A DNA stretch of 64,000 bases from Henriciella sp. (GTDB lineage Bacteria > Pseudomonadota > Alphaproteobacteria > Caulobacterales > Hyphomonadaceae), in NCBI GenBank assembly GCA_021776655.1, contig JAJFFK010000039.1:55059-119058 (forward strand), given 5' to 3'. The notes below the pieces were generated by a model that was not told the DNA's origin, did not search any database, and worked only from the letters and a program-made list of their open reading frames with translations. Of this stretch, positions 1 through 64,000 are shown piece after piece (positions within the stretch are counted from its first letter, which is position 1; each line of letters begins with the position of its first letter). The position numbers were made by a program, and so were the translations under genes.

Positions 1-360
1 CTCAGCACGGCGCGCGATGCGATGGAGGCGCGGCTGAAATCGGAAGCGGGCGTGACCGTGTTTGGCGAGGGCGCTGAGCGGTTGGCGCAGACATCGAACT
101 TTGCGATTGCTGGGTTCGCCGCTGAGACGCAGGTTATGGCGATGGATCTTGGCGGCGTGGCGATATCGTCCGGCGCGGCCTGTTCCAGCGGCAAGGTGAA
201 ACGATCTTTGATCCTGTCGGCGATGGGGGTCGATGATGGGCTTGCACAATCGGCGATCCGCACCAGTTATGGATGGAACACCGATCTATCGGATTTTGAC
301 CGAACAGCGGATGCGTGGCTGGAAGCGGCGCGACGTACGGTCTTGAAGGAAAACGCGTAA
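1..360 (+). CDS. Cysteine desulfurase, NifS/IscS type (3' part only)
   Basis: This is the C-terminal 119 residues of a PLP-dependent cysteine desulfurase; the 5' end lies outside the window. The open frame runs from base 1 through the first in-track ATG at 22, so that ATG is internal. The loop [14 protein letters not shown] carries the catalytic cysteine that takes sulfur from L-cysteine as a persulfide. A tail of the IscS/NifS fold follows ([16 protein letters not shown]). The stop codon overlaps the sufB start (TAATG), so the gene belongs to the suf operon. The operon also encodes SufS further down, so there are two desulfurases. Having the IscS-like one first is common in alphaproteobacterial suf operons. 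Confidence 0.9.
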
Positions 361-1922
361 TGGATTGCTGCGGCGGAATTGATGATCACGACGAAGACTG
401 CGCCGAGGTGAAGGTGAAGGACTCGATTGATGAGGGCACGGTTGCGGCGGCAAAAGCGCTGGAGTCGGAGAACTATTCGGCTGGGTTTTCCACCGAGATT
501 GAGACCGAGTATGCGCCGATTGGCCTGAACGAAGATATTGTCCGCTTCATCTCGGTCAAGAAGGAAGAGCCGGAATGGCTGCTTGCGTGGCGGCTGAAAG
601 CGTATGAGCGCTGGCTGACGATGACAGAGCCTGACTGGGCGATGGTGCGCTATACCAAGATTGACTACCAGAAAATATACTTCTACGCCGCGCCGAAAGC
701 CGGGGCGAATTACGCAACGATTGACGACGTTCCGCAGGAAATTCTCGACACCTATAAGAAGCTTGGCATTCCGTTGAGGGAAGCTGAGGTGTTACTCGGT
801 GTGGAGGGCGCGGCTGAAACGGCGGCGACGGCGCGTGAGACCCCACGCGTGGCGGTCGATGCGGTGTTCGACAGCGTTTCTGTGGCGACGACGTTCCGGG
901 CCGAGCTGGCCAAGGCGGGCGTGATTTTCATGTCGATCTCTGAGGCGGTGCACGAGTATCCCGACCTGATCAAGAAATATCTCGGAACTGTGGTGCCACA
1001 ATCGGACAATTATTTCGCGACGCTGAACTGCGCTGTGTTCTCGGATGGGACATTTGTCTACATCCCGCCGGGAGTGCGCTGCCCGATGGAGCTCTCGACC
1101 TATTTCCGGATGAATGCCGAGAATACCGGACAGTTTGAACGCACGCTGATCATTGCCGACAAGGGTAGCTATGTCAGCTATCTTGAAGGCTGTACCGCGC
1201 CGATGCGCGACGAGAACCAGCTCCACGCGGCGGTGGTCGAGCTGGTCGCACTGGAAGATGCCGAGATCAAATACTCGACGGTGCAGAACTGGTGGCCGGG
1301 CGACGAGAATGGCAAAGGCGGGATCTATAATTTCGTCACCAAGCGCGGCGATTGCCGGGGCGACCGTTCGAAAATCTCTTGGACGCAAGTTGAGACCGGC
1401 TCGGCGATCACCTGGAAATATCCGTCCTGCGTGCTGCGCGGCGACGATAGTGTTGGCGAGTTCTATTCGATCGCGGTGACCAATGGTCGGCAAATGGCCG
1501 ATACCGGGACCAAGATGATCCATCTCGGCAAGCGCACCAAATCGCGGATCATCTCCAAGGGCATCTCGGCGGGCAAATCTGACAACACCTATCGCGGGCT
1601 GGTATCAGTGAACAAGAAGGCTGAACAGGCGCGCAACTTTACCCAATGCGATAGCCTGCTCATCGGCGGCGATTGCGGCGCGCATACAGTGCCCTATGTC
1701 GAGAACCGCCGCATGGATGCGCAGCTGGAACACGAAGCGACAACGACGAAACTGTCGGATGAGCAGCTATTCTACGTGCGCCAGCGCGGCATCGGCGAGG
1801 AAGAGGCAGTCGCCCTGCTGGTCAACGGCTTCGTGCGCGATGTGCTACAGCATTTGCCAATGGAATTCGCGGTTGAAGCGCAAAGCCTGCTGAAGGTGAG
1901 TTTGGAGGGGAGCGTTGGGTAG
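360..1922 (+). CDS. sufB: Fe-S cluster assembly scaffold SufB
   Basis: SufB is the scaffold subunit of the cytosolic SufBC2D complex on which Fe-S clusters are built. Family features are the N-terminal region ([15 protein letters not shown]), the block [32 protein letters not shown] and the C-terminal [22 protein letters not shown] chose ATG 360 because AAGGA lies 9 nt upstream and it overlaps the previous stop. The track start at 315 would overlap the desulfurase by 46 nt. This gives 520 aa, somewhat longer than usual. The extra N-terminus, [14 protein letters not shown], is rich in Cys, His and Asp. An in-frame GTG at 408 is an alternative start but lacks a well-placed ribosome site. Confidence 0.97.
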
Positions 1923-2298
1923 GTTTTTCGCTTTTCTTGCCATGGCGCTTACACTCAGCGGATGCAACTTGTTTGAAGATCCGGTCAGCCGGCAATTATC
2001 GTGGACCAAATCAGCTAAGTTCATGCAAACAGTTCCGTTGAAGCAGACTGAATTGGCCGAAGGTACGGAGCTTGTTGACGCCCTTGCTCGGTTGGAGCAC
2101 TGGGGGTGGACCCGCGAGCAGGTGTTGTTTGTCTGGTATGCACAGCAACTGGAAAGCCCTCTGGCGACGACGACAATAATTTATACCAAGCCAGATAGTA
2201 CGTGGGTGTGTGGACTCAATCGGTTTGTGTTTATCGAACATGCCGATGGGAGTGTCGTTTCGGCGTTAGGCGCGACCGGTGAAGCAGGATGCTTATAA
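1915..2298 (+). CDS. Small outer-membrane-type lipoprotein inside the suf operon
   Basis: This 127-aa protein starts with TTG, 8 nt inside the end of sufB, preceded by a strong GGAGGGG. The N-terminus [17 protein letters not shown] is a classic lipoprotein signal with lipobox LSGC. The later in-frame ATG (1942) would leave too short a signal, so TTG is preferred. The mature part is about 110 aa with two further cysteines (VCGLNR and GEAGCL) and no domain I recognise. It is co-oriented with sufB and sufC, but 77 nt separate it from sufC. An exported lipoprotein has no known role in cytosolic Fe-S assembly, so it may simply have been inserted in the operon. Confidence 0.8.
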
Positions 2299-2384
2299 GG
2301 GCGGACATGCCGCTTTTATTGAGCTTCCTCGTTCAGCGGCGTTTGGCCCTTTGATTTCTGCACATTAAGCTCTACATGCGCACC

Positions 2385-3146
2385 ATGTTGAAACTTGATA
2401 ATCTATCCGCCCAAGTTGGCGAAGGTGATGCGGCCAAGACGCTGCTGAATGGCTTGTCGCTGGAGGTGCCTGCGGGCGAGGTTCATGCCATCATGGGGCC
2501 GAATGGCGCGGGTAAATCGACGCTGTCTTATGTCCTGACCGGGAAACCGGGCTATCAGGTGCTCGGCGGCACCGCGACGCTGGACGGCGAAAACCTGCTG
2601 GATATGGACCCGGAAGCGCGCGCGACCAGCGGTCTGTTCCTGTCTTTCCAGTATCCGGTTGAGATCCCCGGCGTGCCGGTGATGACGTTCGTGCGCACCG
2701 CAATGAATGCCCAGCGCAAGGCGCGCGGCGAGGATGAAATTTCTGCGCCCGCTTTCATAAAGCTGTCGCGCGAGATTGCCGCGCAACTGAAACTGACACC
2801 GGAGATGTTGAAACGCCCGGTCAATGTCGGCTTTTCGGGCGGCGAGAAAAAGCGGCTGGAAATCTATCAGATGATGATGCTGGGGCCGCGTTTTGCGATT
2901 CTGGACGAGACCGATAGCGGGCTGGACATTGATGCGCTGCGCACGGTGGCGGATGGCGTGAATGCCCTGCGCGCGCCGGATCGAGGCATGCTTGTCATCA
3001 CGCATTATCAGCGCCTGCTCGACTATATCAAACCCGACAAGGTGCACGTTTTGTCAGCCGGAAAAATCATCAAGACGGGCGGGCCGGAACTGGCTCTACG
3101 GCTTGAGGATGAAGGCTATGACGGGGTGATCGGAGAGGCGGCGTAA
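2385..3146 (+). CDS. sufC: SufC ATPase of the SufBCD complex
   Basis: SufC is the soluble ABC-type ATPase that drives conformational change in SufBCD during cluster assembly. Visible motifs are Walker A GPNGAGKST, the SufC-specific signature FSGGEKKR, and Walker B with D-loop FAILDETDSGLDID, followed by an H-loop (VITHYQR). Two ATGs are possible, 2376 and 2385. Neither has a clear ribosome site. The second gives MLKLDNL, which matches family N-termini, so I use it (253 aa). The stop overlaps the sufD start by one base. Confidence 0.96.
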   Translation: MLKLDNLSAQVGEGDAAKTLLNGLSLEVPAGEVHAIMGPNGAGKSTLSYVLTGKPGYQVLGGTATLDGENLLDMDPEARATSGLFLSFQYPVEIPGVPVMTFVRTAMNAQRKARGEDEISAPAFIKLSREIAAQLKLTPEMLKRPVNVGFSGGEKKRLEIYQMMMLGPRFAILDETDSGLDIDALRTVADGVNALRAPDRGMLVITHYQRLLDYIKPDKVHVLSAGKIIKTGGPELALRLEDEGYDGVIGEAA

Positions 3147-4393
3147 TGAGCGCCACAATTGCTGATCTCAAGGCGAAATTCCGCGATCCCAGCCCGGCAG
3201 AGCTGGAACTGATCGCGCGCTATGCGATGCTGCCCGAAGATGGACGGCGGACCCGCGCGTTTGAAGCCTTCGCGCTAACCGGCCTGCCACACCGGCGTAT
3301 GGAAGCCTGGAAGTGGAGCGATTTTCGCAGCGCCCTGAGCGCGGTCGAGAGCGCCAAACATACCGGTCATGGTGCGGCACTGCCGAGCGCAGATGATGCC
3401 ATCGTCCTGCGGGTCTCGGCGAGGGGAATTGACCTGCCCAAGGCCGCGCCAGACGGGTTGATTTTTCATCAGCAGACAGATGCGCCCGCCCTCGGCAATG
3501 CTGAGCAGGTGCCGCTGGCGGCGATGACGGCCGCATTGGTGGGCCGGGTTGGCGGCATGGATACGCTGGTGGTTGAGGTGACAGGTGTGGTCAAAGCGCC
3601 GCTGCACGTGATCTGCGCCGGTGACCGCGACGAGACGAATTTTGCCCGCATACAGGTTGTGGTGCGCCCCGGCGTGTCGCTTGAGATTGTCGAGAGCCAT
3701 CTTGGCGGCGCGGGGTTTTCGTCCTTCCTGATCGAGATTGCGATGCATCAGGGCGGCGCCGTGCGGCGCACCGTATTGCAGCGCGGCGGCGTCGACGAGG
3801 CGCAAGCCATCACGGCGCTGATCGAACTAGGCGAAGGCTCTGTGTACTCGCAAACCGTGCTGGCTTTTGGGGCAAAAGTGGCGCGGATCGAAACGGAGGT
3901 GACGCATCAGGAAAGCGGCAGCAAAGCCGAGCTGAACGCGGCCTATCTCTGCGGCGACGGCTTTCATGCTGACATTACCACGCATGTGCGCCACGGCGCG
4001 CCGTCTTGCACGACACGGCAAGTTACCAAGGGCGCTGTGCTGAACGGCGGCACTGGCGTGTTCCAGGGCAAGTTTCATGTCCCGCGCCATATCGGTCAGC
4101 ATACCTACGCTGACATGCAGCATCAGGCATTGCTGCTCGAAGACGGCGCGCAAGTATTTGCCAAGCCAGAGCTTGAAATCTATGCCGACGATGTTGAATG
4201 CGCGCACGGCAACACGTCCGGGGCGCTGGACCTCGAACAATTGTTCTACTTGCGCCAGCGCGGGATACCTCTGGTACAGGCGCGCGCGATGCTGACGCAG
4301 GCGTTTATCGCTGAAGCACTGGACACTGCGAATGAGGACGCCCGCGTAGCGATGCTTGAGGCGGCGCGGGACTTTCTGGAGGCGGTGAGCTGA
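3146..4393 (+). CDS. sufD: SufD subunit of the SufBCD complex
   Basis: SufD (415 aa) is the SufB paralogue that pairs with it and binds SufC; it is needed for iron entry into the scaffold. It shows a basic N-terminal helical part with RMEAWKWSDFR, a beta-helix core, and the C-terminal motif AKPELEIYADDVECAHGNTSG followed by LFYLRQRGIP, shared with SufB. It is joined to sufC and sufS by one-base overlaps (TAATG and TGATG), consistent with coupled translation at matched levels. Confidence 0.96.
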   Translation: MSATIADLKAKFRDPSPAELELIARYAMLPEDGRRTRAFEAFALTGLPHRRMEAWKWSDFRSALSAVESAKHTGHGAALPSADDAIVLRVSARGIDLPKAAPDGLIFHQQTDAPALGNAEQVPLAAMTAALVGRVGGMDTLVVEVTGVVKAPLHVICAGDRDETNFARIQVVVRPGVSLEIVESHLGGAGFSSFLIEIAMHQGGAVRRTVLQRGGVDEAQAITALIELGEGSVYSQTVLAFGAKVARIETEVTHQESGSKAELNAAYLCGDGFHADITTHVRHGAPSCTTRQVTKGAVLNGGTGVFQGKFHVPRHIGQHTYADMQHQALLLEDGAQVFAKPELEIYADDVECAHGNTSGALDLEQLFYLRQRGIPLVQARAMLTQAFIAEALDTANEDARVAMLEAARDFLEAVS

Positions 4394-5619
4394 TGACCCA
4401 CCGTTCGTTCGACATAGATGCGATCCGCGCTGAGTTTCCGATCCTTGCCCGGCAGGTGAACGGCAAGCCGCTGGTCTATCTGGATAATGCCGCGAGTGCG
4501 CAGAAACCCGATGCGGTGATCGACGCGATGGGAACCCAAGCCCGCACGGCTTATGCCAATGTGCATCGCGGCCTGCATACGCTGGCAAACGAGACCACTG
4601 ACGCCTTCGAGGCGGCGCGCGAAACCGTTCGGAAATTCATCAATGCCGGGTCTGTGAATGAGGTGATCTTCACCAAAGGCGGCACTGAGGCGATCAATCT
4701 GGTCGCGTCCGGGATTGCCGGAGAGATCAAGCCCGGCGACGAGATTGTCCTATCCGTGATGGAGCATCATTCGAATATTGTGCCTTGGCATTTCCTGCGT
4801 GAACGCCATGGCGCGGTGCTGAAATGGGTGGATGTTGATGCGACCGGCGCGCTGGATATGGCGGCGTTGAAAGCGGCGGTCGGGCCGAAGACGCGGATGG
4901 TCGCGATGGCGCATATGTCGAACGTGCTGGGCACGGTGACAGACGCAGCTGAGATTGTCGCAATTGCGCATGCGGCGGGGGCGGAAGTGCTGTTCGATGG
5001 CTGTCAGGCCGGGGTGCATCTGCCTGTCGATGTACAGGCGATTGATTGCGACTATTACGTTCTGACCGGGCACAAGATTTACGGACCGACCGGCATAGGC
5101 GCGCTATATGGCAAGGCGGCGTCGCTAGCGCGACTGCGACCGTATCAGGGCGGCGGTGAGATGATTGAAGTGGTCGAGAAGACCCGCGTGACCTATAATC
5201 AAGCGCCGCACAAATTCGAAGCCGGGACACCGCCAATCCTCGAAGCCATCGGTTTTGGCGCGGCGATCAACTGGCTGGCGCAGTTCGATATGGCGGAGGT
5301 TCAGGCGCACGAGCACGCGCTATATGAACGCGCGATTGAGGGTGTTCGCGGCGTGAATGGCCTGACGGTGCATGGTACAGCGGCGGGGAAGGGGGCGGTG
5401 CTGTCTTTCTCAATCGAGGGTACACATCCCCATGACCTTGCGCAGATTATGGACCGCTACGGCGTTGCTGTGCGTGCGGGGCATCATTGTGCGCAACCCC
5501 TGATGCAGCATCTCGGCGTATCTGCTACGGCGCGGGCGAGTTTCGGGATCTATAATACCGCAGCAGAAGTGGACACCTTCATTGAAGCGCTACACAAAGC
5601 GCGCGGCATGCTTATATAG
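4393..5619 (+). CDS. sufS: Cysteine desulfurase SufS (class II)
   Basis: This is a PLP enzyme of 408 aa that removes sulfur from L-cysteine and feeds it to SufBCD. It shows the SufS start (FDIDAIRAEFPILARQ), the VMEHHSNIVPW segment, the PLP lysine in YVLTGHKIYGPTG near residue 230, and the short class II active-site loop VRAGHHCAQPLMQ carrying the catalytic cysteine near residue 370. No sufE or sufU sulfur acceptor gene follows. The next gene is sufT-like instead. Confidence 0.97.
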   Translation: MTHRSFDIDAIRAEFPILARQVNGKPLVYLDNAASAQKPDAVIDAMGTQARTAYANVHRGLHTLANETTDAFEAARETVRKFINAGSVNEVIFTKGGTEAINLVASGIAGEIKPGDEIVLSVMEHHSNIVPWHFLRERHGAVLKWVDVDATGALDMAALKAAVGPKTRMVAMAHMSNVLGTVTDAAEIVAIAHAAGAEVLFDGCQAGVHLPVDVQAIDCDYYVLTGHKIYGPTGIGALYGKAASLARLRPYQGGGEMIEVVEKTRVTYNQAPHKFEAGTPPILEAIGFGAAINWLAQFDMAEVQAHEHALYERAIEGVRGVNGLTVHGTAAGKGAVLSFSIEGTHPHDLAQIMDRYGVAVRAGHHCAQPLMQHLGVSATARASFGIYNTAAEVDTFIEALHKARGMLI

Positions 5620-5623
5620 GAAT

Positions 5624-6019
5624 ATGATGGCAGACGATTTGACCCCTCGCGATGTGATTGACGTCTCTGCGCCCGCTGCAGAGGAGGCGTCTTCGGCGAT
5701 CCCGCAAAAAGAATTGAACCGGATTACCGATGATCTGATCACGGCGTTCAAATCTGTCTATGACCCTGAAATTCCTGTTGATATTTATGAACTTGGCCTG
5801 ATCTACAAGGTTGATATTGATGATGACCGCAAGGTTGATATCGACATGACGCTGACCGCGCCGGGCTGTCCGGTGGCCGGTGATATGCCGGGCTGGATCG
5901 AAAATGCGGCGCGCACAGTTGCAGGCGTTACAGATGTCGAAGTGCGCCTGACCTTCGATCCGCCCTGGGATCCATCGCGGATGTCAGACGAAGCGCGCCT
6001 GGCGCTGAATATGCTTTAA
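5624..6019 (+). CDS. SufT-like / MIP18-family Fe-S maturation protein (DUF59)
   Basis: This 131-aa protein of the DUF59 (MIP18) family is known in bacteria as SufT, an accessory factor for Fe-S maturation. Motifs are YDPEIPVDIYELGLIY, MTLTAPGCPVAG with the conserved cysteine, and the C-terminal LTFDPPWDPSRMS. The track start at 5582 would overlap sufS by 38 nt. The tandem ATGs at 5624/5627, just after the sufS stop, are the likely start. The N-terminus is acidic and low-complexity. Its place between sufS and sufA matches many alphaproteobacterial suf operons. Confidence 0.9.
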   Translation: MMADDLTPRDVIDVSAPAAEEASSAIPQKELNRITDDLITAFKSVYDPEIPVDIYELGLIYKVDIDDDRKVDIDMTLTAPGCPVAGDMPGWIENAARTVAGVTDVEVRLTFDPPWDPSRMSDEARLALNML

Positions 6020-6054
6020 TTGAAGCGTAAGTGCTTCGTAGTTATATAGAGATC

Positions 6055-6414
6055 ATGGCCAGACGACCGAGACCCAAACTTGTATCTTTGACCGACGCTG
6101 CTGCGACGCGCGTCGCTGAGATTATGACTGACAAAGGCGCAGGTTTCCTGCGTGTTGGCGTCACCAATGGCGGTTGCGCGGGCATGGAATATGTCATGGA
6201 CTATGTTGAAGCGCCGGAGCCGTTTGACGAAATGGTCGAGGACAATGGCGTCAAGATCGTGGTCGATGCCAAGGCCGTGTTGTTCCTGCTTGGCTCAACC
6301 GTCGATTATGAAACAACTGTGCTGTCGGAACGGTTCACGTTTGTTAATCCGAACCAGACCGATGCATGTGGCTGCGGCGAGAGTGTCACTATTACCCCCG
6401 CCGCTGCTGAATAG
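6055..6414 (+). CDS. sufA: A-type Fe-S carrier protein SufA (HesB/IscA family)
   Basis: A-type carriers receive clusters from SufBCD and pass them to apoproteins. The family's three cysteines are present in VTNGGCAGMEY and in the C-terminal ACGCGES. ATG 6055 is chosen (119 aa). The GTG at 6031 would add residues unlike the family. This is the last gene of the suf cluster and converges on the next gene with only 19 nt between stops. Confidence 0.94.
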   Translation: MARRPRPKLVSLTDAAATRVAEIMTDKGAGFLRVGVTNGGCAGMEYVMDYVEAPEPFDEMVEDNGVKIVVDAKAVLFLLGSTVDYETTVLSERFTFVNPNQTDACGCGESVTITPAAAE

Positions 6415-6433
6415 TCTATAATACGCCTGGTGC

Positions 6434-6934
6434 TTATTTCGACGGATTAGTGGCCGCGCAAGAGCTGGCAAATTCGGCAAAGTCAGCATTCATTGGCGGC
6501 AAGGTCAGCGTATATTCGCCAACCCGCGAGATATCGATCGCGACCGCTTCGCCTTTAATGGCTGCATTGAACAGACGTTTGCCTTGCCATGATTTGGTTG
6601 AGACCAGGACTTTTTGAGGCCGCCAATAACCCCATTTTGCGTCTCGCTGTGTATATGAATCGGTCGACATTTCCATATTACGAGATTTCAGCCTTGTGCG
6701 CGGATTGATTGGTGGGGTGCCACTGTCGGTACCATTGAGGTACAGGATCGCTTGAATACCGATTGAGTCAGAGCAAACCAAGGACAGGCTTGGGCCGCCA
6801 ACATCCTGAGCGAAGATGAGGGATGCGCCTGCTTCTTCGTCAAGCTGCCAGCTTGTTTCTGCGGCTTGGACGGTCATCGCGCAACCGAGGCTGGCAATTG
6901 AGGCAATGATGAGGTGGGTGGGGTTGGGGGTCAT
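6434..6934 (-). CDS. Secreted hypothetical protein
   Basis: This 166-aa protein begins with a Sec signal peptide (MTPNPTHLIIASIASLGC...TVQA) probably cut after VQA. The mature part has two cysteines (LVCSDS and SSCAA) that could form a disulfide, and a mixed beta-rich sequence with an RDAKWGYWRPQKV segment. I do not recognise the family. AAGGAG 7 nt before the ATG supports the start. The gene stands alone, facing the suf operon, and its promoter must lie in the AT-rich 210-bp gap shared with the NnrU gene. Confidence 0.75.
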   Translation of the reverse strand: MTPNPTHLIIASIASLGCAMTVQAAETSWQLDEEAGASLIFAQDVGGPSLSLVCSDSIGIQAILYLNGTDSGTPPINPRTRLKSRNMEMSTDSYTQRDAKWGYWRPQKVLVSTKSWQGKRLFNAAIKGEAVAIDISRVGEYTLTLPPMNADFAEFASSCAATNPSK

Positions 6935-7035
6935 GGCAGTCTCCTTCTTTGTTGAATAACGATAACATCATATTGAATAAAGGCAAACAATTTATCGATA
7001 AAAAATAAAACCTAGTGTTTTTAGGTATTTACCGC

Positions 7036-7068
7036 TACAATTGTAACAATATTGACTACAGGTGTAGT
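7036..7068. promoter_or_regulatory. Tandem TACANNTGTA operator (BlaI/MecI/CopY type)
   Basis: Two exact copies of TACANNTGTA are present: TACAATTGTA at 7036-7045 and TACAGGTGTA at 7057-7066. The second extends to the 14-bp dyad ACTACAGGTGTAGT. Their centres are 21 bp apart, two helical turns. TACANNTGTA is the recognition core of the BlaI/MecI/CopY repressor family. A TTGACT that could serve as a -35 element overlaps the second copy. No clear -10 is seen. The site lies 77-109 bp before the NnrU-type gene and 102-134 bp before the leftward secreted protein. No such repressor is encoded in the window. Confidence 0.55.
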
Positions 7069-7144
7069 TTATATGTTCTGAATCGCTTGGCCTCAGAGAC
7101 ATCGATGACTAACGTTCGCAGGTTCAGACAATTGGAGGGCGGGC

Positions 7145-7720
7145 ATGCTCTATTTTATCGCAGGAATGGTCATCTTCTTTGGTGCACACATTTATAGCGC
7201 CGTTCGTATTCGCGGAGAGCATGATATTAAAAACCGCATCGGCTACGGACCCTATATGGGGCTGTACAGCCTTGTCTCTCTGATCGGATTTGTGCTGATC
7301 GTCTACGGGTTCGGCGCCTTGAAAGGTGCTGGCATTCTATACACGCCGCCAAACTGGGCCCGGCACGTGAATATATTGCTGATGATTCCAGCCTTGATCT
7401 TGCTGGTCGCCTCGCAACTGCCGGCAGGACAGATCAAGCGGGTGACGCGCCACCCGATGCTGGTGGCTGTGAAACTGTGGGCGATTGGGCATTTGCTGGC
7501 CAATGGTGAGTTGAACTCGGTGCTGCTATTTGGAAGTTTCCTGGCCTATGCCGTGTTTGATCGGATCAGAGTTAAACGTCGCGGCGATATGGGGCCTGAT
7601 CTGGATGTGCGGGTCGCTGGCAAGATGGATGTTGTGTCGATTATTATTGGCGTTGGCGTATGGACCGCTCTGGCGTTCTGGCTGCACCCGGTTCTGTTTG
7701 GTGTTTCCGTGATCGCATGA
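7145..7720 (+). CDS. NnrU-family integral membrane protein
   Basis: This 191-aa protein has about five to six hydrophobic segments. It shows the NnrU pattern: an N-terminal membrane segment ending GAHIYSAV, GPYMGLYSLVSL, then RVTRHPMLVAVKLWAIGHLLANG, a histidine-containing block typical of the family. NnrU proteins were named from nitrite/nitric oxide respiration clusters, but most copies occur elsewhere with unknown role. GGAGGGCGGGC precedes the ATG. The gene is single and sits downstream of the tandem TACANNTGTA operator. Confidence 0.85.
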   Translation: MLYFIAGMVIFFGAHIYSAVRIRGEHDIKNRIGYGPYMGLYSLVSLIGFVLIVYGFGALKGAGILYTPPNWARHVNILLMIPALILLVASQLPAGQIKRVTRHPMLVAVKLWAIGHLLANGELNSVLLFGSFLAYAVFDRIRVKRRGDMGPDLDVRVAGKMDVVSIIIGVGVWTALAFWLHPVLFGVSVIA

Positions 7721-7816
7721 GAATAAGGCTTGCGCTTTTGTGCGCTGCAACACACTTTTAGGAATGAAGCTGGCTAGCCTGAATGAAGTTGGCCGGTTTG
7801 CAGAGGACATTTGCCC

Positions 7817-8647
7817 ATGTCAGCCCAATCACAAATGCGTCGCAAGACCGTCAGGGATATTGCCAAGGCGAAAGGCGGCTCGCCGCTGGTTTGCCTGACA
7901 GCCTATGATGCGCCAATGGCGCAATTACTCGACCCACATGTCGATGTTCTTCTGGTCGGTGACAGTGTCGGCATGGTCGTCCACGGTCTGCCCTCTACGG
8001 TTGGGGTGACAATGGAGATGATGATCCTGCATGGGCAGGCTGTGATGCGCGGCTCTGTACAGGCCTTCGTCGTCGTGGATATGCCGTTCGGATCCTATGA
8101 AACCAATTCTGATCAGGCGTTTCTGAATGCCGCAAGGATCATGAAGGAAACCGGCTGTCAGGCGGTGAAGATCGAAAGCGGCAGCTATGCCGCGACCCAG
8201 ATCAAACATCTGGTAGAGCGTGGAATTCCTGTAATGGGGCATGTTGGCCTGCGACCGCAAGCGGTGAATGTCGATGGCGGATTTCGCGCTAAGGGAAAAA
8301 CCCAGGCGGAGTGGTCGACAGTCTTGGAGGAGGCCATCGCGGCGGATGAAGCAGGGGCCTTTGCAATCGTGATTGAAGGGGTTGCCCCTGAATTGGCGAC
8401 AGAGATAACCACGCGTGTTTCGTGCCCGACGATCGGCATTGGCGCGTCCGCGAGTTGTGATGGACAGATATTGGTCACCGATGACATGCTCGGCGTGTTC
8501 GATTGGGTGCCGCGTTTTGTGAAGAAGTATGGTGATGTGCGCGGTGAGGTCACACGGGCTGTTTCAGCCTATGCTGATGAGGTTCGCGCCCGACAATTTC
8601 CCGGCACGGAACAGACCTATCAACTGCCTAAACCGCCCGCCAACTAA
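7817..8647 (+). CDS. panB: 3-methyl-2-oxobutanoate hydroxymethyltransferase
   Basis: PanB transfers a hydroxymethyl group from methylene-tetrahydrofolate to 2-ketoisovalerate, giving ketopantoate for pantothenate and CoA synthesis. Family motifs are LTAYDAPMAQLLD, VGDSVGMVVHG, VVDMPFGSYE and IEGVAPELA, followed by IGIGASASCDGQILV. ATG 7817 is chosen (276 aa) because GAGGA lies upstream at a good distance; the track start TTG 7811 is too close to it. panC is not nearby. A near-perfect direct repeat, GAATGAAGYTGGC, lies just upstream. Confidence 0.97.
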   Translation: MSAQSQMRRKTVRDIAKAKGGSPLVCLTAYDAPMAQLLDPHVDVLLVGDSVGMVVHGLPSTVGVTMEMMILHGQAVMRGSVQAFVVVDMPFGSYETNSDQAFLNAARIMKETGCQAVKIESGSYAATQIKHLVERGIPVMGHVGLRPQAVNVDGGFRAKGKTQAEWSTVLEEAIAADEAGAFAIVIEGVAPELATEITTRVSCPTIGIGASASCDGQILVTDDMLGVFDWVPRFVKKYGDVRGEVTRAVSAYADEVRARQFPGTEQTYQLPKPPAN

Positions 8648-8724
8648 CTTCCCGCGTTGCGGGTCTGCGCAGGCGCGGCTAGGGTGCCGAAAATTCAACA
8701 GATTGATGCGTGGAGTAAGCTCTT

Positions 8725-9447
8725 TTGGCTGATATTTTCGAGGAAGTCGAAGAAGGCATACGCCAGGAACGGCTGACCAGGCTTTGGAAGCGGTACGGTA
8801 TCCTGGCCTATATAATTGGCGGGCTGCTGATCGGCGGTGTGTGGCTGAACGAATATTTAAAGGACAGCGAAGAGAAGGCTGCCATACGCACGACGATAGC
8901 GCTTGAAGCGGCCTTGGCTGATGTTGAGGCCAGCGCATTTCAGGAAGCCGGTGACGCCCTTAGCGAATTGGCCATGTCGGACACGCAAGTGGCCCCTATT
9001 GCGGGGCATTATCTGGCTCGCGTTCGCCTGGATGGAAATGGCGATGCGGTTGCGGCGGCGGATGCGCTGATCGCTGCAGCTGCTGGGTCTGAAGGACCGG
9101 CGGCAAACCTGGCATTGATCAAGGCGGCATACTTGCGCGCCGATACAGCTAGCCGGGCCGAGCTTGAGACCATGCTGGGCCCGCTCATCGATGACACGTC
9201 TGCGTTCACGGCGCTGGCCCAGGAACTGATCGCTGCCAAAGCTCTGGAAGAGGGCGACATGGATTTTGCCCGCGCCGAGTTCAATTATCTGAGCATCGCC
9301 CCTAACGTGCCCGCAGGGGTGGTTAAACGTGCAAGCCAGGCCCTGGCCTCATTACCGCCTGCAATCGATCCACTGGTTGCCACGCTACCAGCTGAGACTG
9401 AACCTGAGGCCGACCCGGCCCCGACTGAGGAGACCGTTGTCGAATGA
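8725..9447 (+). CDS. YfgM-like membrane-anchored TPR protein
   Basis: This 240-aa protein has a short cytoplasmic N-terminus (ADIFEEVEEGIRQERL), one transmembrane helix (about residues 23-42) and a long helical periplasmic part of TPR-like repeats. The C-terminus is acidic and proline-rich. This architecture is the YfgM/DUF2133 family, linked to SecYEG and periplasmic chaperones. The start is TTG with GGAG upstream; no ATG fits. The gene overlaps bamB by 4 nt (ATGA). The same pair followed by der is the classic yfgM-bamB-der order of proteobacteria, which strongly supports the call. Confidence 0.9.
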   Translation: MADIFEEVEEGIRQERLTRLWKRYGILAYIIGGLLIGGVWLNEYLKDSEEKAAIRTTIALEAALADVEASAFQEAGDALSELAMSDTQVAPIAGHYLARVRLDGNGDAVAAADALIAAAAGSEGPAANLALIKAAYLRADTASRAELETMLGPLIDDTSAFTALAQELIAAKALEEGDMDFARAEFNYLSIAPNVPAGVVKRASQALASLPPAIDPLVATLPAETEPEADPAPTEETVVE

Positions 9448-10790
9448 CTTTTGGTAACATCAAGAAAATAGCCATTTTGCTGGTCTGTTTCAGCGCGCTG
9501 ACATCATGTTCGGTGCTGGATTTCGGTCGCAAGTCCCGAGAAGAAGCCAGTGCCGAAGAAAGAGTCGGTCGGATAACAATGGTGCTTGGTGACGAGGAAT
9601 TGGCACCTGATCCAACCCTGGCTGGCGTGTCGATTGTCCTGCCGGAAGCGCTAGTTATCGAAAACTGGCAGCAGGCTGGCAGCAAGGCCAGCAAAGCGAT
9701 TGGGCATATTGCAGCGGGCGCTGAGTTTGAGATTGCATGGCGCGCGAATGCGGGGCGGGGGTCAAGCAACAAATCAGCGCTGACGACGCCGCCTGTCGCG
9801 TCTGCCGATACCATTTATGTGATTGATTCACGCCAGATTGTCAGCGCATTTGCGGTCTCAAATGGATCAAAGCTGTGGTCGGTAAAACTCAATTCTGATA
9901 ATCGGCGTGATGGTACGGGTATTGGCTCAGGCATCGGACTTGAAGATAACAAACTGATCGTTGCCAGTGGGTTTGGTTTTGTTGCGGCGCTAGACGCAAG
10001 TAATGGCGCTGAATTATGGCGTACCCAGACAGAAGCCCCGATGACGGGCTCACCGACGATCAAGGATGGCCGCATTTTTGTGTCATCCAACAATAATGAA
10101 GTCCTGGCGCTCAACCTCGATACGGGGGTCGTCATCTGGTCGGACCAGGCGATTGCAGAATCGGCACGTGTGCTAGGCTCAACCAGTGCCGCCGCTGTTG
10201 AGGATATTGTGGTTGCGCCTTATTCGTCCGGCGAAATTATCGCCTATCTTGCGGCCAATGGCCGCCGCCTGTGGACCGAAGCATTGGCCAGCCCCGGCCA
10301 GTTCACGCCAATCTCTGCGATCAATGACATTGGCGCGCGTCCGGTTCTCGGCGGCGGCCTGGTCTTTGCGGCCAGTCAATCGGGTGTGCTGGCAGCGATT
10401 GATGGCCGGACCGGCACCCGCATTTGGCAACAGCCCATCGGATCGACCCAGGCCCCGGCTCTGGTTGGCGACTACCTGTTCGTAATGGGCGTTGAGGCGC
10501 AGATCGCATGTATCAGTGCACAGACAGGCCAGCTCGTATGGGTTCAGGACTTGCCAAAATACCGCAAGGTCAAGAAGAAGAAGGGCCGGATTACCTATTC
10601 TGGGCCGCTGATTGCTTCGGGCAGAGTTGTTGCGGCATCGTCAACTGGCGACCTGATTGCCTTCGACCCGCAGACCGGACTTGAAACTGACAGGTTGAAA
10701 CTTGGCGGCGCAGTGTATATCGAGCCGATTGCAATTCAGGACAAACTGATTGTCCTGACCGATGAAGGCCGCTTGATCGCTATCCGCTAA
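9444..10790 (+). CDS. bamB: Outer membrane assembly lipoprotein BamB
   Basis: BamB is the beta-propeller lipoprotein of the BAM complex that inserts outer-membrane proteins. The N-terminus ends with lipobox LTSC near residue 22. Repeated PQQ-like blades follow (IYVIDSRQIVSAFAVSNGSKLW, VAALDASNGAELWR, VLALNLDTGVVIW, LAAIDGRTGTRIW, LIAFDPQTGLETD). Length 448 aa fits the larger alphaproteobacterial form. It lies between the yfgM-like gene and der. Confidence 0.94.
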   Translation: MTFGNIKKIAILLVCFSALTSCSVLDFGRKSREEASAEERVGRITMVLGDEELAPDPTLAGVSIVLPEALVIENWQQAGSKASKAIGHIAAGAEFEIAWRANAGRGSSNKSALTTPPVASADTIYVIDSRQIVSAFAVSNGSKLWSVKLNSDNRRDGTGIGSGIGLEDNKLIVASGFGFVAALDASNGAELWRTQTEAPMTGSPTIKDGRIFVSSNNNEVLALNLDTGVVIWSDQAIAESARVLGSTSAAAVEDIVVAPYSSGEIIAYLAANGRRLWTEALASPGQFTPISAINDIGARPVLGGGLVFAASQSGVLAAIDGRTGTRIWQQPIGSTQAPALVGDYLFVMGVEAQIACISAQTGQLVWVQDLPKYRKVKKKKGRITYSGPLIASGRVVAASSTGDLIAFDPQTGLETDRLKLGGAVYIEPIAIQDKLIVLTDEGRLIAIR

Positions 10791-10830
10791 ACCGCATCAG
10801 GCGCACAAGATATCAGACTGGACTGCGCTT

Positions 10831-12354
10831 ATGCCGCTCAAGATTGCTATTGTCGGACGCCCGAATGTCGGGAAGTCGACCCTGTTTAACCGCTTGGCCG
10901 GCAAGCAGCTCGCGCTGGTTGATGATCAACCGGGTGTCACGCGTGACCGCAAGGAAGCATCGGGACGACTGGCGGACCTGCCGCTAATTCTGATTGATAC
11001 AGCCGGGTTTGAGGACGTGCATGACGGATCACTGGAATCGCGCATGCGCCAGCAAACCGAGATTGCCATTCGTGAGGCGGAGTTGGCACTCTTCCTGATT
11101 GATGCGCGGGTTGGCGTGACGGCTATGGACGAGCGGTTTGCGCAATTGCTGCGCCGCGCCGACATGCCGATTGTGCTGGCCGCCAACAAAGCCGAAGGCG
11201 GCGCCGGTGATCAAGGTATGCTGGAGGCCTGGAACCTGGGCATGGGCGAGGCGGTTGGCCTGTCCGGCGCGCATGGCGAAGGGATGGCCGATCTTTATAC
11301 CGCAATCCGTGAAGCGCTTGGGGAAGAGGCATATGAAGAGGCGCTGAAGGAAGAAGAACGCGAGGCCAGCGATAGTTTCAATCACGGCATTCTGGACCGA
11401 CTCGATGGGCTGGATATGGACGATTCCCGCTTGACGGAAGAGCAGCTTGAAAAAGCACTGGCGGCGGCGGGTATTGATGACGCACAGGAAACGGAGGACA
11501 TCAAAGAGGCCAAAGCGGCCGCGAAGGTCAAGCCGATCCGATTGGCAATTGTTGGGCGGCCAAATGCTGGTAAATCGACACTGATCAATCAAATCCTCGG
11601 TGAGGATCGGATGTTGGTCGGACCGGAAGCCGGGATCACGCGCGATAGTGTGACGCTGTCCTGGGAATGGGAAGGCCGCGAGGTTCGACTGGTTGATACT
11701 GCTGGTCTGCGCCGTAAATCAAAGGTCCAGGATCGGCTTGAGAAGATGTCGACTGGCGAGACGGTTCGGTCGCTGAAATATGCCGATGTGATCGCTTTGG
11801 TCATGGACCCTGAAGATGCCTTTGAGAAACAGGATCTCCAGATCGCAGACCTCGCCATTCGTGAGGGGCGAGCGGTCGTGTTCGTTGTGTCGAAATGGGA
11901 TAAGGTGACCAATCACGGCATGGCGATGAAAGAGTTGGAACGACGCGCGAAAATATATCTGCCGCAATGCAAAGGTGCGCCTCTGGTGACGCTGTCGGGT
12001 CTGACCGGCAAGCGGGTTGAGCGCCTGATGCCAGCTGTTGCAAAAACGTATGACGACTGGTGCGCGCGGATCAAAACCGGTGATCTCAATCGCTGGCTGA
12101 AATATATCACTGAGCGTAACCCCCCGCCGAGCGTCAATGGCAAACGGATCAAGCCGCGTTACATGGCGCAAATCAAAGCGCGCCCGCCGACGGTTGTTCT
12201 GATGGCTTCACGCGGCGAGCAGATGCCGGAACAGTATCGGCGCTACCTCGTTAACGGCCTGCGCGAAGCGTTTGATCTGCCTGGTGTCCCAATCCGCCTG
12301 ATCGTCAAACAGGGTGCGAACCCGTATGCCGACAAGGCCCGGCGTAAGCCCTAA
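10831..12354 (+). CDS. der: Ribosome-associated GTPase Der (EngA)
   Basis: Der is an essential GTPase for 50S ribosome maturation. It has two tandem G domains: the first with GRPNVGKST, DTAGFED and NKAEG, and the second with GRPNAGKST, DTAGLRR and SKWDK. A C-terminal KH-like domain follows (RWLKYITERNPPPSVNGKRIKPRYMAQ). The acidic linker between the G domains (about residues 170-230) is rather long. Length is 507 aa. Confidence 0.97.
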   Translation: MPLKIAIVGRPNVGKSTLFNRLAGKQLALVDDQPGVTRDRKEASGRLADLPLILIDTAGFEDVHDGSLESRMRQQTEIAIREAELALFLIDARVGVTAMDERFAQLLRRADMPIVLAANKAEGGAGDQGMLEAWNLGMGEAVGLSGAHGEGMADLYTAIREALGEEAYEEALKEEEREASDSFNHGILDRLDGLDMDDSRLTEEQLEKALAAAGIDDAQETEDIKEAKAAAKVKPIRLAIVGRPNAGKSTLINQILGEDRMLVGPEAGITRDSVTLSWEWEGREVRLVDTAGLRRKSKVQDRLEKMSTGETVRSLKYADVIALVMDPEDAFEKQDLQIADLAIREGRAVVFVVSKWDKVTNHGMAMKELERRAKIYLPQCKGAPLVTLSGLTGKRVERLMPAVAKTYDDWCARIKTGDLNRWLKYITERNPPPSVNGKRIKPRYMAQIKARPPTVVLMASRGEQMPEQYRRYLVNGLREAFDLPGVPIRLIVKQGANPYADKARRKP

Positions 12355-12357
12355 CGC

Positions 12358-13062
12358 TTAAAGCAGGTCTTTGACATTCACCCGCGCAGTGTTGCGCGTT
12401 TCATCCGCGCTCAGCATGGGGGCGATGTGGGCTGCGACATCTGCAGGCGTCGGCAGGGTCATCGGGTCTTCACCGGGAACCGCGTCAGCGCGCATATCGG
12501 TCCGCACGGCACCTGGATCAAACAGGTTGACCCGCAAGCTGGTTTTCTCATTCTCTTCAGCCCAGGCAATGATCAGCGCCTCAAGCCCCGCCTTGGAGGC
12601 TTGATATGGGCCCCAGAAGGCGCGTGGCCGAGGGACCACACCCGAAGTCATGAAAACCGCGCGCGGGGTGTCAGAGCGCCGCAAGAGCGGGTCCATGACT
12701 CGGATCAATCGCCAATTGGCCGACAGGTTCACATCGATGGTCTCGTTAAACTGGCGCTCACCTCCCGCTTGCAGCGGGCCAATCATGCCGAGCACACCGG
12801 CATTGCCAAGCAAGCCATCAAGGCGGCCAAACTTCTTGGCAATTGCTTGCCCGAGAGGTTCGAACGCTGCGGCATCTTTCAGGTCAAACGGGATCAGGGT
12901 CATTGAGCCACCAGCCGCGCGAATCTCGTCGTCGAGACTTTCTAAAGCTTTCTTTGAGCGCGCCAAAGCCACCACGTGATGGCCTGCCTTGGCGAGGGCA
13001 AGACATGCGGCGCGGCCAATGCCTTGCGATGAACCGGTTACAAGCGTGATCCGTTTATCCAT
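12358..13062 (-). CDS. SDR-family short-chain oxidoreductase
   Basis: This 234-aa classical short-chain dehydrogenase has the NAD(P)-binding TGSSQGIGRA at the N-terminus, the LGNAG strand, the serine in FMTSG, and YQASK carrying the catalytic Tyr and Lys. An arginine after the TGSSQG region (ARSKKAL) suggests NADPH. The substrate cannot be read. It lies 3 nt from the end of der on the opposite strand and 26 nt downstream of purF, so it is probably co-transcribed with purF. Confidence 0.88.
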   Translation of the reverse strand: MDKRITLVTGSSQGIGRAACLALAKAGHHVVALARSKKALESLDDEIRAAGGSMTLIPFDLKDAAAFEPLGQAIAKKFGRLDGLLGNAGVLGMIGPLQAGGERQFNETIDVNLSANWRLIRVMDPLLRRSDTPRAVFMTSGVVPRPRAFWGPYQASKAGLEALIIAWAEENEKTSLRVNLFDPGAVRTDMRADAVPGEDPMTLPTPADVAAHIAPMLSADETRNTARVNVKDLL

Positions 13063-13088
13063 ACCGGGGCCTTGTCGTGTCTTAGTGA

Positions 13089-14528
13089 TTAATCGAGCAG
13101 CGAAAGCTGGCGCTCTTTGCCGCTCTCATTCTGGTCATGGTCGATCAGGCGGGTTGGATAATTGCCGGTAAAGCAGTGATCAGCAAATTGCGGATGTTCG
13201 GCATCGCGCTCCATCCCAACCGCGCGATAAAGGCCCTCGACTGACAGGAATCCAAGGCTGTCAACCTTCATGAACTCGCGCATCTCTTCAAGTGAGTTAT
13301 TGGCCGCGAACAGTTCAGAGCGATCCGCCATGTCGATGCCATAAAAATCTTGATGGGTGATCGGTGGGCTGGCGGACCGGAAGTGGATTTCCTTGGCACC
13401 GGCGTCGCGAACCATCTGAACGATCTTGCGCGACGTGTTGCCGCGTACGATCGAATCGTCGACGAGCAGGACTTTTTTGCCCTCCAAAACAGCTCTGTTC
13501 GGCGAGTGCTTGCGCGAGACAGCGCGTTGACGCCCGCTTTGGGTTGGCTGAAGGAAGGTCCGCCCGACATAGTGACTGCGGATGATCCCAAGTTGAAATG
13601 GCACACCGGAATGTTCGGAAAAGCCGATTGCGGCAGGAACACCTGAATCTGGAACCGGAACCACAACGTCAATATCTGCCGGATGCTCGATGGCCAGTTG
13701 ATGGCCCATGCGGCGGCGCACCTCGTAAACAGATCGGCCCTGAACAACACTGTCAGGGCGCGCGAAATAGACATATTCAAACAGGCAAGGTCTGACGGGA
13801 CGGGACGGGAAGGGGTTGAAGCTGCGCATCCCGTTTTCAGTGATGATGACCACTTCGCCAGGTTGAACCTCACGTATGGTTTCGGCCCCCATCAGGTCTA
13901 AGGCGCAAGTTTCTGACGCCAAAACATATGCTTTGCCAATCTTGCCGAGGATCAGAGGGCGCAAACCAGATGGGTCGCGTGCGCCGATCAATTTTTTGTT
14001 GGTCAGGCCGACAAAGGCAAACCCGCCTTCAATTTGGCGAATCGCATCGAGGAAGCGGTCCGAGACAGTTTCCTGATCACTGCGTGCCAGCAGGTGGAGG
14101 ATAACTTCCGTATCCATCGTCGATTGAAAAATCGAGCCTTTGCGCACCAGCTTTTTGCGCAGAGCCCGCGCATTGGTGAGATTGCCATTGTGGGCGATGG
14201 CAAACCCGCCAGTTTCCAGGTCCGCGTAGATCGGTTGAATATTACGCAGCGCGGGTATGCCCTGGGTTGAATAACGGTTGTGCCCGATACCTGCTGAGCC
14301 AGGCAGGCGCTCGGCCAGGTCGCCGCCGAAATGCTCTCCGACCAGGCCCATATGTCGTTCGGTGTGAAATTTCACACTGTCATAGGTTGTGATTCCGCAC
14401 GCCTCTTGCCCACGATGCTGCAGCGCATGCAGCCCAAGAGCGACAAGAAGAGAGGCTTCAGGATGGTCGAAAACACCAATAATACCGCACTCTTCGCGGG
14501 GTTTGTCGTCATCATGGTCAAACATCAT
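13089..14528 (-). CDS. purF: Amidophosphoribosyltransferase
   Basis: PurF makes phosphoribosylamine from PRPP and glutamine, the first committed step of purine synthesis. A short propeptide precedes the catalytic cysteine (REECGIIGVF, Cys about 14), as in Bacillus-type enzymes cut at that cysteine. The glutaminase domain continues with ALQHRGQEACG and GHNRYSTQG. The phosphoribosyltransferase motif is VLLVDDSIVRGNTS. Of the Fe-S ligand region, the cysteines in RPCLFEYVYFARPDS and HCFTGNYPT are visible; I cannot confirm a full cluster set. cvpA lies just upstream, the classic cvpA-purF pairing. Confidence 0.97.
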   Translation of the reverse strand: MMFDHDDDKPREECGIIGVFDHPEASLLVALGLHALQHRGQEACGITTYDSVKFHTERHMGLVGEHFGGDLAERLPGSAGIGHNRYSTQGIPALRNIQPIYADLETGGFAIAHNGNLTNARALRKKLVRKGSIFQSTMDTEVILHLLARSDQETVSDRFLDAIRQIEGGFAFVGLTNKKLIGARDPSGLRPLILGKIGKAYVLASETCALDLMGAETIREVQPGEVVIITENGMRSFNPFPSRPVRPCLFEYVYFARPDSVVQGRSVYEVRRRMGHQLAIEHPADIDVVVPVPDSGVPAAIGFSEHSGVPFQLGIIRSHYVGRTFLQPTQSGRQRAVSRKHSPNRAVLEGKKVLLVDDSIVRGNTSRKIVQMVRDAGAKEIHFRSASPPITHQDFYGIDMADRSELFAANNSLEEMREFMKVDSLGFLSVEGLYRAVGMERDAEHPQFADHCFTGNYPTRLIDHDQNESGKERQLSLLD

Positions 14529-14564
14529 TCGACGAACCTTCTTGGTCTGTATGTTGGCGAAGTA

Positions 14565-15110
14565 TTATTCCGGCGGGGTTACGTCAAGAGGGGTATGTTC
14601 GGCTGTGCGCTGGGCAAGCTCAGGTGCGCGCTCATTTAGATAGTCAGCGCCTGCCAGAATGATCGGATAGGTCCGGGCCTGGTTGATAAATTCCGGCACC
14701 TGATCATCATCCATGGCGATATTCAGCAGATATACAAAGAAAACCAAAACCACACCGCCGCGCGCAAAACCAAATGTGCCGCCGGCCACTCTGTCCAATA
14801 GGCTGATACCATCCGGCCCCTGAATACTGCGCGACAGGCTCGCCCCGAACCAGGCCACGACGATGTAGATGAGCAAGAAGGTGGCAACGAACAAGATTGC
14901 CGTCGCGGTCCAGGCCGGTGTACTGGCAGGCAAGTATCCACGCAGCGGCTCAGCCAAATACTGATCGGCAAAGAACGCCGCTGCGATCGCTGCGATAAAG
15001 GCCCCGAGGGTCGCCAATTCACGCATGAAGCCGCGTGCCAGTGCCATTAATGTCGAAACGATCACGATCACAATCGCCACGGCATCAAAGGCTGTAAGGG
15101 CTTCCATCAT
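14565..15110 (-). CDS. cvpA: CvpA family membrane protein
   Basis: This 181-aa protein has four hydrophobic segments, starting with AFDAVAIVIVIVSTLMALARGFMREL, the family hallmark. CvpA was first linked to colicin V production and is next to purF in many bacteria. Recent work on the family ties it to envelope stress tolerance. The C-terminal tail is soluble. It overlaps the end of radA by 4 nt (ATGA) and lies 36 nt before purF, so radA-cvpA-purF is likely one transcript. Confidence 0.92.
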   Translation of the reverse strand: MMEALTAFDAVAIVIVIVSTLMALARGFMRELATLGAFIAAIAAAFFADQYLAEPLRGYLPASTPAWTATAILFVATFLLIYIVVAWFGASLSRSIQGPDGISLLDRVAGGTFGFARGGVVLVFFVYLLNIAMDDDQVPEFINQARTYPIILAGADYLNERAPELAQRTAEHTPLDVTPPE

Positions 15111-16483
15111 TGGGCAGCTTCCGGTGCAATCAACTCTACCAGATCAGATAGGCGCTTGAGAGGGGTGATCGTCAAGCCTTTGATGGCGGTTGAACTGCCA
15201 TCGGGGACAAAAGCTTGCTCAAATCCGAGCCGTGCCGCCTCTTTCAGTCTTTGTTCTGTGCGGGCGACAGGGCGAATGGCACCTGACAGAGCAACTTCAC
15301 CGAAAAATATTGCTTTGCTTGGTCCAGAACTTCCTGCGGCCGAGGTCAACAAGGCGGCGGCGGCGGCAAGATCGCCTGCCGGTTCGCTGATTCGATAACC
15401 ACCGGCAACCGACAAATAAACATCGCGGCCTCCGAGCGCGACATTGCAGCGTGTCTCAAGCACGGCAAGCAGCATGGCGAGGCGGTTGCTGTCCCAGCCG
15501 ACGATTGAGCGGCGCGGGGTGCCGTATGCGCTCGGCGCGACCAAGGCCTGAACCTCTGCTAGAACCGGGCGCGAGCCTTCCATCGCAGCGAAGACGGCCG
15601 CGCCGCCAGTGTCGCTGTTTTCGCTGGACAGGAACAGGGCTGACGGCTCCTTTGCCGGGGCGAGACCATACTGGCTCATCTCGAAAATACCGATCTCATC
15701 GGTCGGGCCGAAACGGTTCTTGACGGCGCGCAAGATGCGGAACTGGTGGCCACGCTCGCCTTCGAAATAGAACACGGTATCGACCATATGTTCGACCACA
15801 CGTGGGCCAGCGATCTGGCCATCCTTGGTGACGTGCCCAACCAGAATGAGCGCCGCGCCAGACGTTTTGGCCCAGCGGGTCAGTTCCTGACAACAGGCCC
15901 GCACCTGACTGACCGAACCGGGCGCGGCTTCGAGATTATCTGACCACATCGTCTGGATCGAATCGATGACGACGAAATCAGGCTTGGCCTTCTTGAGCGC
16001 TGTCAGCACTTTGCGAAGATCGGTCTCGGTCGCGAGTTGAACCGGGCTGTCTGCGACTTTCAGACGCCGCGCGCGTTCCTGAATTTGGGCCGTGGCTTCC
16101 TCACCAGAAACATAAACGCATTTCAAACCATTGCGCGCGAGCCGGGCAGCAACTTGCAGGAGGAGTGTGGATTTGCCGATGCCGGGGTCGCCGCCGATCA
16201 GGGTTGCAGAGGCTGGCACGAGGCCGCCGCCAAACGCCCGGTCAAGCTCGTCAACGCCCATGACGATGCGCGGCGGTGCCTCTTGCTGGCCATTCAGGGC
16301 AGTGAACTCAACCTTGCCGGATTTACTCTTGCCACCCTTTGGAGCTTTCAGCCCGCCGGGTACGCTGGTTGAAGCTTCTTCGGCCAGCGTGTTCCACTCG
16401 CCGCAGGCATCGCAGCGCCCGGACCATTTCGAGTGGACCGCACCGCAGGCCTGACAGGGGAATGTAGCGGAGGTTTTTGCCAT
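15107..16483 (-). CDS. radA: DNA repair protein RadA (Sms)
   Basis: RadA helps process recombination intermediates by acting as a RecA-related branch-migration helicase. An N-terminal C4 zinc finger is present (CQACGAVHSKWSGRCDACGEW). The RecA-like core has Walker A GDPGIGKST, and the RadA-specific KNRFG appears in LRAVKNRFGPTDEIG. A C-terminal Lon-type domain follows (VAGGYRISEPAGDLAAAAAL). 458 aa, normal length. Confidence 0.97.
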   Translation of the reverse strand: MAKTSATFPCQACGAVHSKWSGRCDACGEWNTLAEEASTSVPGGLKAPKGGKSKSGKVEFTALNGQQEAPPRIVMGVDELDRAFGGGLVPASATLIGGDPGIGKSTLLLQVAARLARNGLKCVYVSGEEATAQIQERARRLKVADSPVQLATETDLRKVLTALKKAKPDFVVIDSIQTMWSDNLEAAPGSVSQVRACCQELTRWAKTSGAALILVGHVTKDGQIAGPRVVEHMVDTVFYFEGERGHQFRILRAVKNRFGPTDEIGIFEMSQYGLAPAKEPSALFLSSENSDTGGAAVFAAMEGSRPVLAEVQALVAPSAYGTPRRSIVGWDSNRLAMLLAVLETRCNVALGGRDVYLSVAGGYRISEPAGDLAAAAALLTSAAGSSGPSKAIFFGEVALSGAIRPVARTEQRLKEAARLGFEQAFVPDGSSTAIKGLTITPLKRLSDLVELIAPEAAQ

Positions 16484-16548
16484 GGCGATAGCCTATGCTG
16501 CGCCGTCCTGGGGCGAAAGGCGTGTTGTGTTGTTTCTGCGCGTGGTTT

Positions 16549-16603
16549 GCGTTGCCCCCCGCAAATACAGCAACGCCCTGGGGACAGTGTCCGCAAGGCG
16601 TTG
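16549..16603 (-). promoter_or_regulatory. Mutually exclusive hairpins upstream of radA
   Basis: On the minus strand three segments occur in order: CAACGCC (16603-16597), GGCGTTGC (16577-16570) and GCAACGC (16555-16549). The middle one can pair perfectly over 7 bp with either flank. The first hairpin also has an inner GGAC-ACT-GTCC stem. The element lies between the stop of the 44-aa peptide gene and the radA start (66-120 nt upstream of it). No U-run follows either hairpin. It could be a terminator/antiterminator-like leader or the 3' structure of the small gene. Confidence 0.35.
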
Positions 16604-16626
16604 TGGCTGAGGTGTATATTTTCGCC

Positions 16627-16761
16627 TCATACCATTGGCGAAATGCTCTGGATCATGGCTGCGACGACAATGAAAGCCGTGAAGCAAAGTGCGAATGGTT
16701 CCAGCGCTCTCATGATAGAAGTAGATGATTTGCTGGCGGTTACCTGTGTGAGATTTGACAT
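16627..16761 (-). CDS. 44-aa single-pass membrane peptide
   Basis: An excellent ribosome site (AAGGAGG, 8 nt before ATG) starts MSNLTQVTASKSSTSIMRALEPFALCFTAF and continues into one hydrophobic helix (about residues 22-40), ending SISPMV. The 63-aa track ORF begins further upstream, without such a site. I recognise no family. The gene is monocistronic or precedes radA by 144 nt. A 14-bp palindrome, CGCTTTCGAAAGCG, lies 65 nt upstream. Small size leaves doubt, but the ribosome site and membrane helix together argue for a real gene. Confidence 0.55.
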   Translation of the reverse strand: MSNLTQVTASKSSTSIMRALEPFALCFTAFIVVAAMIQSISPMV

Positions 16762-17076
16762 GTTGTGTGCCTCCTTTTCCTGTGTGGCAGGATCATTTGC
16801 CACCATCCCGGCCAACAAATCTTGTCGCTTTCGAAAGCGCGGCTATTTTTCTGAAATCGACATGTGTTTTTCAAAATTGGTGAGAGTTATTCAGCCTTTG
16901 GATGCGGCCACACCTCAATACCCATTTAACTTGATGCATCCTCGGTAGCGTTTGGATGCACGTGTGAAGTATACTTTTCATCACAAGTAATTAATATTGA
17001 TAAACGATAAAAATGATCTTATGTGGATAACGCTCAGGGCAGAGAGAAAACAATAACCTCAACAAGGAGAACTATA
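16762..17076. other. 315-bp AT-rich regulatory gap
   Basis: No gene is visible here. It separates the leftward 44-aa peptide gene from the rightward UrcA remnant. It contains the perfect palindrome CGCTTTCGAAAGCG (16826-16839), a TGCATCC/GGATGCA hairpin (16935-16960), a weak promoter candidate TTGATA-N17-TATGTG (16997-17025) in front of the UrcA remnant, and one perfect DnaA box, TTATCCACA, on the minus strand at 17022-17030. Confidence 0.5.
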
Positions 17077-17408
17077 ATGCCTACTCCCAGAAACTACCTG
17101 ATGGCCGCGATTGCGGCGACCATCATCACGGCACCAGCTTTCGTCGGTTCTGTGGATCAATCACAGAGCGTCTCCATAAAAATCTCTGGCTATGATCTAT
17201 CGACCCAGCTGGGGCAACAATCGTTTTGAACAAGATCGAGAAAGCTGCCGAGCGTGTCTGCGGTCTACGTCCGGCAACCAAAACTTTGCGGTTTAGTCAG
17301 CTCGCTGCGACGTACATCGCAACCTCAACTGAGACTGCTGTTGCCTCGATTGGCTCGCCAACGCTAGATCGCCTCTATGCGCTTAAGGGTGATCAAGAGG
17401 CCAACTAG
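17077..17408 (+). pseudogene. UrcA family secreted protein, frameshifted
   Basis: AAGGAG precedes ATG 17077, which starts a signal peptide (MPTPRNYLMAAIAATIITAPAFVG) and the UrcA core SIKISGYDLSTQLGQQSF, then TGA. The remaining half is open in the -1 frame from 17226: LNKIEKAAERVCGLRPAT and on to 17408. Joined at the TTTT run the two parts read DLSTQLGQQSFLNKIEKAAERVCG, which matches the family spacing exactly and gives about 110 aa, the usual length. One T appears to be missing. The second family cysteine also seems replaced (ATYIATSTETA). It could be a pseudogene, a sequencing error, or a -1 slip. A strong terminator follows. Confidence 0.7.
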
Positions 17409-17426
17409 TTTGGTCAACCCATAAAG

Positions 17427-17454
17427 AACGCCGCTCCTTTCGGGGCGGCGTTTT
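17427..17454. terminator. Bidirectional Rho-independent terminator
   Basis: AACGCCGCTCC pairs with GGGGCGGCGTT over 11 bp with one G-T wobble around a TTTC loop, followed by TTTT on the plus strand. A-rich sequence on the other side gives a weak U-run for the minus strand. It ends the UrcA gene and probably also the converging desaturase gene. Confidence 0.85.
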
Positions 17455-17477
17455 GCAGTTTGGGAGGAGGCGTTTGG

Positions 17478-18302
17478 TTATTCAGCAGGAACCAGGATTG
17501 GCGCTTTAGCTTGTTTGCGAGCTTTGCTGGCGGCGATCTGCTGATCGAGGCAGTCAAGATAGTTTGGGTGCTCAGTGCCCATCCAGCGATCCCACCAGGT
17601 GAAGTAGAAGCCATAATTCCCAGTGCCGCGCTCGTGGTGCATGTCATGGTGGGTGACGGTGGTGAGCCATCCCAGAACGGGCAATCTGGCCCAGCGACGT
17701 GGGAACACTTCATAACCGCAATGGCCTAGCGCGTTTTTGAAAATCATAATGGTCAGCACAATATATAGCGCCAAATTGTGGGTTGGGATGAAGATCAGAG
17801 CAATCGGCACGAACATATATTCGATCACTGCTTCACCGGCCGCGAAATTGTAAGCTGTGAACGGGGTTGGGTTGTGCGAGCGGTGGTGCTGCATATGCGT
17901 GCGCTTGTAGAGTTTGGCGTGGTGCATGGCGCGGTGGGTCCAGTAGAAATACGCATCATGCAGCACGATCCATAATGGGATCGAAATCCAGAACCAGACC
18001 ATACCGTACTGACCGAAATCATTATATTTCTGGAAAATGCCAAGATTGGCCGCTTCGAAGATCAGGATATCCATCGCGACAAACACGCAAATCGTCCTGA
18101 ACGAGGCTTTCAGCTCCATCTTGATCTGTTTCGTGCGCGGGGTGGGCTTGCGGATCTTGCGGTCTTCAATGAACTGGCTGAGTACGACCCAGAGAACAAA
18201 GAATGTGGTTAGCGTACCGAGGGCGTAGCGAATGCCCTCATATTGAATACCATTGAGGACGCGGGGTCCGAGCTCATTAGTGATAAATGATATGGCTTCC
18301 AT
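17478..18302 (-). CDS. Sterol desaturase / fatty acid hydroxylase family protein
   Basis: This 274-aa membrane di-iron enzyme has four or five hydrophobic segments. The histidine boxes of the superfamily are present: HDAYFYWTHRAMHH, HMQHHRSHNPTPF and THHDMHHERG. These bind two irons and use O2 to hydroxylate or desaturate a lipid. The natural substrate (sterol, hopanoid, carotenoid or fatty acid) cannot be told from sequence. GAAAAGGAGACCCAA lies before the ATG. The neighbouring AraC-type regulator gene on the same strand may control it. Confidence 0.88.
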   Translation of the reverse strand: MEAISFITNELGPRVLNGIQYEGIRYALGTLTTFFVLWVVLSQFIEDRKIRKPTPRTKQIKMELKASFRTICVFVAMDILIFEAANLGIFQKYNDFGQYGMVWFWISIPLWIVLHDAYFYWTHRAMHHAKLYKRTHMQHHRSHNPTPFTAYNFAAGEAVIEYMFVPIALIFIPTHNLALYIVLTIMIFKNALGHCGYEVFPRRWARLPVLGWLTTVTHHDMHHERGTGNYGFYFTWWDRWMGTEHPNYLDCLDQQIAASKARKQAKAPILVPAE

Positions 18303-18377
18303 TTGGGTCTCCTTTTCCCGTTAGAGACAAGAAAGCAGACCGCGCGGAAAACCTCTCCGCATTAGCGTAAAACATAG

Positions 18378-18395
18378 CTCAATTTCGAAATTGAG
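18378..18395. promoter_or_regulatory. Perfect 18-bp palindrome upstream of the desaturase gene
   Basis: CTCAATTTCGAAATTGAG is a perfect palindrome 76 nt upstream of the desaturase start and 9 bp past the AraC-type gene. It could be an operator or a weak AT-rich terminator hairpin for the upstream gene; there is no clean U-run. It shares the TTTCGAAA core with the palindrome at 16826-16839. Confidence 0.4.
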
Positions 18396-18404
18396 GATGT
18401 TTTT

Positions 18405-19463
18405 CTAAGATTGAGCAGGGGCGGCGAGGGCGGCGCGGCGGAAATTTGTCGGCGTCGTCCCCTCGGTAGATTTGAACGCCCGGTTGAACGTCGCCAATGA
18501 CGCATAGCCTGCATCCATTGCGATTGTCAGGACGGGCAGGCGTGCATGTTCGGGGTCTGAAAGGACGTCTTTGGCATAGGCCAGACGATAATTGTTGAGG
18601 AAGGCCGCAAAATTCCTGTAGCCGAGGCCATTATTGATCAAGGCGCGCAATTGATGTTCCGGCACCGCAATTTTGTCTGACAATATGCTGATCGTCAGGC
18701 CGTGTTCGGTGTAGAGCTTGTCTTCTTCCATCGCACTAACCAGTCGTGAATGCGAAACGGCATCACGCGGGTCAATGCTTGGCTTGGCGGGCAGGTTTGG
18801 TTTGTCTGGAATGGCCTCAAACAGCAGAGCTTCAGGATGCAAGCGTACCAGCCAAATATGCGCCCAGAACACCAAGACCGCGATAATTGCCGCTAGAATC
18901 GTCATTGCAAGCTCATTTCTATCACCGAGTATATTTTCTGAAATAACCGAAAGCGTCGTGCCGCCACCGATCGCCAACGCGAACCAGAGGCGGGCTCTGC
19001 GCCGTGGCTCAACCAAATCATCCTTGCGATTGGCTAGCGCTTTCCAACAGAGATGCACAATGATGGCGAAGATGATTAGGTCAAAAAATGGATCAACCCG
19101 AAAGCGTGGTGGTGCAATCCAGCCTAAATCAGCGAACCGGTAAACCATATTGGATGCTGAGACGAAAATGAATCCGGACCATTCCAACCATCCGGGGCGG
19201 AAATCATCGTCAAATAAGGATAGGCAGAACCACCACCCCAGCGGGATAACGATGACATCAATCATCCGCGCCGCAGCATGCAGCGGGAATGGTAGCTGAA
19301 GGTCTTCTGGCGCGGAGGACAGCAATAAGGCCACGGCGCTGAAGCTAAATAATAGGGCTAACCGCACTCGCGCGGACGAGCGCCCATCGCGTAGGCCCAA
19401 TGTGATAAACACAACAAGCGCACCAACGGTGCTATAGCGGATGAGGACGTCGGCTAGGAACAT
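18405..19463 (-). CDS. AraC-family transcriptional regulator with membrane N-terminus
   Basis: This 352-aa protein has about six to seven hydrophobic segments in residues 1-215 and then an AraC/XylS DNA-binding domain (SILSDKIAVPEHQLRALINNGLGYRNF and VLTIAMDAGYASLATFNRAFKSTEGTTPTNFRR). Membrane-bound AraC regulators of this form are common in alphaproteobacteria; their signals are mostly unknown. It lies directly upstream of the desaturase gene on the same strand, 102 nt away, suggesting that gene as a target. Confidence 0.88.
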   Translation of the reverse strand: MFLADVLIRYSTVGALVVFITLGLRDGRSSARVRLALLFSFSAVALLLSSAPEDLQLPFPLHAAARMIDVIVIPLGWWFCLSLFDDDFRPGWLEWSGFIFVSASNMVYRFADLGWIAPPRFRVDPFFDLIIFAIIVHLCWKALANRKDDLVEPRRRARLWFALAIGGGTTLSVISENILGDRNELAMTILAAIIAVLVFWAHIWLVRLHPEALLFEAIPDKPNLPAKPSIDPRDAVSHSRLVSAMEEDKLYTEHGLTISILSDKIAVPEHQLRALINNGLGYRNFAAFLNNYRLAYAKDVLSDPEHARLPVLTIAMDAGYASLATFNRAFKSTEGTTPTNFRRAALAAPAQS

Positions 19464-19539
19464 GGCTGACTAGGCACCCTGATTGGCGCGATTGGTCAAG
19501 TGGGGTGTCCTCGGCTTGCCTTTTTCGAGATGACAAAAG

Positions 19540-20304
19540 TCACAAAGCCGGTTGGATCGGACCTTCGGCGCGACCGTTGACGAATTGGTCGACATATTCG
19601 TTGCCGCTATGATCAATATCGGCAGCCGGGCCGCGCCAGATGATCTTGCCATCGAACAGGAAGGCGATCTCATCAGCGATCTTGCGAGCGCTGGCCATGT
19701 CATGCGTAATCGAGACCGCCGCCGCGCCGAGCGCCTTGGTCTGCTCGATGATCAGGTCATTAATCGCATCGGCAGTGATCGGGTCGAGGCCGGTGGTTGG
19801 TTCATCAAAGAAAATCAGGTCAGGCTTGGAGGCAATCGCGCGGGCCAACCCGACGCGTTTCTGCATCCCGCCGGAAATTTCGGCCGGGGTCAGGTCGGCG
19901 ACATCCGAGCCAAGTCGCACCTGTTTCATTGTTGCAATCGCGTGCTCTTTGGCGTCTTTGCGCTTCATCCCGTCAGCATTGAGCAGACGAAACGCGACAT
20001 TCTCCCAGATGGTCAGACTGTCAAACAGCGCGGCGGATTGGAACAACATGCCGATCCGGGCGCGCATCGCGTCGCGGGCCTTGCCTTGGTCACGCGTCAC
20101 ATCCTTGCCGTCAAAATAGATCTTGCCCGCATCCGGCGTCATCAAGCCAAGCGTGTTCTTGAGTATCACCGATTTACCCGAGCCAGAGCCGCCAAGCACG
20201 ACCAGCGACTTGCCGGGGGCGACATCAATATCCACCCCGCGCAGGACGTGATTACTGCCGAACGATTTGGTCACGCCAGAGAGCTGTAAGAGATGCTGGG
20301 TCAT
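19540..20304 (-). CDS. mlaF: MlaF-type ABC transporter ATPase
   Basis: This is the ATP-binding subunit of the MlaFE-type phospholipid transporter that maintains outer-membrane asymmetry. It has Walker A GGSGSGKS, Q-loop FQSAALFDSLT, signature ISGGMQKR, Walker B LIFFDEPTTGLDP and H-loop ITHD. The AALFDSLTIWENVAF segment is typical of the Mla/Ttg2 family. It overlaps mlaE by 4 nt. No MCE-domain gene (mlaD) follows; the next gene is the AraC regulator. Confidence 0.93.
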   Translation of the reverse strand: MTQHLLQLSGVTKSFGSNHVLRGVDIDVAPGKSLVVLGGSGSGKSVILKNTLGLMTPDAGKIYFDGKDVTRDQGKARDAMRARIGMLFQSAALFDSLTIWENVAFRLLNADGMKRKDAKEHAIATMKQVRLGSDVADLTPAEISGGMQKRVGLARAIASKPDLIFFDEPTTGLDPITADAINDLIIEQTKALGAAAVSITHDMASARKIADEIAFLFDGKIIWRGPAADIDHSGNEYVDQFVNGRAEGPIQPAL

Positions 20305-21116
20305 AGGCCGATCCCAACAAAGATGCTGGACAAGACATAATTGACGGCGAGGATCAATACCGCTGCGCCGACCATTGCAAAGGTTGCTGCGCGGCCCACG
20401 CCGGTTGCGCCTGCGCTCGATTTATCGCCGTGATAACAGCCCATTAGCGCGATGATGCCGCCAAAGAAAACCGCCTTGATCACGCCGACCAGAATGTCGT
20501 TGCGGGTGACAAAATCCAAGGTGTTGCGCAAATAGGTCGTCGAATCGAAGCCAAGCCCATAGACGCTAACCGCCCAGCCGCCCATCACGCCGATAATGTC
20601 AGCCACCAGTACGAGTAGCGGGAGGGTCAAAATACCGGCAATAAAGCGCGGGGCATAAAGATAGCGAAACGGGTTGGCGCTCAGCGTCTTCAGCGCATCG
20701 ATCTGCTCGGTGACCCGCATCGCGCCGATCTCTGCCGCGATCCCAGCAGAGACACGTCCCGCCAGCATCAGGCCGGTTATTGTCACGCCAAGTTCTCGTG
20801 TGATGCCGAGCACCACAATGTTTGGTACGAATTGTTCGGCGCCATAACGCGCCCCGCCTGTATAGATGTTGAGGGCGAGGGCAGCGCCGATAAACACCGC
20901 TGACAACCCAACGACGGGCAGGCTGTAAAATCCTATCGCGACCATTTGGCGAAAGATCTGCGCCGGATACCAGCGCGGCGTCAAACCCGCCCAACTCATC
21001 TGTGCGGCAAACACAGACAGGCGGCCAATCTCGGCCATCATGCCAAGCGCGGCGCGGCCCAGCCATTGCAGCGGATTGGGCAAGCCGCTTTTAGGTTTCA
21101 AAGATACGTGTGACAC
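20301..21116 (-). CDS. mlaE: MlaE-type ABC transporter permease
   Basis: This 271-aa permease of the MlaE/YrbE family has about five to six membrane segments. The diagnostic EIGAMRVTEQIDALKTLSANPFRYL lies in the middle, followed by PRFIAGILTLPLLV. It starts with GTG, 26 nt inside the end of alr. A later start would lose little of the conserved part. It pairs with mlaF as the inner-membrane core of a lipid transporter. Confidence 0.92.
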   Translation of the reverse strand: MSHVSLKPKSGLPNPLQWLGRAALGMMAEIGRLSVFAAQMSWAGLTPRWYPAQIFRQMVAIGFYSLPVVGLSAVFIGAALALNIYTGGARYGAEQFVPNIVVLGITRELGVTITGLMLAGRVSAGIAAEIGAMRVTEQIDALKTLSANPFRYLYAPRFIAGILTLPLLVLVADIIGVMGGWAVSVYGLGFDSTTYLRNTLDFVTRNDILVGVIKAVFFGGIIALMGCYHGDKSSAGATGVGRAATFAMVGAAVLILAVNYVLSSIFVGIGL

Positions 21117-22167
21117 GAGGCGTCAGTCCTGTTGTAAGTTCATAACCAATTGTTCCGGCAAGAGCGGCCTGTTCTTCAAGCGGTGCGTCCGGACCAATGA
21201 ATTGCGCGAATACACCCGGTCTTGCAAGAGCTACAGCCGCACTTACGTCAATTGTTATCAAGTCCATGGAAACTCGCCCGACAATTGGACAGCGTATGCC
21301 CTCGACACTGGCAAAGCCTTTTCCAGATGCAGAGCGTGGAAAGCCATCGCCGTATCCCAGAGCAATTGTTACCAGCGGGGTTGCGGCCTGGAATGTGTGG
21401 GTCGCGTCATAACCGACCGTCTCACCCGCTTGCGCAGTATGGACCTGTAATATTGGCGCTTCGAGGGTCATGCCCGGCTTTAGCGGCAAGCCCTCTGGGG
21501 GATGCCCGCCACCATATAAAGCAATGCCAGGCCGCGACAGGTCGCCGTGATAGTCGGGGCCGAGCCAGACACCGCCTGAATTGGACAGACTGATCGGGAC
21601 ATCTGGAAATTGCCCGGCGGCGGTTTTGAACTCGGCCAGTTGAAACGCGTTCATGGCGTTTCCAGCGGTTTCCGAACAGGCCAGGTGTGACAGGATCAGA
21701 CTGGGCGCCATGCCTTGCGTGGCGGCGGCAAGTTTTGGTGCATCCCCAATCGGCAGGCCGAGCCGGTTCATGCCGCTATCAAAGTGCAGGCCATAGCCGC
21801 CATGCAATTTTCCGGCGGATTGTAGCCACGTCACCAGCGTTTGAAACTGCGGCTGCGAATTGATAATCGGGGTCAGCGCGCTTTGTCGGTATAGCGGCTC
21901 TTCGTAAGGGTCAGGTCCGTTCAGAACATAGATTGTCGGGTGCGGGCCGAGTGTGTTGCGGGCCAGTTCACCTTCAAAGCTGTGAGCCACGAAATAGTGA
22001 TCGCAGCCGGCAAAATGCAGCGCCTCGGCGACTTGTTCAAGGCCGTGGCCATAGGCGTCGGCTTTGATCACCGCCGCTGTCATGCCGCCGGTTTGGCTGG
22101 CACGGACTGTGCGCCAATTGTCGGCAATACTGGCCAGATGGATGCGCGCGCGCGGGCGGAGACTCAT
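21091..22167 (-). CDS. alr: Alanine racemase
   Basis: This PLP enzyme makes D-alanine for peptidoglycan. The PLP lysine lies in AAVIKADAYGHG near residue 35. The C-terminal beta-domain has GYDATHTFQ and GYGDGFPRS, and the metal/substrate loop VGRVSMDLITID follows. 358 aa. It lies 38 nt downstream of dnaB and overlaps mlaE; dnaB-alr is a common alphaproteobacterial pairing. Confidence 0.95.
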   Translation of the reverse strand: MSLRPRARIHLASIADNWRTVRASQTGGMTAAVIKADAYGHGLEQVAEALHFAGCDHYFVAHSFEGELARNTLGPHPTIYVLNGPDPYEEPLYRQSALTPIINSQPQFQTLVTWLQSAGKLHGGYGLHFDSGMNRLGLPIGDAPKLAAATQGMAPSLILSHLACSETAGNAMNAFQLAEFKTAAGQFPDVPISLSNSGGVWLGPDYHGDLSRPGIALYGGGHPPEGLPLKPGMTLEAPILQVHTAQAGETVGYDATHTFQAATPLVTIALGYGDGFPRSASGKGFASVEGIRCPIVGRVSMDLITIDVSAAVALARPGVFAQFIGPDAPLEEQAALAGTIGYELTTGLTPRVTRIFET

Positions 22168-22205
22168 GCGGGTCTTGTTAGCGGGCTTTGTGGCGGATGT
22201 AAGCC

Positions 22206-23702
22206 CTACTCGTAATCATCCTTCGGCTGTTTGGCGAGATTGCCAAACTGCGTGATATTTGGATCAAATGTCAGAACAATGCGGCCAATCGGACCATGGC
22301 GTTGCTTGCCGATTATCACTTCAGCGGTGCCATGGACTTCATCCATGCGTTGGCGCCAATTGTCCCATTTATCGGACTTATCCTTGCTGCCATCAGTTTC
22401 AGGCTCGGTCCGTTCAAGGTAATAGGACTCGCGGTAAACAAACATCACCACATCGGCGTCTTGCTCAATCGATCCGGACTCGCGCAAATCAGATAGTTGC
22501 GGGCGTTTATCGTCACGTTGCTCAACCGCACGTGAAAGTTGCGACAGCGCGACAACCGGAACATTCAGTTCCTTGGCCAGAGCTTTGAGAGTGGTGGTGA
22601 TCTGAGTAACTTCCTGGACGCGGTTTTCGCTGGCCTTGCCGGATGTGCCGGTTAGCAATTGCAAATAGTCGACAATGATCAGGTCAACACCTTGAGAGCG
22701 TTGTAATCGCCGGGCACGCGCGGCCAGCTGGCTGACCGAAATGCCGCCTTGATCATCGATATAAAGCGGCAGGTTTTGTAGCTCTTCAGTGGCCTGCCTG
22801 AGATCCTCGAAATCATCCTTGTGCAGGTCACCTTGGCGAATCTTGTGGGCATTGATGCCAGTGCGCTCGGCGAGAATACGGGTGGCGAGTTGCTCAGACG
22901 ACATTTCCAACGAAAAGAACGCGACTTTCGCCCCGGCCATGGTCTTGGTTGACCCGTCTTCCTGTTTCTCGCCTCGGTATGAGCTGGCAGCATTATAGGC
23001 AATATTCGTCACCAAGGAGGTCTTGCCCATTGAGGGTCGACCCGCGAGGATAATCAGGTCTGAGCCATGCATTCCGCCCAATTTATTATCAAGATCAATC
23101 AGTTCGGTTGCGATACCGGCAATGTGTCCGTCGCGCTTAAACGCAGCCTCGGCCATTTGCAGGGATTCAGTGAGCGCTTCGGCGAAACTGGAAAATCCGC
23201 GCCCCGTCGATCCGCGTTCAGCGAGGGAGAACAATTCACGTTCCGCCAGTTCGACCTGCTGTGCGCCATCGGACTCACGGTCGTGAACCATGGCGCGCGA
23301 CTGCACGCCAGCGCCAATGTCAATCAGCTCGCGGCGCATCGCCAGGTCGCGAATCATATGCGCGTAATCCTGAACTTCCGGGCCGAACGCGGCGCTATCA
23401 AGCAGGTTGGCGAGATAGGTCGCGCCGCCAATTGAGGTCAGGCGTTCGTCTTTGTCGAATTGCTCACGCAGGGTGACGCCATCGGCGACGCGGCCGTTCT
23501 GGATCAGCAATTGGCAAGCCGAAAAAATCTCTTCGTGAGCCGGGGCGTAAAAATCGCTTGGCCGCAAGATGTCGGCAACCCGTTGAAACGCGTTATTGTC
23601 ATACAGGATGGACCCAATCACCGCCGCTTCAGCAGACAGGTTATGGGGCAGATCGCGCGGCGCCTCTTCGGGCGTGTCGACGGGGGCAATAGCAGGGCTC
23701 AT
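22206..23702 (-). CDS. dnaB: Replicative DNA helicase DnaB
   Basis: DnaB is the hexameric fork helicase. It shows the N-terminal domain (HNLSAEAAVIGSILYDNNAF), linker, and RecA-like motor with Walker A AGRPSMGKTS, Walker B LIIVDYLQLL and motif QLSRAVEQRDDKRPQLSDLRESGSIEQDAD. 498 aa, no intein or insertion. It lies 166 nt from the ribosomal rplI gene upstream, with a terminator between. Confidence 0.98.
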   Translation of the reverse strand: MSPAIAPVDTPEEAPRDLPHNLSAEAAVIGSILYDNNAFQRVADILRPSDFYAPAHEEIFSACQLLIQNGRVADGVTLREQFDKDERLTSIGGATYLANLLDSAAFGPEVQDYAHMIRDLAMRRELIDIGAGVQSRAMVHDRESDGAQQVELAERELFSLAERGSTGRGFSSFAEALTESLQMAEAAFKRDGHIAGIATELIDLDNKLGGMHGSDLIILAGRPSMGKTSLVTNIAYNAASSYRGEKQEDGSTKTMAGAKVAFFSLEMSSEQLATRILAERTGINAHKIRQGDLHKDDFEDLRQATEELQNLPLYIDDQGGISVSQLAARARRLQRSQGVDLIIVDYLQLLTGTSGKASENRVQEVTQITTTLKALAKELNVPVVALSQLSRAVEQRDDKRPQLSDLRESGSIEQDADVVMFVYRESYYLERTEPETDGSKDKSDKWDNWRQRMDEVHGTAEVIIGKQRHGPIGRIVLTFDPNITQFGNLAKQPKDDYE

Positions 23703-23817
23703 CTGGGCACATTAACCACAAGTCACCGAATTTGCAGCCTCGATTTTCAGCCAACCTGATCAGGTTGCTCGGAGGTTCTTCAAACTGCACAGCGAAATTT
23801 GATCTGTGGATAGACAA

Positions 23818-23847
23818 AAGGCCGCCTCGATTTTACGAAGCGGCCTT
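23818..23847 (-). terminator. Rho-independent terminator of rpsF-rpsR-rplI
   Basis: On the minus strand AAGGCCGCTTCG pairs with CGAGGCGGCCTT (one wobble) around TAAAAT, followed by TTGTC. It lies 21 nt after the rplI stop and separates the ribosomal operon from dnaB. Confidence 0.8.
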
Positions 23848-23868
23848 CTTGATCAGGTCACCGAAGAA

Positions 23869-24456
23869 CTATTCGTCGTCGCCTTCAGGGGCTGTATCGA
23901 TTTCAGCGGCTGCAGCAGCCATTGCAATCGCTTGCTCTTCAGCTGCTTCGGTCTTTTCAGCCTGCACGGTATCGATGACGTTTTCACCAGCGGCCTGGCG
24001 CTCAGCTTCTTCTTCCGAACGCGCGACATTGAGAGTGATCGTCACACGAACTTCCGCGTGCAGACGGATGCCGACGTCGTGAATGCCCAGCGTTTTAATC
24101 GGCGTATCCAGGCGAACCTGCTCACGCTTGATCTTGTGGCCATTCTCAGCGGCGACTTCGACGATGTCGCGCGCGGTAACGGAGCCGTAAAGTTGTCCGG
24201 TTGTGCCCGACTGGCGAATGATGCTGAAGGCTGCGCCTTCCAGTTCGGTGCCAGATGCGGCGGCATTTTCACGGGCTTCTGAGTTGCGCTGTTCAAGCAC
24301 TTCGCGTTCCGCTTCGAAACGTGCGCGGTTCTTGTTATTGGCGATCAGCGCTTTGCCAGTTGGCAGCAGAAAGTTACGCGCAAAGCCGTTCTTGACGGAC
24401 ACTTCGTCGCCAAGATTGCCGAGGTTTTCGACGCGTTCAAGTAGAATGATTTGCAT
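23869..24456 (-). CDS. rplI: 50S ribosomal protein bL9
   Basis: The N-terminal L9 signature is MQIILLERVENLGNLGDEVSVKNGFARNFLLPTGKA. The C-terminal domain lies in residues 75-150. At 195 aa it is longer than the usual 150 because of an acidic, alanine-rich tail (EKTEAAEEQAIAMAAAAAE), a common alphaproteobacterial extension. Last gene of rpsF-rpsR-rplI. Confidence 0.97.
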   Translation of the reverse strand: MQIILLERVENLGNLGDEVSVKNGFARNFLLPTGKALIANNKNRARFEAEREVLEQRNSEARENAAASGTELEGAAFSIIRQSGTTGQLYGSVTARDIVEVAAENGHKIKREQVRLDTPIKTLGIHDVGIRLHAEVRVTITLNVARSEEEAERQAAGENVIDTVQAEKTEAAEEQAIAMAAAAAEIDTAPEGDDE

Positions 24457-24467
24457 GAGCTTTTCTC

Positions 24468-24734
24468 CTACTTCACGGTGAATGGAAGCAAGGCAAGCAT
24501 ACGGGCGCGTTTGATGGCACGGGTAAGCTTGCGCTGGTTTTTGAAGTTCACGGCGGTGATCCGAGATGGCACAATTTTGCCCTTCTCAGAGATATAGCGC
24601 TGCAGCGTTTTGACATCTTTATAGTCAATCGGCTGGGCATTTGCGCCAGAAAACGGATCGACCTTGCGGCGACGCCCGAAAGAGCGGCGCGCGGGGATGT
24701 TGGTGATGTTCATTCCAGAGATCATCTTGGACAT
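24468..24734 (-). CDS. rpsR: 30S ribosomal protein bS18
   Basis: An 88-aa protein with the S18 core: [41 protein letters not shown] and [18 protein letters not shown]. It binds bS6 in the small-subunit platform. The track start [12 protein letters not shown] fits; the internal ATGs at residues 4 and 8 are also possible. It lies 21 nt after rpsF and 11 nt before rplI. Confidence 0.96.
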
Positions 24735-24755
24735 AATGGTTTTCCTTTTCTCTCT

Positions 24756-25124
24756 CTAGTCGCGGTCGCGGCGGGGGGCACGATCGGGGCGATCACCGCG
24801 ATCTTTACGGGACATGACCGGCGAAGGGGTTTCGTCCAGTTCGTCGACGCGGATCGTCATGTAACGCATGATGTCGTCGGAAATTCGGTGTGCACGCTCA
24901 AGCTCGTGGACGGCTTCTGCCGGGCCATCAATATTGAACAGGGCATAGTGGCCCTTGCGCTGCTTGTTGATCGGGTAGGCGAGATTGCGCAGGCCCCAAT
25001 ACTCGGTCTTGCCGAGAGTGCATTTTTGTTTTTTGAGGAACTCGGAGAGTTCTTCCATCAGAGTCTCAACTTGTGCTGGTGAGATGTCCGGCCTCGCAAT
25101 GAGGACGTGTTCGTAAAAAGACAT
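24756..25124 (-). CDS. rpsF: 30S ribosomal protein bS6
   Basis: The true start is MSFYEHVLIARPDISPAQVE at 25124 (122 aa). The track ORF continues upstream without family similarity. The bS6 core EYWGLRNLAYPINKQRKGHYALFNIDG is clear. The C-terminus is charged (DRGDRPDRAPRRDRD). Promoter and any bS6:bS18 autoregulatory leader must lie in the 206-bp gap to fabD. I could not identify the leader motif with confidence. Confidence 0.96.
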   Translation of the reverse strand: MSFYEHVLIARPDISPAQVETLMEELSEFLKKQKCTLGKTEYWGLRNLAYPINKQRKGHYALFNIDGPAEAVHELERAHRISDDIMRYMTIRVDELDETPSPVMSRKDRGDRPDRAPRRDRD

Positions 25125-25330
25125 ATATAATCCCGGTCGTCTGTGGATTGCGGCGCAGGATCCGTGGGAAACGGGTCTGGCGATGGCCCCTCGCAACTGG
25201 CTCATTCCAGAATTGAGGACCGCAAACCTTGCGAAGCGCGTCGTAAAGCGCAAAACGGACACAGAATCAAGCGGCTTGCGCGGCTGAGCGCAGCGATCTA
25301 TGCGGGCGGCAACAGATACAGGAGCGCCAG

Positions 25331-26278
25331 ATGACGATGTTCGCGTTTATTTTCCCCGGCCAGGGCAGCCAGTTCATCGGAATGGGCAAGGATCTGGCCG
25401 ATACTTTTCCAGTCGCGAAAGAGGTCTTCCAAGCTGTCGATGAGGCGCTGAGTCAGGATTTGTCAGGCTTGATGTGGGCGGGCGAGATTGACGAGCTGAA
25501 GCTCACCACCAATACCCAGCCAGCCCTGATGGCGGTCAGTGTCGCGGCGATGTATGCATTGGAAGCTGAGTTTGGTATTGGCGCCGACCGGGCCGCCTTT
25601 GTCGCCGGGCACTCGCTCGGCGAATATTCAGCTCTGGCGGCGGCTGGGTCGATCAATGTTGCAGATTGCGCGCGTATCCTGCGGGTGCGCGGTGATGCGA
25701 TGCAGGCCGCTGTGCCTGCAGGAGAAGGTGCAATGGCGGCGCTTTTGGGCGCAACGCCAGAGCAAGCGGCAGACCTGTGTGCCATCGGTGCAGCGCATGG
25801 GCCTTGTGAGATAGCCAATGACAATGCGCCGGGCCAAATTGTCATTTCTGGTGCCAAGGCAGCGATTGAACTTGCCTGTGCAAACGCCAAAGACCTTGGC
25901 ATCAAGAAAGCTGTGCCACTGCCAGTGAGCGCGCCGTTTCATTGCTCACTGATGCAGCCTGCGGCGGATGCAATGTCTGAAGCTTTGGCGAGAATTACGA
26001 TCACCCCGCCAAGTGTCCCGCTAGTGGCGAATGTCACGGCGCAAGCTGGCACCGATCCTGATGCGATCAGAGCGCAATTGGTTGCGCAGGTCACTGGCCA
26101 GGTCCGCTGGACCGAAACCGTGCAATATATGGCGGCTATAGGCACTGAGCAAACCATAGAGGCGGGTGCCGGAAAAGTCCTCACCGTGATGAACCGGCGT
26201 ACTGTACGAGAGCTCGAAGGTCTCACCATGGGGACGCCAGACGAGATTGAGGCCGTGGCAACACGGCTGAACGGCTAG
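25331..26278 (+). CDS. fabD: Malonyl-CoA:ACP transacylase
   Basis: FabD loads malonate onto acyl carrier protein for fatty acid synthesis. Motifs are FPGQGSQFIGMG, the nucleophile elbow GHSLGEYSALAA, and the catalytic His region PVSAPFHCSLM. ATG 25331 is supported by GGAG 6 nt upstream. 315 aa. It begins the fab cluster and divides from rpsF across a 206-bp promoter gap. Confidence 0.96.
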   Translation: MTMFAFIFPGQGSQFIGMGKDLADTFPVAKEVFQAVDEALSQDLSGLMWAGEIDELKLTTNTQPALMAVSVAAMYALEAEFGIGADRAAFVAGHSLGEYSALAAAGSINVADCARILRVRGDAMQAAVPAGEGAMAALLGATPEQAADLCAIGAAHGPCEIANDNAPGQIVISGAKAAIELACANAKDLGIKKAVPLPVSAPFHCSLMQPAADAMSEALARITITPPSVPLVANVTAQAGTDPDAIRAQLVAQVTGQVRWTETVQYMAAIGTEQTIEAGAGKVLTVMNRRTVRELEGLTMGTPDEIEAVATRLNG

Positions 26279-26291
26279 AAGGAGAATGGGA

Positions 26292-27029
26292 ATGTTTGAT
26301 CTGACAGGAAAAACCGCGCTGGTCACCGGCGCGTCGGGCGGCATTGGCCGCGAGATTGCGGTGGCTTTGTCTGCGGCAGGCGCGACGATCGCCGTGTCCG
26401 GCACGCGCGAAGCTGTTCTGGAAGACGTGCTCGCTGGATTGCCGGGGCAGGGCGCTGTTGTGGCGTGTAACCTGTCTGACGATGAAGCGGTCAGCGGCCT
26501 CGTCAAACGCACCGAGGAGGCAATCGGTCCGCTCGATATTCTGGTCGCGAATGCCGGGATCACTCGTGATGGTTTGTTGATGCGGATGAAGGATGAGGAC
26601 TGGAACGAGGTGATAAATGTCAATCTTGGCTCATACTTTCGCCTGGTGAAATCATGCATGCGCGGGATGATGAAGCGCCGTCATGGCCGAATTATTGGCG
26701 TGACGTCGATTGTTGGTGTGACCGGAAATCCTGGGCAGGCGAACTATTGCGCGTCGAAAGCCGGGATGATCGGGTTCACCAAATCTATTGCACAAGAGGT
26801 CGCTAGTCGCGGCATAACAGCCAATACAATTGCTCCCGGTTTTATCGAATCGCCGATGACGGATGGCCTGCCAGACGCTCAAAAAGAAGCACTGATGGGG
26901 CAGATTCCGGCGGGCAGATTGGGTCAGGGGGCCGATATAGCGGCTGCGACAGTCTACCTCGCGTCCGCCGAAGCCTCATATGTGACGGGCCAGACTCTGC
27001 ACGTGAATGGTGGCATGGTGATGATCTAG
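26292..27029 (+). CDS. fabG: 3-oxoacyl-ACP reductase
   Basis: FabG reduces 3-ketoacyl-ACP with NADPH. It shows TGASGGIGRE, NAGITRDGLL, the serine in TSIVG, and the Tyr-Lys pair in NYCASKAG, with the family ending SYVTGQTLHVNGGMVMI. Two ATGs are close together. AAGGAG (26279-26284) is only 1 nt from ATG 26286 but 7 nt from ATG 26292, so the latter is preferred (245 aa). Confidence 0.96.
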   Translation: MFDLTGKTALVTGASGGIGREIAVALSAAGATIAVSGTREAVLEDVLAGLPGQGAVVACNLSDDEAVSGLVKRTEEAIGPLDILVANAGITRDGLLMRMKDEDWNEVINVNLGSYFRLVKSCMRGMMKRRHGRIIGVTSIVGVTGNPGQANYCASKAGMIGFTKSIAQEVASRGITANTIAPGFIESPMTDGLPDAQKEALMGQIPAGRLGQGADIAAATVYLASAEASYVTGQTLHVNGGMVMI

Positions 27030-27141
27030 CTGCCGTCGTGGCAACAGTAAGCTAGGGCTTGGCGATGTTACAAACTGTGTGCTAACCGCAACCCATGGCT
27101 CGTAAGGGCTTGTCCTACAGGCAGTATTAGAGAGGTCTTCC

Positions 27142-27378
27142 ATGTCTGACGTACTTAAGCGAGTTAAGAAAATTGTTGTCGAGAATCTCGACGTTGATGG
27201 TGATAAGGTTGTTGAGGGCGCAAGCTTCATTGATGATCTAGGCGCCGATAGCCTCGACCTAGTTGAACTGGTCATGGCTTTCGAAGAAGAGTTTAACATC
27301 GAGATTCCTGATGATGTTCAAGAAAACATCCGCTCGGTTGGCGATGCGGTGACTCACATCAAGGCTCACGTTTCTTAA
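27142..27378 (+). CDS. acpP: Acyl carrier protein
   Basis: This small acidic 78-aa carrier has the phosphopantetheine serine in [18 protein letters not shown]. It carries growing fatty acyl chains between FabD, FabF and FabG. Compared with E. coli the N-terminus is basic ([10 protein letters not shown]), as in other alphaproteobacteria. It is preceded by a 112-bp gap, so it may have its own promoter for high expression. Confidence 0.97.
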
Positions 27379-27390
27379 GAGGCTAACCGA

Positions 27391-28686
27391 ATGCGCCGTG
27401 TTGTCATAACTGGTATTGGTATTGTGTCGCCGCTAGCGGGTAACCGTGAGGCGACATGGGAACGCTTGATTGCAGGCGAATCAGGGGCCGGACCGATTGA
27501 TCGGTTCGACGCCTCCGACACCGCCTGCAAGATCGCGTTTCAGGTTCCGTATGCAGATGGCCGTGGCGGGGGTCGTGCGGACGATCCTCATGTGTTTGAT
27601 CCGGATAAAACCGCAAGCGCCAAGGAGCGTCGCCGGATTGATGAGTTCATCCTATACGGCATGGCGGCGGCTGACGAAGCTGTCGAAGATTCCGGTTGGG
27701 TCCCGGCCAATATTGAAGATCAGGAACGCACAGGCGTTATGATCGGGTCTGGCATTGGCGGCCTGCAAAGCATTTATGATGCGGCGATTAACTTGCACCA
27801 GCAAGGCCCTCGCCGGGTCAGTCCATTCTTCATTCCATCCGCGCTGATCAACCTTGCCTCTGGACAAGTGTCGATCAAGCACGGCTACAAAGGCCCTAAC
27901 CATTCGGTTGTGACCGCTTGTGCGACGGGTGCACATGCGATTGGCGATTCGGCGCGTCTGATTAAATATGGCGACGCCGATGTGATGGTCGCCGGCGGGT
28001 CCGAGGCGGTTATTTGTAAGCTGGCAATTGCTGGCTTCTGTTCAGCCAGGGCAATGTCGACCAATTTCAATGATGAGCCTAAAAGAGCTTCACGCCCGTA
28101 CGACAAGGACCGTGATGGTTTTGTCATGGGTGAAGGTGCTGCCGCTCTGGTGCTCGAAGAGTATGAGCATGCCAAGGCGCGCGGCGCGAAGATTTATGCC
28201 GAAGTCGCGGGCTATGGTCTGACCGGCGATGCTTTCCATATTACGGCACCTGCAGAAGGGTCCGAAGGGGGCTATCGCGCGATGAAGATGGCGGCTGGAC
28301 ATGCCGAGAATAATCTCGGTGTGAAGCTGGAAGACATCGATTATATCAACGCGCACGGCACCTCGACCCCTAAGGGTGACGAGGGCGAAGTGGGCGCGGT
28401 GGAACGCCTGTTTGGCGATCATTCCAGGAACCTGTCTCTATCAGCAACCAAATCAGCTGTTGGTCACCTCCTGGGCGGTGCCGGGGCCATCGAAACGGCG
28501 TTCTGTGCATTGGCAATTCGCGATCAAATTATGCCGCCGACCCTGAACCTCGATAATCCGAGCGTCGATACGCCGATTGATTTAATTCCGCACAAGGCCA
28601 AAAAAGGCCGTGTTCGTGCGACAATGTCAAACTCGTTCGGGTTTGGCGGGACCAATGCGTCGCTTATCCTTACAGAGGTTAAGTAG
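27391..28686 (+). CDS. fabF: 3-oxoacyl-ACP synthase II
   Basis: FabF elongates acyl-ACP. The Cys-His-His triad is visible: ACATGAHAIG, NAHGTSTPKGD and KSAVGHLLGGAG. The C-terminus has SNSFGFGGTNASLI. 431 aa, slightly long because of an insert near residues 55-75 (DGRGGGRADDPHVFDPDKT). It lies 12 nt after acpP, the standard acpP-fabF pairing. Confidence 0.97.
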   Translation: MRRVVITGIGIVSPLAGNREATWERLIAGESGAGPIDRFDASDTACKIAFQVPYADGRGGGRADDPHVFDPDKTASAKERRRIDEFILYGMAAADEAVEDSGWVPANIEDQERTGVMIGSGIGGLQSIYDAAINLHQQGPRRVSPFFIPSALINLASGQVSIKHGYKGPNHSVVTACATGAHAIGDSARLIKYGDADVMVAGGSEAVICKLAIAGFCSARAMSTNFNDEPKRASRPYDKDRDGFVMGEGAAALVLEEYEHAKARGAKIYAEVAGYGLTGDAFHITAPAEGSEGGYRAMKMAAGHAENNLGVKLEDIDYINAHGTSTPKGDEGEVGAVERLFGDHSRNLSLSATKSAVGHLLGGAGAIETAFCALAIRDQIMPPTLNLDNPSVDTPIDLIPHKAKKGRVRATMSNSFGFGGTNASLILTEVK

Positions 28687-28744
28687 CGCGCCGCAATAAT
28701 GTGTGCGATTCTCTCTTGGGGCCGGAACATAATGGAAGGTCTTT

Positions 28745-29773
28745 ATGAGATTGCTTAAAGCTTTGATTGCCCTTGGGGTGGTGCTTGCGATCATTGGAGG
28801 CGCAGCTTTTGGCGTCGGCTGGGTCTGGTTGCAGAACGAAATTTCCCGCGATGGTCCGCTGGCACAAGAGACAAATTTTGTTGTCGCGAACGGGGAGGGG
28901 CTAGCCAGCGTCGCGCTGCGTCTTGAACGCGACGGCATTGTCTCAAACGCGCGCATTATTCGGCTCAAAGCACGTCTCGATGATACTGAGAATTCGGTGA
29001 AGGCTGGAACCTACAAATTATCCCCGCGTGTCAGTGTCGGGCAGATTTTGGAGCAGTTGATTGCCGGCGACGTCATCCAGTTGCGATTAACCATACCCGA
29101 AGGGTTAACTACAGCGCAGATCCTGCGACGGATTGAGGCTGCTGAGGTCCTGACAGGCGATTTGCCCGACTCTGTGATCGCCGAAGGCAGCTTGCTGCCG
29201 GATACGTACATCTTTGATACCGGAACGACGCGTACACAGTTTATTAACCGTATGGCGGCGGCGCAGGTGGATCTTCTGGATGAGCTGTGGCCACAACGCA
29301 AACCGGGGCTTCCGATAGTCTCCCGAGAGGACGCGATAATCCTCGCCTCCGTCGTTGAGAAAGAGACCGGGAATGCTGACGAGCGCGGTCTGGTGGCCGG
29401 ATTGTTCACCGGTCGTTTACTAAAAGGCATGCGTTTGGAGAGTGATCCGACAATTATATATGGCGTCTCGCAAGGCGAACCTCTGGTCAACAGTCGCGGC
29501 GAGCGTAGAACGCTTTATCGCTCCGAAATTGATCGCAAAACGGATTGGAATACTTACCAGATTGATGGCTTGCCCAAGACGCCGATCTGCAATCCTGGCC
29601 GCGACGCGATTGCGGCAGTTCTGAACCCGGTGGAGACAGAGAACATCTTTTTTGTTGCAGACGGCAAGGGCGGGCACCTGTTCGCCAAAACCTATAGAGA
29701 ACATCAGCGCAATGTTGCGGCCTATAGGCGGTTTGAGCGCGAAGAAATTCAGCGTGAGCGGGAGAATAATTAG
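28745..29773 (+). CDS. mltG: Endolytic murein transglycosylase MltG
   Basis: MltG cuts nascent glycan strands and sets their length. It has an N-terminal transmembrane helix (LLKALIALGVVLAIIGGAAFGVGWVW), a LysM-like region and the YceG core with catalytic glutamate in ASVVEKETG, then LESDPTIIYG and YNTYQI-like NTYQIDGLPKTPI. 342 aa. The acpP-fabF-mltG-yicC-gmk order is typical of alphaproteobacteria. Confidence 0.95.
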   Translation: MRLLKALIALGVVLAIIGGAAFGVGWVWLQNEISRDGPLAQETNFVVANGEGLASVALRLERDGIVSNARIIRLKARLDDTENSVKAGTYKLSPRVSVGQILEQLIAGDVIQLRLTIPEGLTTAQILRRIEAAEVLTGDLPDSVIAEGSLLPDTYIFDTGTTRTQFINRMAAAQVDLLDELWPQRKPGLPIVSREDAIILASVVEKETGNADERGLVAGLFTGRLLKGMRLESDPTIIYGVSQGEPLVNSRGERRTLYRSEIDRKTDWNTYQIDGLPKTPICNPGRDAIAAVLNPVETENIFFVADGKGGHLFAKTYREHQRNVAAYRRFEREEIQRERENN

Positions 29774-30658
29774 GTGACCATATCAAGCATGACCGGCTTT
29801 GCCCGTGCTTCTGGCAGCGCCGACTGGGGCAGTTGGGTCTGGGAGGCCAAAAGCGTCAATGGTCGCGGGCTGGATAGCCGTGTGAGCACGCCTTCGGCGC
29901 TGGACGGCGTGGACCACGCAATAAAGGCCGGGATTTCGCAGCGTTTCGTGCGCGGCAGCCTGCAAATCAGCCTACGCATTGAGATGGCTGATGGCGGCGC
30001 AGAGATGTCAGTCAATGAGGGCGCGCTGAAAGTCCTGATGGAGGCTTATGAGCGTGCCGATGGGGCATTGGCGACAGGCGCGGCTTTGGCGACCTTGATG
30101 TCGTTCAAGGGCGTTGTCGATGTTGGCGCAGCTTCTGTCAGGAGCTTGGCCGACAATGCTGATGCGATTGCTGCCTTAATCAAATCTGGCGAAGAGGTTC
30201 TGGATCAACTGAAAGAGACCCGTCTCGAAGAAGGCCGCAAGCTGGATATATTGCTGTCCGGACATTTGTCCGACATCGCACGGATAACGGCTGATGCTGT
30301 AGCATTCGCTGCAGATCAAGTGACGTACGTCCAAGCGATTTTCCGCAAACGAATGACGGAACTCGACCATGACGGCCACGTCTCTGAGGACCGAATAGCG
30401 AGTGAGATTGCGGTTCTGGCGACCAAGGCAGATGTCACTGAAGAGCTGGATCGGCTTCTGGCACATATCAAAACGGGTCATGACTTGCTCAAGAGCGGTG
30501 ACGCCGTGGGCCGTAATCTTGGCTTCCTCGCTCAGGAGCTCAATCGCGAAGCCAACACGCTGTGTTCAAAATCAGCAACTCTGGATTTGACGAATGCAGG
30601 CCTGGCCCTAAAAAGCGTGATTGATCAGTTCAAGGAGCAGGCCGCCAATGTCGAATGA
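29774..30658 (+). CDS. YicC family endoribonuclease-type protein
   Basis: 294-aa YicC/YloC family protein. The N-terminus SSMTGFARASG and the C-terminal DUF1732 part (ELNREANTLCSKSATLDLT) are diagnostic. E. coli YicC is a ribonuclease that affects small RNA turnover. It starts with GTG directly after the mltG stop; ATG 29789 is an alternative but would cut the conserved start. It overlaps gmk by 11 nt. Confidence 0.92.
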   Translation: MTISSMTGFARASGSADWGSWVWEAKSVNGRGLDSRVSTPSALDGVDHAIKAGISQRFVRGSLQISLRIEMADGGAEMSVNEGALKVLMEAYERADGALATGAALATLMSFKGVVDVGAASVRSLADNADAIAALIKSGEEVLDQLKETRLEEGRKLDILLSGHLSDIARITADAVAFAADQVTYVQAIFRKRMTELDHDGHVSEDRIASEIAVLATKADVTEELDRLLAHIKTGHDLLKSGDAVGRNLGFLAQELNREANTLCSKSATLDLTNAGLALKSVIDQFKEQAANVE

Positions 30659-31289
30659 TGCAGAGAATAGACGACGCGGTTTGATGCTGGTCATCTCCAG
30701 TCCTTCCGGCGCCGGTAAAACGACGCTGGCGCGAAAACTGATGGCTGAGTTTGACGATGTCGTTCTGTCAGTATCGACAACCACTAGAGAACCACGCCCA
30801 AATGAAACCGACGGGGTCGACTATAATTTTCGCGCCGAACCGACTTTTCGTGAGATGATTGGCCAGCGCGCCTATCTCGAATGGGCTAAAGTCTTCGACC
30901 ATTATTACGGCACACCGCGCGCTGATACGGTGGCCCAGCTCGAGGCCGGTAATGATGTTCTGTTCGATGTCGATTGGCAGGGGGCTGATGCCCTGCACGA
31001 TCAGATGCCGAATGATTGCGTGTCGGTGTTTGTCTTGCCGCCGAGTATTGAGGCGTTGGAGGCAAGGCTATCGGCGCGGCCAGGTTCGACGCCGGATATG
31101 ATCGCGCGGCGGATGCGTGACGCGAAAGCTGAAATCCTGCATTGGCGGCGCTATGACTATTGTATCATCAATGATGAGCTTGAAGAGGCTTATGGTAAAC
31201 TGCGCCGAATTTTGCTGGTTGAGCGCACCAAACGCCTGCGCGAGCACGGGCTTGAGGATCATGTGCGGCGTCTATTGGGTGAGCTTTAA
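30648..31289 (+). CDS. gmk: Guanylate kinase
   Basis: Gmk phosphorylates GMP to GDP. P-loop SSPSGAGKTT, GMP-binding STTTREPRPNETDGVDYNF, and the lid region ARRMRDAKAEILHW are clear. ATG 30648 with AAGGAG 10 nt upstream is chosen over the track start (213 aa). It ends in a 4-nt convergent overlap with the aldose epimerase gene. Confidence 0.97.
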   Translation: MSNDAENRRRGLMLVISSPSGAGKTTLARKLMAEFDDVVLSVSTTTREPRPNETDGVDYNFRAEPTFREMIGQRAYLEWAKVFDHYYGTPRADTVAQLEAGNDVLFDVDWQGADALHDQMPNDCVSVFVLPPSIEALEARLSARPGSTPDMIARRMRDAKAEILHWRRYDYCIINDELEEAYGKLRRILLVERTKRLREHGLEDHVRRLLGEL

Positions 31290-32155
31290 GCGACCTCGTT
31301 GATGCTCAATTTGATCGTACCGACGAGGGTTTCATCCGGGGCGAGGACGTGCAAGCCGGTCAGGCTGTGTGGCAGGTCGCTATTCACCGCATCCGGCGTC
31401 TGCGTGGCTGGTTCCACACAGAAATAGTCGCCGCCAGATGGCACGAACACGACCAGCTTTCCGAATACCGGATCAGCGGTCATGCTGAGGGTCAGGTCCG
31501 GCCAACGGATCGTATGGGGCCCAGTCCCACCCTCAAACACATCGTCGAGGACCAAATCGTCAACCATGCGACCACCAGACAGATCTCGCTTTTGGTCGAC
31601 AGGGATTGGCGCCAACGGAGTCATGTCTGCCTGTAATGGCCATACGCGCTTTGTCGGGGTAGTCAGCACGGCGCTCTGGCGCGGAAAATAAGGGTGCCAG
31701 CCAAATCCAGCGGGCATCGGTAACGTTCCAATATTCGTCAGGGTCAGACCAAGTGACAAAGCTGTTTTCGACAGTTCGAACCGCTGCGTTGCCATATAAG
31801 GCCAGGGCCATGCATTGCCACCGCCAGTGTGGCTAATCTCAACCCAGTTAGCGGTTTGTTCAATCACCACCCAGCGCGATTGCCAGCCAAATCCGTGGAT
31901 CGCATGTGGCTCTGGTGGCATATTGGCAGGTAGCGTGATGGCTTTGCCTGCAAACTGAAATTGACCATCAGTGATCCGTCCTGTGAAAGGCAGCATCGGA
32001 AAGGCTGACGATTGCAAGACATTAGGGGGATTATTTCCAGACCTGGTTGCCGGGCGCAATATATCGCGGTCGCCAAATCGCAAGTAGCTGACACTTCCGC
32101 CAACTGCCGGGGCAAGGCCGAGCGAGAGCGAGCCATTGCAAATGTCGATTGTCAC
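31286..32155 (-). CDS. Aldose 1-epimerase family protein
   Basis: 289-aa galactose-mutarotase-fold protein. Likely active-site histidines lie in PHAIHGFGWQ and GFGWHPYFP, and the catalytic glutamate in YFCVEPATQTPDAVN. It interconverts anomers of a sugar; the substrate is not clear. It starts with GTG overlapping the rsmA stop (GTGA) and so is the last gene of the surA-pdxA-rsmA run. Confidence 0.88.
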   Translation of the reverse strand: MTIDICNGSLSLGLAPAVGGSVSYLRFGDRDILRPATRSGNNPPNVLQSSAFPMLPFTGRITDGQFQFAGKAITLPANMPPEPHAIHGFGWQSRWVVIEQTANWVEISHTGGGNAWPWPYMATQRFELSKTALSLGLTLTNIGTLPMPAGFGWHPYFPRQSAVLTTPTKRVWPLQADMTPLAPIPVDQKRDLSGGRMVDDLVLDDVFEGGTGPHTIRWPDLTLSMTADPVFGKLVVFVPSGGDYFCVEPATQTPDAVNSDLPHSLTGLHVLAPDETLVGTIKLSINEVA

Positions 32156-32991
32156 GAAACGGCCTCTTCATAATATCTGGCCAGGCGTCTGAACGCGGCC
32201 TGATCGAGCGTCTCTGCGCGGGCCGTCGGGTCGACATCGCAAGCTTCCAGCCAGTCGGTCGGATCTAATCGCGCGGGCTTTGCGATCGATTTCAACGAGG
32301 CTCTGAGCATTTTCCGGCGTTGTCCGAACGCGGCGGCGGCGACCGTTTCCAGCGAGCGGATCGGAGAGAATTGTTGCTCTGATGCCAGGGGACGGAGCAC
32401 AGTCACGGCGCTATCGACCCTTGGCGGCGGGCGAAATGCGCCTGGCGGCAATGTAAACGCGATATGCGCGTCGCAAACACTGGCGGTCAGGACTGCCAGA
32501 CGGCCATAGTGGCGTGTATTGGGCTGCGCGCAGATACGCTCAGCAACCTCCTTTTGAAACATCAGCGCCATCTCGCCGCGCCACGGCCCAGCCTTCAACC
32601 ATTTGATCAGCAGCGGTGTTCCAACATTATAGGGCAGGTTGGCGATGATCATGACAGGGGTTTGGCCACCGGCCTCGTCAATGATCTTCTGCCAATCGGC
32701 TTTGCGCGCGTCCATCTGGTGCACATACAGGCGTTGATCCGCCGTTTCGGGCCAGGCGTTCAGCGCTTCTGCAAAACGTGGATCGGCTTCGACACAGATT
32801 AATTTGGCCGCGCCATTATCGAGGATTGCGCGGGTCAGGCCGCCGGGCCCTGGGCCGACCTCAATCACGGTGCGGCCTTCAACCGGGCCAGCGGCTAGTG
32901 CTGAACGGCGCAAAATATCGGGATCAAACAGGAAATGTTGACCGAGGGATTTGCGGGCTGGCGCTTCGGTCAGGCCGGGTGGTTTGGTCAT
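32152..32991 (-). CDS. rsmA: 16S rRNA dimethyladenosine transferase RsmA (KsgA)
   Basis: RsmA dimethylates the two adjacent adenines in helix 45 of 16S rRNA. Motifs are SLGQHFLFDPDIL, SAM-binding VIEVGPGPGGLTRA, and catalytic NLPYNVGTPLL. 279 aa. It overlaps pdxA and the epimerase by 4 nt each. Confidence 0.97.
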   Translation of the reverse strand: MTKPPGLTEAPARKSLGQHFLFDPDILRRSALAAGPVEGRTVIEVGPGPGGLTRAILDNGAAKLICVEADPRFAEALNAWPETADQRLYVHQMDARKADWQKIIDEAGGQTPVMIIANLPYNVGTPLLIKWLKAGPWRGEMALMFQKEVAERICAQPNTRHYGRLAVLTASVCDAHIAFTLPPGAFRPPPRVDSAVTVLRPLASEQQFSPIRSLETVAAAAFGQRRKMLRASLKSIAKPARLDPTDWLEACDVDPTARAETLDQAAFRRLARYYEEAVS

Positions 32992-33992
32992 TGGTCGTTG
33001 GCTCGGTTACGGCTCATGGTTTCGGCAAGCTGTATAGCGGCGATCAGACTATCCGCGCGACATGTACCAGCTTTTGCAGCCTTATAGGCAGTGCCATGGT
33101 CTGGACTGGTACGGATGACCGGAAGCCCGAGCGTGGTGTTGACGCCGCCCCACATGTCGAGCGTCTTAACCGGGATCAGCCCCTGATCATGGGTCATGGC
33201 GATGACCGCATCATATTGGCCGGACAGGCTTTCGTGAAACACCGTATCGCCGGGACGGGCACCGACTATATCAATACCTTGCGCGCGCAGAGCAGCGGCA
33301 GCCGGGTTGATGATATCGACCTCTTCGCGCCCAATCGCACCTTCCTCGCCAGCATGTGGATTAAGGCCGGAAAACGCAAGGCGCGGTGAAGGCAAGCCAA
33401 AATAGCGCCGCAAGGCGGCTGCAGTGATGTTGGCAATCTCGATCAACATGTCCTGATTGAGGTGCTGTGAGACCTGCATCAGCGGGACATGAATGGTCGC
33501 CAGGGCGACACGCAAACCGCCGCCAACCAGCATCATCACGGGCCGGATATCGGTTGAGGAGCGGGCCTTGCAGAGCGCTGCGATAAACTCGGTATGACCG
33601 GGATGGCTAAACCCGGCACTGTAAAGGACAGCTTTGGAGATCGGATTAGTGATCATGGCCGCCGCATGCCCGTCCAGGGTGAGCTTTGTCGCGGTTTCAA
33701 TACTCTCGATAATCGCAGGCGCGAATTCAGCACTGGCAGCGCCCGGCACAGGCCGGACTGGCAAAGGCGCATTGAGCCGCAGAACGGGAAGGGCAAGGGC
33801 AAAATGATCCGCCGCCTGGGCTATATTGGTGATGATTGCAGTCGGACAGAGATGCTCGAAAATATCGGGATCTGCGATGATGGCAAAAGGGGTCGTTTCA
33901 GTTCCGCGCAACATATGCCAGGCGGTTGCAGTAATTTGTGGGCCACACCCGGCGGGGTCGCCCATGGTCAGTGCGAGTGGCTTTACCGGCAC
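32988..33992 (-). CDS. pdxA: 4-hydroxythreonine-4-phosphate dehydrogenase
   Basis: PdxA is an NAD-dependent, metal-using enzyme of pyridoxal phosphate synthesis. It shows LTMGDPAGCGPQ, metal-binding histidines in FSHPGHTEF and MTHDQGLIP, FSGLNPHAGEEG, and the C-terminal GTAYKAAKAGTC. It starts with GTG at 33992. 334 aa. pdxA between surA and rsmA is the standard proteobacterial order. Confidence 0.96.
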   Translation of the reverse strand: MPVKPLALTMGDPAGCGPQITATAWHMLRGTETTPFAIIADPDIFEHLCPTAIITNIAQAADHFALALPVLRLNAPLPVRPVPGAASAEFAPAIIESIETATKLTLDGHAAAMITNPISKAVLYSAGFSHPGHTEFIAALCKARSSTDIRPVMMLVGGGLRVALATIHVPLMQVSQHLNQDMLIEIANITAAALRRYFGLPSPRLAFSGLNPHAGEEGAIGREEVDIINPAAAALRAQGIDIVGARPGDTVFHESLSGQYDAVIAMTHDQGLIPVKTLDMWGGVNTTLGLPVIRTSPDHGTAYKAAKAGTCRADSLIAAIQLAETMSRNRANDQ

Positions 33993-33999
33993 GAGATCC

Positions 34000-35238
34000 C
34001 TAGCGGCGAATAATCGTCGCGTCGCGGCGCAAATTACGCAAGCTGCGCTGAGAGATCATGCTAAGCTGCTGGGCATATAGGCGGTCTTCAACCTGATCCT
34101 TGCTTGGCAAGTTTTCAACATCATCTTCGCGTCGACAGACAAACATGATGACCAGTTTTCCCGATTGCGCAAATATTTCGGTGTGTCCGCCGATTTCGGC
34201 TGACATCACCATGTTCTTGCCCTCAGGACCGAGCTCAGAGACCTTGATATCTGTCAGGACTGTCGAAGTAATCTCATCATCGGCGTCCGTGACGGCGTCA
34301 ATTTCGCTGCAGGAGCCTATCGCTGCGGCTGCGGCGATTAATTTGTCCTCTGCATCGCTTGCAACGGCCAGACGGGTCAAATCCACCATAGATGTCAGTT
34401 CGGCTGGTTCCTTTTTCGCGTTTAGCGCCATCAAGTAGATACCGCTTTCGGTAATGATTGGGTTGCTCAATGCAGGTGGCAACAAGTCTTGGATGATGCC
34501 GGCCCGTGTTTGATCAATATCGGCCAGCGTAACCCAGCCCATATCACCGCCTGCTGCTGCGGTTGGGGCCGATGAGAACCTCTCAGCGGCCAGCTCAAAC
34601 GGCGCGCCAGCCATCAACTGTTCTCTAATTGAAGCCGCCGCCGTCAACGCCCGCTCCTTGTCTTCAGCTAGCGGTGCATAGAGAAATATCTCGCTGATAT
34701 GGTATTGTTCCGTGCTGGAGGCTGCTTTCAACCGCGATAGTCGGTCGAGTATCTGGGTTTGCGAAATGCGAATGCGCGTGCCATACAACCCGCCCATAAT
34801 CCGTCGCCAGGCGATATCGGCGCGGGTTTGATTTTCCAGGCTGGTTGGATTTACGCCTGATTGGATCAGCGTGTTGAGAAGGTCATCGCGTGTGATCCCG
34901 GACTGGCGGGCGAGGCTCTCGATTGAGTTTGCAATTTCTGCATCGCTGATCTCGACTTCATACTCAGACGCTTCCTGAAGCTGCAGCTTTTCATCAATCA
35001 GCTGTTCAAGCGCTTGCGAGGTCAGTTGCTGTATTTGTTCTTGTGTCGGTTGTTGCCCGCCGAGGCTGAGCAGTAACAGGCGTGCGCGTTGACGAACATC
35101 GGTAAAGGAGATCGGGTCGTCGTTGACAACAGCAACAATGCCTTCGATTTGCTCGGCCAGGGGCGGTGTTGCCTCCTGTGCAGAGGCAATAATGCCAACT
35201 GAAAGCAAACTGGTGGCGACAACAAAACTGCGAAACAT
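34000..35238 (-). CDS. surA: Periplasmic chaperone / peptidyl-prolyl isomerase SurA
   Basis: This protein has a signal peptide (ending IIASAQ) followed by a SurA N-terminal domain (GIVAVVNDDPISFTDVRQRA) and one parvulin-type domain (YHISEIFLYAPLAEDKERAL to GGDMGWVTLADI). It escorts outer-membrane proteins such as LptD. AGGAG is 1 nt from the track ATG (35244) but 7 nt from the ATG at 35238, which I prefer. It is downstream of lptD and probably co-transcribed, 148 nt away. Confidence 0.9.
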   Translation of the reverse strand: MFRSFVVATSLLSVGIIASAQEATPPLAEQIEGIVAVVNDDPISFTDVRQRARLLLLSLGGQQPTQEQIQQLTSQALEQLIDEKLQLQEASEYEVEISDAEIANSIESLARQSGITRDDLLNTLIQSGVNPTSLENQTRADIAWRRIMGGLYGTRIRISQTQILDRLSRLKAASSTEQYHISEIFLYAPLAEDKERALTAAASIREQLMAGAPFELAAERFSSAPTAAAGGDMGWVTLADIDQTRAGIIQDLLPPALSNPIITESGIYLMALNAKKEPAELTSMVDLTRLAVASDAEDKLIAAAAAIGSCSEIDAVTDADDEITSTVLTDIKVSELGPEGKNMVMSAEIGGHTEIFAQSGKLVIMFVCRREDDVENLPSKDQVEDRLYAQQLSMISQRSLRNLRRDATIIRR

Positions 35239-35350
35239 GTTCATTCTCCTGCGGCGTGCTTATCCGCTAAAATGCGCGTTTTAACAATATCCAGACTGAG
35301 GCTGGGCGCAATCCATGTGACTGTATGAAGCGAGAATATTGCTGAAAGTT

Positions 35351-35395
35351 TAGGGTCTGAACCCAAAAGCACAAGCCAATTGGGTTCAGGCCCTA
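35351..35395. terminator. Long hairpin overlapping the lptD stop codon
   Basis: TAGGGTCTGAACCCAA pairs with TTGGGTTCAGGCCCTA (16 bp, one mismatch) around a 12-nt loop. On the minus strand the hairpin begins at the lptD stop codon. No proper U-run follows, so it may reduce rather than end transcription into surA, or protect the lptD mRNA 3' end. Confidence 0.5.
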
Positions 35396-37600
35396 GTCTA
35401 GGTCATTCGACCCGAAATCTCCGAGTGTTTTGAGTGAGAACCGGAACTTGATTGAGTCATTTGCTCCTAAAGTGCGGTCAACTGCCTCTGAGCGCTCAAA
35501 CGAAATTTCGAATCGTGAGCAGTCGTCTTCATAGGCAATTCCGAACGAGTGTCGCAAATCGCGTGCTTTCGTCAGCGTCCCATTACCAAGGACCGAGCCA
35601 GCCAGATCGCGCTGGCGATTATAAACGACATAGTAATTATCGGTCACGCGAACTTGGGCACGAACATCAACGCCCTCTTCCTCAAACCCTGTGCTGGTGA
35701 TGTCGCTGTCAACGCGGTAATAGCGAACTTGCCCATCCAGGCGTCCCCAGCGGGATTTAAGCCGAGCATCAACCCGTTTGATAGTCAAATCTTCATCATC
35801 CAGGCGCACGCGGGTTTCGATTTTTAGTGGATTGCCGAAATTTGCCGACAGGCCAGCGACCCAATCTGAGACCGTTCCGTCGAGATTACTGGCTGTAGAA
35901 AAAGCAGTTTCTGACCGATCACGCCAGCGCCGACCACCAAGCGCCGTCAAACTAACGCCATTCTTCCATCGCGCCGTCGCAGATATTCCGAACGCCGCTT
36001 TCGAGCCACCCTCGTAAAGGTCGTAACCGCCAACTGCGCTAGCATCAAAGAGAGTGGATTCGTCGGCCTCATAGAACAGGCTATCTTCGACAGGAATGTC
36101 GCTATTATTGTCGCCGGGTGTGGCAAAGGCCGCCATAATTTCTGGTTCGATCAGGATATCAATCACACTACCCGGTCGATATAGCGGATATGACAGACGC
36201 GATCCTACCGTTGCGACCCCGCGCGAGAACTCATCCCGGCCACTGGGCGCATCATTCAATTTATAATAATCGTATCGTGCTTCTGCGAACGGATTAAGCA
36301 CAAAGCCGCCGGGTAAGATGCGCGTGGTTGACCAGTCTGACCCAAAGCTGGCGCGATGGCTGTCAATGCCGGTGCGCCGCGACAAGATCGCCGTTGAAGC
36401 GTTCACCGCTAACAGGCCATTATCGCCAAAATCAAACAGCTGTTCAGCGAACAAAAGAGGCAGAGCGGTCGGGAAAGTGTCATCGTCGTCGAAAGCACGC
36501 AAACCGTCAAAGTTCAGAACCGACACATCCGCATAGCCATTGCGGGTTTGCCCCTGCACATAAAGTTGTGACAATAGTCGGCGTGGTTGGCTGCTATACA
36601 ATCCACGTAGATTATTCTCGCCATCAATATCATACCGGCTTGTGTACAGATCATCGGTGACCCGCTCGACCCCGAATCCCCATTTCAAATTCTTTGTTAT
36701 CGCAAATTGGCCGTCGGCAAAAACATGCCCGCGCCATTCCTTTTCACCAAATGTCTCGCCATTCGTGCCGAAATCAAACTCGTTGGTGAAGCTGACATTT
36801 GCATTGACCTGACCGGACCAGAAGCGCTTGCGGTAATCCAATTCAAGCAGCGGATTGACCTTGCCCATGGCTTTCGGGGATATGGTCAAATCCTGAGATG
36901 GAGAAATCGCCCAATAGTAGGGTTGCTGATAGAACAGACCGAGCCTTGACGAGGTTCCGAAATCTGGTGGCAACAAGCCGGAGCGCCGATCTGAATTGGG
37001 ATCGGGGTGGGCGAAATACGGCATATAAAAGACCGGGAAACCACCAACCTCCAGAACCGCATCGCGGTAAGTGATCATCTGGCTTTCCTGATTTAGCGTC
37101 GCCCGTCTGGCCCGCAACGCCCAGGTTGGTCGCTTTTGACCTTCGCAGAGCTTGCAGGAGGTGTAGATAACCTTGTCCATGGCGTTGGTGCCACTGGAAC
37201 TTCGCGCCGCTGAGGCTGCGGCGACGAGACCGCCATTTGGCATCCGGGTTGAGAACCCGATCGCGTAGCCATCATCAAGACTGCTATTGGTTTCAATTTC
37301 GTCGGCGAAACGCTGTGTCCCATCGGGATCGAGAATAATCACGTTGCCGGTCGCGCGAACCGTATCATTGTTTTGGTCATAGATCAGCCGGTCGGCGCGC
37401 ATAACCCGGCCTTCATATTCAGCTTCGACATTGCCTTCAGCGGTGACGATGTTGCGCTCATCGTCGACAAAGATCTTGTCCGCGTCGAGCACGACTTGCG
37501 GGCGTTCCACTGGCGTCTCGGTGACTTCATCCTGGGCAAGGGCGACCACGGGTTGCGCAGCTATAACTGCAATCAAAGCAAGGCGCGTCCACTTATCCAA
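35393..37600 (-). CDS. lptD: LPS assembly outer-membrane protein LptD
   Basis: LptD is the beta-barrel that inserts lipopolysaccharide in the outer leaflet. It has a signal peptide (ending VVALAQ), an OstA/LptA-like N-terminal domain (VVLDADKIFVDDERNIVTAEGN), and a large barrel. Cysteines in SCKLCEGQ are typical of alphaproteobacterial LptD. 735 aa. It lies with surA, but lptF and lptG are about 22 kb away here. Confidence 0.95.
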   Translation of the reverse strand: MDKWTRLALIAVIAAQPVVALAQDEVTETPVERPQVVLDADKIFVDDERNIVTAEGNVEAEYEGRVMRADRLIYDQNNDTVRATGNVIILDPDGTQRFADEIETNSSLDDGYAIGFSTRMPNGGLVAAASAARSSSGTNAMDKVIYTSCKLCEGQKRPTWALRARRATLNQESQMITYRDAVLEVGGFPVFYMPYFAHPDPNSDRRSGLLPPDFGTSSRLGLFYQQPYYWAISPSQDLTISPKAMGKVNPLLELDYRKRFWSGQVNANVSFTNEFDFGTNGETFGEKEWRGHVFADGQFAITKNLKWGFGVERVTDDLYTSRYDIDGENNLRGLYSSQPRRLLSQLYVQGQTRNGYADVSVLNFDGLRAFDDDDTFPTALPLLFAEQLFDFGDNGLLAVNASTAILSRRTGIDSHRASFGSDWSTTRILPGGFVLNPFAEARYDYYKLNDAPSGRDEFSRGVATVGSRLSYPLYRPGSVIDILIEPEIMAAFATPGDNNSDIPVEDSLFYEADESTLFDASAVGGYDLYEGGSKAAFGISATARWKNGVSLTALGGRRWRDRSETAFSTASNLDGTVSDWVAGLSANFGNPLKIETRVRLDDEDLTIKRVDARLKSRWGRLDGQVRYYRVDSDITSTGFEEEGVDVRAQVRVTDNYYVVYNRQRDLAGSVLGNGTLTKARDLRHSFGIAYEDDCSRFEISFERSEAVDRTLGANDSIKFRFSLKTLGDFGSNDLD

Positions 37601-37713
37601 CGTCTACTCCACAGAAAATCCTACCCCGTCGCTTAAGCGCTGCATTCCAGCCCGTCTAGCGCGCTGGCGCGGTAAAGTGGCGAAATATACGGTAGATGTG
37701 GCATTCGGGTTTC

Positions 37714-38823
37714 TCAATAGGCTAGCGCGGCCAGTCCTCCTGGCAGGGTGATGGCTTCCCCGGCCAATTCCAATTCCATCAAGATGGCAGCGCAGCGCGG
37801 CGCACTGATCGAAGCGGCGCGGGCCAGTTCGTCAATTGTCATCGGATGCGGACTGAGCGCTTGCCGCACCGCATCAATTTGCGAGCTTGGCAGATCGTCC
37901 TCTGAATTTTCGGGATCAAATTGCGGTGGTTCAGGTGCCCGCACGCGCCCAGTGGCAAGATGACTCAAAGCCTCAATCACGTCCTGCGCATTTCGCACCA
38001 GTGTTGCGCCATTGCGCAGCAGGCGATTGGTTCCTGCGGCCCGAGGGTCGAGCGGGGATCCTGGTATCGCCATAACCTCGCGGCCTTGCTCGCCTGCGGT
38101 GCGGGCGGAAATCAGCGAGCCGGATCGCTCGGCCGCTTCGATCACCACAACCCCGTTTGAAAGTCCGGTAATGATCCGGTTGCGGCGCGGAAAGTCTCGT
38201 GCTTGCGCCCGGTATCCGAAGAAACTCTCCGAAATGATCAGGCCGTCAGCTGCAATCGCCGCATACAGGCGGTCATGTTGCGGTGGGTAGATGTGGTCGA
38301 TCCCGCCGCCGAGAACCGCGATTGTGCCGCCGCTCAGGCTAGCGGCGTGAGCTTCGCCATCAATGCCACGTGCCAGTCCCGACACGGTGACGTAGTCGGC
38401 TGCGCTCAGCTCTGCGCTTATGTCCCGCGCGAGTTTTCGCCCGGCAGCAGATGCGTCACGGGCGCCAACGATGGCAATCGTCGGGCGCTGGGCCAGTGTG
38501 ATTGTCCCAACGTATGACAAGACGGGTGGTGGCGGCGCAAGCTCGCCGAGTAAGAGCGGATAATCTGGCTCGCCTGAACAAATGAGGTTGGCGCCAAATT
38601 CCCGCAAAGCCTCATACTCTTGCTCAACCAGATGCAGGGCAGGTGGGTTCGGCCCAGATTTGCCGGAAGCTCGGCGCAGCTCGGGCAACTGTTCCAGCGC
38701 GGTTCCGGCAGACCCGAAACGGGCGATCAATTGCGCAAAGGTGACCGGGCCAATACGCGGTGTGCGGGCGAGGCGCAGCCAGTCCAAGCGCTGACGATCG
38801 GAGAAGGCGTGGCTCCCCGTCAT
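37714..38823 (-). CDS. dprA: DNA processing protein DprA (Smf)
   Basis: DprA binds incoming single-stranded DNA and loads RecA in transformation. It has an N-terminal helical part (DWLRLARTPRIGPVTF), the Rossmann core with IAIVGARDASAAG, SGLARGIDGEAH and GGGIDHIYPPQH, and a C-terminal winged helix (QIDAVRQALSPHPMTIDELAR). 369 aa, full length. It overlaps plsY by 4 nt. Confidence 0.95.
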   Translation of the reverse strand: MTGSHAFSDRQRLDWLRLARTPRIGPVTFAQLIARFGSAGTALEQLPELRRASGKSGPNPPALHLVEQEYEALREFGANLICSGEPDYPLLLGELAPPPPVLSYVGTITLAQRPTIAIVGARDASAAGRKLARDISAELSAADYVTVSGLARGIDGEAHAASLSGGTIAVLGGGIDHIYPPQHDRLYAAIAADGLIISESFFGYRAQARDFPRRNRIITGLSNGVVVIEAAERSGSLISARTAGEQGREVMAIPGSPLDPRAAGTNRLLRNGATLVRNAQDVIEALSHLATGRVRAPEPPQFDPENSEDDLPSSQIDAVRQALSPHPMTIDELARAASISAPRCAAILMELELAGEAITLPGGLAALAY

Positions 38824-39425
38824 TCAGGTGGCTGCCCGGCCCCAAATCGGGACTCCTTGCCTTGCATCAACCGGACGATATTCCCCCGATGGGTCCACAG
38901 CACCAGAAGGCTGAGCGCGAACAGAACAAGGCTGGCAAAAGGCGTTTCGCCGAGCAGCAACGCCCCGGCCGGAACCAGCGCTGCAGTGACAATCGCAGCC
39001 AGGGATGAAATCCGCGTCAGGGCAAACACCGCAATCCAGACCGGCAGGCCGACGACCAATCCTTGCCATGAAGCAAACACGAGCAGTCCGGCATAAGTGG
39101 CGACGCCCTTGCCGCCCTTGAAACCGAGCCAGACCGGGTAGCAATGCCCGAGAAAGGCAAACAGCCCGGCCACGAGACCGATATTGTGCTGGCCAGACAG
39201 CAAACAGATCGAGATAACCGCCAAGCCGGCCTTGAAACTGTCGAGCAATAAAGTCGCAAGCGCCAAATCCTTGCGGCCAGTGCGCAAGACATTGGTGGCA
39301 CCAATATTTCCAGACCCGACATCGCGGATATCACCCAACCCGGCGATCCGGGTGATAATCAGTCCGAACGGGATAGAGCCCAAAAGATATCCGAACAAGG
39401 CGGCGGCGATGTACCAGTATTGCAT
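38820..39425 (-). CDS. plsY: Glycerol-3-phosphate acyltransferase PlsY
   Basis: PlsY acylates glycerol-3-phosphate using acyl-phosphate, the first step of phospholipid synthesis. It is a polytopic protein with motifs GSIPFGLIITR, DVGSGNIGATNVLRTG, and the glycine-rich GFKGGKGVATYAG. The start MQYWYIAAALFGYLLGS at 39425 is chosen, with AGGA upstream (201 aa); the longer track ORF adds a non-family leader. Confidence 0.95.
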   Translation of the reverse strand: MQYWYIAAALFGYLLGSIPFGLIITRIAGLGDIRDVGSGNIGATNVLRTGRKDLALATLLLDSFKAGLAVISICLLSGQHNIGLVAGLFAFLGHCYPVWLGFKGGKGVATYAGLLVFASWQGLVVGLPVWIAVFALTRISSLAAIVTAALVPAGALLLGETPFASLVLFALSLLVLWTHRGNIVRLMQGKESRFGAGQPPE

Positions 39426-39625
39426 CAAATAGATCCTAATAATATTGCCCACCTTGTGCGCGGTGATGCGCCCCACCGTCAACCCGATGAACCCGGCTGG
39501 CGCAGGAATTGCTTCAGAAGCGAATAGAGAAATAGCGCCGCTCTGCCAGACCGTCTTGCCGAGGCGGCGATCGTCATATTTATTGCGGGTGCACTAGATT
39601 CGCAGGCCGGGGGAAAGCAGTACAG

Positions 39626-40219
39626 ATGTCCGAAACATTAGCTCAGTCCCTACCCGCCGGGCGCGGTGCAAATCGCGAGCGTATTCTGCGTGCGGCTCTG
39701 GACGTGATCTCAACCAGCGGTGTTGACAAGGTGACCCATCGCGCAGTGGCATCGCTGGCCTGCGTCTCACCGGGCACCACGACCTATCATTTTGATTCGC
39801 GTGAAACACTGGTGCGTGAAGCTTTTGGTCTCTACATTAGTGATTACGAAAAAGCGCTGGTTGAGACCCTGACCCAGCATCCGGTGAAAGCGCGCGAAGA
39901 CTTTATCGGCTTTCTTGGCGGGATGACGACCTTGACGCCAGATGGTGGCGGTTTGGCAGCGATTGAATATGAAATGATCCTGTTTGCGGCGCGTGATGCC
40001 CAAATGAAGATGCGGGTGGCGGCGTGGTCGCGGACCTTGGAGAGCTGGTTGTCTGACCCACTCGAACAGCTTGGTGCACAACGGCCTCTGGAGGCGGCAC
40101 GGATGCTGGTTGCGGTTTGCCGGGGCAGTGAGTTTGAAGTGATGTCGCGCGGGCAGGGTCTGTCACGCGAGCAATTTGCCGGACGGGTCAATGCCCTCCT
40201 CGACGCGGTATTGGTCTAG
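39626..40219 (+). CDS. TetR-family transcriptional regulator
   Basis: 197-aa regulator with an N-terminal helix-turn-helix (RERILRAALDVISTSGVDKVTHRAVASLACVSPGTTTYHFDSRETL). The C-terminal ligand domain is not recognisable. It is preceded by a 200-bp gap shared with plsY, and its stop is 2 nt from the end of the converging transporter remnant. The original target may have been that lost AEC transporter or a distant gene. Confidence 0.9.
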   Translation: MSETLAQSLPAGRGANRERILRAALDVISTSGVDKVTHRAVASLACVSPGTTTYHFDSRETLVREAFGLYISDYEKALVETLTQHPVKAREDFIGFLGGMTTLTPDGGGLAAIEYEMILFAARDAQMKMRVAAWSRTLESWLSDPLEQLGAQRPLEAARMLVAVCRGSEFEVMSRGQGLSREQFAGRVNALLDAVLV

Positions 40220-40221
40220 CG

Positions 40222-40409
40222 TCAAATCAATCCCAGCCAGATACAGCTAAACCAGATCAGTGGCATGGTGAGGGCCGCGAGCACGGTCTGCACTGCGATC
40301 AGGTTCGCCGACAAGGTTGTATCGCCGCCAAGCTCACGCGCCAGCCGAGAAAGCGGCCAATTGCTACAATCGCAATGATTGGCGCAATCGCGAGAAGAAA
40401 AGCACTCAT
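40222..40409 (-). pseudogene. Remnant of an AEC-family transporter
   Basis: Reading the minus strand from ATG 40409 gives MSAFLLAIAPIIAIVAIGRF, a typical first membrane helix of AEC (auxin efflux carrier) transporters. In another frame, about 20 codons later, the sequence reads RELGGDTTLSANLIAVQTVL and then AALTMPLIWF, the typical AEC C-terminus, ending at 40222. The roughly 230 central residues are missing and the two ends are out of frame. The start overlaps the ruvX stop (ATGA), so the intact gene was once translationally coupled to ruvX. The 95-aa track ORF is only the C-terminal frame extended into ruvX. Confidence 0.7.
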
Positions 40410-40864
40410 GCCAGATTGGCCAACTGATCCAACGCCGCCTGCAAGATGATCGCGGCAGCAGACGCGTCGATGCTTTCCGCCCGGCGGGCACGCGATAGAT
40501 CGGCGACAATCATTGCGCGTTCCGCCTCGGCGCTGCTGAGCCGCTCATCCTGAAAGGCGAGCGGGATATCCCGGCGGGCGAGAATATTCGTCGCCAGAGC
40601 GTGGGCGGCCTGTGCGCGCGGGCCGGACGTCCCATCCATATTGAGTGGCAAGCCCATCACCATCCCGACCGCGCCGCGTTCATCATAAAGCTCGAACAGT
40701 CTATCCAGTGCTGGCGCCAGTTTCTTGCCGCGCTTGATGGTTTCAACCGGCGCGCCAATCATCCGCAAACCGTCACTGGCCGCGATGCCAAGCGAGCGCG
40801 AGCCGGGATCAATTGCGATCAAAGGGCCAGATTTGGGCAGGACAAATATGTCGATTTTTGGCAT
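40406..40864 (-). CDS. ruvX: RuvX/YqgF-type Holliday junction resolvase / pre-16S rRNA nuclease
   Basis: 152-aa RNase H-fold protein of the YqgF/RuvX family, needed to finish 16S rRNA 5' ends. It shows AIDPGSRSLGIAASDG, VMGLPLNMDGTSGPRAQ and the catalytic DERLSSAEAER. MPKIDIF at 40864 is chosen as start. The track ORF continues upstream into the opposite gatC gene. The stop overlaps the AEC remnant start. Confidence 0.93.
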   Translation of the reverse strand: MPKIDIFVLPKSGPLIAIDPGSRSLGIAASDGLRMIGAPVETIKRGKKLAPALDRLFELYDERGAVGMVMGLPLNMDGTSGPRAQAAHALATNILARRDIPLAFQDERLSSAEAERAMIVADLSRARRAESIDASAAAIILQAALDQLANLA

Positions 40865-40951
40865 GAGCTCAAGTGCAGTTTGATTAGGAGGGGGCTTGAA
40901 TGCGGGCTGACTAGCGCGTATCGCTGCCCGCGTCGAATGGAGTTTGCCGTC

Positions 40952-41239
40952 ATGAGCGTCACAAAAGAAGATGTGAAGAAAGTTGCCCGCTTGTCGCGCA
41001 TTGCTGTTCCCGAGGATCAGCTTGAGCAGCTGGCCGCAGATTTGACCGGCATCATGGGCTGGATTGAGCAACTCAATGAGGTTGATGTCGAGGGTGTAGA
41101 GCCGATGACGTCAGTCGTCGCGACGGACCTGCCAATGCGCGAGGATGTCGTCAGCGATGGCGGAATATCCGATCAAATCCTCGCCAACGCCCCCCGCACC
41201 GAAGACGGCTTCTTCGTCGTGCCCAAAGCGGTTGAGTAG
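40952..41239 (+). CDS. gatC: Asp/Glu-tRNA amidotransferase subunit C
   Basis: GatC (95 aa) stabilises GatA in the GatCAB complex, which makes Gln-tRNA and/or Asn-tRNA by amidation. It shows TKEDVKKVARLSRIAVPEDQ and the C-terminal APRTEDGFFVVPKAVE typical of the family. ATG 40952 has GGAG 9 nt upstream; the longer track ORF is read-through of the ruvX antisense. It diverges from ruvX. Confidence 0.96.
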   Translation: MSVTKEDVKKVARLSRIAVPEDQLEQLAADLTGIMGWIEQLNEVDVEGVEPMTSVVATDLPMREDVVSDGGISDQILANAPRTEDGFFVVPKAVE

Positions 41240-41279
41240 GCGGGGTCGAAGCGTGGTTTGGGTAATCTCTCCTCGTCCC

Positions 41280-41368
41280 TCATCCTGAGCTTGTCGAAGG
41301 ATATGGGACACCGAGCGAACCGGCAAAGACCGTGAGCACGCCTTTATCCTTCGACAAGCTCAGGATGA
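41280..41368. repeat. Inverted repeat pair, CATCCTGAGCTTGTCGAAGGAT family
   Basis: TCATCCTGAGCTTGTCGAAGGATA (41280-41303) and its exact reverse complement (41345-41368) form a 24-bp perfect inverted repeat around 41 nt. It fills most of the 248-bp gap between gatC and the converging lipoprotein gene and could act as a convergent terminator. The unit resembles a dispersed intergenic repeat seen in many proteobacterial genomes. I see no other gene in the gap. Confidence 0.8.
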
Positions 41369-41487
41369 AGCTACTTGGGTGTTGCCCGTTTCCGGTGTTT
41401 TGAGAGACCTTAGCTGGACGAATTTTACCGTAGGCTTGACCTAAGTGAATGAAATTCAAGAGCGCCCCTTTATTCGAAACGAGTCGT

Positions 41488-41943
41488 CTACGCCTCTTCA
41501 GGCACTTTTGCCTCTGGCGCGTCTTCAGCTTCAACCGCGTCCTCATCCCATTCATAGATTGCTTTGACCTTGCAAGGAATCGGTTGCAGGCCGGATTGGG
41601 CATCGGGGCCGAAGGTGCTGTCGAAGGCCAATATATCGTCGCCTTTTGACAAGCAAAGCGAGGTACTGCGAAGCGCAAGAGACTGGGCATAGCGTAAATC
41701 ATGGCAGCGCTGAAAGGTTTCGATCAAATAGGTCTGGCGACCTTCTTCAACCACAACTGAGTTGTTGGTTGCGTCGCTGAAGCGGTCAATGTTACGGGCA
41801 AAGCACAGGCTGCGGACTTCTTCGCCTTTGCGGATATCTGGTGTTTCGGTTTCGGTCGCCGCGAGCTGGTTCGGGTCGGCCGATGTGGCGCAAGCAACAA
41901 GGGTGAAGGATAGGGTGGCGAACAGGGCGCGGCGACGTAGCAT
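41488..41943 (-). CDS. DUF6491-like putative lipoprotein
   Basis: 151-aa protein. MLRRRALFATLSFTLVAC is a lipoprotein signal, with AAGGAG 8 nt before ATG 41943, so the longer track start is rejected. The mature part has the pattern LCFARNIDRF, VVVEEGRQTYLIETFQRC and LCLSKGDDILAFD, then IPCKVKAIYEWD, with regularly placed cysteines as I recall for DUF6491. The C-terminus is acidic. Function unknown. It stands alone on the minus strand between gatC and gatA. Confidence 0.72.
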   Translation of the reverse strand: MLRRRALFATLSFTLVACATSADPNQLAATETETPDIRKGEEVRSLCFARNIDRFSDATNNSVVVEEGRQTYLIETFQRCHDLRYAQSLALRSTSLCLSKGDDILAFDSTFGPDAQSGLQPIPCKVKAIYEWDEDAVEAEDAPEAKVPEEA

Positions 41944-42098
41944 AGGCTTTTCTCCTTGCCCGCGAGTATACCATTTGCGGCCTCGACACACCACTGAAAT
42001 CAATGCGAGCGTCAAGCGCCGCGCTTTCGACTTGCTTTTAGCCGCGTAGGCGGCATACGAAAGCGCTGCATCTTACGACTTACCAAATAGGAGCTCGC

Positions 42099-43574
42099 AT
42101 GAGCGACCTGACCAAATTGACCCTGACAGCCGCGCTTGATGGCCTGGACAGCAAAGCCTTTTCAAGCCGTGAGCTGACGCAGAGCTTTATCGAGGCGATT
42201 GAGGCGTCGAATGATACGTTGAATGCGTATGTCGTCAAAACGCCTGAAAAGGCGCTGGCAATGGCGGATGCGTCCGATGCGCGCCGCGCCGCCGGTCAGG
42301 CGGGCAAACTGGATGGCGCGCCGATTGGCGTGAAAGACCTGTATTGTACCAAAGGCGTGCGCACGACCGCTTGCTCGGAAATCCTCGGTGAGTTTACCCC
42401 GACCTATGAAAGCACCGTGACGCAGAACCTCTGGGATGCCGGCGCGGTGATGCTTGGCAAACTCAATATGGACGAGTTTGCGATGGGATCGTCGAACGAG
42501 ACTTCGCGGTTTGGTCCGCCGTCAAACCCGTGGCGTCGCGCGGGCAGTAACCGGGCACTGACCTCGGGTGGCTCATCGGGTGGGTCGGCCACGGCGGTCG
42601 CGGCGGATCTATGTCTGGCGGCGACGGCGTCTGATACGGGCGGGTCAATCCGCCAACCTGCTGCGTTTACCGGCACCGTTGGGATCAAACCGACCTATGG
42701 CCGCGCCTCGCGTTATGGCATGGTTGCGTTTGCGTCGTCGCTGGATCAGGCCGGTCCGATTGCCAAGACGGTCGAAGACGCGGCGTTGCTGACCGAGATT
42801 ATGTGTTCGCACGACCCGGAAGACTCCACATCTTTGCCAGTGGCGACGCCGGACTGGCGCGCCGATGTGCACAAGGGCGTCAAAGGCATGAAGATCGGGA
42901 TTCCGGCTGAATACCGGGTTGATGGCATGCCGCAGGAGATCGAAGATCTGTGGAGCCAAGGGATCAAATGGTTGCAGGACATGGGCGCACAAATCGTCAA
43001 CGTGTCGCTGCCGCACACCAAATACGCGTTGCCTGCCTACTATATCGTCGCCCCGGCCGAGGCGTCGTCAAATCTGGCGCGCTATGATGGTATGCGGTTT
43101 GGGCAACGAGTTTCCGGCGACGATCTGACCGATACCTATCAGGGCACGCGCGCCAGCGGCTTTGGTGCCGAAGTTCAGCGCCGCCTGATGATCGGGACGT
43201 ATGTGCTCTCGTCGGGCTATTACGACGCCTATTATTTGCGTGCGCAGAAGGTTCGCACCAAGATTTTGCAGGATTTCCAGACCGTGTTCGCCGATGTTGA
43301 CGCGCTGCTGACCCCGACTTGTCCGAGCGCCGCCTTTGCCTATGGCGAGAAGAGCGGCGATCCGGTGCAGATGTATCTGAATGATATTTTCACGGTGACG
43401 GCAAACCTTGCAGGACTGCCGGGGATATCAATCCCTGCGGCGCTCGACGGTCAAGGTCTGCCGCTTGGTCTTCAGGTGATCGGCAAAGCGCTCGACGAAG
43501 CGACCTGCTTTCGGGTAGCGGGTGCCTTGGAAGAGGCCGCCGGGTTTGTCGCCAAACCAGAGAGATGGTGGTAG
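42099..43574 (+). CDS. gatA: Asp/Glu-tRNA amidotransferase subunit A
   Basis: GatA is the glutaminase subunit of GatCAB. The amidase-signature catalytic triad is visible: lysine in [11 protein letters not shown], the two serines in [10 protein letters not shown] and [12 protein letters not shown]. 491 aa. gatC lies 860 bp upstream, separated by a repeat and an opposite-strand gene; gatB lies 900 bp downstream. Confidence 0.97.
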
Positions 43575-43583
43575 GCTCTTGCG

Positions 43584-43913
43584 ATGACCCGCCGCAACAC
43601 GATTCTGCTCTATAGCGCGATTGCTTTCGTGACTTGTGTCATTTTGATCTTAGTGACGGCGTACAATATTGGCGCTGATCCGTTGCACCCGCGTTCGCGT
43701 CATATCTGGCTGTTATCGCTGGTCGCGGCGCTATATGCCTCGGTTCGCGGTGCAATGATTGTTGAGCGGATGACACATGGGCAGGGACTGCCCGGCCTGT
43801 TTCGTAAACAGCACGCCATCGATAAACGCATGGCAGCCCGGCGGCGACGTGTCGAGGCGGCCGAGGCCAAGGCTAAAGCCGCCGCGAACGAGGCGGCACC
43901 GGGCGATGACTAG
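43584..43913 (+). CDS. Small two-helix membrane protein
   Basis: 109-aa protein with two hydrophobic segments (residues 7-27 and about 41-55) and a basic, alanine-rich C-terminal helix (DKRMAARRRRVEAAEAKAKAA). I do not recognise a family. It follows gatA by 9 nt and so is probably in the same transcript. Confidence 0.7.
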   Translation: MTRRNTILLYSAIAFVTCVILILVTAYNIGADPLHPRSRHIWLLSLVAALYASVRGAMIVERMTHGQGLPGLFRKQHAIDKRMAARRRRVEAAEAKAKAAANEAAPGDD

Positions 43914-43977
43914 CAATCTTGTGATTTGAATTGCCAAGCACAACCGACTAGCGTCGCATCGAAATTGGGAGGCAATT

Positions 43978-44397
43978 ATGAAATCTATATCACTGTTACT
44001 CATGCGCGTCGGCACCGGCCTGTTACTGGTCATCTGGGGCCTCATGAAGATCGTAAAACCTGAGGCCGGCATGCATGTTTCTGACAAATACTATCATGGC
44101 CTGGTCAGCATGGAAGCGCTGCAAATGCCGTGGGGCATCGTGCAAGTGGTCGTCGGTCTGGCCGTCGTGCTCGGTCTGATGCGCAAATTCGTCTATCCTG
44201 TGCAAGCGATTATTCTCGGCGTCGGCCTCCTGGCGATCTGGAATTATATTCTTGATCCACTCGGATTGTACCTGCTGGACAAGGATACCGCCAACGTCCT
44301 GTTCTTCCCATCTTTTGCGGTGTTTGCAGGCACGCTGATCCTGATCGCCTTCCGTGAGGATGACACGATCAGTCTCGACAGCAAGCTCGGTCTTTGA
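43978..44397 (+). CDS. DoxX-like membrane protein
   Basis: 139-aa protein with four transmembrane helices and the DoxX-type first helix and loop (LLLMRVGTGLLLVIWGLMKIVKPEAG). Members are linked to quinone or thiosulfate oxidation in archaea, but most bacterial copies have no known role. GGGAGG lies 7 nt before the ATG. It sits between gatA and gatB in the same direction. Confidence 0.75.
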   Translation: MKSISLLLMRVGTGLLLVIWGLMKIVKPEAGMHVSDKYYHGLVSMEALQMPWGIVQVVVGLAVVLGLMRKFVYPVQAIILGVGLLAIWNYILDPLGLYLLDKDTANVLFFPSFAVFAGTLILIAFREDDTISLDSKLGL

Positions 44398-44410
44398 AGA
44401 AACGACAATA

Positions 44411-44448
44411 GGGGCTGGAATGCCCCGCGACACCTCGCTATGAAGCGA
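44411..44448 (+). promoter_or_regulatory. Two short hairpins before gatB
   Basis: GGGGC-TGGAAT-GCCCC (44411-44426) and TCGCT-ATGA-AGCGA (44435-44448) are perfect 5-bp stems in tandem in the 78-nt gap between the DoxX-like gene and gatB. No strong U-run follows. They could modestly separate expression of the two genes. Confidence 0.3.
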
Positions 44449-44475
44449 TGAATTCTTGTTTGAGGACATCGCATC

Positions 44476-45987
44476 ATGGTTAAGCGCGCGGTATATCAGG
44501 TCAAAGGTGACACTGGCGACTGGGAAGTGGTCATGGGGCTGGAAGTTCACGCCCAGATCGCCTCCAAATCGAAACTGTTCTCGGGGGCGTCAACCCAGTT
44601 TGGTGCAGAGCCAAACGAGAATGTCTCGCTGGTCGACGCCGCGATGCCGGGCATGTTGCCGGTAATCAACGCGTTTTGCGTCGAGCAAGCTGTGCGCACC
44701 GGACTTGGCCTCAACGCGCAGATCAACAAGATGTCGCGGTTTGATCGCAAGAATTATTTCTACCCCGATTTGCCGCAAGGCTATCAGATCAGCCAGTTTG
44801 AGTTCCCGATTGTCGGTGAGGGCGTTATTGAGGTCGATGTTGAGCCGTCACATGGCGACGCAGCTTACACGTTCCCGGTGCGGATTGAGCGTCTGCATAT
44901 GGAGCAGGATGCTGGCAAGTCGATCCATGATCTGATTGATGACGCGACCTGTGTCGATCTCAATCGCTGCGGTGTGGCGCTGATGGAGATTGTCTCAAAG
45001 CCCGATATTCGCACGCCTCTGGAAGCGGCCGCCTACGTCAAGAAATTGAAGTCGATTGTGGTGGCGCTCGGCACCTGTGATGGCGACATGGAGAAGGGCA
45101 ATCTGCGCGCCGATGTCAACGTCTCAGTGTGTCGGCCTGGCGGGTATGCCAAATTCCGCGAGACCGGCGATTTTGGCCATCTCGGTACGCGTCGAGAGAT
45201 CAAGAACATGAACTCGTTCCGCTTCATTCAGGCGGCAATTGAGTATGAGGCACACGAACAAGTGCGGGTGATCGAGGCGGGCGGCAAGGTCAATCAGGAG
45301 ACCATTTTGTTCGACGCGGATCGCGGTGAAACGCGTCCAATGCGATCGAAAGAGGACGCACATGACTATCGCTATTTCCCCGATCCGGATCTGCTGCCGC
45401 TAATTATTGATGACGCCTATATTGCAGGCATCAAGGCGACATTGCCAGAATTGCCGGACCAGAAACGCGCCCGGTTTGAGGCTGATTACGGTCTGTCGCG
45501 ATATGATGCGGGCGTGCTGACGGCGGATGCTGAAGGCGCAGCTTTCTATGAGACGGTGGCCAAGGGACGCGACGCGAAACTCGCGGCCAATTGGGTCACG
45601 CAGGAATTGTTCGGCTATCTCAACAAATCCGATCTGGAGCTTTCTGGCTCGCCGGTGTCGGCGGTGCAACTGGGCGGCCTGATCGACCTGATCTCCAGCG
45701 ATGTAATTAGTGGAAAAATCGCCAAAGATGTGTTCGTGCGGATGATTGCAGGCGAAGGCGACCCGGGCGACATCGTTGAAGCCCATGGCCTGAAACAGGT
45801 CACTGACACGGGCGCGATTGCGGCGGTCGTCGACGAGATTATTGCCGCCAATCCAGACCAAGCCGCCGCTGTGAAAGACAAGCCAAAGACCATTGGATGG
45901 TTTGTCGGTCAGGTGATGAAAGCCTCCGGCGGTAAAGCTAACCCGCAAGCGGTCAACAAGATTCTGCGCGAGAAGCTCGGGCTTTAA
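44476..45987 (+). CDS. gatB: Asp/Glu-tRNA amidotransferase subunit B
   Basis: GatB is the kinase/transamidase subunit that activates the misacylated tRNA. It shows [51 protein letters not shown] and the GatB-YqeY C-terminal tail domain ([25 protein letters not shown]). 503 aa. ATG 44476 fits family length. Confidence 0.97.
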
Positions 45988-46054
45988 AGTTGACGATCAC
46001 AATCGTTGGGGGCGCTACGTGTCACGCTCAGGGCTGTGCTCCCATAGCAAATTG

Positions 46055-46084
46055 TCATCCCGGATCGCTCCGCGTCCGGGATGA
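46055..46084. repeat. Inverted repeat TCATCCCGGA / TCCGGGATGA
   Basis: A perfect 10-bp inverted repeat with a 10-nt loop lies between the converging gatB and HIT-family genes. It lacks a T-run. It resembles short palindromic repeats dispersed in bacterial intergenic regions and may serve as a convergent terminator. Confidence 0.65.
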
Positions 46085-46111
46085 TAAAGGAAAGGGAGTA
46101 ATGAGTTGCCC

Positions 46112-46552
46112 CTACATCTCCGCTCGTATTTTCGCAGCAATTGTCTCCAGCTCCGCCAGATCGGCCATGCCGCCGCTGGCATGTGCGCCGACCCGCTCGC
46201 CCTCGCGGCGAGGCAGGATATGGAAATGCAGGTGAAACACGGTCTGGCCAGCCGCCGCACCATTGAATTGCGTGACGACAATCCCGTCCGGCTGCAGCGC
46301 CTTTTCAACCGCCTGCGCGACGCTCTGAACCCGCGTTATCAAGGCTCCGAGCTTGTCAGTTGGCATATCGAGCAGATTGCGCGCGGTTTCCTGCTTCGGG
46401 ATGACCAATGTATGGCCTTCGACTTGCGGAAAGACATCCATGAAGGCGAGGGCCAGATCGTCCTCAAACACTTTCACGCACGGCATCTCACCGCGCAGGA
46501 TTTTCGCGAATATATTGTCAGGATCATAAGGAGCGTGAAGGGTCATGATCAT
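46112..46552 (-). CDS. HIT-family nucleotide hydrolase
   Basis: 146-aa histidine triad protein with DNIFAKILRGEMPCVKVFEDD at the start and the triad HLHFHILPR near residue 105. It probably hydrolyses adenosine phosphoramidates or dinucleoside phosphates. It overlaps the FemAB-like gene by 4 nt (ATGA). Confidence 0.92.
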   Translation of the reverse strand: MIMTLHAPYDPDNIFAKILRGEMPCVKVFEDDLALAFMDVFPQVEGHTLVIPKQETARNLLDMPTDKLGALITRVQSVAQAVEKALQPDGIVVTQFNGAAAGQTVFHLHFHILPRREGERVGAHASGGMADLAELETIAAKIRAEM

Positions 46553-47709
46553 TCCTTCCTAAACGGCGTTCTATCGCGAAGATAGTCGGCCTCTCGTGTC
46601 ACCGCGTCGCGTTCGTGTTCGAGATAGTCGCCGATGGCATTGCGCAGGCCGGGGTGGGCGATCCAGTGGGCCGAGTGGGTCGTCACCGGGGCGTAGCCGC
46701 GGGCCAGTTTATGGCCGCCCTGGGCGCCCGCTTCTACCGTCTTGAGGCCATGTGCAATCGCATAGTCTATGGCCTGATAATAGCAGGTCTCAAAATGCAG
46801 CATTGGCCGTGGTTCGAGACAGCCCCAATAGCGCCCATACAGGGTGCCAGAGCCAATCAGATTGAGCGCCCCGGCAATTGGCTGCTCGCCTTGCATGGCG
46901 AAGATTAGCAGGAGGTCGTCTGCCATCCGTTCGCTAAGCAGGGAAAATGTTTCCCGCGTCAGATACGGACTGCCCCATTTACGCGATCCGGTATCGACAT
47001 AGAAATCGAAGAAGGCGTCCCAATGCGCTTCGGTAATCGCGCTATCGGTGAGGTGGATAAAGGTGAGGTCTTGCTGGGCCTTGGCGCGCTCTTTGCGCAG
47101 GTTCTTTCGCTTGGCAGAGGAGAGCGCAGCGAGGAAATCGTCGAAACTCTGGTAGCCGTCATTGGCCCAATGAAATTGTTGGTCGGTACGGATCAGCAAC
47201 TGGTCTTTGCCCAAGGCGTCGGCCTCATGCGCCTCGATGAAATTCAGGTGCAGCGATGAGAAGCCGTTCTGCTCGGCAACTTGCACCGCGCCCATGATTA
47301 ACAGGCTGGCCAGGCGTTCGGCATCCGGCCCATCCGGCACCAGCCGCCGCCGCCCGGTGACCGGAGTGAACGGCACCGCGCTGAGCAGCTTGGGGTAATA
47401 GTTGCCACCAGCCTGCTCGAACGCATTGGCCCAGCTATAGTCGAAGACAAACTCACCCTGACTATGGGTCTTGGCATAAAGCGGCATCGCAGCGTGCAGT
47501 GTCTTATCAGGGGTTTCAACCAGGACATGTAGCGGCGTCCAACCGGTTTCAGGCGTCGCGGCGCCGGAGCTTTCAAGGGCTTCGAGAAAATCCCAGCTGA
47601 GGAAGGGATCATAAGGCTTGCCGGGCGGATTGGCGACGGCGTTCCATGCGTCTTTCGGCACGTCTTTCAAGCCGGTTGCCAAGCGTATTTGAAACTCCGG
47701 TTCGCGCAT
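46549..47709 (-). CDS. FemAB-like GNAT-fold protein (COG3146/DUF482)
   Basis: 386-aa protein of the peptidoglycan-biosynthesis-like FemAB/GNAT family. Family patterns are PYDPFLSWDFLEALESSG, MPLYAKTHSQGEFVFDYSW, and the C-terminal HFETCYYQAIDYAI with EAGAQGGHKLARGY. Its acyl or aminoacyl substrate is unknown. It lies 3 nt after the GDPD gene and is coupled to the HIT gene. Confidence 0.88.
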   Translation of the reverse strand: MREPEFQIRLATGLKDVPKDAWNAVANPPGKPYDPFLSWDFLEALESSGAATPETGWTPLHVLVETPDKTLHAAMPLYAKTHSQGEFVFDYSWANAFEQAGGNYYPKLLSAVPFTPVTGRRRLVPDGPDAERLASLLIMGAVQVAEQNGFSSLHLNFIEAHEADALGKDQLLIRTDQQFHWANDGYQSFDDFLAALSSAKRKNLRKERAKAQQDLTFIHLTDSAITEAHWDAFFDFYVDTGSRKWGSPYLTRETFSLLSERMADDLLLIFAMQGEQPIAGALNLIGSGTLYGRYWGCLEPRPMLHFETCYYQAIDYAIAHGLKTVEAGAQGGHKLARGYAPVTTHSAHWIAHPGLRNAIGDYLEHERDAVTREADYLRDRTPFRKE

Positions 47710-47712
47710 CGC

Positions 47713-48450
47713 CTAGTCGGGCTTCACGAATATAGGGTCAAACCCTTCGAACATTTGCGCGTCGACGATCGGCTTGAGGCGCTGGCAGGTCTCGATATCG
47801 CGCACTGTCCAGGCGATGACCGGCATGCCTTGAGCTGTGGCATGCTGGCGAGCTTGTGCCGCATCGCTGGTATGGCAAGCGAAATAGTCGGCATGGTCGA
47901 GCGTGATTTTGCCGAGGTGTTTGTTGAAAGTCTCAACACCCAGTTTGTGGCACGCAGCAATCACCTGCCCGCGCATCAGACCGGGGGGCAAGTTTTTCAC
48001 GGCGGTTGGGGAAAAGCTCATCGCGGCGGCTGGACCTGCATACTCGGCCAGTTGCGCGCCAACCGTTCGGCCAAAGGCAGATGGGTCGGTTGCGCCGTCA
48101 ATTTTTATTTCGCAGAGCAGGGGCGTAGTAGCGGGCCAGGCCTCCAACAGCGTTGCGAACGAAATAATAGGGCAACCATCAATCAGCGTGATTGCTTCCA
48201 GTTCGGCGGCTGTGCGGGCCTCAAACAGTCCGGTTTCGGCTGTCATACGATCCAGGACCTCGTCGTGAAACACCATTGCAATACCGTCGGAAGACGGGCG
48301 CACATCGAACTCGATACCAAGTCCGGCACGGGCAGCCGCCAAGCAGGCCTCGAGGCTGTTTTCAACTGGGCCGTCTGGCGTCCACAGGCCGCGATGGGCA
48401 TAGGCAAAGTCGGAGAGTACGAACGGTTCAGCCAATCTCGAAGACTCCAT
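47713..48450 (-). CDS. Glycerophosphodiester phosphodiesterase
   Basis: 245-aa GDPD-family TIM barrel. Catalytic residues lie in YAHRGLW, the metal site in GIEFDVRPSSDG, and the histidine in MVFHDEVLDRMT. It hydrolyses deacylated phospholipids to glycerol-3-phosphate. No signal peptide, so it is cytosolic. Start MESSRLAEPF at 48450 is chosen; the longer track ORF runs deep into the RidA gene. Confidence 0.9.
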   Translation of the reverse strand: MESSRLAEPFVLSDFAYAHRGLWTPDGPVENSLEACLAAARAGLGIEFDVRPSSDGIAMVFHDEVLDRMTAETGLFEARTAAELEAITLIDGCPIISFATLLEAWPATTPLLCEIKIDGATDPSAFGRTVGAQLAEYAGPAAAMSFSPTAVKNLPPGLMRGQVIAACHKLGVETFNKHLGKITLDHADYFACHTSDAAQARQHATAQGMPVIAWTVRDIETCQRLKPIVDAQMFEGFDPIFVKPD

Positions 48451-48886
48451 CAATCTCAACCGCGACGCCAAGTGGCAAGACCGGGCTGGCAACGGCTGAA
48501 CGGGCATGTCGGCCAATTTCGCCAAATACCTCGACCATCAGATTCGAGCAGCCATTGATGACTTGCGGAATATCGGTGAACTCTGGGTGTGCGTTGACGA
48601 AACCGCCTAGCTTCACGACTTGCTTGATCCGGGTCAGGTCGCCGACTGCGGCTTTGCACTGGGCGATCAGATTGATCGCGCACAATCGCGCCGCAGCTTG
48701 CCCCGCCGCCAATTGCATGTCGTCACCAAGACGCCCGAGAACCCGGCCATCTGCTCCAGCGCTAACCTGGCCAGAGATGTAGAGCTGGTTTCCTGTGATC
48801 ACGAACGGAACATAATTGGCAATCGCTGCCATCGGCTCAGGCAATGTGATGCCAAGCGCGGCCAGATTTGCTTCGGGAGTTGGCAT
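48428..48886 (-). CDS. RidA family protein (YjgF/YER057c/UK114)
   Basis: 152-aa RidA-fold protein. Family features are YISGQVSAGADG, QAAARLCAINLIAQCKAAVGDLTRI, and the C-terminal RSAVASPVLPLGVAVEID with the substrate arginine. It likely hydrolyses reactive enamine/imine metabolites, though this longer subgroup is less studied. Start at 48886 is supported by GGAG 8 nt upstream. It overlaps the GDPD gene by 23 nt. Confidence 0.9.
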   Translation of the reverse strand: MPTPEANLAALGITLPEPMAAIANYVPFVITGNQLYISGQVSAGADGRVLGRLGDDMQLAAGQAAARLCAINLIAQCKAAVGDLTRIKQVVKLGGFVNAHPEFTDIPQVINGCSNLMVEVFGEIGRHARSAVASPVLPLGVAVEIDGVFEIG

Positions 48887-48949
48887 TGGTTTTCTCCAAT
48901 CGATTCTCTGTTCATCGATGCCGTATTGGTCGCATGCACGCAACTACAA

Positions 48950-50233
48950 TCAAGATGATTTTGGTTTGCGCTGCTGTTCAAGGCGGATGCTGCGTCCGGT
49001 TACGACCGCCGATTTGCCGAATTTGGACCGCGCCGCATCCGATGCGCGTTCTGCTTTGGCGCGCTTTTCAATTTGCGGATCAATCAAATCACGCACATCG
49101 CCGCGCGCTGGCATGAGGTGGGAAATGCCGATCCCGATTAGCCGGTAGGCTTGGCCTGATTGAGTTTCGCGTTGCAAGACAGGACGCATCACGCGAAACA
49201 TGGTTTGCGCAAGATGGGTTGGCGTGCTGAGCGTGACGCTGCGGGTCAAGCTCTTAAAGGCTTTGGTTTTCAGTTTGAGCGTGACCGTCGCCCCTTCAAC
49301 ATCGTGGCGCTTGGCCCGCAAAGCGGTTTCCTCGCAGACTTGCCAGAGACGGTCTTCGAGTATGTTGATCTCTGAGATGTCAGTATTGAACGTGCGCTCT
49401 GCCGATACCGACTTTCGTTCTGTGTCGGTGCGAACCCGGCGATTGTCGATGCCGTTGGCGCGCTGGTGCAGCCATAGCCCGGTTTCTCCATAGCGTTGGA
49501 TCAAATCACGCGGTTCGGATGTCTGAATATCGCCAACGGTGTTAAACCCATCCCGCTCCAGTTTGCGCGCAAGCTGTGGGCCGACGCCGTGTAGAAAATC
49601 GATCTTTTGCGGGGCCAGGAAGGCGGGTGCTTCGGCTGCTGACAGGGTTGCAAATCCACGCGGCTTATCCAGCTCGCTTGCTGTTTTGGCCAGGAATTTA
49701 TTCTCGGACAGGCCGACAGAAATAGTTATCCCGATATCGGATTCAATTTCCCGGGCGAGCCGAGAGAGAGACAAAGCTGGGCTGGCTTGATTGACCCGCT
49801 CTGTGCCTGTCAGGTCGAGAAAGCCCTCATCAATACTGATCATCTGAACCAGCGGTGTAAGCTTCTCCAGTTTTTCGCGGATCACGCGGGAGGCTTCGCT
49901 ATAGGCTTCACGGCGCGGTGCAACGACGACTGCTTCAGGGCAGGCTTTGAGGGCTTTGAACATCGGCATGGCCGAGTGCACGCCGTGCAAGCGGGCAATA
50001 TAGCAACAGGTCGCCACGACCCCGCGTTGGCTCCCACCGACAAGCACAGGTTTGTCCTTCAATTCGGGATTGTCGCGTTTCTCAATGGCGGCGAAAAAGG
50101 CATCGCAATCGATATGAGCAATAGAGAGTTGGTTCAGATGCGCGTGAGATATGACTCGGCCAGATTGGCAGACAGGACAGATTTTCAGCGCTTGATCAGT
50201 TTGATAATCGCAATCTCGGCACAGGCTGAACAT
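48950..50233 (-). CDS. dinB: DNA polymerase IV with N-terminal zinc ribbon
   Basis: Y-family translesion polymerase, 427 aa. The catalytic region has IAHIDCDAFFAAIEKRDNP and MISIDEGFLDLTG, followed by the helix-hairpin-helix LHGVGPQLARKL and little-finger domain. The first 30 residues form a C4 zinc-ribbon-like motif (CRDCDYQTDQALKICPVC), found in a group of alphaproteobacterial DinB proteins. No beta-clamp motif is obvious at the C-terminus. An SOS box lies just upstream. Confidence 0.95.
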   Translation of the reverse strand: MFSLCRDCDYQTDQALKICPVCQSGRVISHAHLNQLSIAHIDCDAFFAAIEKRDNPELKDKPVLVGGSQRGVVATCCYIARLHGVHSAMPMFKALKACPEAVVVAPRREAYSEASRVIREKLEKLTPLVQMISIDEGFLDLTGTERVNQASPALSLSRLAREIESDIGITISVGLSENKFLAKTASELDKPRGFATLSAAEAPAFLAPQKIDFLHGVGPQLARKLERDGFNTVGDIQTSEPRDLIQRYGETGLWLHQRANGIDNRRVRTDTERKSVSAERTFNTDISEINILEDRLWQVCEETALRAKRHDVEGATVTLKLKTKAFKSLTRSVTLSTPTHLAQTMFRVMRPVLQRETQSGQAYRLIGIGISHLMPARGDVRDLIDPQIEKRAKAERASDAARSKFGKSAVVTGRSIRLEQQRKPKSS

Positions 50234-50237
50234 CTAA

Positions 50238-50252
50238 GTTCGTCTCATGTTC
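50238..50252 (-). promoter_or_regulatory. LexA (SOS) box upstream of dinB
   Basis: GTTCGTCTCATGTTC fits GTTC-N7-GTTC exactly, the direct-repeat LexA box of alphaproteobacteria (GAAC-N7-GAAC on the dinB strand). It ends 4 nt before the dinB ATG, so LexA would block transcription start or early elongation. divK is transcribed away from it, 93 bp further right. Confidence 0.7.
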
Positions 50253-50344
50253 CAGCGTTTTCTGCAAGATCAGCGCGTTTGCAAACAAACCTTAACCAAC
50301 AGGGTATTATAAAAGAATCAGATCATTAGAGAATAGCCGCTATT

Positions 50345-50749
50345 ATGGATGGGCAATCACGTATGTCAGATGGAACGAAGCAGACCGTTCTTATTGTCGA
50401 GGACAACGCGTTGAATATGCGCCTGTTCAGCGATCTGCTGGAAGCAAGTGGTTATGATACGCTGAAATGTAATGACGGTGCGAAGGCGGTTGAGCTGGCT
50501 TTGCAACATCAACCCAATTTGATTGTCATGGATATTCAACTGCCTGAAGTGTCAGGATTGGATATTACGCGCTGGCTAAAGGATGATGAGCGAACCCAGG
50601 AAATCCCTGTGCTTGCCGTTACTGCATTTGCCATGCGCACCGATGAGCTATTGGTGCGAGAAGCTGGCTGCGAAGGCTATTTGTCAAAGCCAATCCAAAT
50701 CCGATCATTCTTGTCGACTGTCGACAGTCTGGCGCGCGATAAGGCGTAG
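50345..50749 (+). CDS. divK: Single-domain response regulator DivK
   Basis: DivK is the CheY-like regulator that links the PleC/DivJ kinases to CtrA control of the cell cycle. The receiver domain has VLIVEDNALNMRLF, the phospho-aspartate in LIVMDIQLPEVSGLD, VTAFAM, and the lysine in YLSKPI. ATG 50345 (134 aa) or ATG 50363 may be the start. pleD follows after 3 nt, the Caulobacter order. Confidence 0.94.
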   Translation: MDGQSRMSDGTKQTVLIVEDNALNMRLFSDLLEASGYDTLKCNDGAKAVELALQHQPNLIVMDIQLPEVSGLDITRWLKDDERTQEIPVLAVTAFAMRTDELLVREAGCEGYLSKPIQIRSFLSTVDSLARDKA

Positions 50750-50752
50750 AGC

Positions 50753-52120
50753 ATGGCAGCACGTATTCTGGTCGTTGATGATATACTTGCCAACCGGCGG
50801 CTGATGAAAGCCAAGCTGGAAGCAAAATACTACACCGTGATTTTGGCCAGTGGCGGTCCTGAGGCATTACAGATCGCTGCTGAACATTTGCCGCAGGTCA
50901 TTTTACTGGATGTGATGATGCCAGGCATGGATGGTTATGAAGTTTGCAGGCGCTTGAAGCGTGATGATCGCACGCGGCATATACCAGTGGTCATGCTGAC
51001 AGCGCTTACGGATACTGATGACCGTATTCGAGGCCTGGAGGCGGGCGCTGATGATTTTCTTTCGAAGCCAGTTGATGATTTCGATCTGTTTGCCCGACTT
51101 GAAGCCTTGGCGCGCTACAACACAGTCGCTCATGAGCTTCGCCAGCGCGAAGCAAGCAATCAGCAAAGCGCCACTCTGACCAGCAGTGAACAGGCGGAGT
51201 TGGACCGCGCCGCGACATTGCTGGTGATTGATAGTGACGAGCGCGCTGCAAACCGTATGGCGCAGTCCCTGCGGGTTGCTGGGCATACAGTTGCGACGTG
51301 GCAAGAGAGCCAAGGCCAGCCTGCTGCGAGTGCTGCCGGACCAGATGTCATTTTACTCGCGGTATCGCAGCAGGGGCATGATGCCTTGCGATTGTGCGCC
51401 CACTTGCAAACGGCAGAGCAAACGAATGATGTGCCGATTATCGTTACTTATGATCTGGAAGATCGTGAGCACGCTGTACAAGCCTTAGGCTTGGGTGCGT
51501 GTGACATCGTTGCAAACCCTACAGATCCGCAGGAATTGCTGGCGCGGGTTGGGACACAGCTCAAGAGGGCACGCTATATTGAAATACTACGCCGCAGGGT
51601 TGATCGGGGGATGGAATTGTCCGTCGTGGATCAGCTGACGGGACTGTATAATCGCCGCTACATGTTGGACCACATGCATCAATCAATGCAGCGCGCAGAA
51701 AGCAGTGGTAGTAATGTCTCTGTTGTCGCGTTCGACATTGATCATTTCAAACAGGTCAATGATGAGCACGGTCATGAGGCAGGGGACTTGGTGTTAAAGG
51801 ACTTGGCCGAAAGAATTCGCATGAATGTACGGCCAAATGACGTTGTATGCCGACTGGGCGGTGAGGAGTTTCTTGTGATCATGCCGGAGACTGAGGGCGA
51901 CCTGGCATGCATTGGTGCAGAGCGTATTCGTCAGGCGATCGCGAGTTCGGTCTTTCTGTTGGAGCGTTCAAGTATCGCATTGAACATTACAGTCAGCGCC
52001 GGTGTCGCTACCTGCGCTGAAGATTGTAATACAGTTGCTGACTTGCTTTACCACGCAGATCAGGCGCTCTACAGCGCCAAACAACGCGGCCGAAACCGTA
52101 CCGAAAGTCGCGCAGCTTGA
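50753..52120 (+). CDS. pleD: Diguanylate cyclase response regulator PleD
   Basis: 455 aa with REC-REC-GGDEF layout. The first receiver has VDDILANRRLM and the phospho-aspartate in LLDVMMPGMDGYE. The second (about residues 155-275) has alanine where the aspartate should be (VILLAVSQQG) and is an adaptor. The cyclase domain has active-site GGEEF and an RPND inhibitory I-site five residues before it. It makes c-di-GMP after phosphorylation, driving the swarmer-to-stalked transition in known relatives. Confidence 0.96.
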   Translation: MAARILVVDDILANRRLMKAKLEAKYYTVILASGGPEALQIAAEHLPQVILLDVMMPGMDGYEVCRRLKRDDRTRHIPVVMLTALTDTDDRIRGLEAGADDFLSKPVDDFDLFARLEALARYNTVAHELRQREASNQQSATLTSSEQAELDRAATLLVIDSDERAANRMAQSLRVAGHTVATWQESQGQPAASAAGPDVILLAVSQQGHDALRLCAHLQTAEQTNDVPIIVTYDLEDREHAVQALGLGACDIVANPTDPQELLARVGTQLKRARYIEILRRRVDRGMELSVVDQLTGLYNRRYMLDHMHQSMQRAESSGSNVSVVAFDIDHFKQVNDEHGHEAGDLVLKDLAERIRMNVRPNDVVCRLGGEEFLVIMPETEGDLACIGAERIRQAIASSVFLLERSSIALNITVSAGVATCAEDCNTVADLLYHADQALYSAKQRGRNRTESRAA

Positions 52121-52146
52121 GCCGAAAAGCCCATTATCAGGCAAAG

Positions 52147-52170
52147 AAAAACCGGACGTTTCAGCCCGGT
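52147..52170 (-). terminator. Rho-independent terminator of rpmG
   Basis: On the minus strand ACCGGGC-TGAAAC-GTCCGGT (one mismatch) is followed by TTTTCTTT. It lies 26 nt after the rpmG stop and 26 nt beyond the converging pleD stop. Confidence 0.7.
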
Positions 52171-52196
52171 CAATCGAATCGAATTTTGAAGATGAT

Positions 52197-52364
52197 CTAC
52201 TTGATCTTGCCTTCTTTAAACTCAACATGCTTACGGACGACGGGATCATATTTTCGCTGAACCATTTTTTCGGTCATATTGCGAGGGTTCTTCTTTGTAA
52301 CGTAAAAGAAGCCCGTTCCTGCGGTTGAGTTCAGGCGAATCTTGATTGTTGCTGGTTTGGCCAT
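52197..52364 (-). CDS. rpmG: 50S ribosomal protein bL33 (too short for the ORF track)
   Basis: Translation of the minus strand gives 55 aa beginning [20 protein letters not shown], followed by [20 protein letters not shown] and [15 protein letters not shown], a clear bL33 without the zinc-binding cysteines. TAAGG lies upstream of the ATG. Missing from the supplied track because it is under 60 aa. rpmG converging on pleD is the arrangement of Caulobacter relatives. A terminator follows. Confidence 0.97.
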
Positions 52365-52446
52365 GGAACGATACCTTAGTCAGGTCAGAAGCTTGAAAAG
52401 GCGTCTAATGACGGGATGAGGCGGCGAAGTCAAGCATCATGACACA

Positions 52447-53169
52447 TCAAATACGGTTGGTTGTGTGCCCACTTCGCGTCCAGCGCAGAAAGGGCGGGCG
52501 CAGGTCGCTTTTGCCGCTCAACCTCTCGCCAATTTCACCCAACATGAAACGTGTCACATTGGGTAAATCGAGATCCATGGCATCACCAAGCGTGACCCAT
52601 TGCAGGTCGTGCAATTCAGCTCCATCCAGCGGTGGACGGTCATCGATCAGAACTTTCTCCGCTTGCGCCATAAAGAAGCGTGCATCAAAGCGCTTCGGGC
52701 GGTAGGGCGGGGTGATCGCCCGGCCAATGAATTCCAATCCTTCAAGACAAGGCGCAATGTCGAGATCGTAAAGCGGCTGCCAGCCAGGCGGCGCTTTGGC
52801 GGGCATTTCTGCATGACGCCCGATCAGCAAGCCGGTTTCTTCAAATGTCTCGCGGATCGCCGTCATCGCGAGTGAGCGCGGTAGGCGCCGTGATTGAACA
52901 CGCAAGCGCTCAGTGTTGCGCGCTGACAGCTCCGTGAAGGCCACAACGCGGCCGTCATGAGGGTCGACCCGGCCACCGGGAAACACATATTTGTCAGGCA
53001 TAAAGTCATGCCGCCCTGAGCGTTTACCCATCAAGACACGCGGCGCGCTGGCATCCCGGCGAACAAGGATCAGGGTGGCGGCATCGCGCGGACGCGGCGT
53101 CGGTTTGCCTTTCAGAATGATGTCGCCAGCATCCTCTTTGTCATACGCGGTTCTGACGAGTTTGGTCAT
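52447..53169 (-). CDS. Nudix hydrolase
   Basis: 240-aa Nudix protein. The core REXXEEXG is present in AIRETFEETGLLIG, but a long insert (about 35 residues) separates it from the preceding GGRVDPHDGR, as in the NUDT19-like, CoA or nucleotide-diphosphate-cleaving group. Start at 53169 is set by the 4-nt ATGA overlap with the GFA gene. Substrate unknown. Confidence 0.88.
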   Translation of the reverse strand: MTKLVRTAYDKEDAGDIILKGKPTPRPRDAATLILVRRDASAPRVLMGKRSGRHDFMPDKYVFPGGRVDPHDGRVVAFTELSARNTERLRVQSRRLPRSLAMTAIRETFEETGLLIGRHAEMPAKAPPGWQPLYDLDIAPCLEGLEFIGRAITPPYRPKRFDARFFMAQAEKVLIDDRPPLDGAELHDLQWVTLGDAMDLDLPNVTRFMLGEIGERLSGKSDLRPPFLRWTRSGHTTNRI

Positions 53170-53555
53170 GCGTAATGCTGGATGTCCGTTTGTAGAGTTA
53201 GCCACGATACACAATGGCCGTGGCGCGCGGATATGCTGGGAGTTGGAAGAGGTGGGTCGATGAAGGCCCCGCCAGTAATCCCAGTCTGATTAGGACGACT
53301 TGGCGTAGTCCACCATAGGGTTGACCCACAATTTCCACAGAAAGACCGGATTTGTCCAGGTTCGCCAGCCGGTTCGTACGTTCCAATATCGCCGCGCTGT
53401 TCAAGCACTTGCTCGGCAGTGAAATAGGCCGACCAGCCAAAAGCTGAGCCGGTTCGACATTTGCAGTCGTCGCAATGACAAACGCCATTGAGGACGGGGT
53501 CACCCTGCACAGTGATCTTGCAAGCCTTGCAGCAACAGGCGGCAGTCCGGGTCAT
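53166..53555 (-). CDS. GFA (CENP-V) family zinc protein
   Basis: 129-aa protein of the glutathione-dependent formaldehyde-activating family. Zinc cysteines are arranged as CCCKACKI, CHCDDCKCRTGSAFGW and FCGNCGSTLWW. The family's enzymatic role is doubtful in most members. It overlaps both rnr (upstream) and the Nudix gene (downstream) by 4 nt, so rnr-gfa-nudix is one operon. Confidence 0.9.
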   Translation of the reverse strand: MTRTAACCCKACKITVQGDPVLNGVCHCDDCKCRTGSAFGWSAYFTAEQVLEQRGDIGTYEPAGEPGQIRSFCGNCGSTLWWTTPSRPNQTGITGGAFIDPPLPTPSISARHGHCVSWLTLQTDIQHYA

Positions 53556-55783
53556 CTGCGCTTCTTGCCGCTTTTCCCGCGTGGCGGTTTACGCTCAAAC
53601 CGTTTACCGCGTGGTCCTGGACCGCCAGTCTTCTCGCCGGGTTTGCGTGGCTTAGGTGGTGAGATTAGCTCAAGCAGCAGACCGCCCTTTAGCGGCGTCA
53701 CTTCGGCGAGGCGAACCCGGACGATCTGACCCATCTCATATCGCTTGCCGGAGCGGTTTGCGACAAGTGCCATCGCATCCTCGTGATAGGCCCAGTATTC
53801 ATCGGAAATACGTGAGGCTGGTACAAACCCATCTGCGCCCGTTTCGGCCAGTCGCACGAACAGGCCAGCCTTGTTGGCCCCGGCAATGCGACCCTCGAAC
53901 TCTGCCCCGACACGGTCAGCCAGAAAGAGTGCCAAATAGCGGTCGCTGGCTTCGCGTTCGGCGCCCATTGAGCGGCGTTCGGTCATCACTAAGTGTTGTG
54001 CGGTTTCATCCAGCGTAACCGTATGCTCTTTGGTCAGGCCATCATCGCCGAGTTTTAGCGCGGTGATAAGCGCCCGGTGGACGATCATGTCGCTATATCG
54101 CCGAATCGGTGAGGTAAAGTGGGCGTACTTGTGCAGGTTGAGGCCGAAATGGCCGATATTGTCAGGACTGTAGATTGCTTGGCTTTGGCTGCGCAAAACG
54201 ATTTCTGAAATCACCGCGCTGTTTTCAGTATCAGCAAAGTCCGCCAGTAATTTGTTGAACCGGTGCGTTTGGGCTTTCTCGCCCAAGGGCCATTTCACAT
54301 CGAGTGATTTGAGGAAGTCCGCCAGGGCTGCAATCTTGGCGTCCGAAGGTGCGTCATGGATGCGGTAGATTAGTGGCGTACTGCGCTTTTCCAACTCTTC
54401 GGCTGCCGCAACATTCGCCTGGATCATCATTTCTTCGATCAATTTATGCGCGTCAAAGCGTTCCTTGGTGATGATCCCGGAGACAGTGCCATCTTCGGCT
54501 ATCTCTACCTTGCGTTCTGGCAGATCGAGGTCGAGCGGCCCGCGTCTGTGGCGCGATGTCGTGAGCGCCTCATACGCACCCCAGAGAGGTCGCAAGACAC
54601 TGTCAAGCAATGGCATGGCGCGCTCGGATGGATTGCCGTCTATCGCTGCCTGAGCCTCTTCATAAGAAAGACCAGCAGCGGAACGCATCATGGCACGCAG
54701 AAAGCGGTGCCGCAGTTTGTTGCCCGACGTATCAAAGAAGATTTCCACCGCCATGCAAGCGCGGTCTTTGCCCTCTTTGAGAGAACAAGCATCCGCCGAC
54801 AACTCAAACGGCAGCATTGGGACAACACGATCAGGAAAGTAAGTTGAGTTACCGCGTTTCAAGGCTTCGGTGTCTAATGCAGATCCGGGCGTGACATAGG
54901 CAGCAACATCGGCAATCGCGATAATGACGCGCCAGCCATCCTTGGTCGCTTCGGCGAATACGGCGTCGTCATGGTCGCGCGCATCGGCCGGATCAATTGT
55001 GATGAGCGGGGTTTCGCGCAGATCTTCGCGGTGCGTCATGTCCGGGTCTATCTCGGACGAGGCTTGGGCCTGCGCAAGGACAGAATCTGGAAATTCTGTC
55101 GGAATATCGTGCGCAGCGATGGCCAGCAGAGACGCGGCACGCGGGTCTTCGATACGGCCGATAATCTCGATCACGCGGCCTTTCAGCGGGCCATAGGCTT
55201 TGCCGGGCAGGGGCATGGCCTGAACCAGATCACCATTCTCGGCTCCATTCGTGTCGGCTTCGCTGATCAACAGTTCGCGTTTGTCCTTACGGCTCGCCGG
55301 GCTGACTTTGCCGCCGCGATGACTGCGTTCGAAGACGCCTGTTACGGGCTTTTCCTCATCGCGCTTGTCGAACAGTTTCATCAGGCGCGCCGTCCAATGG
55401 CCGTCTTCATGCTGCTTCAGCCGCGCCAGGCCGCGATCCCCTTTGCCGGGGGCGGGGCCGCTCATTTTGCCATTATAGCCGTCATAGATGAGATCAGGCC
55501 CGAACGGACCATCCTTGCCGGCAGCGCGAGCAATCAGATCGCCATTGTCATCAAGGCGCAGGAACTCAACCACTGTGGTTGGCGGCGGCGCATCGGTCTG
55601 GGCCCACGCCCGTTTGCCGGTCTTTTTCAAAATACCCTCGGTTTCGAGGTCTTTAAGGACTTGGCGCAAGGTCTGACGCTCGCGGCCTTTGACTTTCAGG
55701 CCGCGTGCAATGTCTTGTTTGGTGATGGCGTGCGGATTTTCCTTAAGAAAATCGAGCACGGTCTTTTTATCTGGGAAACTCAT
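53552..55783 (-). CDS. rnr: Ribonuclease R
   Basis: 743-aa 3'-5' exoribonuclease that degrades structured RNA. It has an N-terminal winged helix (AITKQDIARGLKVKGRERQTLRQ), cold-shock domains, the RNB catalytic motif TIDPADARDHDDAV, GHFGLNLHKYAHFTSPIRRYSD, and a C-terminal S1 domain followed by a basic tail (FERKPPRGKSGKKRR). Confidence 0.97.
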   Translation of the reverse strand: MSFPDKKTVLDFLKENPHAITKQDIARGLKVKGRERQTLRQVLKDLETEGILKKTGKRAWAQTDAPPPTTVVEFLRLDDNGDLIARAAGKDGPFGPDLIYDGYNGKMSGPAPGKGDRGLARLKQHEDGHWTARLMKLFDKRDEEKPVTGVFERSHRGGKVSPASRKDKRELLISEADTNGAENGDLVQAMPLPGKAYGPLKGRVIEIIGRIEDPRAASLLAIAAHDIPTEFPDSVLAQAQASSEIDPDMTHREDLRETPLITIDPADARDHDDAVFAEATKDGWRVIIAIADVAAYVTPGSALDTEALKRGNSTYFPDRVVPMLPFELSADACSLKEGKDRACMAVEIFFDTSGNKLRHRFLRAMMRSAAGLSYEEAQAAIDGNPSERAMPLLDSVLRPLWGAYEALTTSRHRRGPLDLDLPERKVEIAEDGTVSGIITKERFDAHKLIEEMMIQANVAAAEELEKRSTPLIYRIHDAPSDAKIAALADFLKSLDVKWPLGEKAQTHRFNKLLADFADTENSAVISEIVLRSQSQAIYSPDNIGHFGLNLHKYAHFTSPIRRYSDMIVHRALITALKLGDDGLTKEHTVTLDETAQHLVMTERRSMGAEREASDRYLALFLADRVGAEFEGRIAGANKAGLFVRLAETGADGFVPASRISDEYWAYHEDAMALVANRSGKRYEMGQIVRVRLAEVTPLKGGLLLELISPPKPRKPGEKTGGPGPRGKRFERKPPRGKSGKKRR

Positions 55784-55823
55784 GGGCGGGCCTGTATCAG
55801 GGTTTGCAGTGATTAGACACCGC

Positions 55824-56288
55824 TCATTCTTCCAGATTCATCCGCATTTCGAGAATGTAGGGTTCGAACCCGGTTTTGGTATAGGCGCGGATCGCGGGCG
55901 CGTTGCCGGGATAGACGGTCAGATGCAGCTCCGGCAGGTCATTGGCCTTTGCCCAGGCGAACAGGTCATTCAATAGCAGCTTATTGACGCCGTTGCCGCG
56001 ATGCTCTGGCGCGACATACATGAAGCCAAGATAGGCGTGAAAGGCTGGCTGTGTGTAAGGGCGCGAGGCTTGCTTCAGCGCCGAAGCCGAGGCAATGATT
56101 TCGCCGTTCAACTCGGCGACAATCACATAAGCGTCTGGGGCATCAATCAGCGCACCAAGATCATAATAGCTTATCGGATCAGGCCGCAGCGTTCGGTCAT
56201 ACGGGCGCTCAGCGGTGATGATGCCCTGCTCGAATTGGAGCAGGGTTGGGAGGTCAGCGCGTGTGGCGGGGCGGAGGGTTAGGGGCAT
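55824..56288 (-). CDS. GNAT-family N-acetyltransferase
   Basis: 154 aa. The acetyl-CoA binding motif lies in LGFMYVAPEHRGNGVNKLLL, and the C-terminal part has VYPGNAPAIRAYTKTGFEP. The acceptor substrate is unknown. It lies 40 nt upstream of rnr and may share its transcript. Confidence 0.88.
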   Translation of the reverse strand: MPLTLRPATRADLPTLLQFEQGIITAERPYDRTLRPDPISYYDLGALIDAPDAYVIVAELNGEIIASASALKQASRPYTQPAFHAYLGFMYVAPEHRGNGVNKLLLNDLFAWAKANDLPELHLTVYPGNAPAIRAYTKTGFEPYILEMRMNLEE

Positions 56289-56359
56289 GGCTAAAATGAA
56301 GAGTTGTGAATGGGTTGAATAAGGAGCTAATTAGACCAAGCTAGTTCCAAGGAGCATCT

Positions 56360-56773
56360 ATGGCTAGAAATTTGATTGTTATCGCCGCAGCCATTGTGAT
56401 TGGAATTGTGATCCTACAATTCATTCCATATGATCCAAAGCCCAGAATCACGAGTATGTGCGAGGGCTATTATAACATGATCAACCGACATCATGAGGAC
56501 ATAAATGTGTCGAAGGGGGATCGCAAGAATGCCTGCGAAGCGTCGTGGTCAGCGATTGAGAGTGAGCTTAGCCACGATGATTTGGAGGCATTTTCCCACT
56601 TCACATTCAAGCGCAACGGACCCGAGCCCACGCCATCAGAAATGATAAGAATAATCCCGGAATTGAAAAGACTAGCCTTTGAGGGCTCGTGTGACTGGGC
56701 GCATACGGCTGGAAAATCGGGAGCCGAACTTGGCCTCTTTTGTGAAGCCTTGCCGCGATTTGCGATGTTCTAG
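56360..56773 (+). CDS. Small membrane-anchored hypothetical protein
   Basis: 137-aa protein with one N-terminal hydrophobic helix (NLIVIAAAIVIGIVILQFI) and a soluble part with four cysteines (MCEGYY, NACEAS, SCDWAH, LFCEAL), suggesting two disulfides in the periplasm. AAGGAG 7 nt before the ATG supports it. No family recognised. It is an isolated plus-strand gene between rnr and topA, and its DNA looks more AT-rich than its neighbours, so it may have been acquired separately. Confidence 0.7.
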   Translation: MARNLIVIAAAIVIGIVILQFIPYDPKPRITSMCEGYYNMINRHHEDINVSKGDRKNACEASWSAIESELSHDDLEAFSHFTFKRNGPEPTPSEMIRIIPELKRLAFEGSCDWAHTAGKSGAELGLFCEALPRFAMF

Positions 56774-56781
56774 GCTCAGGA

Positions 56782-59361
56782 CTATTTCTTCGCCTTCGCC
56801 GGAGCCTTTTTCTTGGCTGCAGGCTTTTTCTTAGCGACAACCTTCTTCTTTTTCTTTGGGCCCTTCGCGGCGCGGGCGTCGATCAGTTCCACAGCCTGCT
56901 CCAGTGTTACGGCGTCGGGCGCGATGTCTTTGGGCAGCGTCGCATTGGTCTTGCCGTGCTTCACGTATGGGCCGTAGCGGCCTTCGAAGACGTTGATCGG
57001 TTGGTCATCGCCCGGGTGCTTACCTAGCTCGCGTAGTGGCTTGGCCGCAGAGCCACCGCGCCCGCGTGGATTGGCGCGTTTGTCAGCGATCAGAGTGACC
57101 GCGCGGTTGAGGCCAATCTCCAGCATTTCCTCGGCGCTCGCGACATTCGCATAGGTCTTCAAGTGCTGAACATACGGGCCATAACGACCAAGATTGGCGA
57201 GGATGGGTTCGTTGTCTTCCGGGTGAAGACCAACAAGTCTCGGCAGATTGATCAGCATCAGCGCTTTGGCTTCGTCAAGCGAATCTGGCGACCAGCCCTT
57301 CGGCAAGCTGGAGCGTTTGGGCTTTTCGCCCTCATCGCCTTCCATTTCCAGATATGGCCCAAAACGACCAGATTTCAGGACGATTGGTTTGCCAGTATCC
57401 GGGTGGACGCCAAATTCCTGACCGTCTGGGTTCATGCCAGCATCATCACTGCCATCAGTAGAGAATTGCCGTGTGAATTTGCAGTCAGGATAGCGAGCGC
57501 AGCCAACAAAGGCGCCGTGGCGACCGAGTTTGAGGCTAAGCTCACCCTCTTTACAAAGCGGGCAGAGGCGCGGGGTCTCTTTCATATTGCCATCGGCATC
57601 GGTGGCGGGGAACACGTATGGTCCAAGCGTCTCGTTCAAGGCATCGAGGACGTGCGTGACGCGTAAATCCTTGGTTTCATCCACGGCGGCATGGAACTCG
57701 GTCCAGAATGACCGCAGGAAGACTTTCCAATCAAGCTTGCCGTCGGATATAACGTCGAGCTGATCTTCCAGATTGGCGGTGTAGTCATATTCAACATATT
57801 TCGGGAAGAAATTCTCCAGGAACGCCGTAACGAGGCGGCCTTTGTCGGATGGGACCAGCTGCTTTTTCTCGATCGTGACATAGTCGCGATCTTCCAGCGT
57901 CGACATGGTTGAGGCGTAGGTTGATGGCCGGCCAATGCCTAATTCTTCGAGTTTCTTGACCAGCGATGCCTCGGTAAACCGTGGCGGCGGGGCGGTGAAA
58001 TGCTGCTCGGATTTTGCCTCGAGCAGATCAGCGTGCTGCCCCTCGCTCATTTTTGGTAGACGGGCTTCAGCGTCATCATCCTTGTCAGTGTCATCGCGGC
58101 CTTCGGTATAGAGTTTCACGAAGCCATCAAACACCAGAACCTGGCCAGATGCCCGCAAGCTGGCGCGTTTGTCTTTTGAATGCAGGTCAATCGTCGTGCG
58201 CTCATACTGTGCGGCGCTCATTTGCGAGGCGACTGCGCGACGCCAGATCAGGGCATAGAGTTTCCACAGGTCGCCGTCGCCGGCTTTGTAATCATCCGGT
58301 CGTACCGAGAATATAGTCGGGCGGATGGCCTCGTGGGCCTCCTGCGCGTTCTTGGCTTTGGAGCTGTAGCGGCGCGGCTTCTCTGGCAGGTATTGCGCGC
58401 CATAGTCGCCTTTAATGTGCTCACGGGCGTGGAAATAAGCTTCCTCGGCCATGTTGACGCCGTCGGTCCGCATATAGGTGATACGGCCTTCTTCGTAGAG
58501 CTTTTGCGCTGCTTGCATGGTGCGCTTGGCCGAGAAGCCAAGTTTGCGTGAAGCGTCCTGTTGCAGGGTAGATGTAATGAATGGCGGCGGTGGGTTGCGT
58601 TTAACCGGTTTTGCTTCGACCGAAACAACAAAAAAGCCGCCCGTTTTTACGGCATCGAGAGCTGCTTGAGCTTTTTCGGCATCAGGAAGGCTGAACTTGC
58701 GCAAAGCCTTGCCATCCAAAGCGTGCAGGCGGGCATCAAAATCGCTACCATCAGGCGCGCGCAGTTTGGCACCAATCGTCCAATATTCTTCCGGTTTGAA
58801 TGTCTCGATTTCCAACTCGCGCTGGCAAACGATCCGCAGGGCAACCGATTGCACACGGCCAGCTGAACGTGACCCCGGCAATTTGCGCCAAAGGACGGGC
58901 GACAGATTAAACCCCACCAAATAGTCGAGCGCACGGCGGGCGAGATACGCGTCGACCAATTCTTGATCGACTTGGCGTGGGTGATCCATCGCGGTGGTGA
59001 CGGCATTCTTGGTAATCGCGTTGAAAACAACCCGTTCAACCGGGTAATCTTTAGGGAGCGCGCGGCGCTTGCGGAGAGCTTCGACGATATGCCAGGAAAT
59101 AGCTTCGCCTTCACGATCCGGGTCGGTTGCGAGAATCAGTTTGTCACCAGCTTTCACGGCGTCGGCAATCTCACGGATGCGCGTCTGAGACTTGCTATCC
59201 GCCTGCCAGATCATTTCGAAATCATTGTCAGGATCGACCGATCCGTCTTTGGAAGGCAAGTCCCGAATGTGGCCGTACGAGGCCAACACTTTATAATCTT
59301 TGCCGAGATATTTGTTGATCGTCTTGGCTTTCGCCGGCGATTCGACAACGACTATTTTCAT
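56782..59361 (-). CDS. topA: DNA topoisomerase I
   Basis: TopA relaxes negative supercoils. The Toprim domain starts KIVVVESPAKAKTINKYLG, and the catalytic tyrosine lies in GRITYMRTDG. A C4 zinc motif (CPLCKEGELSLKLGRHGAFVGC) and repeated GRYGPYV-type modules follow, ending in a lysine-rich tail. MKIVVVES at 59361 is preferred, with AAGGAG 6 nt upstream (859 aa), over the track start 15 nt earlier. Confidence 0.97.
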   Translation of the reverse strand: MKIVVVESPAKAKTINKYLGKDYKVLASYGHIRDLPSKDGSVDPDNDFEMIWQADSKSQTRIREIADAVKAGDKLILATDPDREGEAISWHIVEALRKRRALPKDYPVERVVFNAITKNAVTTAMDHPRQVDQELVDAYLARRALDYLVGFNLSPVLWRKLPGSRSAGRVQSVALRIVCQRELEIETFKPEEYWTIGAKLRAPDGSDFDARLHALDGKALRKFSLPDAEKAQAALDAVKTGGFFVVSVEAKPVKRNPPPPFITSTLQQDASRKLGFSAKRTMQAAQKLYEEGRITYMRTDGVNMAEEAYFHAREHIKGDYGAQYLPEKPRRYSSKAKNAQEAHEAIRPTIFSVRPDDYKAGDGDLWKLYALIWRRAVASQMSAAQYERTTIDLHSKDKRASLRASGQVLVFDGFVKLYTEGRDDTDKDDDAEARLPKMSEGQHADLLEAKSEQHFTAPPPRFTEASLVKKLEELGIGRPSTYASTMSTLEDRDYVTIEKKQLVPSDKGRLVTAFLENFFPKYVEYDYTANLEDQLDVISDGKLDWKVFLRSFWTEFHAAVDETKDLRVTHVLDALNETLGPYVFPATDADGNMKETPRLCPLCKEGELSLKLGRHGAFVGCARYPDCKFTRQFSTDGSDDAGMNPDGQEFGVHPDTGKPIVLKSGRFGPYLEMEGDEGEKPKRSSLPKGWSPDSLDEAKALMLINLPRLVGLHPEDNEPILANLGRYGPYVQHLKTYANVASAEEMLEIGLNRAVTLIADKRANPRGRGGSAAKPLRELGKHPGDDQPINVFEGRYGPYVKHGKTNATLPKDIAPDAVTLEQAVELIDARAAKGPKKKKKVVAKKKPAAKKKAPAKAKK

Positions 59362-59424
59362 GGGGGGCTCCTTCAAGGCGGCGGAAAGTGGTTGCGCGCA
59401 GCTGTTCTGTCAACCACCCTCTTG

Positions 59425-60543
59425 TCAGCCATCTTCCTGATATGACAAAATACTGAGCGCTATGAACAAGGCGCACAGCGTTGGTGACCATGCTGCGATC
59501 GCTGGCGCGATGGTGCCAGAAGCGCCGAGACTTGATGCAAATTGAGTGACAAAGAATAGCCCTGTTGCAGAGAGCGCTCCGGCTGCAATTAATTGCGAGG
59601 TTCCACCAAGACGCGACAACCGTAAACACACAAGCGCGCCAATCAGGCCCATTGCAGCATAAAGAACTGGTAAGGCGGTCAAGCCGAACCAGCGCATGGT
59701 GAAGCGTGAGGAATCCAGTCCAGCACGGCTGGTTTGTCTAATGAATGAGGGTAGCCCCCAGAATCCAACTGTGTCAGGAGATGTAAAGCGAGACAGAAGC
59801 TTATTGGGATCAAGGTCGGTTTCAATCGCCAGCTTGTCCATATGCTGCGGCAGATTACCAGGCGTGTTTTCGATAACGTTGGTTAGCTGCCAGAAGCCAT
59901 CGACAATAATGGCTTCATCAGCATCCAGGCGACGAACGAAACGATATGCCTCAGTTGGCTGCCCGCCAGAATATATCCGGCCTTCCTCAAGAAATTTTAC
60001 CCCGCGAAAGACTTGTCCGGTTGCATCAACGGTTTGAGCGTGAATAACAATTTGGCCTTCGCCAGAACCTTGGCGTAGCCAGATGTCTGATCGTGAACGC
60101 GCTGGCGGCCTGCCACCTTCCACAAGTAGACTTGCTCTTGTGCTTTCGAAGCGCTCAGACAGGTGCGCGCCCAATGGATTAAGGACCATCATTGAAAGAA
60201 GGCCTAGCAGGCTGGCAAGAACAATGATCGGCATCAGAAATTGCCAGGCCGACTGACCGATCGCGCGGATGACTGACAGTTCTGAAGTTTTGCTAAGCTG
60301 ATTATAGGCCATCATGGCCGCAACCAATATGGCAAAGGGAAATGTCTGCTCGATCAGGGCGGGTAGTTTCATCGATGAAAGTTGAATGGCTTGGAGTGGC
60401 GACAAATCAACGTCCCCGCCAACAGTGCGGAGTTGCTCGACAACGTCGACAAGCATGATTGTGACAACAAAAATGCCGATCACCAAGGCAAGGGCCATCA
60501 AGCATTTCCAGAAAATATAGCGCTGAACTCGAGACCCGATCAT
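59425..60543 (-). CDS. lptG: LPS export permease LptG
   Basis: LptG is one of two permeases of the LptB2FG transporter that extracts LPS from the inner membrane. 372 aa from MIGSRVQRYIFWKC. Membrane helices flank a periplasmic domain (about residues 130-270), with the family block QLSKTSELSVIRAIGQSAWQ. The start overlaps the lptF stop (ATGA). The track ORF's extra leader is inside lptF. Confidence 0.93.
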   Translation of the reverse strand: MIGSRVQRYIFWKCLMALALVIGIFVVTIMLVDVVEQLRTVGGDVDLSPLQAIQLSSMKLPALIEQTFPFAILVAAMMAYNQLSKTSELSVIRAIGQSAWQFLMPIIVLASLLGLLSMMVLNPLGAHLSERFESTRASLLVEGGRPPARSRSDIWLRQGSGEGQIVIHAQTVDATGQVFRGVKFLEEGRIYSGGQPTEAYRFVRRLDADEAIIVDGFWQLTNVIENTPGNLPQHMDKLAIETDLDPNKLLSRFTSPDTVGFWGLPSFIRQTSRAGLDSSRFTMRWFGLTALPVLYAAMGLIGALVCLRLSRLGGTSQLIAAGALSATGLFFVTQFASSLGASGTIAPAIAAWSPTLCALFIALSILSYQEDG

Positions 60544-61643
60544 TCTGCCGATGCTCTCACGACAGGCTGTTTCTTGCGGAACATGATGTAGGATAGAATG
60601 ATGATTATCAGCAGCGGCAAGACCCACTGCACGATATTGTAGTTCGGGTCGTCGCCACTCGCCGATTGAAGTACCAACTGGACAACGATAATGCCAAGCG
60701 CCCCTGCTGATGCCCAGACTATTCTGCGCGAATATCCACGGCGATTGAAATTACCACCGATCACCGCCAAAACGGCAAGCAAAGCCATTGCAATGCTGAT
60801 TAAGGGTGTCGTCAGACGCGTGTGACCCTCGCCGAGGAATTGAATCCGGTTCTTTTTTTCATGATAGTCTGAGCGATCGATCCAGAAGAGTTCATGCAGG
60901 AAGCGGTCTGATGCTTTCAAGATTACGCGACCTTTCTCCCGCACAAACGGGGTCAAATCGAACGTCGATTGCTCAAATTTCAAGATTTGCAAGGTGCCAT
61001 TGCCATCAAGCTGGTGAATTTCACCTTCCTCCATCACAATGGCAGGCTCGCCGTCAACTTCAATGAACAGGCCGCGTTGTGCAAGATAATCGCGTCCGTC
61101 CGGTTGGTTTGGCCGTTCGGCAATCTGTATACCGATGAGGTAATTGCCTTGCTTTTCGCGTGCGAACACCGTCAAGTTTTCGTCTGGCGTTGTAAACTGT
61201 CCTGGCCGAATCAGGGATGAGGCCAAGTCTCCACGCACTTCAGAGATGGTCTCGCGTAACTCCCTTTGAGCCATGGGTTGAACCCACATATTGACACCCA
61301 AGTGAACAATTGCGGCCATGACTGCAAGCCGAACAACCGGCGAGGCAATTTGCCAGCGTGTCATGCCTGCTGCTTCGGCAACCACAATCTCGCTATCACG
61401 ATGCAGTCGGTTCAAGGACCATATTCCGGCAACAAACATCGCCATCGGAATAAGCATGGCCATGATTTGTGGCGCGCCCAAAGCAACAATATAGAAATAC
61501 GTCATCGCAGTTTGGCGGTTGTCCACCAGAATATCAGTGCGAGACAGTCCTTGGGCGAGGATCGCCAAAAGAGCCAGGCCGCCGACAATGATCAAAACAG
61601 ACCGCAGCACCCGGTAGAAGACGTACTTCTGGACGTAGTTCAT
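60540..61643 (-). CDS. lptF: LPS export permease LptF
   Basis: 367 aa with MNYVQKYVFYRVLRS, the loop LNRLHRDSEIVVAEAAGMTRWQI that contacts LptB, a periplasmic jelly-roll domain and three C-terminal helices. It forms LptFG with the next gene. It diverges from pepA across 91 bp, as in many proteobacteria. Confidence 0.93.
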   Translation of the reverse strand: MNYVQKYVFYRVLRSVLIIVGGLALLAILAQGLSRTDILVDNRQTAMTYFYIVALGAPQIMAMLIPMAMFVAGIWSLNRLHRDSEIVVAEAAGMTRWQIASPVVRLAVMAAIVHLGVNMWVQPMAQRELRETISEVRGDLASSLIRPGQFTTPDENLTVFAREKQGNYLIGIQIAERPNQPDGRDYLAQRGLFIEVDGEPAIVMEEGEIHQLDGNGTLQILKFEQSTFDLTPFVREKGRVILKASDRFLHELFWIDRSDYHEKKNRIQFLGEGHTRLTTPLISIAMALLAVLAVIGGNFNRRGYSRRIVWASAGALGIIVVQLVLQSASGDDPNYNIVQWVLPLLIIIILSYIMFRKKQPVVRASAE

Positions 61644-61734
61644 CGTGAAAAGGCCTGTTTTTTGTCAGTTTCCTGACTAGCGAGTTGCGCGCACCGCGTC
61701 GATGCTTAGTTTGCGGGTGAAATGGAGCTCACAC

Positions 61735-63198
61735 ATGAAAATTGCATTTGCAGATACAGCCAAGGCTGAAACGGTCGCGTTTTTAGTTTATAAAGGGGCA
61801 AACTTGCCGGCTGCTGCTGCCGTGCTCGACAAGGCCAGTGGCGGCTTGCTGAGTCAGGCGATGACTGGCAGGTTCAGCGGCAAGATTGGTCAACATGCAG
61901 TCATTGTTTTGCCAGCAAGTGCCACGACCAAACGCGCGGTACTTGTCGGGGCAGGAAATCGCAGTGACCTTGATGCGCGAGCGCTCGAGAAGATTGGCGC
62001 GCATTTATATAAGTCACAGGCCAATAGCGGTTTCGCCGGGCTTGATGTGCATGTCAGCGGCGCAGGCGATGCTGCACGACTTGCACTTGGTGCCAAACTT
62101 GCGGCCTACCGGTTCGACAATTACCGCACCACGCTCAAAGACGATCAGCGTCCGTCACTCACTCGGTTGACGATAATTTCTGCACAGCCGAAGGCTGCGA
62201 GGGCCGCCTTCAAACCACTGGATGCTGCCGGTGACGGAACGTATATGGCGCGCGATCTGGTGAACCTGCCGCCGAATGATCTTTATCCAGAAAGTTATGC
62301 AGACCGCCTGAAAGAGTTGGAGCAATACGGGCTCGAAGTTGAAATTCTTGGCGAGAAAGAAATGGCCAAGCTTGGTATGCACTCGCTGCTCGGTGTCGGG
62401 CAGGGCAGCGTCAAGGAGAGCAAACTAGGCATCATGAAATGGAAGGGTGGCAAGGCAGGCGCTGATCCGGCCGTGCTCGTCGGCAAAGGTGTATGCTTCG
62501 ATACGGGCGGCATTTCACTGAAGCCCGGCCCCGGTATGGAAGACATGCGCGGTGACATGGGTGGCTCTGCGGCTGTCGTCGGCGCGATGCTGGCACTGGC
62601 CAAGCGCAAAGCAAATGCAAATGTGGTGGGTCTGGTTGGGCTGGTTGAAAATATGCCGGATGGCAATGCCATTCGCCCGGGCGATATTCTGACCTCTGCT
62701 TCGGGGCAGACGATTGAAGTGCAAAACACGGATGCCGAAGGTCGATTGGTTCTATGTGATGTTCTCTGGTACGCGCAGGAACATTTCAAACCCGCTGCGA
62801 TTGTCGATCTGGCGACCTTGACCGGCGCAATCGTGATCGGGCTTGGCCATCACCATGCCGGGCTGTTTACCAATGATGACAAGCTGGCAAGTCAGTTGAC
62901 AGAGGCTGGCCTGAGCGAAGGCGAGCGCGTGTGGCGTATGCCTCTGGGCAGCGAGTATGACAGTCTTCTAAAGTCAAAGTTCGCCGATATGCGTAATATT
63001 GGTGGGCGGGCTGCCGGGTCGATTACAGCCGCCCAATTCCTCCAGCGATTTATCAAGGACGGCGTGAAATGGGCGCATATCGATATTGCAGGCGTAGCTT
63101 GGGTCGAGGGCGAGAAATCGCCAATTGACCCGAGTTGGGCCAGTGGCTTTGGTCCACGTTTGCTGGATCGCTGGATCGCCGATAATTTCGAGGGCTAG
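61735..63198 (+). CDS. pepA: Leucyl aminopeptidase
   Basis: 487-aa M17 metallopeptidase. The metal-binding core is visible: VGKGVCFDTGGISLK, MRGDMGGSAAV, and the signature NTDAEGRL. It hydrolyses N-terminal residues, and relatives also bind DNA. ATG 61735 with GGAG upstream is chosen over the track start. holC follows after 3 nt. Confidence 0.96.
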   Translation: MKIAFADTAKAETVAFLVYKGANLPAAAAVLDKASGGLLSQAMTGRFSGKIGQHAVIVLPASATTKRAVLVGAGNRSDLDARALEKIGAHLYKSQANSGFAGLDVHVSGAGDAARLALGAKLAAYRFDNYRTTLKDDQRPSLTRLTIISAQPKAARAAFKPLDAAGDGTYMARDLVNLPPNDLYPESYADRLKELEQYGLEVEILGEKEMAKLGMHSLLGVGQGSVKESKLGIMKWKGGKAGADPAVLVGKGVCFDTGGISLKPGPGMEDMRGDMGGSAAVVGAMLALAKRKANANVVGLVGLVENMPDGNAIRPGDILTSASGQTIEVQNTDAEGRLVLCDVLWYAQEHFKPAAIVDLATLTGAIVIGLGHHHAGLFTNDDKLASQLTEAGLSEGERVWRMPLGSEYDSLLKSKFADMRNIGGRAAGSITAAQFLQRFIKDGVKWAHIDIAGVAWVEGEKSPIDPSWASGFGPRLLDRWIADNFEG

Positions 63199-63201
63199 TG
63201 G

Positions 63202-63672
63202 GTGACCGACAGCTTGACTCAGCCAGAATGGTGGTTCTACCACCTATCCCGCACCACGCTGGAGCGGGCGGCTGGTCCGCTCTTGGAGAAGTGCCTGGAG
63301 CGCGGCTGGCGGGTGCTCGCTATCAGCCCTGATGTCGCTCGTCGCGGCGCGCTCGACGAGGCATTGTGGACGTTTGACGATAATAGCTTCTTACCACATG
63401 GCCAGGTTGAGGCGGAGGGTTTAGAGCCTTCGCACCTGCCTATTCTGATTACGGACAAGGCCGAGAATGTGAATCGCGCAGATGTTGCCTTGCTGATGGA
63501 TGGCAGTGATTTGCCGACGGACGCAGACTTCACACGGTGCATGGTGATGTTTGATGACGGCGATGGGCCAACTCGCCAGAAAGCGCGTGAGCAATTCAAA
63601 ATCGCAAAAGACGCAGGTCTGGTGGCGCGTTATTTCCAGCAAGGGCCAGGTGGCTGGACAGAAGCGGGCTGA
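63202..63672 (+). CDS. holC: DNA polymerase III chi subunit
   Basis: 156-aa HolC-family protein. It starts with GTG 3 nt after pepA and shows EWWFYHLSRTTLERAAGPLLEKCLERGWRVL and DEALWTFDDNSFLPHG, typical of chi, which links the clamp loader to single-strand binding protein. The pepA-holC pair is common in proteobacteria. Confidence 0.92.
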   Translation: MTDSLTQPEWWFYHLSRTTLERAAGPLLEKCLERGWRVLAISPDVARRGALDEALWTFDDNSFLPHGQVEAEGLEPSHLPILITDKAENVNRADVALLMDGSDLPTDADFTRCMVMFDDGDGPTRQKAREQFKIAKDAGLVARYFQQGPGGWTEAG

Positions 63673-64000
63673 CCGTCCGCCCGACGCCCTCAATCTCCCC
63701 CTCAATCCCCCAGTTTCCGCAGATGCCAGCGCAGGCTGACACCCGTGGGGGTATCCATTGCGAGGGGCAAGTCAAGCGGCATGTGGGTGCGTCTGTGCGG
63801 GACGTTATCGTAATGATAACAGCCCATTACCCTAGGCGTGCTTACCAGAGGTAGACCCCAGCCTACGCTGGCATCTGCGGTGAGTTAGGGAAAAACCTCA
63901 CACTCTCAATCCGACATCTCCAAACTCGGCATATACTCCTGCCCATGGATTTTGCGTTGCAACCCCATCTCTACAGACACGTCCCGGTTCTCTATTGGCC
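63673..64000. other. Non-coding end region with repeats
   Basis: No complete gene is visible. It contains a 22-bp inverted repeat with one mismatch (63717-63738 and 63859-63880), a GTTATCGTAATGATAAC dyad (63804-63820), and a possible gene start at 63945 (ATG, reading MDFALQPHLYRHVPVLYW to the window end). I cannot assign that start to a family, and it has no strong ribosome site. Confidence 0.5.
63717..63880. repeat. Inverted repeat CCGCAGATGCCAGCGYAGGCTG
   Basis: CCGCAGATGCCAGCGCAGGCTG at 63717-63738 matches the reverse complement of 63859-63880 in 21 of 22 positions. The arms are 120 nt apart and enclose the GTTATC/GATAAC dyad. It resembles a dispersed intergenic repeat. Confidence 0.7.

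Follow-up and report, generated by a model that had tools for sequence, protein, structure and literature searches.

We analysed a 64-kb stretch of a Henriciella genome (G000; 2.97 Mb, 47 contigs), hereafter the window, in which a 210-bp AT-rich spacer (G+C 38% versus 56% for the window) separates a gene for an NnrU-family membrane protein from a divergently transcribed gene for a secreted protein. The spacer holds two TACANNTGTA dyads, left and right (Table 1), which are the only sites of this form in the window against 0.23 expected. The earlier note had described two exact dyads with centres 21 bp apart, and both are present where it placed them. The pairing is far beyond chance: two such sites arose anywhere in the window in 2 of 100 shuffles, and a pair no more than 40 bp apart in none of 300 simulated windows. 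A search of the 2.97-Mb genome for the exact tandem, with up to two mismatches tolerated, returned this single instance. The dyad centres lie about 106–127 bp from the start codon on one side and 84–105 bp from that of nnrU on the other. A consensus scan found no sigma-70 promoter above threshold over the dyads; the TTGACT element listed in Table 1 lies in a register matching that of TTGAC[YACA in blaI1 promoters.

Table 1. Features of the window (position 1 is its first nucleotide).
Feature	Position	Strand	Evidence and comment
Divergent secreted protein, 166 aa	6434..6934	-	No Pfam or NCBIfam match; likelier ancestral target
Left dyad TACAATTGTA	7036..7045	.	Core of CGCTACAATTGTAACA; predicted BlaI2-type operator
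TTGACT, possible nnrU -35 element (weak)	7052..7057	+	Overlaps the right dyad; read from sequence
Right dyad TACAGGTGTA	7057..7066	.	Core of TTGACTACAGGTGTAGTT; BlaI1-like site, or BlaI2 site weaker than its left neighbour
nnrU-family membrane protein, 191 aa	7145..7720	+	Pfam NnrU, 181.5 bits; possible target
UrcA-family gene near radA, split by frameshift	17077..17408	+	TIGR04433 profile positions 3-45 and 48-73 in two consecutive pieces

The genome encodes two BlaI-family proteins (PF03965, 109.7 and 62.2 bits, both above the curated cut-off), BlaI1 on contig C5 and BlaI2 on contig C1. The earlier note's remark that no repressor lies nearby is therefore true within the window, and its proviso that the genome might contain no BlaI/MecI/CopY homologue falls away, since there are two. 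Neither translation contains a cysteine, so neither protein has a C-terminal Cys-X-Cys metal site, and both score under the NCBIfam CopY cut-off. For blaI1 we found two TTGACCACNNNTGTAGTC-type operators, for which orthologous loci gave the consensus TTGACYACANNTGTARTCAA. The coding sequence after this gene carries an apparent M56-type HExxH motif, HELIH, read by eye. Divergent from blaI1 lies a gene for a predicted membrane protein (L001 1961-2719; PepSY-like by eye) that may share the operator region. Upstream of blaI2 we found GCTACAGCTGTAAC, its core beginning 28 bp before the start codon. This auto-operator and the left dyad of the window have GCTACANNTGTAAC in common, being the same 14-mer except for two central bases. 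At each of the 24 loci examined, dyads with at most one mismatch stand 5' of blaI2, mostly in tandem.

Directly 3' of blaI2 lies the gene for a 458-aa BlaR1-like protein (L095 6179-7555, contig C1) with an M56 domain (PF05569, 65 bits) and a C-terminal Peptidase_M23 domain (77.6 bits); domain searches reported no match to a penicillin-binding sensor domain in this protein. Its HExxH motif reads HECTH or HECVH in 24/24 loci, and the M23 domain is recognisable at 23 of these, the remaining locus being cut by a contig end. This replacement of a penicillin-binding C-terminus by M23 is conserved across the genus (the G000 locus and 23 orthologous loci). Architectures combining M23 and M56 are mentioned without a function in a review (PMC9662197), and this was the only mention of the combination in the searched literature, which covered few subscription journals.

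The motif follows this repressor across genomes, an association that we computed directly. Among 29 same-genus genomes, RYTACANNTGTAAC occurs in 24/24 with BlaI2 and in 0/5 without (Fisher p = 8e-6, shared ancestry ignored). At the family level, where a BlaI2 relative was defined by E below 1e-15, GTTACANNTGTAAC was present in 31 of 65 genomes with such a relative versus 0 of 40 without, shared ancestry again being ignored; the reversed control pattern was present in 27/65 and 8/40, respectively. The genome-wide search in the window's own genome used sequence patterns, with matrix scoring applied to the 64-kb window, and returned 11 TACANNTGTA sites. Six of them have extended flanks and are intergenic, at blaI2 (C1), an EF-hand gene (a pair, C20), a TonB-dependent receptor gene (C22) and the window locus (the pair, C33). 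Five more (C3, C5, C11, C30 and C41) have no extended flanks and lie mostly inside predicted genes, and were deemed chance occurrences.

A BlaI2 matrix built from 56 training sites, taken from relatives only and spanning 16.4–25.2 bits, scored the left dyad at 20.8 bits, the top of the 64 kb and inside the training range; this score was attained in 1 of 300 simulated windows. The right dyad ranked second at 11.6 bits, below the training range, and the best site in the 64-kb window outside the pair reached 6.5 bits. The same strong-plus-weak tandem is found at the EF-hand gene of this genome (20.2 and 10.5 bits). It is very improbable that the dyads are chance palindromes or an operator for some unrelated regulator: the low G+C content of the spacer and the patchy conservation at the locus would suit such an origin, but no simulated window held so close a pair, the left score was nearly as rare, and the extended flanks agree with a BlaI2 motif derived independently from relatives. 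The earlier note's assignment to the BlaI/MecI/CopY class of operators is borne out by the exact TACANNTGTA cores, the presence of repressors of this class in the genome and the match of the left flanks to the BlaI2 operator.

The right dyad is less clear-cut. With the BlaI1 matrix it scored 14.5 bits, the top of the 64 kb, yet under the training range of 21.3–28.9 bits; both of its matrix scores thus fall below the respective training ranges. It may be BlaI1-like, or else a weak site for BlaI2. Outside the blaI1 promoter, it is the only site genome-wide within one mismatch of TTGACYACANNTGTARTC. It also fits the published CopY 16-mer RNYKACANNTGTMRNY (PMC7253601), which the left dyad does not. 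Its rank with the BlaI1 matrix and its solitary closeness to the BlaI1 consensus would be accommodated by a composite operator, with BlaI2 on the left dyad and BlaI1 on the right, so that two BlaI/M56 systems meet at one promoter. We regard this arrangement as unlikely, given that the score lies below every known BlaI1 site, that TTGAC may be merely a -35 element, that GTAGTTT-flanked dyads resembling the right one occur in BlaI2 auto-operators, and that no BlaI1-like site was seen in relatives at this locus.

Beyond the window, recurrent targets in relatives are blaI2 itself, a TonB-dependent receptor, an EF-hand secreted protein and an UrcA-family gene (TIGR04433) divergent from radA. Dyads with at most one mismatch stand upstream of the TonB-dependent receptor, EF-hand and UrcA/radA genes in many genomes, and in the window's genome the receptor gene with the operator adjoins ddl (C22). 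The operator thus appears to belong to a conserved gene set seemingly controlled by BlaI2 and comprising the outer-membrane receptor, the calcium-binding-type EF-hand protein, the UrcA protein and the repressor; this shared target set was likewise computed here. The earlier note had read the flanking genes as unusual targets that may point to a new regulon, and a conserved set of unusual targets is indeed what we found. No cop or beta-lactamase gene was seen among them. Membership varies between species, as indicated by the window itself, in which the UrcA-family gene is frameshifted and its operator is unrecognisable: no dyad with 0–1 mismatch lies between the split gene and radA, and the operator has decayed here, whereas relatives have an intact UrcA gene with a BlaI2 operator.

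Two further motifs accompany these promoters. A second palindrome, TATYG-N5-CRAYA, occurs in 13/13 UrcA/radA promoters (for example L220, L228 and L246) versus a 0.6% background; most promoters of genes in the secreted-protein family (relatives of the divergent gene of the window, L276-L283) also have it. A UzcR-like motif, CATTAC-N6-(G/T)TAA, lies beside the BlaI2 operators of 8/9 EF-hand and 4/12 TonB genes versus 0.5% of random 180-bp pieces, these promoters being homologous and not independent; the loci concerned are L099, L202, L219, L222, L226, L230, L238, L239 and some TonB loci. Its position adjoining BlaI2 operators suggests joint control with a metal-responsive activator. The window locus itself has no UzcR-like motif.

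Which of the two flanking genes responds was approached through their distribution in the genus. Orthologues of the secreted protein adjoin nnrU in 8/29 genus genomes. Pfam searches with all seven members of this family gave chance-level matches only, and a structural model of fair quality (mean pLDDT 77.7) matched nothing significantly in structural comparison (best E 0.016, TM below 0.5). With the divergent gene present, the spacer holds an exact operator in G000 (twice) and G022 and a one-mismatch operator in G001, G003, G015 and G044, but has lost it in G006, G014 and G024; conservation in relatives, which the earlier note had made a test of its proposal, therefore stands for the first groups and not for the last three genomes. 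Among the 15 nnrU genomes without the divergent gene upstream, there were no exact sites and one one-mismatch site. An operator thus accompanies the divergent gene in 6/9 genomes versus 1/15 without it (p = 0.004). Because the operator tracks the divergent gene better than nnrU among genus genomes, the secreted-protein gene is more likely to be the ancestral target, and nnrU as ancestral target was set aside; nnrU is possibly co-controlled here. A BlaI2 operator serving nnrU alone, leaving the divergent gene unaffected, seems to us improbable. The overlap of TTGACT with the right dyad in the register of blaI1 promoters and the distance of the dyads from nnrU are compatible with it, but a convincing -10 element is absent, and the near-complete lack of sites before nnrU in those 15 genomes argues against it.

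Taken as a whole, the tandem is very probably the operator of the distant BlaI2, working with the downstream BlaR1-like M56-M23 protein, as judged from genome comparison. Counter to this reading, the exact site at the locus is kept among relatives only in G022, and TACANNTGTA alone was insufficient for binding in work on CopY (PMC7253601). The distance of the dyad centres from both start codons, the lack of a clear sigma-70 promoter over them and the misfit of the left dyad to the CopY 16-mer also weigh against it. Following the established BlaI-BlaR1 mechanism (PMC7593790, a review of BlaR1), we infer that dimers of BlaI2, a BlaI/MecI-family winged-helix protein, would repress transcription by binding GTTACANNTGTAAC-type dyads, and that an envelope or metal signal sensed by the M56-M23 protein would lead to proteolytic inactivation of BlaI2 and free the scattered regulon. 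In the window, the strong left and weaker right dyads would most likely repress the secreted-protein gene and possibly nnrU.

The system resembles BlaI-BlaR1 and MecI-MecR1 of Staphylococcus and Bacillus in its winged-helix BlaI-family repressor, its often paired TACANNTGTA dyads and its auto-regulated operon, which also encodes an M56 membrane metallopeptidase bearing HExxH. Unlike those systems, it has an M56 partner whose C-terminal end is an M23 (LytM-type) domain, and its predicted targets are the TonB receptor, EF-hand, UrcA/radA and window loci and not blaZ or mecA. The CopY/CopR copper repressors belong to the same superfamily and use a TACANNTGTA operator, and the right dyad fits their 16-base consensus (PMC7253601), from which the left dyad departs; BlaI1 and BlaI2 differ from them in lacking Cys-X-Cys, in falling below the CopY cut-off and in having no cop exporter target in view. 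The copper and beta-lactam signals put forward in the earlier note find no support in the repressors, which lack Cys-X-Cys, or in the targets seen, which include no beta-lactamase or cop gene. With an M23 domain replacing the penicillin-binding one at the sensor end of the partner, a signal from the cell envelope or from metal is likelier, and peptidoglycan state or zinc/metal status would be a plausible input. In Caulobacter, UrcA is activated by UzcR, which responds to Zn, Cu and U (PMC8963506). Our gene set is akin to that regulon in its UrcA-family target and in the UzcR-like motifs beside the EF-hand and TonB operators; UzcR, however, is a response regulator that acts as an activator and has a different motif, absent at the window locus. 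The UrcA target and the UzcR-like motifs hint, by analogy, at metal or envelope stress. More tentatively, BlaI2 and the M56-M23 protein may act as a relay of BlaR1 type, with a peptidoglycan-binding (LytM-type) domain that has replaced the beta-lactam sensor and reports the state of the cell wall or of periplasmic metal. Such a relay would control a scattered envelope regulon in Hyphomonadaceae-type bacteria that includes the window site, where the second BlaI might also act.

The operator is of a known kind, and its regulon is without description in the searched literature; a BlaI regulon with TonB receptors was likewise not described there, few subscription journals being covered. BlaI/M56 pairs are common and are usually interpreted as systems for beta-lactams or copper. 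Comparative genomics now assigns to one such pair a sequence-specific motif and a regulon that is conserved and non-classical, together with a hint of function for the UrcA proteins, the receptor and the secreted protein at the window locus. The outer domain of its sensor is of the peptidoglycan-peptidase type, and the question of the signal is directly testable in cultured Henriciella.
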